From: Ignavibacteriaceae bacterium
Lineage (GTDB): Bacteria > Bacteroidota > Ignavibacteria > Ignavibacteriales > Ignavibacteriaceae
Direction of reading: 5' to 3'
Assembly (NCBI GenBank): GCA_014860115.1
Contig: JACZKK010000183.1
Span: forward strand, 1-34,741
Length of the DNA: 34,741 nt
Shown: positions 1 through 34,741 of the stretch, one piece after another
Position numbering within the stretch: position 1 is the first letter of the stretch
How the letters are laid out: each line of letters opens with the position of its first letter
Notes under the pieces: model-generated
The model's database searches: none
Told to the model about the DNA's origin: nothing
What the model saw: the letters and a program-made list of their open reading frames with translations, nothing else
Made by a program: the position numbers and the translations under genes

Positions 1-1671
1 CTCAGCATAGTTATAAATTGATTTAAGCACCGTGAAATTTCTTACTTCATTATAAAACTCTGTTCCTGCGATACGGAATTTTTCTAAAGCAGGCATTCCA
101 CCTACATACACATCATCGTATCGAACTTTAGCAGTTAAACCATATATCAATATTCCAATCAGGAATGCAACGACAAAGAGTACGATTACTATTATAGGAT
201 CATATAATCCAACAAATGATGGAATGTTCATTCCTGATGCTTCTACAACCGGATAGATAAAATATTTCAGAGGTAACGCCACCGCTAAAATTCCGAATAC
301 AATACACAATAATGATAACGCACCGGTTGAAAGCCACTGGTTAACGGGAGCTTCTTTTACTTCTTTATGAACATCGGGTCTTCTTCCAAGAAATGCTGCG
401 TGCAAGAATTTCATAAAGCTTGCAAGGGTTAACGCACTTCCAAAAACAGCTATTATTATGCACGCTAAGAGCCATAGCTGATATCCTGATCCAAGTGTCG
501 CTGTTTTCTCAATCAATCCCTGGTAAATCATCCACTTGGAAAAAAATCCGTTGAAAGGCGGAATACCTGAAATTGATAACGCACCAATCAAAGCCATCAG
601 AAAAGTAATCGGCATATTTTTTCCAAGTCCGCCAAGATAATCAAGCTCTGCAGTCCCGGCTCTCTTCTCCACTGACCCAAATGATAAAAATAGATTGGAT
701 TTATAAATTGTATGATTAATCATATGGAATAATCCGCCGGCAAAAGCAAGTACACTACCGCTTGCAACTCCCATTACCATATATCCAACCTGGCTAACAG
801 CATGATAACCAAGAAGCCTGTATCCGTTATGCTGAACCATCGCCATCATTACTGCAGTTATTACAGTTAATGCACCAAGCGAAATCAGTATCATATTTAT
901 CAGAGGATAAACCACGAACAATGATGTTAGCATTTTTGCAAGCAGAAATATTCCAAGCAGTTTGTCTAGTGAAGCGGGAAGAAATGCTGCGCTTTCAACA
1001 GGAGAATTCTGACTGAAATCCGGAACCCAGGTATGAAGTGGAAAAGCTCCGGCTTTCGCAAAAGCCGCAATCAATAAACAGATAAATGCAATGTGTGCAT
1101 ATTCTCCCTGTAAAGGTATTTGCGGATTATTAAGAGACCAACCTGAAGCTGGAGAAATCAACCACATAATTACAAGTCCCATTAACAAAAAAGCATCGCT
1201 TCCACCAATTATTATAAATGTTTTCTTTGCCGCCTTTGGTGCATCAAGGGTTTTGCCCATCGTTGCGAATAAGTAAAGCGTTAATCCACTTAATCCCCAA
1301 AAGATTAAAAACGACAGAGCATGTTCACTTAGAACAACAGCATTGCAGAAAGAAACCGTTATTGGATAGAGAAAGAAAAATCTTTTCTCGGAATCCTTAT
1401 CCAATCCATTGAGAGAAAAAATCAAAATGATAAAGCTGAGTATCTGAATGAAAGCAACGACAAATAAACCTAGCTGGTCTAATGAAAAAATAATTTGCCC
1501 GAAGTAAGCAAAGGAATCCATAGTACTTTGATAGAACAAATAAACCATTACCAGTCCGAAAGCAAGAGCAAGGAATGTTAAGACTTTCCGTAAGAATACA
1601 GGAAGGAAAAGATTAACAAAACCAACCGCAAGCGGGACAATTAGAAACAGCAGTAGTTCATTGATTATCAT
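1..1671 (-). CDS. Proton/ion-pumping membrane subunit of group 4 hydrogenase (NuoL/MrpD/HyfB-like), 3' end cut off
   Basis: The frame is open from an ATG at 1671 to the window edge (557 codons, no stop). The protein is almost wholly hydrophobic, with many membrane helices. It carries hallmarks of the NuoL/NuoM/MrpD antiporter-like family: KAGAFPLHTWVPDF around the middle, followed by an SPVESAAFLPASLDK segment with the conserved helix-breaking Pro and Lys, and later GIPPFNGFFSKW. In this family these subunits move H+ or Na+ across the membrane and are driven by the redox arm of complex I or group 4 hydrogenases. Its ATG overlaps the stop of the large-subunit gene (ATGA), so it belongs to the hydrogenase operon and is probably translationally coupled. 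Which ion it moves cannot be told from the sequence. The operon probably continues to the left. Confidence 0.9.
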   Translation of the reverse strand, partial: MIINELLLFLIVPLAVGFVNLFLPVFLRKVLTFLALAFGLVMVYLFYQSTMDSFAYFGQIIFSLDQLGLFVVAFIQILSFIILIFSLNGLDKDSEKRFFFLYPITVSFCNAVVLSEHALSFLIFWGLSGLTLYLFATMGKTLDAPKAAKKTFIIIGGSDAFLLMGLVIMWLISPASGWSLNNPQIPLQGEYAHIAFICLLIAAFAKAGAFPLHTWVPDFSQNSPVESAAFLPASLDKLLGIFLLAKMLTSLFVVYPLINMILISLGALTVITAVMMAMVQHNGYRLLGYHAVSQVGYMVMGVASGSVLAFAGGLFHMINHTIYKSNLFLSFGSVEKRAGTAELDYLGGLGKNMPITFLMALIGALSISGIPPFNGFFSKWMIYQGLIEKTATLGSGYQLWLLACIIIAVFGSALTLASFMKFLHAAFLGRRPDVHKEVKEAPVNQWLSTGALSLLCIVFGILAVALPLKYFIYPVVEASGMNIPSFVGLYDPIIVIVLFVVAFLIGILIYGLTAKVRYDDVYVGGMPALEKFRIAGTEFYNEVRNFTVLKSIYNYAE

Positions 1672-2849
1672 TTCATTTGCCTCCTGATCTGTTCTGTTTT
1701 TTCACGTGAGAGCTTCATAAGATCCAATTGATAAGGCTCGTTGTTCTTATCACGAATTTTTATTGATCTTTCGGTGCAGCAATAACAGGGATCGACTGCA
1801 GCAAGAGTTATAAGTGCATCTGCAACTGGAATGCCTTTGCACGAAGCTTTGAATGTTGGAATATTAACATAACTTGGTGCACGGACTTTATGTCTGACAG
1901 GTCTGTTCGTTCCGTCAGTTCTCACATAATGAAATACTTCTCCTCTCGGCGCTTCATATCTGCCAATTCCCTCACCGGCAGAAATTTCTTTTACATTATT
2001 TCTTATTCCCCCGTTAACTGTTTTTAATTTTTCAAGACATTGTTTACAGATCTTGATTGATTCAAATGTTTCGAGAAGTCTTACCACTGTTTTATCAAAC
2101 ACATCGCCGTTTTCAGTAACTATTATTTTAAAATCAACCAGATCATAAGCATCAGTAGGTTCATCTTTTCTCACATCAACCGAAACTCCGGATGCACGGG
2201 CAGTAGGACCAACAGCACAAAAATCAACCGCATCTTTTTTAGTGAGAACTCCAACTCCTTTTAATCTTGATTTCAAAACAGGATCATCATTTGCAGCTTT
2301 GGCAATCATTTGTATTTTCTTTTCAATTTCATCCATAATATCCAAAAGGCTTTTGATTTTGTCAGGATCAACATCCTTAGCAACCCCTCCTACACGCATC
2401 ATACCATAATGATTTCTATTACCAGAAATAATCTCGAACATCTGCAAAACAGGCTCGCGGTATTTCCATGCCCACATCCACAGAGTGTCGTAACCGATAA
2501 AATGTCCGGCTAATCCAAGCCATAACAAGTGACTGTGAATTCTTTCAAGTTCACCGACAAGTGTTCTTATATATCTTGCACGCAAAGGAATTTCAATATT
2601 ATCTACATCTTCCATTGCATGAACAGCAGCAAGTGGATGAGATGTTGAGCAGATACCGCAAATTCTTTCAACAAGGTAAAGTGATTGTGTAAAAGTTTTG
2701 GATTCGGAAATAAACTCGTGCCCGCGGTGCATCCAGCCTATTTCCAGATCAATATCAACTACTGTTTCACCATCAACCTGGAGAGTGAAATATTCTGCTT
2801 CTTCAAGCAGCGGATGATACGGACCAACAGGTATTACATTTTTATCCAT
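1668..2849 (-). CDS. Group 4 [NiFe] hydrogenase large subunit (HycE/MbhL/EchE-like)
   Basis: Catalytic subunit of 393 residues, homologous to NuoD of complex I. Unlike NuoD it retains both Ni-ligand pairs: RICGIC (C64, C67) near the N-terminus and DPCYCCTER (C355, C358, with an extra C357) near the C-terminus, so it should bind the NiFe(CN)2CO site and make or oxidise H2. About 35 residues follow C358. Some hydrogenases have such a tail removed by a protease, but whether that happens here cannot be told. The ATG at 2849 has a GGAG 6 bases upstream and overlaps the end of the NuoC-like gene by 8 bases. No maturation genes (hypA-F) or endopeptidase are visible in the window. Confidence 0.94.
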   Translation of the reverse strand: MDKNVIPVGPYHPLLEEAEYFTLQVDGETVVDIDLEIGWMHRGHEFISESKTFTQSLYLVERICGICSTSHPLAAVHAMEDVDNIEIPLRARYIRTLVGELERIHSHLLWLGLAGHFIGYDTLWMWAWKYREPVLQMFEIISGNRNHYGMMRVGGVAKDVDPDKIKSLLDIMDEIEKKIQMIAKAANDDPVLKSRLKGVGVLTKKDAVDFCAVGPTARASGVSVDVRKDEPTDAYDLVDFKIIVTENGDVFDKTVVRLLETFESIKICKQCLEKLKTVNGGIRNNVKEISAGEGIGRYEAPRGEVFHYVRTDGTNRPVRHKVRAPSYVNIPTFKASCKGIPVADALITLAAVDPCYCCTERSIKIRDKNNEPYQLDLMKLSREKTEQIRRQMK

Positions 2850-3276
2850 TGCTTCTCCATTTTCTAAGAGGCACTTTAATGTTTTGTGGATGATTTCCTG
2901 TTAACAAAGGTTCCGGTCTCGGATGACCTTCGAAAGTAACTCCAAGCATTTCAGACATTTCTCTTTCAATCCATTCTGCACCACGAACGACCGGAGTTAT
3001 TGAATTCATCCTTGGATTTTTTTTATCAGTCATAACAATCCGTGGACAGTAATACTCACCCGATTTATCAAGTGAAAAATGATAGAGAACTTCGATCCCT
3101 CTGTAGGTTTCTGTTGCTGTTGCGGTTGACAATCTGCAGCCGAGTTTGGTGAAAAGATAATCAGCAACTTCAATTATGTTCTCATTGCCGACTTCAAAGT
3201 AAAGTCTTTTTTGTTTTTCATTCTTTGATAAGATTTTATTTCCCATCAAAGAAATAAATTCACTGTAGTTATGCAT
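2842..3276 (-). CDS. NuoC-like hydrogenase subunit (30 kDa NADH dehydrogenase family)
   Basis: A 144-residue soluble subunit matching the NuoC/HycE-N/MbhK family. The conserved block is GAEWIEREMSEMLGVTFEGHP, with the EREMxEMxGxxFxGHP signature that packs against the large subunit. It has a structural and assembly role and binds no cofactor. It overlaps the small-subunit gene upstream and the large-subunit gene downstream by 8 bases each, as expected for coupled translation of subunits in one complex. In E. coli HycE this domain is fused to the large subunit; here the two are separate, as in Ech and Mbh complexes. Confidence 0.9.
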   Translation of the reverse strand: MHNYSEFISLMGNKILSKNEKQKRLYFEVGNENIIEVADYLFTKLGCRLSTATATETYRGIEVLYHFSLDKSGEYYCPRIVMTDKKNPRMNSITPVVRGAEWIEREMSEMLGVTFEGHPRPEPLLTGNHPQNIKVPLRKWRSNG

Positions 3277-3688
3277 TTAAAACCCCCGCAAGTTTTACTA
3301 CGCCTTCAATCATTGCTTCCGGTTTTGGCGGACAGCCGGGAATATATAGATGAATCGGAATTACATCTTCTCTCTTTTTTACTGTGTTGTAGCTATCCTT
3401 AAAGCAGCATCCCGAAGCCGGACAGGTTCCAACTCCAACTACAAAACAGGGTTTTGCAGCTTGCTCGTAAATCTTTTTTACCTGCGGCGCAACTTTCTGA
3501 TTGATGACTCCGCTTAATAGTATTACATCGGCGTGACGAACTGAACCGACAAGCTTTATTCCGAATCTTTCAACATCATACTTCGGAGTAAGCAGATCGA
3601 GTATTTCAATATCGCAGTTGTTGCACGGCGACGCACTCATATGATAAACCCAGATGGATTTGGCAAGCCGCTTATTGTACCAACTCAT
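3269..3688 (-). CDS. Group 4 [NiFe] hydrogenase small subunit (NuoB/MbhJ/HycG-like)
   Basis: A 139-residue protein of the NuoB family that carries the proximal [4Fe-4S] cluster next to the NiFe site. The four ligands are visible: CNNC (C22, C25), GTC (C89) and PGCPP (C119). It is short, with only the flavodoxin-like domain and no extra ferredoxin domain, as in Ech and Mbh small subunits. The ATG at 3688 has GAGG 6 bases upstream. A 119-base gap holding a structured repeat separates it from the NuoH-like gene before it. This is the only real gap downstream of the NAD(P)H-module genes in the operon. Confidence 0.93.
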   Translation of the reverse strand: MSWYNKRLAKSIWVYHMSASPCNNCDIEILDLLTPKYDVERFGIKLVGSVRHADVILLSGVINQKVAPQVKKIYEQAAKPCFVVGVGTCPASGCCFKDSYNTVKKREDVIPIHLYIPGCPPKPEAMIEGVVKLAGVLNA

Positions 3689-3716
3689 TTAGTACCTCAA
3701 TAATTATTTAAACTTC

Positions 3717-3807
3717 TCTCCGTGTAACTTTGTGTTTTCTCAGCGATACTCAATGTAAGAAATTCTTACTCGGAGTTTCACGGAGAATCCACTGAGAACC
3801 ACAGTGG
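3717..3807. repeat. Structured intergenic element inside the hydrogenase operon
   Basis: Between the NuoH-like and NuoB-like genes lie nested inverted repeats. TCTCCGTGTAACT (3717-3729) pairs with AGTTTCACGGAGA (3774-3786) at 12 of 13 positions. Inside this is GTAAGAAATTCTTAC (3755-3769), a perfect palindrome around one base. A second hairpin, CCACTG/CAGTGG (3789-3794 and 3802-3807), abuts the stop codon at 3808. The arm resembles TCTCTGTGTA in the element near 19210, so it is probably one copy of a dispersed repeat. It could act as an RNA processing site or attenuator within the operon; that is inference. Confidence 0.7.
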
Positions 3808-4734
3808 TTAATACCCAAACACCGCCAGCACCACTGCAATTAATGTTAATGGTGTTGCATACTTCCAGAAGAAGTTAAGTGCTGTATCAATTCTTATTCT
3901 CGGATTTGTGTTTTTAATAATGATCATCAACACAACTATCAATAAATATTTAAGAACACTCCAGAGAATTTCTATTCCGTTAAAATTAAATCCGCCCCAG
4001 AATAACAAGACAAGCAGGAACGGAAATACCACATACATCATAAAATGATTAAGCTTCCAGAATCCTAATGGTGGACCGCTGTATTCCATAAATGGTCCTT
4101 CAACAAGTTCAGTTTCTGCTTCAGGAATATGGAATGGAGGCAAGGTCATTTTAGCCTGAATGCACAGCAATCCAATAATGAAAGCAATTATTCCTGAGGC
4201 AGAGCTGACAAACATTCCATCTGCCTGAGCAGCTAAAATATTTCCAAGATCAAGCTGATAACCTGATTTGATTATCGGTACAAGAAGGACAAGAATGAAT
4301 GCAAGTTCATCTGCGAGAAGAAGTTTTATTTCTCTTCCGGCACCAAGACTTGAATAAACATTCCCTGATGCTGAACCTCCAAGAACAACCATCACTGAAA
4401 ATATCATCAGGAGATACATTATGACTATTAAGTCCCCCCCGAAGCTGATATTAAAGAAAAGTGAAGTTCCGACGATTGCAGAAACAAGCACGAGCATTGC
4501 AAAAGAGATGAACGGTGCGACCACAAACATTGAACGCACACCATCTTTTACAATGATGGTCTCTTTCCCAAGCAGCTTAAAGAAATCATTAAAGTTCTGA
4601 AAGAATGGAGGACCAACACGATACTGAAATCTTGCCGAGACTTTTCTGTCAACCCAGCCAACTGTTAATCCAAGAATTGCTGTGAATAAAAATCCCGGGA
4701 AGATGAGCAGATAAAAAAACAATTCGAGGTTCAT
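3808..4734 (-). CDS. NuoH-like membrane anchor subunit (HycD/MbhM-like)
   Basis: A 308-residue protein with about eight membrane helices, belonging to the NuoH/HycD/EchB family. Conserved parts include GPPFFQNFNDFFKLLGKE after the first helix and the acidic loop PPFHIPEAETELVEGPFMEY, which in complex I faces the quinone pocket and the redox arm. It anchors the hydrogenase module and links it to the ion-translocating subunits. The ATG at 4734 overlaps the stop of the ferredoxin gene (ATGA) and is preceded by GGAGGG within that gene. Confidence 0.92.
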   Translation of the reverse strand: MNLELFFYLLIFPGFLFTAILGLTVGWVDRKVSARFQYRVGPPFFQNFNDFFKLLGKETIIVKDGVRSMFVVAPFISFAMLVLVSAIVGTSLFFNISFGGDLIVIMYLLMIFSVMVVLGGSASGNVYSSLGAGREIKLLLADELAFILVLLVPIIKSGYQLDLGNILAAQADGMFVSSASGIIAFIIGLLCIQAKMTLPPFHIPEAETELVEGPFMEYSGPPLGFWKLNHFMMYVVFPFLLVLLFWGGFNFNGIEILWSVLKYLLIVVLMIIIKNTNPRIRIDTALNFFWKYATPLTLIAVVLAVFGY

Positions 4735-5237
4735 ATTCTTCCCTCCTTGTTAAGCCAGTTGGGAGTTCTAACTGCCAGATGATTTCCAACAAAGAAAATA
4801 TTTTGTTTATGATCTTCAACCACTTCTTTCATCACAAAAGAATTTACCGGCGCAGTTTGAACACAGGCTGGTTCGTAATCAGGTTTTTGTTCAAGCTGAT
4901 TCAAACAGTAATCGCATTTAGCTGTTATATAATTAATTACTTCAGGGAAAATCGTTCCGAAAGGACATGCAAGAACACAGCTTTTACAACCGACACAGCG
5001 CATATTATATCTTTTAATCAATCCGTTATCCTGATGTTCGAGAGCTTCTTTGGGACAGGCATCAACACAGAATGCTTCTTTACATTGACGGCAATAAGCA
5101 GAAAATTCAGCTACTTCGAGAAGACTGAAAGCGCCATTATTTTTTTGATGATACATATATTCACATTGAATGTCTTGTGCATTTGTCCCTGATTCCATCA
5201 GCGCCGGGATATCAATGTATAGTCTTTTCAATCCCAT
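4731..5237 (-). CDS. HycB/CooF-type polyferredoxin with three predicted [4Fe-4S] clusters
   Basis: A 168-residue iron-sulfur protein likely to carry electrons between the NAD(P)H module and the hydrogenase small subunit. Intact motifs are C49/C52/C57/C61 (CRQC then FCVDACP) and C81/C84/C87/C91 (CVGCKSCVLACP). A third set, C108/C111/C125, ends in CVQTAP, where the family normally has CxxxCP, so the last Cys is A129. The N-terminal motif of the family is reduced to C25. The total is exactly 12 Cys, enough for three clusters, whereas HycB relatives usually have 16 for four. The start at 5237 has GAGGAGG upstream and overlaps the flavoprotein gene by 10 bases. Confidence 0.9.
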   Translation of the reverse strand: MGLKRLYIDIPALMESGTNAQDIQCEYMYHQKNNGAFSLLEVAEFSAYCRQCKEAFCVDACPKEALEHQDNGLIKRYNMRCVGCKSCVLACPFGTIFPEVINYITAKCDYCLNQLEQKPDYEPACVQTAPVNSFVMKEVVEDHKQNIFFVGNHLAVRTPNWLNKEGRI

Positions 5238-6049
5238 ATTGCCTCCTCATTTTTAATCTGATTGTAAGTGAAAACAGGACCATCTTTACAAGCATAGTAA
5301 CCTCCGATAACGCAGTGTCTGCATTGGCCAAACCCGCAATACATTTTCTTTTCCATTGAGAGATAAAGGTTCTCTTCCTTGTAGCCATATTTAAGTAAAT
5401 CAAAAGTCCCGAATTTCATCATCACAGGAGGACCGCAAACAATTGCCGGGTTGCCATCAGGTTTCATATCAATTTTTCGTAATAACTTTGTAACAAGACA
5501 CACATCTTCTTCCCATTGTTCACCGACAGGAACTTCATCAACTGCACGTATGAATCTTACATTATCATATTTCCGCCATTCAGTAACTTCATCTTTATAT
5601 ATACAGTCTTTGGGAGTTTTTGCTCCGGCGAGAAAAGTGATGCTGTTATAATCTTTATGATCGTGAAGCATGGTCAAAAAGAGTGAGCGCAATGGTGCGA
5701 GTCCGCATCCGCCGCCAAGGATTAATACATCTTTACCTTTAAATTTTTCTAATGGATAATTAGAACCGAAAGGACCGCGTATTCCGATTGTTGCACCGGC
5801 ATGAAGCTTATGAACATACTCAGTAAGAAATCCAGTTTTCATAATTGTTACATCCATATCGTCAACTGTGTAATGAGATGAAGATGGAGTGAAAGGTCCT
5901 TCCCCGATTCCCGGAATCCCAACTTCAATAAACTGTCCGGTTTTAAATTGAATTGGTTTTTTCGGTTTGAATCTCAGTGTTCTGATTAATGGTGATTCCT
6001 GCATCACCTCGTAAATTTCAGCAGGAATAACTTCGTAAGGATTTTGCAT
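5228..6049 (-). CDS. FAD/NAD(P)-binding electron-transfer subunit (HydG / AsrB-like)
   Basis: A 273-residue member of the ferredoxin-NADP reductase-like family that includes sulfhydrogenase gamma subunit HydG, anaerobic sulfite reductase AsrB and dihydroorotate dehydrogenase PyrK. The order is an N-terminal FAD-binding barrel (about 1-100), a nucleotide-binding domain starting at VLILGGGCGLAPLRSL (about 110-125), and a C-terminal [2Fe-2S] motif CGFGQCRHC followed by a fourth Cys in YYACKDG (about 238-255). It should exchange electrons between NAD(P)H and the iron-sulfur chain of the hydrogenase. The preference for NADH or NADPH cannot be settled by eye. The ATG at 6049 is preceded by AGGAAG. 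Confidence 0.9.
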   Translation of the reverse strand: MQNPYEVIPAEIYEVMQESPLIRTLRFKPKKPIQFKTGQFIEVGIPGIGEGPFTPSSSHYTVDDMDVTIMKTGFLTEYVHKLHAGATIGIRGPFGSNYPLEKFKGKDVLILGGGCGLAPLRSLFLTMLHDHKDYNSITFLAGAKTPKDCIYKDEVTEWRKYDNVRFIRAVDEVPVGEQWEEDVCLVTKLLRKIDMKPDGNPAIVCGPPVMMKFGTFDLLKYGYKEENLYLSMEKKMYCGFGQCRHCVIGGYYACKDGPVFTYNQIKNEEAIWD

Positions 6050-6069
6050 AACACTTCCTGAAAAATTTT

Positions 6070-7104
6070 TTAGTTTACTTCCTGAGCAATAGCACTTACA
6101 TTTTTTACTACTTCGCGAAAATCAATTTTGGCTGCACATGCTTCAGTACATCTTCCGCAGCCTGTACATCCAATCTCACCAAAATTTTTATGCATATAAT
6201 CGAACTTGCATAAATACCTGTTACGAAAACGTTCTGTCATTTTTGGTCGTGGTGTTCCGCCGCCAGCAACACGAGCATAGCCGTACCATTGACAGGAATC
6301 ATAAGATCTTACTTTCACAAAATCTTTTTCAGATGATTCATCATTAAGAATTAAGCAATAACAGGTCGGACAAATATTAGTACATGCACCACAGCCGATA
6401 CATTCTTTGGATACTTCTTCCCAATTTTTATGTTCAACTTTTCTGAATTCAGAAAAATCAGATGAATGATTTAGAGGATTATTTTTTTCAACAAGCTGAT
6501 CAAATACTTTTTCGCGATTTGATTTTACAATTTCAAGATCAGAAATGGTTGAGTTAGCGACTGTAATTTCTCTCTTCATCAATTCAATAAATTCCTGGCT
6601 ACGCTCTGAGCCGATTCCAATCAGATAATTTCCATCAATGACTGACAGATTAAGATCATAACCACTTTCAGAGTATGGATGACCATTTACCAGATTACAG
6701 CTGCAGGTTTCGTGTAAAAAATCACAATCAGAAGAAATGATAAGAGTATTCTCACGCCACTGTTTATAAGCTGGATCAACAAATCCACTTTGAAGCATGG
6801 CTTTATCAAGCAAATGAAGGGCTTTAATATCGCATGCTTTTACACCAACGATTATTCGTGTATGATTTTTTTGTCCAAGAGGATAGACTTTTTCACGTGT
6901 GAGGTAGAAAAGAATTTTGAGTGGGTCTACAGTTCTAAAGAAATTTAAATTTGGTAATTTACTTTCTTCAAAGCGAAAAAAATGAAGGGCTGGTTTTTCA
7001 TCATCCGACCTGATATGGTAGGGAACAATAACTTCACTGAAATTTCCCAAACCACTATTTACTTTTTTTAGGAAGGAATGGAAATCATTTTTATTAACTA
7101 TCAT
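6070..7104 (-). CDS. 4Fe-4S dicluster electron-transfer subunit (HydB / AsrA-like)
   Basis: A 344-residue protein similar to sulfhydrogenase beta subunit HydB and sulfite reductase subunit A. The C-terminal third has two ferredoxin-type motifs, CIGCGACTNICPTCYC and GCTGCGRCTEAC, and further Cys lie in the middle (for example SDCDFLHETCSC). It is thought to pass electrons between the FAD subunit and the next iron-sulfur protein. It is the first gene of the hydrogenase operon. The frame could open at a TTG at 7107, but the ATG at 7104 has GGAG 5 bases upstream within a strong AGGAGGAG, so I chose the ATG. Confidence 0.9.
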   Translation of the reverse strand: MIVNKNDFHSFLKKVNSGLGNFSEVIVPYHIRSDDEKPALHFFRFEESKLPNLNFFRTVDPLKILFYLTREKVYPLGQKNHTRIIVGVKACDIKALHLLDKAMLQSGFVDPAYKQWRENTLIISSDCDFLHETCSCNLVNGHPYSESGYDLNLSVIDGNYLIGIGSERSQEFIELMKREITVANSTISDLEIVKSNREKVFDQLVEKNNPLNHSSDFSEFRKVEHKNWEEVSKECIGCGACTNICPTCYCLILNDESSEKDFVKVRSYDSCQWYGYARVAGGGTPRPKMTERFRNRYLCKFDYMHKNFGEIGCTGCGRCTEACAAKIDFREVVKNVSAIAQEVN

Positions 7105-7130
7105 CAATTCTCCTCCTGTCTGCCGATAGT

Positions 7131-7178
7131 TTGAACTAGACTTCTAAATTCCATTTATATATGTGGAAATTAGTTCAA
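7131..7178 (-). promoter_or_regulatory. Nested inverted repeat upstream of the hydrogenase operon
   Basis: TTGAACTA (7131-7138) and TAGTTCAA (7171-7178) are a perfect 8-base inverted repeat. Inside it TTCCA (7149-7153) pairs with TGGAA (7164-7168). It lies about 27-75 bases before the hydB-like start. On the minus strand a TTGTCT and an AT-rich TATATA box about 16 bases apart overlap it, a weak promoter candidate. It may be an operator or a leader hairpin. The rest of 7179-7360 shows no gene, only a short coding-like stretch near 7253-7338 that I cannot assign. Confidence 0.45.
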
Positions 7179-7360
7179 GACAATTCAACAAATGAAATAA
7201 AATACAATGAAAAAATAGCTGACAAAATTTCTAAAGTCAACTAAAAAGTTGCGATTTCGGTTCATATTCAGCATTTCTTGGTATTCGGCAAGTATCAATT
7301 ATTATCACGGGAATATTGTTGCGTGGGATTTAAGAAGAACAATGTTGAGCTTCTGGAAAA

Positions 7361-7859
7361 TTAAAAAATTGAAGGATTACTACTTAAATCAATCAATTTT
7401 ATGAATTCAATATCTTCAAGCATTAGCTTATAATGTTCTAAAAACTTACTCACTAATGATTCACGGACGACAAGTAAAATCTTTTATAAATAAATAAAAT
7501 ATTTCGAAATTATTTCATCGGTGACAGGTGATAATCCTTTTCCTTCAAGCTCGAGTTGACCAATTTCACCAATTATTAGATAAGCGCGATAATCTGTTGA
7601 CGCTTTTTGCAATACCTCTTTCGCCCTTTCAAAAACTTTATTTTGAATTTGTACTTGCCAATGACAAGGATATCCTCTTCTCTATCATCAGTACCTGCTT
7701 CGAGTAACTTGCTTTCACCGGAAGTAATATCATGCAAATAATTTTATCATCAATTAAAAGCAATAAAATTACGCCAACATCATTTCTGTTTTGGATGAAT
7801 GATAAAAGTTTTGATGACTTACTGCTTTGTACAGGACCGATATATATCAGAAGTTTTTT
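7361..7859 (-). pseudogene. Decayed THEP1-type nucleoside-triphosphatase gene
   Basis: Reading the minus strand in three frames gives ordered pieces of a P-loop NTPase of the THEP1/NTPase_1 family. First comes KKLLIYIGPVQSSKSSKLL, a damaged Walker A (the Gly before Lys is Ser). Next is LHDITSGESKLLEAG followed by EDILVIGKYKF. Then comes AYLIIGEIGQLELEGKGL, which matches the Walker B block of the family (usually DEIGxLEL). After an in-frame TAA the same frame continues as ILLVVRESLVSKFLEHYKL. At least two frameshifts and one stop are needed, so it cannot make a whole protein. It starts at the mobA stop codon and was probably cotranscribed with mobA. The family assignment rests on motif recognition. 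Confidence 0.7.
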
Positions 7860-8477
7860 TCAATGGTGTGATGAAATTCTTTTCAGGTGTTCAAAATCTT
7901 CATGGGTGTTTAAATTGAAAAATAATTCATCTTTGTAGAATGAGAGATTTTCAATTTGAATAGTTTCTGACTCAATATTCTCTAATAGATTCCGGATTGA
8001 AAAATGTTGATCTTTCTTTTCAGAATAGTTTGCAACGGATGCAAATATTCTTTCAATTTCCGGAAGCAAATCCTTGTGATAAATTCCTGCTAAATAATGA
8101 TGACGACCGGAAGCAAAACAATACCTGATAAGTTTATCACTTTTAAATTCGACAATATGCTCAATTAATTCTTTGGAGATAAGAGGAAGATCGCAGGAAA
8201 TAAAAAAGTTTTTATCTGTCAATGAGTGAACCAATCCACTGTGTATTCCCGAGAGCGGGCCTTTGCTTTTGTGAATATCTTCATACAAAGGAATATTCAG
8301 AAACTTATATTCTTCAGGAGTATTGGTAACGATAAAGACATCACTAAAAACTGAGTTCATCAGATTAGTAATTCGCCCAATTATGGTTTCATCACCCACT
8401 TTTAACATGGCTTTGTCCGAACCCATACGCGAACTTTTTCCGCCAGAAAGAATTATTCCTGTGATGTCTTTATACAA
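7860..8477 (-). CDS. mobA: Molybdenum cofactor guanylyltransferase MobA
   Basis: A 205-residue nucleotidyltransferase. The N-terminal signature LSGGKSSRMGSDK (residues 10-22) binds GTP and phosphate; GPLSGIHSGL and SCDLPLIS, with the metal-binding Asp, follow as in MobA. It attaches GMP to molybdopterin to make the guanine dinucleotide cofactor for DMSO-reductase-type enzymes. The only start before the signature is a TTG at 8477, since the first internal Met is M18 inside the motif; no clear ribosome-binding site is seen. It lies 16 bases after arsM. No molybdoenzyme is encoded in the window. Related small-molecule nucleotidyltransferases share this fold, so MobA is likely but not certain. 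Confidence 0.85.
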   Translation of the reverse strand: MYKDITGIILSGGKSSRMGSDKAMLKVGDETIIGRITNLMNSVFSDVFIVTNTPEEYKFLNIPLYEDIHKSKGPLSGIHSGLVHSLTDKNFFISCDLPLISKELIEHIVEFKSDKLIRYCFASGRHHYLAGIYHKDLLPEIERIFASVANYSEKKDQHFSIRNLLENIESETIQIENLSFYKDELFFNLNTHEDFEHLKRISSHH

Positions 8478-8493
8478 GCTTAGCTCAAATTAT

Positions 8494-9306
8494 TTATGGT
8501 TTATACCCAACTACCGTTATGCTAAAAATTCCAACATTATTGTTTTTCAACAATTTAATCTCTAATTCATTCAGATATTCTTTTAGAACATTATCGGGTA
8601 ACTCAATCACTTTTATTTTTTTGATTTCAACATTTTCAAAACCAGTTTCTTTAATGATACTTAAATAATCATCCTGCTGAAGTGCACCAGCAACACAACC
8701 TGCATACATCTCTGCTGACTTTTGCAATCCTTCAGGAAGTTCACCTTTGATAACAATATCAGAAACGCAAAAATGTGCTCCTGGTTTTAATATTCTATAA
8801 ATCTCTTCAAATGCTTTTCTTTTATCAGGGACAAGATTCAGCACACAGTTACTTATCACAACATCAGCAATATCATTTTCCAAAGGCATACTCTCAATCT
8901 CACCAAGTCTGAACTCAACATTCTTAAAACCAGCTTTGATTTTGTTTGCATTTGCTTTTTCTATCATCTCTTCTGTCATATCCAGACCTATTACTTTACC
9001 TTCATCACCCACAATTGATCGGGCAACAAAAACATCATTACCTGCACCGCTGCCAAGATCAACCACTGTATCACCTTTTTTAATTCCGGCAAATTCGGTT
9101 GGTAAACCACAGCCCAATCCGAGATCTGCATCAGCTACATAGCCATCAAGATTATTGTATTCATCCTGCATCACAGTATAACCGACGATTTTACTTTCTT
9201 CACCACCGCAGCATGTCGGTCCGCAGCATCCCGAACTTTTCGATGCTTTAGCTATTTCCCCGTACTTTTCTTTTACAATTTGCTTTAAATCATTTGCTGC
9301 TTCCAC
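8494..9306 (-). CDS. arsM: Arsenite S-adenosylmethionine methyltransferase ArsM
   Basis: A class I SAM methyltransferase of 270 residues that should methylate As(III) to mono-, di- and trimethyl arsenic. The SAM site is VVDLGSGAGND (81-91). The three arsenic-binding Cys of the family are present at C66 (GLGCGLP), C154 (SNCVLNLVPD) and C204 (YAGCVAGAL). The last two are 50 residues apart, as in characterised ArsM. An extra N-terminal CCGPTCC lies at 27-33. The frame is open back to an ATG at 9423, but I start at the GTG at 9306: AAGGAG lies 7 bases upstream, and the first 39 codons of the longer frame overlap a separate 47-codon ORF that resembles ArsM itself. Confidence 0.92.
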   Translation of the reverse strand: MEAANDLKQIVKEKYGEIAKASKSSGCCGPTCCGGEESKIVGYTVMQDEYNNLDGYVADADLGLGCGLPTEFAGIKKGDTVVDLGSGAGNDVFVARSIVGDEGKVIGLDMTEEMIEKANANKIKAGFKNVEFRLGEIESMPLENDIADVVISNCVLNLVPDKRKAFEEIYRILKPGAHFCVSDIVIKGELPEGLQKSAEMYAGCVAGALQQDDYLSIIKETGFENVEIKKIKVIELPDNVLKEYLNELEIKLLKNNNVGIFSITVVGYKP

Positions 9307-9307
9307 T

Positions 9308-9451
9308 TTACTTCTCCTTCTTTTGATTTTTTCTATTCTCATTTGAACTGCTGCAACAAGTTGGTCCGCAGCAGCTTGATACTTTTTGTTCTTTAGCAAT
9401 TTGTCCATGTTTTTCTTTGACATTTTGCTTCACTTCACTTGATGATTTCAT
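9308..9451 (-). CDS. 47-residue Cys-rich protein resembling the N-terminus of ArsM
   Basis: This small ORF runs from an ATG at 9451, with GGAG 6 bases upstream, to a TAA at 9308-9310, one base before the arsM GTG. Aligned without gaps from its start codon against arsM from its GTG, 19 of the first 33 residues are identical, including the KxK..G.IAK helix and CCGPTCC at 27-33. After this it diverges into a polar Lys/Asn-rich tail (SSSNENRKNQKKEK). It has no SAM domain. It may be a small thiol-rich arsenic-binding protein, or the remnant of a tandem arsM duplication. It lies between arsR and arsM on the same strand, so it should be arsenic-regulated. Confidence 0.75.
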   Translation of the reverse strand: MKSSSEVKQNVKEKHGQIAKEQKVSSCCGPTCCSSSNENRKNQKKEK

Positions 9452-9535
9452 TTTTTACTCCTTTTTAGGACGTCAGATAATGTTTGTTAAGTTATATATT
9501 ATGAAACTTCACTATTTCACGTCTTGATTTTTGAT

Positions 9536-9853
9536 TTAACAACAACCAATTTTTGAAAATAATTTATCTAACGCAGTTTTTGCTTTAGCGAGGTTTTTAT
9601 TGTTGACACAGTAACAGATTTTAGGGCCGACTATATCGCCATCAATTAAACCCACACGCTTAAGTTCTTTTAAATGTTGTGAAACAGTTGCCTGTGCCAG
9701 TGGAAGTTTATCAACAATACTTCCGACCATGCAAGAATCCATTTCAGTTAGGATTTTAAGAATTCTAATTCTTGCAGGATGAGAAAGCGCTTTTGCCACA
9801 TCTGCAAGCCAATTGTCTTCCTGCGTGAATTCTTCTTTCTTTGATGATGCCAT
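9536..9853 (-). CDS. arsR: ArsR/SmtB-family transcriptional repressor
   Basis: A 105-residue winged-helix regulator. The N-terminal part (ALSHPARIRILKIL) and the recognition helix region (LAQATVSQHLKELKRVGLI) are typical of ArsR. Cys residues that could sense As(III) are C41 in MDSCMVG, the CYC pair near residue 80 and the terminal GCC. The classic ELCVCDL motif is absent, so it uses another metalloid site. It lies upstream of the small Cys-rich ORF and arsM, on the same strand, and probably represses this operon and itself. The ATG at 9853 has an AGGA 8 bases upstream. Confidence 0.9.
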   Translation of the reverse strand: MASSKKEEFTQEDNWLADVAKALSHPARIRILKILTEMDSCMVGSIVDKLPLAQATVSQHLKELKRVGLIDGDIVGPKICYCVNNKNLAKAKTALDKLFSKIGCC

Positions 9854-9873
9854 AAATATTTCCTTAATCGTTC

Positions 9874-9907
9874 ATCGTAAATATACGATAGATTTATAAA
9901 ATGTCAA
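9874..9907 (-). promoter_or_regulatory. arsR promoter with an overlapping palindromic operator
   Basis: On the minus strand TTGACA (9907-9902) and TATATT (9885-9880) are 16 bases apart, a good -35/-10 pair. A perfect inverted repeat, ATCGTA (9874-9879) and TACGAT (9884-9889) with a 4-base centre, covers the -10 and start-site region, 21 bases before the arsR ATG. The position is what is expected for autorepression by ArsR. The divergent antiporter promoter must lie in the remaining bases up to 10032 and is not obvious. Confidence 0.7.
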
Positions 9908-10032
9908 GACCATTTATCAAGTTATAAATCCATTAAGAAATCTTAATAAAGGCTTCTTTCTAATAAGCTTGATTTTGATTACTTTCGCAGAAAATAATAC
10001 TCATTTTTATCTCAAAATCGACTTTTTATTAA

Positions 10033-12201
10033 ATGCATTTATCAGGTGAAATAATCCAGGCTGCGATTGGCAGTGATATTCTAAAACTTCTCATTCAGAT
10101 TTCGGTTTTGCTGATAACCGCCCGAATTTTTGGTGAACTCTCACAAAAACTCGGGCAGCCTGCCGTTCTCGGTGAGATTCTTGCAGGTATTTTTCTCGGA
10201 CCATCTCTCCTAGGCAATTTATTTCCATTTATTCATGGATATATAATTCCGGTCACTGAAAATCAGGTAAATCTGCTTGAAGTTATCACTTTAATCGGGG
10301 CAATGTTTTTGTTGTTGATTACCGGACTTGAAACTGACCTTCAGCTTGTAAAACATCACGCAAAAAAAACTTTAGGGATCGCATTCGGTGAATTACCATT
10401 TTCATTGGCATGCGGTTTTGCATTTGGATTCTTAATCCCAAATTCATTACTTGTCGATCCTGATCAACGAGTGATATTTGCTCTATTCATTGCCATTGCA
10501 ATTTCATTATCTGCTATTCCCGTGATTGCAAAAGTATTAATGGACCTAAAATTAATCAGGAGAGATATTGGTCAGATTACTCTTGCCGTTGGGATGTTTG
10601 ATGACACGGTTGCATGGGTATTATTATCAATTGTTCTGGGACTAATCGGCGGCGAAGTTGTTTCTTTCGGGTCTATCAGCTACTCTTTCTTTAAAGTCAT
10701 CCTTTTTGTTGGCCTAAGCTTCTTTATCGGGAAGTTTATTATAAGACATCTTTTAGATTTTACACTTAACAGAATTTCATCGCGGGATAAAATTCTTACT
10801 TTAATAATTGTATTCACATTTGCTTTAGGTGCTGTTGTTCAGGCTATTGGTTTAGAAGCTGTTCTCGGAGCTTTTATAGCCGGAATTGTGTTTGCACAAT
10901 CACCTGCAGTTCCTAAAGAATCAATTGATAAGTTGGAGAGTACAACATTCGGAATTTTTGCCCCGATTTTTTTTGCAAGTGCAGGATTAAAGGTTAATAT
11001 TATTGATCTATTTAAACCTGATCTGCTTCTCATAGGCGCAGGATTAATTTCTGTGGCTATATTCAGTAAGTTTATAGGCGCTTATTTTGGTGCGAGAGTT
11101 TTTGCTAAGACAGATCACTGGACTGCTCTAAGTTTTGGCGCCGGTTTAAATGCAAGAGGAGCAATTCAGATAATAGTTGCTACTATAGGTTTGTCATTCG
11201 GAATTTTATCACAGGAAATCTATTCTTTAATCATTATTACTGCGGTTGTTACTTCTTTGATGGCTCCTATTATGCTTCGATGGACACTAAAAAAAGTTCA
11301 GCCGGAAGCTCAGGAAATAAAAAGACTTCAGCAGGAAGAGCTTCTTAAAGATAATATTCTAGGCAGAGTCCATCGTGTTCTGCTTCCCGTTAGGAAAAGA
11401 GACATCAGCAAGGCAAGTCTTTCTAAAATGATAGAAGCAAGAATACTAGAGAGGATCGGAAGAAAGACTGATTTAAGTGTTACACTGCTGACGATATCCA
11501 ATGAAAAGGAAAAAGCTGAAAGTCAGCAATTCCTGAACACTCTGGCAAACTTTTTCACAAAATTCCCGGTAAATAAAAAAATATCTGAAAGTAAAAACAC
11601 TCTTGAAAGTATTCTGGATGAAGTTAAAAAAGATTATGACCTGCTGATCGTTGGCGCAACTGAAAGACAAAAAAATTCCGATATGCTCTTCAACCCGATT
11701 GTAGATAATCTCGTAAGGCTTTCACCCTGTACGAGCATAGTGGTTCAAAGCAGTAATGTGGTTGACGACTGGCGGCCCAGCAGAATTCTTGTCCCGACAA
11801 ACGGAAGTTTAGCCTCAAAAAGAGCCGCCGAAATTGCATTTGGAATTGCTTATCATGATCACGACCAGGTTCACATTCTTAACGTTGTTGAAAGTAAAGA
11901 TAATTTTGCTTCACTCGATATTGAAGGGAGCTCCAAAGAACGCAGATTATCTTTTGCCTATCAGGCTGTTAACAAATTAAAAAAACTCGGTGAGTCGCTT
12001 AACATTAATACTTTTACCGAGGTTGAAATTGGTGAAGAGCCTGATAAAGTAATTTTAAAAATGTCCAGGGAAAAGAATTTCGACTTGATAATTTTAGGAA
12101 CCGATATAAGGCCGGGAACAGATAAACTTTATCTCGGTCCACGAGTTGAAAGAATACTGAATAATTGTACCTGCCCTGTTCTTGTGGTTAACGGAGCCTA
12201 A
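10033..12201 (+). CDS. Kef-type cation/proton antiporter fused to two Usp-like domains
   Basis: A 722-residue protein. Residues about 1-410 are a membrane domain of the CPA2 Na+(K+)/H+ exchanger family, with GQPAVLGEILAGIFLGPSLLG near the start, LFIAIAISLSAIPVIAKVL and a GMFDDTVAWV segment bearing the family's acidic pair, and GLNARGAIQIIVATIGL late in the domain. Residues about 440-580 and 585-722 are two universal-stress-protein-like domains (DLLIVGATE and LIILGTD near their ends). Such C-terminal domains probably sense nucleotides or stress to control transport. The ion is not predictable. The stop codon overlaps the stop of the convergent pgi gene by 4 bases. It is divergent from arsR, but nothing shows a role in arsenic resistance. 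Confidence 0.87.
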   Translation: MHLSGEIIQAAIGSDILKLLIQISVLLITARIFGELSQKLGQPAVLGEILAGIFLGPSLLGNLFPFIHGYIIPVTENQVNLLEVITLIGAMFLLLITGLETDLQLVKHHAKKTLGIAFGELPFSLACGFAFGFLIPNSLLVDPDQRVIFALFIAIAISLSAIPVIAKVLMDLKLIRRDIGQITLAVGMFDDTVAWVLLSIVLGLIGGEVVSFGSISYSFFKVILFVGLSFFIGKFIIRHLLDFTLNRISSRDKILTLIIVFTFALGAVVQAIGLEAVLGAFIAGIVFAQSPAVPKESIDKLESTTFGIFAPIFFASAGLKVNIIDLFKPDLLLIGAGLISVAIFSKFIGAYFGARVFAKTDHWTALSFGAGLNARGAIQIIVATIGLSFGILSQEIYSLIIITAVVTSLMAPIMLRWTLKKVQPEAQEIKRLQQEELLKDNILGRVHRVLLPVRKRDISKASLSKMIEARILERIGRKTDLSVTLLTISNEKEKAESQQFLNTLANFFTKFPVNKKISESKNTLESILDEVKKDYDLLIVGATERQKNSDMLFNPIVDNLVRLSPCTSIVVQSSNVVDDWRPSRILVPTNGSLASKRAAEIAFGIAYHDHDQVHILNVVESKDNFASLDIEGSSKERRLSFAYQAVNKLKKLGESLNINTFTEVEIGEEPDKVILKMSREKNFDLIILGTDIRPGTDKLYLGPRVERILNNCTCPVLVVNGA

Positions 12202-13871
12202 ACCAATAGCTTAGATAATGACTTGGAAATATCTTTTCCCAAATCAATCGTAAGAACTTTTCTTCTATTATCAAGTAATGCCTGCCTGTCACCCAGCGCC
12301 TGCGCTTGAATCAAGGTTCCAAATGATATGGAAGATTCATTCTTTCCTGCATCATCAAGTATTGCAATGTCATTTTGTACATCAGAAACGAATTGAATAA
12401 AAAATCCATTTCCTGAATCTCCTTTATGCAGTTGTCCAGTAGAATGTAAAAACCTCGGTCCGTAACCAAGAGTTGTTGCGACTTTATAGTTCTCCAATAT
12501 TTTTAATCTCAATTGTTGAAGCTTCTGCCAGATTTTTTCATCAGGATTCAGGTAGGCCTGCAGTGTAACATAATTTTTCCCACTTTTAATATCAGAAAAG
12601 AAATGTGGAAGAACATCTTTTAAATCATCAACATTAAAATCACTATAAACTTTCATTTCTTCCCGCTGAAAAGTTGATTTGAGTTCAGGAAGTTTTCCTT
12701 TTTCCTGAAATTCTTTCATCATCTGACGTGCAATAATTTTTGCTGATTCAACATTCGGCTGATCGAACGGTTGAATATCAATTACGTGCCCGACAACTGC
12801 AGTTGCAAATTCCCACCTGAAAAACTCAGCCCCAAGCTGATAGACATTTTTCATTTCAATTTCAATCAATGGAAAACCAGCCTCTTTAATTTCGCTTACT
12901 CTGCTATCAAGGGAATTATCTTCAATTAGTTTGATATAAATAAAAACTCTATCCTTTCCATAATTTGAAACAGAAACTATTGGTTCCAGGTCAACAGGGA
13001 GAATTCCTTTCCCTTTTTTTCCGGTACTTTCGGCAATCAATTGTTCCATCCAACCGCCAAGATATTTTAGCTGAGGTGAAGTGATGAAGGTAATTTTATC
13101 GACTCCTGATTCAGCAAGTGAACCGAGAATTACACCTAGCATTGCACCCGTATTTTTTTCAACAGACGGCAGTTTAATTTCATTTTCCAAAAGCTTGGCT
13201 TCATCGAATAATTTTTCAATATCAACACCTACTAAAGCTGCAGGAACAATTCCGAAAAGTGAAAGTGCGGAAAACCTTCCTCCAATATCCGGATCATTCA
13301 AAAATATTTTTCTAAAGTTTAGTTTTTTTGCTATGTCTTCTAATCCACTTCCCGGATCAGTTATAGCGATGAAATGTTTTGATACATTTTCTTTTCCAAG
13401 TTTCTTTGAAACGCTGGAATAAAAGTATTTCATAAATGACATCGTCTCAACTGTTCCTCCGGATTTTGTTGAAACAATGTATAAAGTTTTTTTCGGATCG
13501 AGTTTTTTTTCATAATTAATAATGGCTTCAGGATGTGTACTATCGAGGACATGTAAATCCAGAAATCCTTCTTTAACTCCAAATGTTAATCGAAAAACTT
13601 CCGGAGCCAGGCTTGAACCTCCCATTCCCATCAACAGTACATCAGTGAATCCTTCTTTCCGAATTTCATCTACAAATGTTTTTATTTCAGTGATAGATTT
13701 TCTTGTTACTTCCATGCAATCAAGCCAGCCAAGCCGATTTGAAATTTCTTCTGGAGAATTTCCCCAAACTGTGAAATCTTTCTCCCAAATTCTTTCGATA
13801 ATTCTTTCTGCGGTTAAGTCACGAGCTCTATTTGAAACTAACTCTTGATAATTAGACAGATTATATTTCAT
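12198..13871 (-). CDS. pgi: Glucose-6-phosphate isomerase
   Basis: A 557-residue sugar-phosphate isomerase interconverting glucose 6-phosphate and fructose 6-phosphate. The SIS-domain motifs are clear: MGMGGSSLAPEV, VSTKSGGTVET (phosphate binding) and DPDIGGRFSALSLFG. The sequence type is the one found as the C-terminal half of bifunctional transaldolase/isomerase proteins rather than the classical E. coli enzyme; this is from recognition of the sequence. Its ATG overlaps the tal stop (ATGA), so the two are translationally coupled. It is the last gene of the pentose phosphate operon and returns fructose 6-phosphate to glucose 6-phosphate, closing an oxidative cycle. Confidence 0.93.
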   Translation of the reverse strand: MKYNLSNYQELVSNRARDLTAERIIERIWEKDFTVWGNSPEEISNRLGWLDCMEVTRKSITEIKTFVDEIRKEGFTDVLLMGMGGSSLAPEVFRLTFGVKEGFLDLHVLDSTHPEAIINYEKKLDPKKTLYIVSTKSGGTVETMSFMKYFYSSVSKKLGKENVSKHFIAITDPGSGLEDIAKKLNFRKIFLNDPDIGGRFSALSLFGIVPAALVGVDIEKLFDEAKLLENEIKLPSVEKNTGAMLGVILGSLAESGVDKITFITSPQLKYLGGWMEQLIAESTGKKGKGILPVDLEPIVSVSNYGKDRVFIYIKLIEDNSLDSRVSEIKEAGFPLIEIEMKNVYQLGAEFFRWEFATAVVGHVIDIQPFDQPNVESAKIIARQMMKEFQEKGKLPELKSTFQREEMKVYSDFNVDDLKDVLPHFFSDIKSGKNYVTLQAYLNPDEKIWQKLQQLRLKILENYKVATTLGYGPRFLHSTGQLHKGDSGNGFFIQFVSDVQNDIAILDDAGKNESSISFGTLIQAQALGDRQALLDNRRKVLTIDLGKDISKSLSKLLV

Positions 13872-14971
13872 ACACTGACTTCTTGTTTAATTTTCTTTAC
13901 TTTTTCTTGCAAGCTTCCAAGCAGAGATTCAAACGAATCAGAAAATGATTTGACACCATCAACCAAAAGCTTATCTGTGATTTTATTTATGTCAATTCCT
14001 AATTCTTTTAACTTTTTAAGTTGAGTTTTTGCTTCATCTATTCCTTCATTTAATGTTGACTTGAGCTTACCATGATCAATAAATGCTTTAATCGTATCTG
14101 GCGGCATGGTGTTTACCGTATCAGGACCAATTAAAGTATCAACATAAAGCAAATCGTAATAGTTGGGATTCTTTGTGCTGGTGCTTGCCCAAAGAAGTCG
14201 CTGCTTCCTCGCTCCTTTAGCAGCAAGCTTTTTCCATCTTTCGCTCCTGAATATCTCCTCGGAAATCTCAAATGCTATTTTTGAATTTGCAACTGCAATT
14301 TTTCCCATAAGATCTTTATTGCCTTTTGCTTCAAGTTCCTTATCAACAGCGGAATCAACCCGACTTACAAAGAACGATGCAACTGAAGCATGTTTTCTAA
14401 TATCTCCTCCTGTAGCGTCGTATTTTTCCAGTCCAGCTATAAATGCTTCAACAACTTTTCTATAGCTTTCAGTACTAAATATTAAAGTTACGTTCACATT
14501 TATTCCAGCACCAAGAACCTCAGTAATTGCAGGCAGGCCTTCATCTGTGCCGGGAATCTTTATCATGATATTTGGTCGACTCAACGCTGTAAAAAGATGC
14601 TTGGCTTGTTTTATTGTTTCAACAGTATTGTTTGCCAACAGTGGATTTACTTCGATGCTTATATAACCATCAAGCCCTTTCGTCTCTTCGTATACTTGTC
14701 TCATTTCGTCAGCAGCTATTCCGATATCCTTTAAAGCAAGCTTTTCATAAATATCCTCAACAGATAATCCTTTGCTGACTAATTTTCTTATATCCTCATC
14801 GTAGTCAGTACTTTTCGAAATTGCTTTATCAAAAATTGTTGGATTTGATGTCATTCCTCTTAATCCCGATTCTCTCAACTTAATCAGCTCACCGCTCGTT
14901 AAAAGTTTCCTGCTAATAAAATCAAGCCAGACTGATTGTCCAAGCTCTGCTAATTTATTTAACTTGCTCAT
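13868..14971 (-). CDS. tal: Transaldolase
   Basis: A 367-residue aldolase-barrel enzyme of the long TalAB-like class that moves a dihydroxyacetone unit between sugar phosphates. Motifs seen are GMTSNPTIFDKAI near residue 40, SIEVNPLLA near 105, and MIKIPGTDEGLPAI near 137, which holds the Schiff-base Lys. FIDHGKLKSTLNEGIDEA near the C-terminus resembles the end of the transaldolase half in Tal-Pgi fusions. The ATG at 14971 is preceded by AGG 6 bases upstream. It overlaps pgi by four bases. A 72-base gap separates it from pgl, in which I see no gene. Confidence 0.93.
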   Translation of the reverse strand: MSKLNKLAELGQSVWLDFISRKLLTSGELIKLRESGLRGMTSNPTIFDKAISKSTDYDEDIRKLVSKGLSVEDIYEKLALKDIGIAADEMRQVYEETKGLDGYISIEVNPLLANNTVETIKQAKHLFTALSRPNIMIKIPGTDEGLPAITEVLGAGINVNVTLIFSTESYRKVVEAFIAGLEKYDATGGDIRKHASVASFFVSRVDSAVDKELEAKGNKDLMGKIAVANSKIAFEISEEIFRSERWKKLAAKGARKQRLLWASTSTKNPNYYDLLYVDTLIGPDTVNTMPPDTIKAFIDHGKLKSTLNEGIDEAKTQLKKLKELGIDINKITDKLLVDGVKSFSDSFESLLGSLQEKVKKIKQEVSV

Positions 14972-15043
14972 ATTTTACCTTTATATGATTGTTTATAGTT
15001 CTACTTTTTCAATGCAAATTGTTTATTTAAAGTTAATGATATT

Positions 15044-15769
15044 TTAAATTAATGAAATCATTCGCTTATCCAATAATGAGGATGCTTCTTCATCAACATA
15101 GTAATTTAAATTTCCGTTCAATGGATTGATAAATTCTGCGGGATATATTTCTTTCTTCTCTTCAATTATCTTCTTAAGAATGTCAGCTTTACTTTCTCCT
15201 GTAACTAAAAATCGTATTGCATCAGAATTATTTATCACTTTGCCGGTCATTGTAATTCTTTTTTGTCCGGTCGAAGGATGAATTGCAACATCACAAATTT
15301 TATCAGAATCCAATAAATGCATCTGATCAGGAAAAATTGAAGCAGTGTGTCCGTCTTCGCCAATTCCAAGCATCACCAAATCAAAAAGCGGATATTTATT
15401 TTTAAACGGAACAATTTTTTTTATTTCTTCTGAGTAACTGATTGCTTCTTTTTCAGGATCATTCTTTCCATTAATATGATGAACATTTTTTTGGGGAATG
15501 TCAATGAAATTAAGAAGGCACTTTTTTGTCATTCCAAAATTACTTTCATCATCATCTGGTGGAACACATCTTTCATCGCTCCAGAATAAATGCAGTTTAT
15601 CCCAGTTTATCTTTTCTTTGTAATTAGATGCAAGTACTTCAAAAATAATCTTCGGCGTACTTCCACCGGAGAAAGCGATAAAAATTTTTGCTTTTGAAAT
15701 GCTCAGCTTGTATAACTCTTCACAGAAATAATTTGCAAGCTCTGATTTACTCTGAAATACTTCTATCAT
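15044..15769 (-). CDS. pgl: 6-Phosphogluconolactonase
   Basis: A 241-residue enzyme of the DevB/Pgl type that hydrolyses 6-phosphogluconolactone, the second step of the oxidative pentose phosphate pathway. Family motifs are FSGGSTPKIIFEVL (residues 34-47), FWSDERCVPPDDDESNFGM in the first half, and the GIGEDGHTASIFP block that holds the catalytic His. Its start lies 3 bases after the zwf stop. The neighbours zwf and gnd supply the preceding and following steps. Confidence 0.93.
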   Translation of the reverse strand: MIEVFQSKSELANYFCEELYKLSISKAKIFIAFSGGSTPKIIFEVLASNYKEKINWDKLHLFWSDERCVPPDDDESNFGMTKKCLLNFIDIPQKNVHHINGKNDPEKEAISYSEEIKKIVPFKNKYPLFDLVMLGIGEDGHTASIFPDQMHLLDSDKICDVAIHPSTGQKRITMTGKVINNSDAIRFLVTGESKADILKKIIEEKKEIYPAEFINPLNGNLNYYVDEEASSLLDKRMISLI

Positions 15770-15772
15770 CGT

Positions 15773-17302
15773 CTATAGTTCACAATAAATTCCATCTCCC
15801 TCAAGATTCTTGCAGGGATAACGCCAAGTCATGTTTTTCCCTTCAATCATTTCATCGGCTTTTTCAGGACCCCAGGTTCCAGCGGGATATCCATAAACAG
15901 GAATATTATGATCATTTTTCCATGCTTTTAATATCGGATCTACAAATTTCCATGCAGCTTCCACAGCATCCGCACGCTGGTATAATGTTGAATCACCGAT
16001 CATACAATCGTGTAAAAGTCGTTCATAAGCTGTCGGCAAATATGCGTTTGAAAGATCAGAATAATGGAAATCAAGATTGACGTTTTGAATATTGAATCCT
16101 TGTCCCGGAACTTTCATACCGACTTTAAGCAAAACTCCTTCATCAGGTTGAATGCGAAGTATCAACTGGTTACAGGAATTAACCTGATTCTGATTAGAGA
16201 AAAGGAAATGAGGAGTCCGCTTGAAATGTATCACAACCTCGGTGACTTTTGTCGGCATTCTTTTTCCAGTTCGGATGTAAAACGGAACTCCGCCCCAGCG
16301 CCAGTTATCAATAAATAATTTCATTGCCACGTACGATTCAGTCCGTGATTCTTTTTCAACACCTTTCTCTTCACGATAGCCGGGAACTTTTTCTCCTTTG
16401 ATAGTTGTGGAAGTATATTGTCCTCTGATAGAATATTTTTGGATGTCTCTGCCATTAAATGGTCTGAAAGACTGAAATACTTTTACGATTTCATTTCTGA
16501 TTGCATTTGAATCAAAAGAAGATGGCGGTTCCATTGAAATAAGACCCGTAAGCTGCAGCAAATGATTCTGAACCATATCTCTCAATGCACCGGATGAATC
16601 ATAATAACCGCCACGGTTTTCAATTCCAATATTTTCTACCGAAGTAATTTCAACATGATGAACATAGTTCCTGTTCCACAAAGGTTCAAACACACCATTT
16701 GAAAAACGGGTGACCAAAATGTTCTGAACTGTTTCCTTCCCGAGGTAATGATCAATTCGATAAATCTGATCTTCTTTAAAATATTTTGATAACTTCTTAT
16801 TTAATTCCAGTGCTGATTCAAGATCATATCCAAAAGGTTTTTCAACAATAAGCTTTTTCCAGCTTCCGTTTTCGTTATTGTTGAGTCCGGCTTCTCCAAG
16901 TAAACATGGAATCACTCCGTATAATGAAGGTGGAGTTGAAAGATAGTAAATGACATTTCCATCTGTTCCCAAATCATTATCAAGCTTCAAGAGATGATTT
17001 TTTAATTTCTGAAAATCTTCTTTCTTCTCAGTGTCTACAGATATGTATGAAATTTTTTTTAAAAAATCATTTACTACCTGCTCATTATCCTCTTTATAGT
17101 TGGCAAATTTTTTAATTCCATCTTTCATCTTCTCTCTGAATTTTTCATCAGAAAGATCAGTGCGGCTTGCACCAACCACTGCAAATTTTTCCGGTAACAG
17201 TTCCTGCTTGTGTAAATCATACACTGCCGGTATCAATTTTCTGAAAGTAAGATCACCGGAAGCGCCGAAAATTACAAGGATGTGATTATCAGGTTTTTTC
17301 AT
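15773..17302 (-). CDS. zwf: Glucose-6-phosphate 1-dehydrogenase
   Basis: A 509-residue enzyme oxidising glucose 6-phosphate to the lactone with reduction of NADP+ or NAD+. The N-terminus has the dinucleotide-binding FGASGDLTFRKLIPA, and the central RIDHYLGKETVQN carries the substrate-binding motif and catalytic His region. Length is normal for the family. The frame also opens at a TTG (17323) overlapping the gnd stop, which would add seven residues. The ATG at 17302 places MKKPDNHILVIFGASGDL at the usual distance from the N-terminus, so I prefer it, though neither start has a strong ribosome-binding site. Confidence 0.93.
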   Translation of the reverse strand: MKKPDNHILVIFGASGDLTFRKLIPAVYDLHKQELLPEKFAVVGASRTDLSDEKFREKMKDGIKKFANYKEDNEQVVNDFLKKISYISVDTEKKEDFQKLKNHLLKLDNDLGTDGNVIYYLSTPPSLYGVIPCLLGEAGLNNNENGSWKKLIVEKPFGYDLESALELNKKLSKYFKEDQIYRIDHYLGKETVQNILVTRFSNGVFEPLWNRNYVHHVEITSVENIGIENRGGYYDSSGALRDMVQNHLLQLTGLISMEPPSSFDSNAIRNEIVKVFQSFRPFNGRDIQKYSIRGQYTSTTIKGEKVPGYREEKGVEKESRTESYVAMKLFIDNWRWGGVPFYIRTGKRMPTKVTEVVIHFKRTPHFLFSNQNQVNSCNQLILRIQPDEGVLLKVGMKVPGQGFNIQNVNLDFHYSDLSNAYLPTAYERLLHDCMIGDSTLYQRADAVEAAWKFVDPILKAWKNDHNIPVYGYPAGTWGPEKADEMIEGKNMTWRYPCKNLEGDGIYCEL

Positions 17303-17319
17303 GATTAAACTTTTATTAG

Positions 17320-18222
17320 TCAATTATCTACTTTTTTGATTGCGTGTCCGCCGAACTGATTACGCAGAGCGGCCAGCATCTTCATTGCAAAAGATTCATC
17401 CTGTCGCGATTGAAACCTGTTGAACAACGATGATGTAATAATATGCGCAGGAACATCAAGCTCAATAGCTGTCTGAACTGTCCATCGTCCTTCCCCGCTA
17501 TCCTGAACAAATCCTTTAATGTTTTCAAGCCTTGGATCGTCAGTCAACGCAAGATGTGCAAGTTCAAGAAGCCAGGACCGGACAACGCTTCCATATTGCC
17601 AGACTTCAGAAACGGCTGTCAGGTCAATATTAAATTGCGACTTTTCAAGTATCTCAAATCCTTCAGCATATGCCTGCATCATTCCGTATTCAATTCCATT
17701 GTGGACCATTTTAACGAAATGTCCTGAACCCGATTCACCGCAATAAAGATAACCATTTTCCGGAGCGAGAGATTTGAATATCGTTTCACAATACTCAACA
17801 GCATTTTTATTCCCGCCATACATCAAACAGTAACCTTCCTTCAATCCCCAAATTCCACCACTTGTTCCGCAGTCAACATAATTAATTCCTTTTTGCTTAC
17901 AAAGTCCTGATCTGGTTATAGTTTCTTTAAAGTAAGAATTTCCGCCGTCAATAATTATATCATCTTTTTTCAGATGAGGTAGTAGTGCATCAATGTTTTC
18001 ATCAACTGGTTTTCCTGAAGGAACCATTAGCCAGATTACTTTTCTTCCTTCAAGCTTATTGACAAGGTCTTCAACTGATTCGGATGCGACTGCTCCGAGT
18101 TTTTCTGCTTCCAATATCTGTTCCTTCGATCTGTTATAAACAACGATCTCATGATTATCTTTTAAAAGTCGGTGGACCATATTCAATCCCATTTTGCCAA
18201 GCCCGATAAATCCAATTTTCAT
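17320..18222 (-). CDS. gnd: 6-Phosphogluconate dehydrogenase, short decarboxylating type
   Basis: A 300-residue enzyme converting 6-phosphogluconate to ribulose 5-phosphate and CO2. MKIGFIGLGKMGLNMV is the cofactor-binding start and GGNSYFKET and CGTSGGIWGLKEG are substrate-binding motifs; GHFVKMVHNGIEYGMMQAYAEG holds the catalytic Lys. It is the short form (about 300 residues, like YqeC) rather than the 470-residue classical form. Short forms are often NAD+-linked; VVYNRS after the second strand leaves the cofactor open. It is the first gene of the operon gnd-zwf-pgl-tal-pgi; GGAG lies upstream of the ATG. Confidence 0.93.
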   Translation of the reverse strand: MKIGFIGLGKMGLNMVHRLLKDNHEIVVYNRSKEQILEAEKLGAVASESVEDLVNKLEGRKVIWLMVPSGKPVDENIDALLPHLKKDDIIIDGGNSYFKETITRSGLCKQKGINYVDCGTSGGIWGLKEGYCLMYGGNKNAVEYCETIFKSLAPENGYLYCGESGSGHFVKMVHNGIEYGMMQAYAEGFEILEKSQFNIDLTAVSEVWQYGSVVRSWLLELAHLALTDDPRLENIKGFVQDSGEGRWTVQTAIELDVPAHIITSSLFNRFQSRQDESFAMKMLAALRNQFGGHAIKKVDN

Positions 18223-18343
18223 CTGAAATTCTCCGAAGTATTATTTGTTAGTTTTTATGTGATAATAACTAAATAAAGTTAATGAGTAATATATTTGTAA
18301 TCAATTTAAAAGATGTTCAGTATTAGTACTAATAAAAGGAAAA

Positions 18344-19168
18344 ATGAGACAATTTAAAATTAACTTTTTAATGCTTCTGCTGGTTTGGATAATCCTTGCA
18401 GTAATTTTCGGAATTTATGATCTGGATATTTCAAAACAGTTAGTAAATCAAAACTCAGACTGGGCAAAGTTTCTTGAAGATTACGGAATGATTCCCGGAA
18501 TTCTCGTAATCCTCAGCGGAATATTTATTTACTATTCATTCATAAAACAGCTATCAGGCATCTGGCCATATTTCCAGAAGGTAGTTTTCTTTTTAATTGG
18601 CAGCGGTTTGATATTTTATTTATTTGATATTCTTCTCGGACAAACAGTTTCTAATCATTTAATAATTTTTTTAAGCATCTCCTTTGCAATAAATATTATC
18701 ATCTTTATTGTTTTACATTTGAGGGCAGAAGTGCAGAATGTAATTGCAATCAGGTTCGCAAAAATTGTTGTAACTATAGCTTTGTTCGGATATGTAATTT
18801 GTATTCAGATTGTGAAATATATTTGGGGGAGAGTTAGATTCAGAGAGTTCGATGCAGCGTTTTCACAATTCACTCCGTGGTATTTACCGCAGGGATTTAA
18901 TAGATTTGATTCTTTCCCTTCCGGACATGCAGCAATGGGATGGATTCTTCTGCCATTGTTGATTCTTCTGGAAAATAAAAAATATTGGATAAGATATTCG
19001 GCGTTTATTTTGATTTTAATATGGGCTGTTGTTTTAGCTGCCAGCAGAGTTGTGATTGGTGCCCATTATGCTTCAGATGTTTTGTTTGGATCGTTCTTTA
19101 TTATTATAACATTCTTAGCATTTAGTAAAATATACAATAGTATCAACCAGGGAAAATCGAATCTTTAA
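18344..19168 (+). CDS. PAP2-family membrane phosphatase
   Basis: A 274-residue protein with about six membrane helices. The acid phosphatase motif is in three parts: KYIWGRVRFRE (K-x6-R, with Phe where Pro is usual), FPSGHAAMG with the catalytic His, and SRVVIGAHYASD with the second His and Asp. The family removes phosphate from lipid phosphates such as phosphatidic acid or undecaprenyl pyrophosphate at the outer side of the membrane. The substrate is not predictable. It is transcribed divergently from gnd and preceded by AAAGGA. Its end faces the lipoprotein gene at 19292. Confidence 0.88.
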   Translation: MRQFKINFLMLLLVWIILAVIFGIYDLDISKQLVNQNSDWAKFLEDYGMIPGILVILSGIFIYYSFIKQLSGIWPYFQKVVFFLIGSGLIFYLFDILLGQTVSNHLIIFLSISFAINIIIFIVLHLRAEVQNVIAIRFAKIVVTIALFGYVICIQIVKYIWGRVRFREFDAAFSQFTPWYLPQGFNRFDSFPSGHAAMGWILLPLLILLENKKYWIRYSAFILILIWAVVLAASRVVIGAHYASDVLFGSFFIIITFLAFSKIYNSINQGKSNL

Positions 19169-19207
19169 TTCAGACAAAAATTTTCAAATAAATATCTTCG
19201 AGAAAAG

Positions 19208-19283
19208 TTTCTCTGTGTATTCTTTGTGGTTCTCTGTGTAAAAAAAGGAAGTTACACTGAGATATCACAGAGAGCCACGGTGT
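19208..19283. repeat. Intergenic structured repeat between convergent genes
   Basis: The gap between the PAP2 gene and the lipoprotein gene holds TCTCTGTGTA in two forms near 19209 and 19231, a matching TTACACTGAGA near 19251, and CACAGAGAGCCAC near 19266 that pairs with GTGGTTCTCTGTG. These arms make alternative hairpins. The TCTCTGTGTA and TTTGTGG words match the element at 3717 in the hydrogenase operon. It may also serve as a transcription stop for both genes. Confidence 0.65.
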
Positions 19284-19291
19284 TGGAAAAA

Positions 19292-20386
19292 TTAATTTCT
19301 TTTACTTTTCCAGTACTCACGATATTTATCCTGTGTCACCAACCCAATAGGACCTTTATAGATTCCGCCGTCCATAAATCCATCGTAAACACGAACAGCA
19401 ATCGTATTTTCTTTTCCGGGAAGTAAAACATTATCGGGGATGTAATAGCCACGGGTTGTAACCCACTCATAATTCTGGTTGAAGTTTGTCGGAACAATGT
19501 CAAAACTCCAATCACCGGTTGAACCAACGAGAGTACCGTTAACAAAAGTTTGGTCGATATCATCTATCATTCCAAGCATAAGAACCATTTTTTGATCAGC
19601 ATATTTTTCAGGCAAAGTAAACTTCAGTCTGTACCAGGCAAATCCATTATAATCTTTAAATCCCTGAGTTTCCCAGAATGCAGGGACAAATATTTCTTCC
19701 CAGTCTTTGTCATCGAAGCCAGGATTTTTCCAATCGCCGATATCACCGATGTTAATTTTCCATGCTCCTCTCAGATCTATATCAAGATCAAGATAAGCCA
19801 CTTGACCTTTGTTTTGCTGGATTGGTGAAAGTCCAACATCACCTCCAACGATTCCTCCGCCAAGCTGAGCATCGTAAACACGGATCGCGATTGTGTTCTT
19901 CCCTGCTTTTAAAATTTCTTTTGAGATATAATATTCACGGTTTGCATCATAAGCTGTAACGTACTGCGGGGGAAAACCTCCTGACATTCCAATCAGTTTT
20001 CCGTTTACAAATGTCTGATCAACGTCATCTATAAAGCCGGCATTTAAAACAAAATTATATCCGATCAATTCTTTCGGGACTTCAAATGTTTTTCTGTACC
20101 AGGCATATCCGTTGTATCCGTGGAAGCCCTGGTCTTCCCACATAGCAGGAACTTTAATTTTTTCCCAGTTGTTGTCTTCAAAATCGGGTAAAGCCCAGAC
20201 TGTATCATCACCGATAGAAAATCTCCAGTTGCCTTCTAAGTTGATGTAATTCTTATCATTCAAGCCAGACATTTTATCCATTTCACTGAAGAAACTTTTG
20301 TTATTTATTTCCTGTTCATTATTACCAGACTTACATCCGGACAGAGCAAGTAAAAGAATCCCAAGACAGACAGATATTATTTTCAT
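19292..20386 (-). CDS. Lipoprotein with two tandem galactose-binding-like jelly-roll domains
   Basis: A 364-residue exported protein. The N-terminus is a lipoprotein signal with lipobox LALSGC (Cys18). The rest is a direct duplication of about 150 residues: NLEGNWRFSIGDD...FEDNNWEKIKVPAMWEDQGF...GYAWYRKTF...DDVDQTFVNG...NTIAIRVYD, then LDLRGAWKINIGD...FDDKDWEEIFVPAFWETQGF...GFAWYRLKF...DDIDQTFVNG...NTIAVRVYD. This is the sugar-binding jelly-roll fold found at the N-terminus of GH2 glycosidases and sialate esterases, here without any catalytic domain. It probably binds carbohydrate at the cell envelope. It lies 33 bases after the HEAT-repeat gene. Confidence 0.83.
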   Translation of the reverse strand: MKIISVCLGILLLALSGCKSGNNEQEINNKSFFSEMDKMSGLNDKNYINLEGNWRFSIGDDTVWALPDFEDNNWEKIKVPAMWEDQGFHGYNGYAWYRKTFEVPKELIGYNFVLNAGFIDDVDQTFVNGKLIGMSGGFPPQYVTAYDANREYYISKEILKAGKNTIAIRVYDAQLGGGIVGGDVGLSPIQQNKGQVAYLDLDIDLRGAWKINIGDIGDWKNPGFDDKDWEEIFVPAFWETQGFKDYNGFAWYRLKFTLPEKYADQKMVLMLGMIDDIDQTFVNGTLVGSTGDWSFDIVPTNFNQNYEWVTTRGYYIPDNVLLPGKENTIAVRVYDGFMDGGIYKGPIGLVTQDKYREYWKSKRN

Positions 20387-20419
20387 TGTAACAAAGATTT
20401 TAATTTCAATTGTAAAATA

Positions 20420-20839
20420 CTACTCAGTAACAAATGCAGTGTTCGTACCATCATTTACAAGATACTCATTGTAAATCTGCATAGCCATTCTTCTAACTTT
20501 TGCATCTTCATCATTCAGTGAAAGATCTTTTACTTCGAGTAATCCCTTATCACTCCCTAATTCGTAAAGGACCAAAGAAATTAGGATTCTGGTTTTTGCA
20601 TTTTTTTCAGACTTAAGCTGATCAATCAATGCATCCTCTGCTTCAGTTATCCGGTAGTAACCTGCAAGATATATTGCGCTTCTTCTTACTCCATCATTTT
20701 CAGAATGTATTCCTGCAGCCAGGTTTTCCAAAGCATGCTTGTTTGGCGTAACGTCCTTTATTGAATTCTTCTGTGCAAATCCACTACTCATCAGCACTGC
20801 TGTCAAAAGAACCGCTGTTAATAATCCTCTTTTCCTCAT
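20420..20839 (-). CDS. Small exported HEAT-repeat protein
   Basis: A 139-residue protein with an N-terminal signal peptide (MRKRGLLTAVLLTAVLMSSGFA). The rest is alpha-helical with HEAT-like repeats: NDGVRRSAIYLAGYYRITEAEDALIDQLKS, then KTRILISLVLYELGSDKGLLEVKDL, then DAKVRRMAMQIYNEYL. Such repeats mediate protein contacts; no enzyme motif is seen. A strong AGGAGG lies 9 bases before the ATG. It heads a two-gene unit with the jelly-roll lipoprotein, so both may work in the envelope. Confidence 0.78.
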   Translation of the reverse strand: MRKRGLLTAVLLTAVLMSSGFAQKNSIKDVTPNKHALENLAAGIHSENDGVRRSAIYLAGYYRITEAEDALIDQLKSEKNAKTRILISLVLYELGSDKGLLEVKDLSLNDEDAKVRRMAMQIYNEYLVNDGTNTAFVTE

Positions 20840-21234
20840 TTTATTTTCCTCCTGTCTTTAAGTTTTTAAGTAGAACAGTTAATCATTATTTCCACTAGAA
20901 AACTACTCTTTTGAAGTGCAACAGGGGTCATGGCAAAGTAAGGAATTGTAAAAAGTTGTCATGGGACTCTCGATCAATCTGAGGTAAAAGGTAAGAAATT
21001 TCTGCCGTATCGTGGCTTTCGAGGTACAACGCCTTTAAAATAAGAATCAAAACATTTTTCAACACATAATAAAAATAGCTTTACTCTTTATTTAATGTTG
21101 GTTAAGTTACTATGGTGATTTTGATACAAATCCGAATTGGTTTATCAATCAAGTGAGATGAACTATCACCAATCGAATAGACGGGACTTAGATTAAAGTA
21201 ATTTCTTCTGGAAAATAATTAAGGGAGAAAAACA
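20840..21234. other. Intergenic region between divergent genes
   Basis: About 395 bases separate the HEAT-repeat gene (minus) and the BNR-repeat gene (plus). I see no ORF with a ribosome-binding site and no clear repeat. It must hold both divergent promoters. AAGGGAG lies just before the ATG at 21235. Confidence 0.5.
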
Positions 21235-23328
21235 ATGAAAAAGACATTAGGATTTCTATTTGTATTTTCTGCTCTAATCCAATCACAAAACATCTGGCAA
21301 CAATCAAAAGGACCATACACGTTAGGCGGTTATATTCAATGCGAAACAATTGACTTGAACGGAAACTTATTCGTGGGAACTATAGATAGCGGTATATATT
21401 ATTCCACAAATTTAGGGAATGAGTGGAGCGCTTCGAGACTTAGCGGTAATTCAATTAATTCCATTAGTTCATCTCCAAATGGGTATGTATATAGTACTAC
21501 CGGTCAGCTGGTATTTAGATCAACTGATCAGGGTTTAAATTGGATTGAAATAACAAACGGTTTACCGGCGACATATTTAAATCAAGTTACATGTTCATCA
21601 CAGGATTTAGTTTTTTTAGCAACCTCAGAAGGTCTATTCCGAACGATTGACTTTGGTACTAATTGGGAAAGAATCGATTCGGGATTTTCAGATACGAACA
21701 TTAAGGGTGTGTTATATTGTAATAATGGAGATGTTTATTCTTACACAAACTGGAGTATTTATCGCTCAACTGATGATGGCTCTAGTTGGACTAACCTGAA
21801 TGGTCTTCCTTATGGAAAGGTAACTGACATAACTAGTGATGAAGTAAATAATCTTTTTCTAACTACTGGTGATACAGTTTCAGTATTTTATGGTTACCGA
21901 TCTTTGGATCAAGGGGCAACCTGGGAAGAATTTGGGCCGACTTGTCCTCTTCTTTTTCATTTTATAGAAGTCTCACCAGAAGGAGATCTTTACATTCAAG
22001 ATCAGTATGGTATATATAGATCAACTGATTTGGGAGAATCTTGGTCGCAAATAAGCTCACTTACTGAAAGTAACTGTTTGAGTTTTTATTCTAATGCTAT
22101 ATTATTTGCGGGATCATTAACTGGAGTAAGGAGATCTACAAATTCAGGAATTGATTGGAGTGTTGTTGGACTACCAAAGGATTACCCTCGAATCTTATCA
22201 CTGGCAACTAATTCCACAGGAATTGTTTTTGCCGGAGGGAAGGGAAATTATCCAGAAATTTATAAAACCACGAACCAAGGTCAAGAATGGTTTAAGATTG
22301 ACACAACATTTGATGGAACAATAATAAGTAATTTAGATTTGGATGAGAATGGTAATCTTTTCGCTGGAAGCTACGGTGGCGGTATAAATTTCTCTACTGA
22401 CTTTGGGGCGACATGGGTCCAAAGAAATAGTGGACTGACTGATTTACATATCACAGCACTTAAAACAATTATAAATGGTGAAGCTTTTGTAGGAACATCA
22501 AATGGTGGAATATTTCGTACAACTGATTATGGAATTAATTGGGTAGCAATTAATCAGGGATTGACCGTTATGAGGATAGAGGATATTGCGATGGCTTCAT
22601 CTGGGAATATTTATATTGGAACAACTGATGGTGTATTTGGGTCTTCCGATCAAGGATTGAATTGGATCCATTTAAACAATGGATGGGCTCAATATAGACA
22701 GGTAATTTCCATCGCTGTAAACTCGCAGGAACATATATTTGCAGAAAATTCAGGGTATGGTATTTTTCGATCCACTGACCTGGGTAATAGCTGGATTCAA
22801 GTATCAACAGAAATTTGGAGTCCAATTATGGACATTTTCATTAATTCGTTAGACACGATTTTTGCCGCTGCTGCTAATGGAGTGTTTCGTTCTACAAACA
22901 ATGGAGATGACTGGACACTTTTCAATTCAGGTCTTGCAGAATTTAATGATGCCAACGTATTGATAGCCGATAATGATGGAAAATTAATTGCAGGAACTGA
23001 GAGTGGGGGTGTATGTTGGACTTCGGATCCTACGACTTCGGTGGATAAAGGCAATAATCTGAACAGCAGTTATACTTTATTCCAAAATTATCCGAATCCA
23101 TTTAATCCACTTACAAAAATCGAATACCATGTTGCCTCTTTGAATTATGTTTCATTAAAAGTATATGATATACTCGGTAATGAAATTGCAGATCTTGTTA
23201 ATGGAGAAATACCTGCAGGTAAATATGAAATTAAATTTGATGCAAGAAATCTTCCAAGTGGAATATATATTTATAGAATTGTGGCAGGTAAATATCAAGA
23301 AACTAAAAAAATGATATTGCTGAAATAA
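21235..23328 (+). CDS. Secreted BNR/Ycf48-like beta-propeller protein with T9SS sorting domain
   Basis: A 697-residue protein with a signal peptide (MKKTLGFLFVFSALIQSQ). Residues about 30-600 hold a dozen or more repeats of the form RSTDxGxxW, as in SxDxGxTW sialidase/BNR and Ycf48-type propellers, probably folding into one or two beta-propellers. The C-terminal 80 residues are a type A T9SS domain: NYPNPFNPLTKIEY, VSLKVYDILGNEI, and LPSGIYIYRIVAG before KKMILLK. It should cross the outer membrane by type IX secretion and stay on the surface or be released. Its ligand is unknown. The gene stands alone and ends in a clear hairpin. Confidence 0.88.
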   Translation: MKKTLGFLFVFSALIQSQNIWQQSKGPYTLGGYIQCETIDLNGNLFVGTIDSGIYYSTNLGNEWSASRLSGNSINSISSSPNGYVYSTTGQLVFRSTDQGLNWIEITNGLPATYLNQVTCSSQDLVFLATSEGLFRTIDFGTNWERIDSGFSDTNIKGVLYCNNGDVYSYTNWSIYRSTDDGSSWTNLNGLPYGKVTDITSDEVNNLFLTTGDTVSVFYGYRSLDQGATWEEFGPTCPLLFHFIEVSPEGDLYIQDQYGIYRSTDLGESWSQISSLTESNCLSFYSNAILFAGSLTGVRRSTNSGIDWSVVGLPKDYPRILSLATNSTGIVFAGGKGNYPEIYKTTNQGQEWFKIDTTFDGTIISNLDLDENGNLFAGSYGGGINFSTDFGATWVQRNSGLTDLHITALKTIINGEAFVGTSNGGIFRTTDYGINWVAINQGLTVMRIEDIAMASSGNIYIGTTDGVFGSSDQGLNWIHLNNGWAQYRQVISIAVNSQEHIFAENSGYGIFRSTDLGNSWIQVSTEIWSPIMDIFINSLDTIFAAAANGVFRSTNNGDDWTLFNSGLAEFNDANVLIADNDGKLIAGTESGGVCWTSDPTTSVDKGNNLNSSYTLFQNYPNPFNPLTKIEYHVASLNYVSLKVYDILGNEIADLVNGEIPAGKYEIKFDARNLPSGIYIYRIVAGKYQETKKMILLK

Positions 23329-23348
23329 AAATCATTAAAAGCTTTACT

Positions 23349-23380
23349 AGAAATGCCGGTTACATTTAGCCGGCATTTCT
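23349..23380. terminator. Hairpin between convergent genes
   Basis: AGAAATGCCGG (23349-23359) and CCGGCATTTCT (23370-23380) are a perfect 11-base inverted repeat with a 10-base loop. It lies between the BNR-repeat gene (ends 23328) and the response regulator (ends 23382), so it probably ends both transcripts. It lacks a long T-run. Confidence 0.7.
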
Positions 23381-23381
23381 T

Positions 23382-24065
23382 CTAACTCACCAGCTTATAC
23401 CCAATCCCATGAACAGTTAAAATTAACTGCGGGTGGTTGGGATCTTTTTCAATCCTGTTTCTCAGCTTCACAATAAAATTATCAACTGTTCGTGTTGCAG
23501 GATTTTCATCATAACCCCAGATGTTGTTAAGCAGTTCATCTCTGCTGACTGTCTGGTTTCTTTTTTTCCAGAGATAGTGAAGTATTTCAAATTCTTTGTG
23601 AGACATCTGCACAGGAATTCCTTCCTCATACGCCTGGTAACCTGTAAAATGTACTGTCAGCTTTCCAATAACAGCTTCCGAAGCATTTGTGTTAATAGAA
23701 GTCTCACCTCTTCTTAAAACAGCTTTAACTCTTGCCAGCAGTTCTCTAAGACTAAAAGGTTTTGTAACATAATCATCTGCGCCTAATTCTAATCCGAGGA
23801 CTTTATCAATCTCTTCACCTTTTGCTGTTAGAAGAATTACAGGTGTCTGCACACCTTCCTTACGGATTGTCTTGCAAACATCAAACCCTGACATCTTCGG
23901 CATCATCACATCGAGAATGATAAGATTGTACTGGTTTTCACGAATCATCTTCAAACCTTTTTCACCATCATCAGCGATGCTCACTTCGTAACCTTCAAAC
24001 TCGAGGTTATCACGTAAACCCATCCGCATATTTGGTTCGTCTTCGACGATTAGAATCTTGACCAT
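23382..24065 (-). CDS. OmpR/PhoB-family response regulator
   Basis: A 227-residue two-component regulator. The receiver domain (1-120) has the acidic pair in VEDEP, the phosphorylated Asp in LIILDVMMPKMSG (about D52), the LLTAK Thr and the conserved Lys in DDYVTKPFSLREL. The DNA-binding domain (about 130-227) is a winged helix with LLNNIWGYDENPATRTVDNFIVKLRNRIE cut into typical OmpR motifs. It follows its probable partner kinase on the same strand, separated by a 143-base gap with a repeat element. Its targets are not evident. Confidence 0.93.
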   Translation of the reverse strand: MVKILIVEDEPNMRMGLRDNLEFEGYEVSIADDGEKGLKMIRENQYNLIILDVMMPKMSGFDVCKTIRKEGVQTPVILLTAKGEEIDKVLGLELGADDYVTKPFSLRELLARVKAVLRRGETSINTNASEAVIGKLTVHFTGYQAYEEGIPVQMSHKEFEILHYLWKKRNQTVSRDELLNNIWGYDENPATRTVDNFIVKLRNRIEKDPNHPQLILTVHGIGYKLVS

Positions 24066-24114
24066 AATTTATCTCAATATTTTTGGGGAATAAATATTTT
24101 AAAGGGCACATGTC

Positions 24115-24200
24115 GTCATTCTGGCTTGTCCAGAATCTGAGTTTTAAGCATTAGATTCAGATTCCGGACTCCACGCCAATTGGCGTGTCGCCGGAATGAC
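24115..24200. repeat. REP/MITE-like palindromic element between kinase and regulator genes
   Basis: An imperfect nested inverted repeat. The outer arms GTCATTCTGG (24115-24124) and CCGGAATGAC (24191-24200) match at 9 of 10 positions. Inner arms CCAGAATCTGA (24130-24140) and TCAGATTCCGG (24157-24167) match at 10 of 11. A perfect 16-base palindrome CACGCCAATTGGCGTG occupies 24172-24187. GC content is above that of the flanks. The GTCATTCCGG family of palindromes is widespread in bacterial intergenic DNA. It encodes nothing. Confidence 0.75.
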
Positions 24201-24208
24201 ATCTGGTA

Positions 24209-25786
24209 TTATTTCTTCATTGGGAACAACATTCTAAACTTACTCCCTTTTCCTACTTCACTGCTCAATTCAATCTTTCCTTTATGTGCATCAACAATGT
24301 GCTTAACAATACTTAAACCTATTCCAGATCCTTTTACGTTATGAATATTGCCCGAACTTACTCTAAAAAATTTATCAAATATTTTTTTCTGATCTTTTTC
24401 GGGAATACCGATTCCTTTGTCTTCTACCTCAATAAAAGAAAAATTGTTCTCAATTCCTGTTCGAATTATTATCTCTTTCTTTGTATCGCTGTACTTTACT
24501 GCATTGTCAACAAGATTTACTATCGCTTCAGAAATTGCTTCTTCATCGATTTTTATAATCGGAATCGATTCGTCCTTCACAATGCTAAAAGTAAATCCTT
24601 TCTGCTCAAGATGAAATTTGTATGAATGATATACATTCTCTGCAACATCGTTCAGGTAACTGTCAACAAAATTATATTGCCTCTTCCCTGCTTCCATCTT
24701 TGAAAAGTTGAGAATTGAATTTACAATCTTGCTTAACCTGTTTGCTTCCTGGCTGATGATGGAATAATATTCTTTCTTTTTCTCTTCAGATTTAATTCTA
24801 TCCATTTCAAGAGTTTCGGAGAACATACTTATGAGCGAAAGTGGAGTTCTCAGTTCGTGAGAAACATTTGAAACAAAATCAGATTTTATCTGCGCTAGTT
24901 CGACTTCTTTTTTAATATTCCTGTAAACAATCCATACACCAAGTATTAAAACAATCGTTAATAATCCAATAAGCAAAATATTTGTGAATGCTCTCTGCTG
25001 AACCAGATCTTCAGTAGTTTGTCCGACAAGTGAAATTCCGATTTGATAGTCCGGAAAAATCCACAATGGTTTGGACTGTTGAACTTCTCCGATCGTAAAA
25101 TCCTTGGAGGAATTAAACTGATAATTTTCTGCACGATTAAATACTGAAATCAAAAACTCCTGCTGGGCAACTTCCTGCAATTTGGGAGAAAGTATTCTGT
25201 AAGTAAACTCTTTTGGATCAATCGCCATCCCGGTTATCCGGCGTGTTCCTTCCTGTGTTTCTTCAATAAACAGTAGAATTGATACATCAGTAGTTGTATC
25301 TGATTTGATAGGTTCAAGCTTTCGATAGCCTGCTTTTTTATAAGTCAGGAGTCTATTTACAATTAGTTGATTCTCGGATATAATATTTTTAACTGATTTT
25401 TTAAACTCATCTAATTTATTTAGAGAGTTATCGTCTTCCTTTTTCACAATGAGTTTTATTTCATTATTAGCACTATCGGCCACGAAAATTATAGACAAAG
25501 ACGGGAACTGGTTGTAAAAACTGTCAATGGATGAATGGATTCTTACATCATCGAAATTACTCAAATCATCATGAAACTTATCAATCTTGCTTGCCCAGTC
25601 ACTTACAACATCTTCAGAATACTGATTGACGGAATAAAGAATCGCATCAAGCTGGTTGGAATATATTTTAGAGATTACTTCTTCGTTTTGTTTTAAGGAA
25701 AGAATTTCATTTACAGTAAAAAATACTGCAGGAAGCAGAATTAGAATTATGAGGATGACTAAAATTCTTTTAACAGTTTTATTCAT
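24209..25786 (-). CDS. Membrane sensor histidine kinase
   Basis: A 525-residue sensor. A first membrane helix (about 7-28), an extracytoplasmic domain (about 29-268) and a second helix (about 270-288) are followed by the kinase core. The H-box is FVSNVSHELRTPLSL, the N-box IVNLVDNAVKYSD, and the G-boxes are VEDKGIGIPEKD and KGSGIGLSIVKHIVDAHKG. There is no HAMP domain between the second helix and the H-box. The periplasmic domain is of a type I do not recognise. Together with the response regulator downstream it forms a two-component system of unknown signal. Confidence 0.92.
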   Translation of the reverse strand: MNKTVKRILVILIILILLPAVFFTVNEILSLKQNEEVISKIYSNQLDAILYSVNQYSEDVVSDWASKIDKFHDDLSNFDDVRIHSSIDSFYNQFPSLSIIFVADSANNEIKLIVKKEDDNSLNKLDEFKKSVKNIISENQLIVNRLLTYKKAGYRKLEPIKSDTTTDVSILLFIEETQEGTRRITGMAIDPKEFTYRILSPKLQEVAQQEFLISVFNRAENYQFNSSKDFTIGEVQQSKPLWIFPDYQIGISLVGQTTEDLVQQRAFTNILLIGLLTIVLILGVWIVYRNIKKEVELAQIKSDFVSNVSHELRTPLSLISMFSETLEMDRIKSEEKKKEYYSIISQEANRLSKIVNSILNFSKMEAGKRQYNFVDSYLNDVAENVYHSYKFHLEQKGFTFSIVKDESIPIIKIDEEAISEAIVNLVDNAVKYSDTKKEIIIRTGIENNFSFIEVEDKGIGIPEKDQKKIFDKFFRVSSGNIHNVKGSGIGLSIVKHIVDAHKGKIELSSEVGKGSKFRMLFPMKK

Positions 25787-25854
25787 CAGATAAACAAATT
25801 GTTTTTAGTCCACTTAAATGAAAAAATGAGTTTTCCTTAGTGAAGCTTTGTATG

Positions 25855-25944
25855 CTTAGTGTCCCTGTTTAACGTCAGACAGGTCAATGGCAAAAAATAA
25901 TTTCCTTAACCACTAAGACACTTAGACCACAAAGGAACACTAAG
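25855..25944. repeat. Intergenic repeat of the CTTAGTGT / ACACTAAG type
   Basis: CTTAGTGTCC (25855-25864) pairs with GGAACACTAAG (25934-25944), and CCACTAAGACACTTAGACCACAAAGG lies inside as near-repeats of CACTAAG and ACTTAG. The arm reaches into the last codons of the PLP enzyme gene (stop at 25940). It resembles dispersed simple hairpin repeats of other genomes and the elements at 3717 and 19208 in style (short CxTxGTG words) but is not clearly the same sequence. Confidence 0.55.
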
Positions 25945-27148
25945 ACTTCAATAACCCAACCTCAGCCAAACACTTCTTTATTCTTTCAAATGTTTTGTGG
26001 ATGTTGTTATCCAAACCAATTGATATTCTAACAAGTCCTTCACTAAGCCCCATTTTCACCTGTTCTTCTTTCGGAATTTCAGAAGATGTACTGTGCCCGG
26101 GTGAACTGAATAATGTTTTAAAGTAACCTAAACTGACAGCAAGGTAACCAACTTTTGCATCCTGCATTTTTTTCATAAATGCATCTGCGGTCTTTTCATC
26201 ACCAGCATCAATTGCCAACATTCCGCCAAATCCAAATCCATCGTTCATTAATTCTTTTAAAAGTCTATGACCGTTATGCGAAGGCAAGCCTGGATAGTAA
26301 ACTTTCAGACCAAGCTTTTCAAAATTTTCTGCAAGATAGATTGCATTCTTGCTGTGCTTTTCAATTCTAATATGCAGCGAATGAAGATTCTTTAAAATAC
26401 TTGCCGCCCTGTGGCTATCTAAAACAGGGCCAAGCAGCATTGCAGTACCGGAATTTATATCCATCATCTGATTAATAAATTCTCTGCTGCTGCAAACGCA
26501 TCCGGCAACGCAATCGCTTGTTCCGTTAATAAATTTTGTAAGACTGTGAATTACTATATGAGCGCCAAGATGTATTGGACTAATAAATATCGGGCTGAAT
26601 GTATTATCAACCATTAGCTTTATGTTGTGAGCATTTGCAAGTTCACTAAGTTTAGGAAGATCAGCAATTTCGAGTAATGGATTACTCACCGATTCACAAT
26701 AAATAATTTTTGTTTTACTGGTAATGGATTTCTTAACAGCATCCAAGTCAAGAGTATTTACAAATTTGACATTAATGCCAAATCTCGGCAGAAGATTTTT
26801 AAAGAAAGCGTAAGTTCCACCATAAATAGTTCTGCTTGAAATTACCTCATCACCAGCACTGCAGACTTGCAGAACAGAGCATACGATGGCTGCCATTCCT
26901 GAACCTGTAACGATTGCAGCTTCGCTGTCCTCAAGTCTGGCTAGTGCATCAGCTAAATATTTATTTGTCGGATTCCAATGACGCGAATAAAGAAAACAAC
27001 CTTCAACCTCATGGTCAAATAGTTCTTTCATTTTTTCGGGACTTAGAAAAGTATATGTCGAGGAATCGGTTATTGAAGGATTTACATCCCCGTATTCTCC
27101 AAAAACAAGATAATCCTGAATTTCAGTGGATGGGTCAAAGTGGTGCAT
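25940..27148 (-). CDS. Trans-sulfuration PLP enzyme (cystathionine/O-acetylhomoserine/methionine lyase family)
   Basis: A 402-residue fold type I PLP enzyme of the Cys/Met metabolism family. Seen are YSRHWNPTNKYLADALARLE near residue 55-75 in parts, the SGMAAI motif, and the PLP Lys in HSLTKFINGTSD with CVAG following. Where methionine gamma-lyases have a key Cys (YGC), this has IYGGTYAF, which is more like O-acetylhomoserine sulfhydrylase or cystathionine synthase/lyase. The exact reaction cannot be assigned. The ATG at 27148 has AAAGGAG upstream. It is divergent from rpiA. Confidence 0.85.
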   Translation of the reverse strand: MHHFDPSTEIQDYLVFGEYGDVNPSITDSSTYTFLSPEKMKELFDHEVEGCFLYSRHWNPTNKYLADALARLEDSEAAIVTGSGMAAIVCSVLQVCSAGDEVISSRTIYGGTYAFFKNLLPRFGINVKFVNTLDLDAVKKSITSKTKIIYCESVSNPLLEIADLPKLSELANAHNIKLMVDNTFSPIFISPIHLGAHIVIHSLTKFINGTSDCVAGCVCSSREFINQMMDINSGTAMLLGPVLDSHRAASILKNLHSLHIRIEKHSKNAIYLAENFEKLGLKVYYPGLPSHNGHRLLKELMNDGFGFGGMLAIDAGDEKTADAFMKKMQDAKVGYLAVSLGYFKTLFSSPGHSTSSEIPKEEQVKMGLSEGLVRISIGLDNNIHKTFERIKKCLAEVGLLKS

Positions 27149-27231
27149 AATTATTCTCCTTTAAAATTTGCTTGGTAAAAATAAATAAATGATTTTTCAT
27201 TTGAACATTTTTCACAATTTCAGGTGTATTT

Positions 27232-27915
27232 ATGAACGAAAAGAAAATAGCGGCAGAACATGCTGTTGATTACATAGAAGATGGTATGATAGTCGGTCTG
27301 GGGACAGGCTCAACCGTGGCATTTATGCTAAATAAATTATCGCAGAGAGTTAAATCAGGATTGAATATCACAGCGGTTTCTACTTCAGCAGCTACCACAA
27401 AACTGGCTACATCACTAGGAATAAAAATTTTAATGCTTAGCGAAGTCGATGAAATAGACCTGACTATTGACGGTGCCGACGAAGTTGATGAGAATTTAAA
27501 CGGAATTAAAGGCGGCGGCGGTGCATTACTTTATGAAAAAATAATCGCTTCGAACTCAAAGAAAAACATATGGATTGTTGATTCTACAAAGCTTGTAAAA
27601 ACACTAGGTAATTTTCCATTGCCTATTGAAGTAGTTCAATTTGGAAGCACTCATTTATGTGTTAAATTGGAAAGTAAAGGATATAAACCTACTTTTCGTC
27701 AAATCGGTGCTACGCGATTCATCACAGATAATAATAATTATATAGTTGATTTAAGGATAGAAAAAATTGAAGACCCAGTTGGTCTTGATATTAAATTGAA
27801 AAAGTTTGCCGGCGTTGTTGAGACCGGCTTGTTTTGCAATGTTGTGGATATAGTTATTGCCGGGATTGGCAACAAAGTAGAAGTGATTAATAAAAAAAAG
27901 AGAGAACAAACCTGA
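27232..27915 (+). CDS. rpiA: Ribose-5-phosphate isomerase A
   Basis: A 227-residue enzyme interconverting ribose 5-phosphate and ribulose 5-phosphate. Motifs are GLGTGSTVAFML, DLTIDGADEVDENLNGIKGGGGALLYEKI with the catalytic acidic residues (in two short blocks), and the Lys-rich end of the RpiA fold. It links to the gnd-zwf-pgl-tal-pgi operon by converting its product ribulose 5-phosphate. AGG lies upstream of the ATG. Its last codons overlap the terminator of the small gene on the opposite strand. Confidence 0.94.
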   Translation: MNEKKIAAEHAVDYIEDGMIVGLGTGSTVAFMLNKLSQRVKSGLNITAVSTSAATTKLATSLGIKILMLSEVDEIDLTIDGADEVDENLNGIKGGGGALLYEKIIASNSKKNIWIVDSTKLVKTLGNFPLPIEVVQFGSTHLCVKLESKGYKPTFRQIGATRFITDNNNYIVDLRIEKIEDPVGLDIKLKKFAGVVETGLFCNVVDIVIAGIGNKVEVINKKKREQT

Positions 27916-27933
27916 TTGGGTTCGAACTCTCTT
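27892..27933 (-). terminator. Intrinsic terminator of the TatA-like gene, overlapping the rpiA end
   Basis: AAGAGAG (27898-27904) pairs with CTCTCTT (27927-27933), with an inner AACC/GGTT pair. On the minus strand the stem is followed by a run of T (complement of A at 27892-27899), a standard Rho-independent form. The stem lies partly in the last codons of rpiA. Confidence 0.7.
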
Positions 27934-27955
27934 ATCCCCTATTTGTTTTTTGCTA

Positions 27956-28069
27956 CTATTTATCCGCGCCCAGTCTTCTTAATTCCCGTGCTACTTTTCT
28001 AGAATTATTATATGCTAAAAATCCAAGTACTGCTAAAAAAGCGATAACAATTAATTCAGTAATTCCCAT
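27956..28069 (-). CDS. 37-residue TatA-like membrane protein
   Basis: The ORF runs from an ATG at 28069, with GGAG upstream (11 bases, a little far), to a TAG at 27956. The protein starts MGITELIVIAFLAVLGFLAY, followed by a short basic amphipathic stretch ending in ARELRRLGADK. The layout matches the TatA/TatE start (a Glu near residue 5-8, one membrane helix, an amphipathic helix with a REL or PEL motif), but the usual FG hinge is missing and the acidic tail is absent. TatA proteins are normally above 50 residues. It may be a mini-TatA or an unrelated small membrane protein. A T-tailed hairpin follows it. Confidence 0.6.
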   Translation of the reverse strand: MGITELIVIAFLAVLGFLAYNNSRKVARELRRLGADK

Positions 28070-28250
28070 CTTATTTTTACTCCCATTGATTACTTTTTTT
28101 GTCTATGAAAAAGACAAGTATAGTGCCATCAGAGTATTTCATAATGAAACTTCTTTCAATTGCATTTCACAATAATTATAATCTGGCTGAATTACTTGTT
28201 GTAATTATTACAATAAACGACAAATGTGGCAGTAACTATTTACATAAAAA

Positions 28251-28278
28251 AAATGGGCGTACTTACGTACACCCATTT
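28251..28278 (-). terminator. Intrinsic terminator of the cytochrome operon
   Basis: AAATGGG (28251-28257) pairs with CCCATTT (28272-28278), with a further GTAC/GTAC pair inside. Read on the minus strand it is followed by a run of eight T. It lies 21 bases after the stop of the multihaem cytochrome gene. The remaining bases to 28070 hold no convincing gene. Confidence 0.82.
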
Positions 28279-28298
28279 AACTAAGGAGGCTATTTATT

Positions 28299-29687
28299 TT
28301 ACTTCATCAATAAAAGTTTTCTTGTTTCAGTAAACGAAGCTGACTTTATCTGATAGAAGTAAACTCCTGATGACAATCCAGTGGCATCAAAATCTACCTC
28401 GTAAACCCCTGTGTCGTGGTCCCCGCTGATAAGAGTTTTAATCTCATGACCTAATGCATCATATACAATTAATTCAACATCACTTCTTTGTGGAATTGAA
28501 TATCTGATTGTTGTTGAAGGATTAAACGGATTTGGATAATTCTGTTCCAGTCTGAAACCTTCAGGGACAACATTTATCTGTTTTTCAACACTTACTAAAG
28601 TTGTATCCATTCCAAGAGCATCCATCTGTGCTGTTGTTAATGGTGTGCAATAGCGTAGCACAAACCCATCAGCAGTTTCTTTAACAACTGACCAGTTCTT
28701 TGATGGAGGAGTTACAGGATCGTTTGGATCTCCATTATATTTTAGAAAATCCATTTTGAAAGAATATTTATAGTCAACTGGCAAAGGAACTATTCCCGTC
28801 AGTGTACTCATCGTACTATCAGCCGGGTTCCAGGTGGCAAACTTCATTCCTCCGCCATTATTATAGTCCGTAATGGCTGGAATATTTCCACCAAAATTTG
28901 CGTGACAATCCGAACATGTCCTTGCACCTGTTAGTGTAATAGAATGTGCTACAGATGGACCCATTCCTATCCAGGTATTACCATCATAAGTTAATGATTG
29001 GAATGATGCTGGATGTACTTTACCATCTTTATCTCTATTAACCAGGATTAAAAAGTTTGTAAACTGACCGAAAGCTCTTTTCTTCATTACAACCTGGCTT
29101 TCAAAGTGACAGCTTAGGCATGTAAGGTTTGTTGAAGCATGGCATGAAGTACAGTGTATATCGGCTCCATGTGTGTTGTGCTCTGTGTTCGACGCAATCG
29201 TTACATGACAACCGGCTTGCTGGCAATCAGTTTGAATTGCATCCGGATCAAACATTGAAGAATATGCTACACCATCATCACCATGTAGCTCTTCTTCACC
29301 ATGGCAATCTATGCATACCATCGAAGCACTACGGTGAACATCAGGAATACCCTTATTAATGATCGAAGCTTCTCTTGAATGGCAGCTAAGACATTGGCTT
29401 TGCTCAACGGTGAATGATCCTGTCGCATGACAATCAACACAACTAGGTACGTAGTTAGCGGGATAAGGATCTCCATTTGCATCCGTTGCACCATGACATT
29501 CGACACAGCCAACTTCGCTTATCGGAACATTTGTAATAGTCTCGAATCCACCATTCTCTGCATTATACCAGGTACTTTTTCCATTCCTGGTTTTATGAAG
29601 GCTTGTTTCAAAATTGCTCTGTGCCAATGTTGGCAGGATGTAACCAATCACAAAGCAAATTGTTAACAGTAAAGATATTTTTTTCAT
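28299..29687 (-). CDS. Octahaem c-type cytochrome with a T9SS sorting domain
   Basis: A 462-residue secreted protein. A signal peptide (KKISLLLTICFVIGYILPTLA) is followed by eight haem-binding sites in about 220 residues: CVECH, CVDCH, CLSCH, CIDCH, CQQAGCH (CxxxCH), CTSCH, CLSCH and CSDCH. Extra His residues could be distal ligands. The C-terminus is a T9SS type A domain (NYPNPFNPSTTIRY, SSGVYFYQI, KLLLMK). The product should move electrons at the outer cell surface; partners are unknown. An upstream in-frame ATG (29699) exists, but the GGAG it contains is the ribosome-binding site, 6 bases before the ATG at 29687, so I use the latter. Confidence 0.9.
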   Translation of the reverse strand: MKKISLLLTICFVIGYILPTLAQSNFETSLHKTRNGKSTWYNAENGGFETITNVPISEVGCVECHGATDANGDPYPANYVPSCVDCHATGSFTVEQSQCLSCHSREASIINKGIPDVHRSASMVCIDCHGEEELHGDDGVAYSSMFDPDAIQTDCQQAGCHVTIASNTEHNTHGADIHCTSCHASTNLTCLSCHFESQVVMKKRAFGQFTNFLILVNRDKDGKVHPASFQSLTYDGNTWIGMGPSVAHSITLTGARTCSDCHANFGGNIPAITDYNNGGGMKFATWNPADSTMSTLTGIVPLPVDYKYSFKMDFLKYNGDPNDPVTPPSKNWSVVKETADGFVLRYCTPLTTAQMDALGMDTTLVSVEKQINVVPEGFRLEQNYPNPFNPSTTIRYSIPQRSDVELIVYDALGHEIKTLISGDHDTGVYEVDFDATGLSSGVYFYQIKSASFTETRKLLLMK

Positions 29688-29709
29688 GTGTTTCTCCATT
29701 AATAGTTTT

Positions 29710-30156
29710 TTAATGAGTGAGTTTATTTGTTAGTCTAATTTTAGTTTCAATAATATTTGCCACTTCACCAATCCTATTGTCATTCGGATTTTCGATTAAA
29801 ATCCTTTTAAAGAATTCTAACGATTTCTCTGCATTGCAATAAAGCCACAACATGGCTAACATCAGCTTAAGATCATACGATTCATTTTCATAAGGCAGGA
29901 TATTTCCATATTTATCAGTCAGTTCAACACAAGGACAGTCATCAGCAACAGGATCTGTTTCAATAATAAAATTTAAATCTTCCTTAACCAGCTGGTAAAA
30001 ACTTTCAAATGCTTTTTGAATTTGACCAATCTGTGTATAGCAAATTATTAATTTTTTTCGAGCCGATTTATTAACAGGATCAGAATTAATCGTATGCTGA
30101 AAATTCACAGCAGCATCTTCATAATTTCGAGCTAAAAAATATTTGTTACCGAGCAT
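29710..30156 (-). CDS. TPR-like protein cotranscribed with the cytochrome
   Basis: A 148-residue soluble helical protein. YFLARNYEDAAVNFQHTINSDP and ARKKLIICYTQIGQIQKAFESF are tetratricopeptide-like repeats, and a third helix pair with EKSLEFFKRILIENPNDNRI follows. No signal peptide or enzyme motif is seen. The frame opens at 30186 with a TTG, but that codon lies inside the predicted -12 element of the sigma54 promoter, so translation must start later: ATG at 30168 or 30156. I chose 30156, which leaves a 15-base leader; its ribosome-binding site is weak. It lies 22 bases before the cytochrome, so it may help assemble, regulate or transport it. Confidence 0.75.
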   Translation of the reverse strand: MLGNKYFLARNYEDAAVNFQHTINSDPVNKSARKKLIICYTQIGQIQKAFESFYQLVKEDLNFIIETDPVADDCPCVELTDKYGNILPYENESYDLKLMLAMLWLYCNAEKSLEFFKRILIENPNDNRIGEVANIIETKIRLTNKLTH

Positions 30157-30182
30157 TTCACTATACATCGTGCAGAACACGT

Positions 30183-30197
30183 GCAATTAGTAAGCCA
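30183..30197 (-). promoter_or_regulatory. Sigma54 (-24/-12) promoter
   Basis: On the minus strand TGGCTTACTAATTGC has GG and GC with exactly 10 bases between them, the sigma54 spacing, followed by A. The consensus is TGGCACN5TTGC. The predicted start is near 30171. Just upstream in the same direction is a gene for a sigma54 activator, which supports it. Confidence 0.8.
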
Positions 30198-30225
30198 GCA
30201 AATAGTTGCGAAAAGAAATGAATTT

Positions 30226-30276
30226 ATCGATATGTGCAGAAACGAATCGTTTCATTTGAAACGGTTATATATCGAT
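30226..30276 (-). promoter_or_regulatory. Symmetric upstream activator site
   Basis: GAAACGAATCGTTTC (30239-30253) is a perfect palindrome around one base and overlaps CGTTTCATTTGAAACG (30248-30263), a palindrome with a 2-base centre. The pair is framed by ATCGATAT (30226-30233) and ATATCGAT (30269-30276), each 5 bases away. It lies about 55-105 bases before the sigma54 start. A further GAAACG and GAAACA occur up to 30350. It is the expected binding site for the activator encoded next to it. Confidence 0.75.
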
Positions 30277-30361
30277 TATAGTTATAACAGCCTTTATTTA
30301 TAAGGCATTAAGAAAAAAATGAAACGCTCTGTTCCATAAATTTACTTGAAACAGCAATTAT

Positions 30362-31672
30362 TCATTTTTCAAGATTTTTAAGCATTCTCCAAAGAGTAGT
30401 TCTGCCAATGCCCAACTCCTCGGCAACTTTGGTTTTATTCCATTTGTGTTTTTTAAGTAACTGCAATAATTCGGAAGGACTTTCTCTTTTAAACTCCTCA
30501 GCTGGTTTTCTGGTTTCAAAAGTTGATTTAATACTTGCGGGCAATTTTTCTAATTGGATCGATTCGTTCTTTGCCCGAACAACCATATACTCAATTACAT
30601 TTTCCAGCTCTCTTACATTGCCTGGCCAATCATAATTCATTAATATTTCCAGAGCACGGTCATCAATATCATTAATCACTTTATTGTAGAGCTTAGAATA
30701 TTCTTTAATGAAGCTATTCACAAGATGCGGAATGTCCTCAGTTCTTTCGCGTAAAGGAGGGATAACGATGGGAATCACATTCAACCTGTAATATAGATCC
30801 TCTCGCAACTTACCGTTTTTCAACGCATCATTTATTTTCAGATTTGTTGCTGCAAGTACACGAACATCAACTACCCTGGGAATTGATTCCCCGATTCTTT
30901 CAAATGTACCCTCCTGTAAAACTCTGAGAAGTTGAACCTGAGTCTGCAAAGGCATTTCGGCAATTTCATCCAGAAAAATCGTCCCCTCATTTGCTATTTC
31001 AAATCTACCGGGTCGGTCTTTCACTGCATCAGTAAAAGCACCTTTTACATGCCCAAATAATTCGCTTGCAAGAAGTGTTTCCGGAAAAACAGCACAATTA
31101 ACTTTAACAAAATTTTTATCTTTCCTTTTACTTGTAACCTGAATTGCATTTGCAATCATCTCCTTTCCAGTTCCTGACTCACCCTGAATTAAAGCTGGTG
31201 CGTCCGAGTCAGCAATTTCCTGAACCAACCTGAAAATATCCTGCATAGCCTTGCCATGTCCGATTATCCCAAAATAACTTCCCGCAGAGCTGACATCTTT
31301 TTTTATTGATTCGATTTCCGATAAATCACGAAAAGAAATTACACCACCGATTGGCTGATCAGATTCATTTTTTAGAATTGCTGCATTAAGCTTTATTGGT
31401 TTTCGGCTGCCATCTTTGATTTCTATATTAGATCTGAAATCGTAAAGTGGATTGCCCGATTCAAGAATCAGTCCGATAGGACATTTGGATTCGCATAGCT
31501 CACATTTAAATACGTACTTGCAGAATTGATTTAAAACTTCTTCACGCTTGTACCCTGTAATTTCTTCTGCAGCACGGTTGAAGAAATTTATTTTAAAATT
31601 CTTATCAACAGTAAGCAAGCCCTCACCTATAGAGTCAAGTATTTCATCGCGGGAAGATTTTGGTTCGGGCAT
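30362..31672 (-). CDS. Sigma54-dependent transcription activator with a Cys-rich PAS domain
   Basis: A 436-residue NtrC/FhlA-like regulator. A PAS domain (about 8-120) contains C51, C57, C60 and C64 (C-x5-C-x2-C-x3-CP), which could bind an Fe-S cluster or metal or act as a thiol switch. The AAA+ domain (about 135-370) has Walker A GESGTGKE, Walker B GTIFLDEIAEMP and a sigma54-contact loop GAFTDA in place of the usual GAFTGA. A Fis-type helix-turn-helix ends the protein (KTKVAEELGIGRTTLWRML). There is no receiver domain, so it senses directly. It lies just upstream of the sigma54 promoter of the TPR-cytochrome operon, its probable target. Confidence 0.92.
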   Translation of the reverse strand: MPEPKSSRDEILDSIGEGLLTVDKNFKINFFNRAAEEITGYKREEVLNQFCKYVFKCELCESKCPIGLILESGNPLYDFRSNIEIKDGSRKPIKLNAAILKNESDQPIGGVISFRDLSEIESIKKDVSSAGSYFGIIGHGKAMQDIFRLVQEIADSDAPALIQGESGTGKEMIANAIQVTSKRKDKNFVKVNCAVFPETLLASELFGHVKGAFTDAVKDRPGRFEIANEGTIFLDEIAEMPLQTQVQLLRVLQEGTFERIGESIPRVVDVRVLAATNLKINDALKNGKLREDLYYRLNVIPIVIPPLRERTEDIPHLVNSFIKEYSKLYNKVINDIDDRALEILMNYDWPGNVRELENVIEYMVVRAKNESIQLEKLPASIKSTFETRKPAEEFKRESPSELLQLLKKHKWNKTKVAEELGIGRTTLWRMLKNLEK

Positions 31673-32134
31673 TTGTTAACTGATATCTTGTTTTTGAAGA
31701 AACTGATTTTTCATAATGTAAGATAGCCAAAAACGATTTTTGATTCTCACCAAAAATCTACATATAAAAATACAATAGTCCTTTAAAACGAATTGGATTA
31801 CCTGATATTAACTATGAGAAGCTTCGTTTTTCTTAAGTAAAATTTTCAATCCTCAGTAATCATTGCATACTTGTTATTATAAACTGGAAACATTACACAA
31901 CAATTTATTATTCGCAGGTGGTATGATTTGTGAAATTGTTATTTGTTGGTATCAGCAGCTTGCTGAATAGTTGACAAGTAGCAACTTAGTATATGGCTGT
32001 TAAAAATTAGCATCCATGATTAATATCTGCTGATTATCAATTTTTTACATATTTTTCATTAGCTGATTATCAAAAATATTTCAGCGACATAATTGAGAAA
32101 TTAAATATTTCTTTAAACAATATCGGATGGGGAT
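31673..32134. promoter_or_regulatory. Intergenic region with a palindrome and a 12-base direct repeat
   Basis: A 462-base gap between the divergent activator gene and the T9SS gene holds no convincing ORF. It contains a perfect palindrome TCAGCAGCTTGCTGA (31952-31966) and two copies of GCTGATTATCAA (32029-32040 and 32062-32073) 33 bases apart, about three helical turns, 60-105 bases before the ATG at 32135. These could be regulatory sites for the secreted-protein genes downstream. Confidence 0.5.
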
Positions 32135-32953
32135 ATGAAAACTCTAATTTGCTGGTTTCTCCTTCTTTTTTCAATTCAAGTATTCTCACAATCTTACCTC
32201 AATGTTCTGTTCAACGATGGATCTTACAAAAATTCTCCAATTGGCTCGCTAAAAAAAATAACATTAAGCAGCAACGGTGAACAGATAAATTTTCATCTTG
32301 CAGATGGAACAACAGCAATTGAAAATCTTGCCGACATCAAAAAAATGACACTTGACAACACTCCACAAGGTGAACCGTTACCGGTTGAGCTGTCTTCCTT
32401 CACTGCCGTGATTAACGGAACTTCTATTATTCTGATGTGGCGAACGGAAACTGAAGTGAGTAATTACGGATTTGAAGTAGAAAGGACTTCGTCTTCGACT
32501 ACGCCCGTTCAAGAAGGGTGGAAAAAGATCGGATTTGTTCAAGGACACGGCAACTCCAACTCACCTAAAGATTATACTTTTGCTGACACACCTGAAGAAG
32601 GGACAAGTTTCCAATACAGATTAAAACAAATTGACACTGATGGTAAATTCCAATTCAGTGATATAGTAACAGTTGAAATTGCAACACCCGTGCAATTTGA
32701 ATTAAAGCAGAACTTTCCCAATCCTTTTAATCCTGCGACTCATATAACCTATAATTTACCTCGCGATGGTTTTGTAACTATAAAAGTATATGACATAGTT
32801 GGAAGTGAAATTGCTGCACTGGTTAATGAAGAGAAAAAAGTAGGAAGCTATTTAATAACATTTGATGGAGCAAACCTTTCCAGCGGTGTTTATATCTGCA
32901 CAATGAACAGCAATAGCTTTATCAGATCAATTAAGATGTTGATGATTAAATAG
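32135..32953 (+). CDS. Small secreted protein with T9SS sorting domain
   Basis: A 272-residue protein with a signal peptide (MKTLICWFLLLFSIQVFSQ). The middle has a fibronectin-like region (PLPVELSSFTAVINGTSI...WRTETEVSNYGFEVER) common in T9SS proteins of this group, and the end is the type A sorting domain (NFPNPFNPATHITY, VTIKVYDIVGSEI, LSSGVYICTM). The N-terminal 90 residues show no known domain. It is the first of a plus-strand group of secreted proteins, 21 bases before the first FISUMP gene. Its role is unknown. Confidence 0.82.
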   Translation: MKTLICWFLLLFSIQVFSQSYLNVLFNDGSYKNSPIGSLKKITLSSNGEQINFHLADGTTAIENLADIKKMTLDNTPQGEPLPVELSSFTAVINGTSIILMWRTETEVSNYGFEVERTSSSTTPVQEGWKKIGFVQGHGNSNSPKDYTFADTPEEGTSFQYRLKQIDTDGKFQFSDIVTVEIATPVQFELKQNFPNPFNPATHITYNLPRDGFVTIKVYDIVGSEIAALVNEEKKVGSYLITFDGANLSSGVYICTMNSNSFIRSIKMLMIK

Positions 32954-32974
32954 TTTTGAAAAGGAATAAATTAA

Positions 32975-33670
32975 ATGAAAAATATTATACTCTGTTTAAT
33001 AATTTTGTTTTCTGGTGAATTGCTCTTCTCACAAAAAATAATTTTACATAGAAACTCTGGCGGTAACCAGGTTTTATATTCAAGCAGCATCGACAGTATT
33101 ACATTCCTGCCTTTTGCCTGCGGTGATGAAATAAGATACGAGGGACAAACATATCATACAGTTTTAATTGGTACACAATGCTGGATGAAAGAAAATCTTA
33201 ATGTTGGGATAATGATCCAGGGAAATACGAATCAATCAAATAATGGGATTATAGAAAAATATTGCTATAACAATGATACTGCAAATTGTTCTTTATATGG
33301 TGGCTTGTATCAATGGCAAGAAGCAATGAAATATGTTTCCATTCCGGGTGCTCAAGGAATTTGTCCAGATGGCTGGCATATTCCAACCGCTGCACAATTT
33401 CAAACTTTAAAAACAGCGGTTAATAATGATGGAAATTCATTGAAAGCGATCGGGCAAGGTTCTGGCTCTGGAACAGGGACTAATATTTCCGGATTCTCTG
33501 CTCTTCTGGCTGGAGCAAATTGGACAGGAACATTCAATGCATTAACCTTTGAAACTTATTTTTGGCAAACTGATTCACAAATCATTTGTTTATTTGCTTT
33601 CAGCCCACAAATTAATACATATGGGTGGGGACAGAATTTGGGTTTTAGTTTGCGGTGCTTGAAAAACTAG
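32975..33670 (+). CDS. Secreted FISUMP-domain protein, copy 1
   Basis: A 231-residue protein with a signal peptide (MKNIILCLIILFSGELLFSQ). The core matches the Fibrobacter succinogenes major paralogous domain: YHTVLIGTQCWMKENLNVG, then YGGLYQWQEAM, then GICPDGWHIPTAAQF. The family is found on exported proteins; its function is unknown. It is a close paralogue of the next gene, but its C-terminal part departs from the family: it has TYFWQTDSQIICLFAFSP where copy 2 has HLWSSSLENTLYVYHPYL. It lacks a T9SS domain. Confidence 0.83.
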   Translation: MKNIILCLIILFSGELLFSQKIILHRNSGGNQVLYSSSIDSITFLPFACGDEIRYEGQTYHTVLIGTQCWMKENLNVGIMIQGNTNQSNNGIIEKYCYNNDTANCSLYGGLYQWQEAMKYVSIPGAQGICPDGWHIPTAAQFQTLKTAVNNDGNSLKAIGQGSGSGTGTNISGFSALLAGANWTGTFNALTFETYFWQTDSQIICLFAFSPQINTYGWGQNLGFSLRCLKN

Positions 33671-33707
33671 AAACAGCTTATTATATCAATCTAGAGGTTA
33701 AATTAAA

Positions 33708-34430
33708 ATGAAAAAAATATTTATACTACTTACAATTATTTTTACTACAACTTTTGTATTAGCTCAGCACAAAACTATGACTGTTTATTATAGCGGTGGT
33801 ACGACGGATGTTGTTAACCTTACAAATACTGATTCTATCGTAATTTTTATCTGCGGAGCCAGCAAAGTTAATTACAGCGGAAAAGCTTACAATACAGTTT
33901 TAATCGGTAATCAATGCTGGCTAAAGGAAAATCTTGATATTGGGACATTGATACAAGGCAGCCAGAATGCAACTGAAAACGAAGAGATAGAAAAATACTG
34001 CTACAACAATGATCCAAATAATTGTTCTATTTACGGCGGATTGTATCAATGGCAGGAAGCAATGCAGTATGTCACTTCTGAAGGATCTCGTGGAATTTGT
34101 CCAGAAGGTTGGCATATCCCAACACTAGCTGAGTTTGAGACACTAAAAGCAGCTGTAAATAATGATGGTAATTCCTTGAAAGCAATTGGTCAGGGATATG
34201 GAAATGGTGCCGGTACTGATACTACCGGCTTTTCTGCATTATTGGGAGGGAACAGAGAAACAAATGGTACATTCATACACATAGATCAGCATGGTCATCT
34301 TTGGAGTTCATCCCTAGAAAATACCCTTTACGTTTATCACCCTTATCTATGGGACGACAGGTCTGATATATCAATTCATATTGGTGTATATGCCGGATAT
34401 GGTTTTGGCGTCCGCTGCATTAAAGATTAG
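33708..34430 (+). CDS. Secreted FISUMP-domain protein, copy 2
   Basis: A 240-residue protein with a signal peptide (MKKIFILLTIIFTTTFVLAQ) and the same FISUMP core: YNTVLIGNQCWLKENLDIG, YGGLYQWQEAMQYV, GICPEGWHIPTLAEF, AIGQGYGNGAGTDTTGFSAL, HLWSSS and a final GFGVRCIKD. The core is very similar to copy 1, so the two arose by tandem duplication. It lies 37 bases after copy 1, and the next gene starts 6 bases after its stop, so they are probably cotranscribed. Confidence 0.84.
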   Translation: MKKIFILLTIIFTTTFVLAQHKTMTVYYSGGTTDVVNLTNTDSIVIFICGASKVNYSGKAYNTVLIGNQCWLKENLDIGTLIQGSQNATENEEIEKYCYNNDPNNCSIYGGLYQWQEAMQYVTSEGSRGICPEGWHIPTLAEFETLKAAVNNDGNSLKAIGQGYGNGAGTDTTGFSALLGGNRETNGTFIHIDQHGHLWSSSLENTLYVYHPYLWDDRSDISIHIGVYAGYGFGVRCIKD

Positions 34431-34436
34431 TTAAGT

Positions 34437-34741
34437 ATGAAATTTTTTACTCTGGTTTTTATTTTTTTACTCAGCACTAGTTTTGCTTTTACTCAGCAAA
34501 TTAATATCAGAGTTAAAAATCTAAACGAAGGAAAAGCAACACTTCACTCTTTATCAGGGGAAACTTCTGAATTTGTTGACACCTTATCTGCCATTAAAGA
34601 AGAATCATTTCAATTCGATTTAGATGCAATGCACTCAGGTTTCTACCGCTTATCTTTAATTAACAACACAAGGATTAATTTTATTTACGATAATGAAGAG
34701 ATAGAAATTGAAACAGATGCAAACCATATTTCTGACAGTCT
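34437..34741 (+). CDS. Exported protein, possibly DUF4369-type N-terminus, cut by the window edge
   Basis: The frame opens at an ATG at 34437 and stays open to the end (101 codons). A signal peptide (MKFFTLVFIFLLSTSFAF) is followed by a beta-rich segment with LNEGKATLHSLSGE, DTLSAIKEESFQFD and GFYRLSLINN, then INFIYDNEEIEIETDA. This pattern resembles the DUF4369 domain at the start of thioredoxin-like lipoproteins of Bacteroidota; the identity cannot be proven from the visible part. It is 6 bases after FISUMP copy 2. Confidence 0.6.
   Translation, partial: MKFFTLVFIFLLSTSFAFTQQINIRVKNLNEGKATLHSLSGETSEFVDTLSAIKEESFQFDLDAMHSGFYRLSLINNTRINFIYDNEEIEIETDANHISDS

Follow-up and report, generated by a model that had tools for sequence, protein, structure and literature searches.

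The ars cluster of the window (the whole 34,741-nucleotide stretch analysed, a contig of an Ignavibacteriaceae genome termed G000) raises the question of whether a very short open reading frame between arsR and arsM, hereafter the micro-gene, is a gene in its own right or mere debris of arsM and, in the former case, what its peptide may do. The preliminary description had placed a 47-codon ORF with a good ribosome-binding site at this position, and both are present, with the ATG at 9451 and AAGGAG at 9463-9458. The features referred to below are:

9880-9907, minus strand: sigma-70-like promoter match upstream of arsR (11/12; a consensus match only)
9536-9853, minus strand: arsR, the upstream gene in the cluster, whose protein ends ...IGCC
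9458-9463, minus strand: Shine-Dalgarno AAGGAG of the micro-gene; the sister species G002 shares AAAAGGAGTAAAAA ahead of the ATG exactly, and the remaining spacer has diverged
9308-9451, minus strand: micro-gene, 47-codon ORF, ATG to TAA (ORF call, with an orthologue in G002 at L007:1501-1641)
9346-9376, minus strand: Cys and Ser codons that may fold into an RNA hairpin (stable in G000, ordinary in G002)
9344-9373, minus strand: conserved core CCGPTCCSSS, codons 27-36 of the micro-gene
9314-9319, minus strand: Shine-Dalgarno AAGGAG of arsM, within the final micro-gene codons
8494-9306, minus strand: arsM, GTG start, 270 aa
9208-9228, minus strand: parent copy of the motif, CCGPTCC in the N-terminal arm of ArsM

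The micro-gene (9451-9308) encodes a 47-aa peptide, MKSSSEVKQNVKEKHGQIAKEQKVSSCCGPTCCSSSNENRKNQKKEK, whose N-terminal part is lysine-rich and variable and whose CCGPTCCSSS core is strictly conserved. Its stop codon (TAA, 9310-9308) is separated by a single base (A, 9307) from the GTG of arsM at 9306. Searches of the Pfam and NCBIfam profiles found no Pfam domain and no NCBIfam match except ArsM, and the single-sequence fold of the peptide, with a pLDDT of 64, gives no structural information. The DNA pattern for CCxPxCC occurs at only two sites in the whole genome, the micro-gene and the ArsM arm.

The micro-gene is masked if arsM is called from 9423 in another frame, as had been pointed out and as we confirmed: the arsM frame is open above the GTG, and the ATG at 9423 gives an overlapping 309-aa call whose first 39 residues cover part of the micro-gene (9307-9423). 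This N-terminal extension changes unlike coding sequence, and between G000 and G002 codons 25-36, read in the overlapping arsM frame, show 1 synonymous and 7 nonsynonymous differences. Because the extension is not evolving as protein, the GTG start of arsM is better supported, and automatic annotation from ATG 9423 likely hides the micro-gene. The ArsM of the window scores 343 bits against NF008823. Cys66, Cys154, and Cys204 (numbered on the first row of the alignment) are invariant among 37 aligned ArsMs and align with Cys72, Cys174, and Cys224 of CmArsM, which are reported to bind As(III) (PMC12608789).

The same genome has a second ars cluster on contig C208 (L223, ~35727-39178) with genes for an ArsR-like regulator, a large permease, ArsC, and ACR3. 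In G001, G004, and G002, arsC lies directly after arsM. Downstream of arsM, the acr3 match in G002 (L158) is a fragment with a stop and falls below the cut-off, so the closed G002 genome seems to be without an intact ACR3.

As judged from sequence comparison, the micro-gene is by origin a tandem duplicate of the 5' end of arsM. The peptide aligns without gaps, from its first codon, with ArsM read from GTG 9306 (VEAANDLKQIVKEKYGEIAKASKSSGCCGPTCC...); over 33 positions 19 residues match besides the start, and both have the CC..CC motif of the arm. Among 200,000 residue shuffles the maximum was 12 identities and none reached the observed 20/33, so that the gap-free alignment first described, 19 of 33 residues including CCGPTCC, is borne out. 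The two regions also align as DNA, and positions 2-41 of NF008823 match the ORF (E 3e-4). The duplicated segment of ~145 bases would comprise the arsM ribosome-binding site and 5' end, with a first copy that spans the Cys arm and stops within the second copy's leader; a stop one base before the GTG and an arsM Shine-Dalgarno in the last codons are what is expected after such a tandem duplication.

A copy of this kind could be a truncated duplicate in decay, functionless and open by chance, and its clear derivation from the arsM 5' end, the fast divergence of codons 2-24, the unconserved tail, and its rarity in the lineage are all in keeping with that explanation. The comparison with G002 argues otherwise. 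This sister species has arsR, a 46-codon ORF (MKNPNEPKKNVHEKNEQSEKSNDSSNCCGPTCCSSSDKNDSRRKGK), one base, and arsM in the same place and order as G000. The two micro-genes are saturated at synonymous sites and differ over most of the peptide, yet CCGPTCCSSS is identical. Of the differences in core codons 25-36, 6 are synonymous and 1 is nonsynonymous (Fisher p 2e-5), although these counts are small, stem from two sequences, and are taken at saturated synonymous sites; the test for purifying selection that had been suggested for this ORF thus finds it in the core, in the frame of the micro-gene, across the two species. Alignment z-scores fall from 9.5 in the core to 3.6 in codons 2-24, 0.7 in the arsR-ORF spacer, and 0.3 in the tail, and in a neutral simulation to the G000/G002 divergence the start, the open frame, and all four Cys were kept in ~1/10,000 trials. 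Taken together, the z-scores, substitution counts, and simulation indicate that the Cys core is selected as a peptide, the N-terminal part weakly, and the tail not. The case of G002 is notable because its ArsM arm reads GCGCGCG, and CCGPTCC persists there in the micro-gene only.

The start, ribosome-binding site, and both Cys pairs, whose retention had been taken to speak for use, are all kept in G002 together with the frame, and this sole close relative with the ORF shows neither a frameshift nor the loss of a Cys pair. Decay is improbable in view of the excess of synonymous change in the core at saturated divergence, the conserved Shine-Dalgarno and start, and the neutral expectation of 1e-4, and the micro-gene is very probably a real gene, not mere debris. 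The preliminary description had offered two readings, an arsenic-binding peptide or a truncated duplicate; the latter is right as to origin, and the copy is one selected on its Cys core, with conservation strong in the core and not in the rest of the arm.

The small ORF before arsM was sought in relatives, as had been proposed. Among the six genomes of the genus it occurs in G000 and G002, whereas the other four species have arsR then arsM with no trace of the ORF; the micro-gene is therefore not general. The pgi tree groups G000 and G002 with support of 100/99, so that a single ancestral gain is enough. Resolution is poor in the arsM core tree, which weakly pairs G002 with G004. In another family, G039 has a separate 49-aa ORF (MRNKKEIKK...CCDSTCCGSS...) directly before arsM, with a gap of 3 bases; its start, MRN...EIK, matches that of G039's own arsM. 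This ORF is most likely an independent gain, since it is absent from the congener G116. In G039 (L205, reverse complement 3125-3290) the separate ORF and arsM share a frame, and the sequence between them is just TAA and ATT; but for this one stop, the arrangement would be a fused double-arm ArsM. Fused forms were also found: an extra CCxPxCC lies in frame ahead of the normal arm in the ArsMs of G125, G057, G092, G141, G408/G441, and an acidobacterium (L190). The loci of ArsMs with a fused second N-terminal CCxPxCC (L052, L057, L115, L148, L200, L201, and L190) come from several lineages.

A Cys-containing arm was present in all 119 ArsM rows of the order that were inspected (a few genomes being counted twice), mostly with 3-4 Cys at varying spacing. 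A class-wide search of 391 genomes gave the two orthologues, the one parallel case in G039, and no further convincing separate copy. In the GTDB genome collection, the search for a separate CCxPxCC ORF with arsM returned 28 matches; L190 alone among them is an ArsM, and its CCxPxCC is fused. The pattern required TGC as the first codon, by which about half of the cases would be missed. The corresponding plasmid search found none. CCxPxCC sites elsewhere in the order are background-like, and the inspected ones outside arsM look like chance. Short-frame matches in G196, G349, G397, G204, and G339 had neither arsM context nor the Cys motif and were discarded.

If the micro-gene is a gene, its contribution might lie in the act of translation instead of in the peptide. 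One such proposal is that the ORF only brings ribosomes to the arsM start, its amino-acid sequence being irrelevant. The stop-to-start geometry, equal in G000 and G002 and similar in G039, would suit this, but the amino-acid conservation of the core is left unexplained, which makes coupling alone quite improbable. The main rival to an As(III)-binding peptide is a leader peptide, whose Cys codons would slow translation (through cysteine supply, or As(III) on nascent thiols) and control arsM via a hairpin or coupling, the free peptide having no job. The arsM ribosome-binding site inside the ORF and the arsM start one base past its stop would fit such a role, and Cys-rich short ORFs reportedly act as cysteine-responsive attenuators in mycobacteria (Canestrari 2020; leaderless ones, by its title). 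Moreover, the Cys/Ser hairpin of the window has a folding energy of -15 kcal/mol, a stability that 98% of synonymous recodings do not attain. However, the G002 hairpin is ordinary (-9.2, with 28% of recodings equally stable) and is missing from the fold of the full G002 ORF; as a conserved RNA element the hairpin was rejected by this recoding test, not being maintained in G002. Between the ORF and arsM we found no minus-strand terminator-like site and no conserved RNA switch of the kind that defines a Cys-responsive attenuator. In the core, Gly, Pro, Thr, and Ser are preserved as well as the Cys, and the extra CCxPxCC fused inside other ArsMs cannot serve as a leader; these fused forms speak for a motif that acts at the level of the protein. 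A leader function is accordingly unlikely.

The fused relatives suggest one more possibility, namely that a programmed frameshift or readthrough joins the ORF to ArsM and yields a minority of double-arm enzyme. In G000 as in G002, the arsM frame stays open over the greater part of the ORF, and fused double-arm ArsMs do exist. Such joining would nevertheless need a +1 shift in G000 and G002 and stop readthrough in G039, there is no shared slippery site by eye, and arsM has its own ribosome-binding site and start. We rejected this fusion on geometry and regard it as highly improbable.

The function that we favour as most likely, with about even confidence, is that of an As(III)-binding peptide that is co-translated with ArsM and acts as a detached second Cys arm. 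Co-transcription with arsR and arsM is probable, and the stop-to-start geometry suggests that translation of the micro-gene is coupled to that of arsM. The two vicinal Cys pairs would bind As(III), and the detached arm may capture As(III) and then pass it to ArsM or buffer it. ArsD, in which vicinal Cys sites bind As(III), requires a three-Cys site with a vicinal pair (Cys12, Cys13, and Cys18) to work as an As(III) metallochaperone (PMC4562236). More tentatively, the micro-gene may represent an ArsM accessory of a new type, a peptide that descends from the Cys arm of the enzyme, is made separately but in coupled translation, and delivers As(III) to ArsM in trans, within a wider pattern in which an extra CCxPxCC module has been repeatedly gained, separate or fused.

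To our knowledge, the route by which ArsM enzymes receive As(III) in the cell is not settled, and with a gene that consists of the Cys arm alone and is maintained by selection, and with repeated fused CCxPxCC gains, the role of the ArsM arm becomes directly testable. The micro-gene would also be a clear case of a functional gene of fewer than 50 codons under a wrongly extended neighbour. Its parts, the ArsM arm and vicinal-Cys As(III) sites, are already known. A search of open-access text found no description of a separate arm gene before arsM and neither CCGPTCC nor any of three close variants.

Several known systems share features with the micro-gene. Like the mycobacterial attenuator uORFs it is short, rich in Cys, and placed just ahead of a gene, but those are leaderless by title, whereas the micro-gene has a Shine-Dalgarno, no terminator, and conserved non-Cys core residues. 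ArsD serves ArsA, not ArsM. It is likewise a small protein of ars clusters with vicinal Cys pairs, although it is much longer than the micro-gene peptide, with no sequence or Pfam match, and the micro-gene, whose sole NCBIfam match is ArsM, does not fall in the ArsD family with its Cys12-Cys13-Cys18 site. In the ArsD of E. coli, further CC pairs occupy positions 112-113 and 119-120 (PMC4562236). With the ArsM arm (NF008823/PRK11873) the micro-gene shares a homologous start, KEK(Y/H)G(E/Q)IAK, and CCGPTCC; it differs from ArsM in being a stand-alone peptide of 47 aa that scores 20.2 bits against a family cut-off of 263 bits and has no SAM-binding methyltransferase domain with its catalytic Cys, which is present in the downstream ArsM. 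The ArsMs with a fused second CCxPxCC (G125, G057, G092, G141, G408, G441, and L190) similarly carry an additional motif ahead of the ordinary arm, which in G125 and G057 looks like an arm duplicate, but there the motif is in frame with ArsM, whereas the micro-gene is a separate gene.
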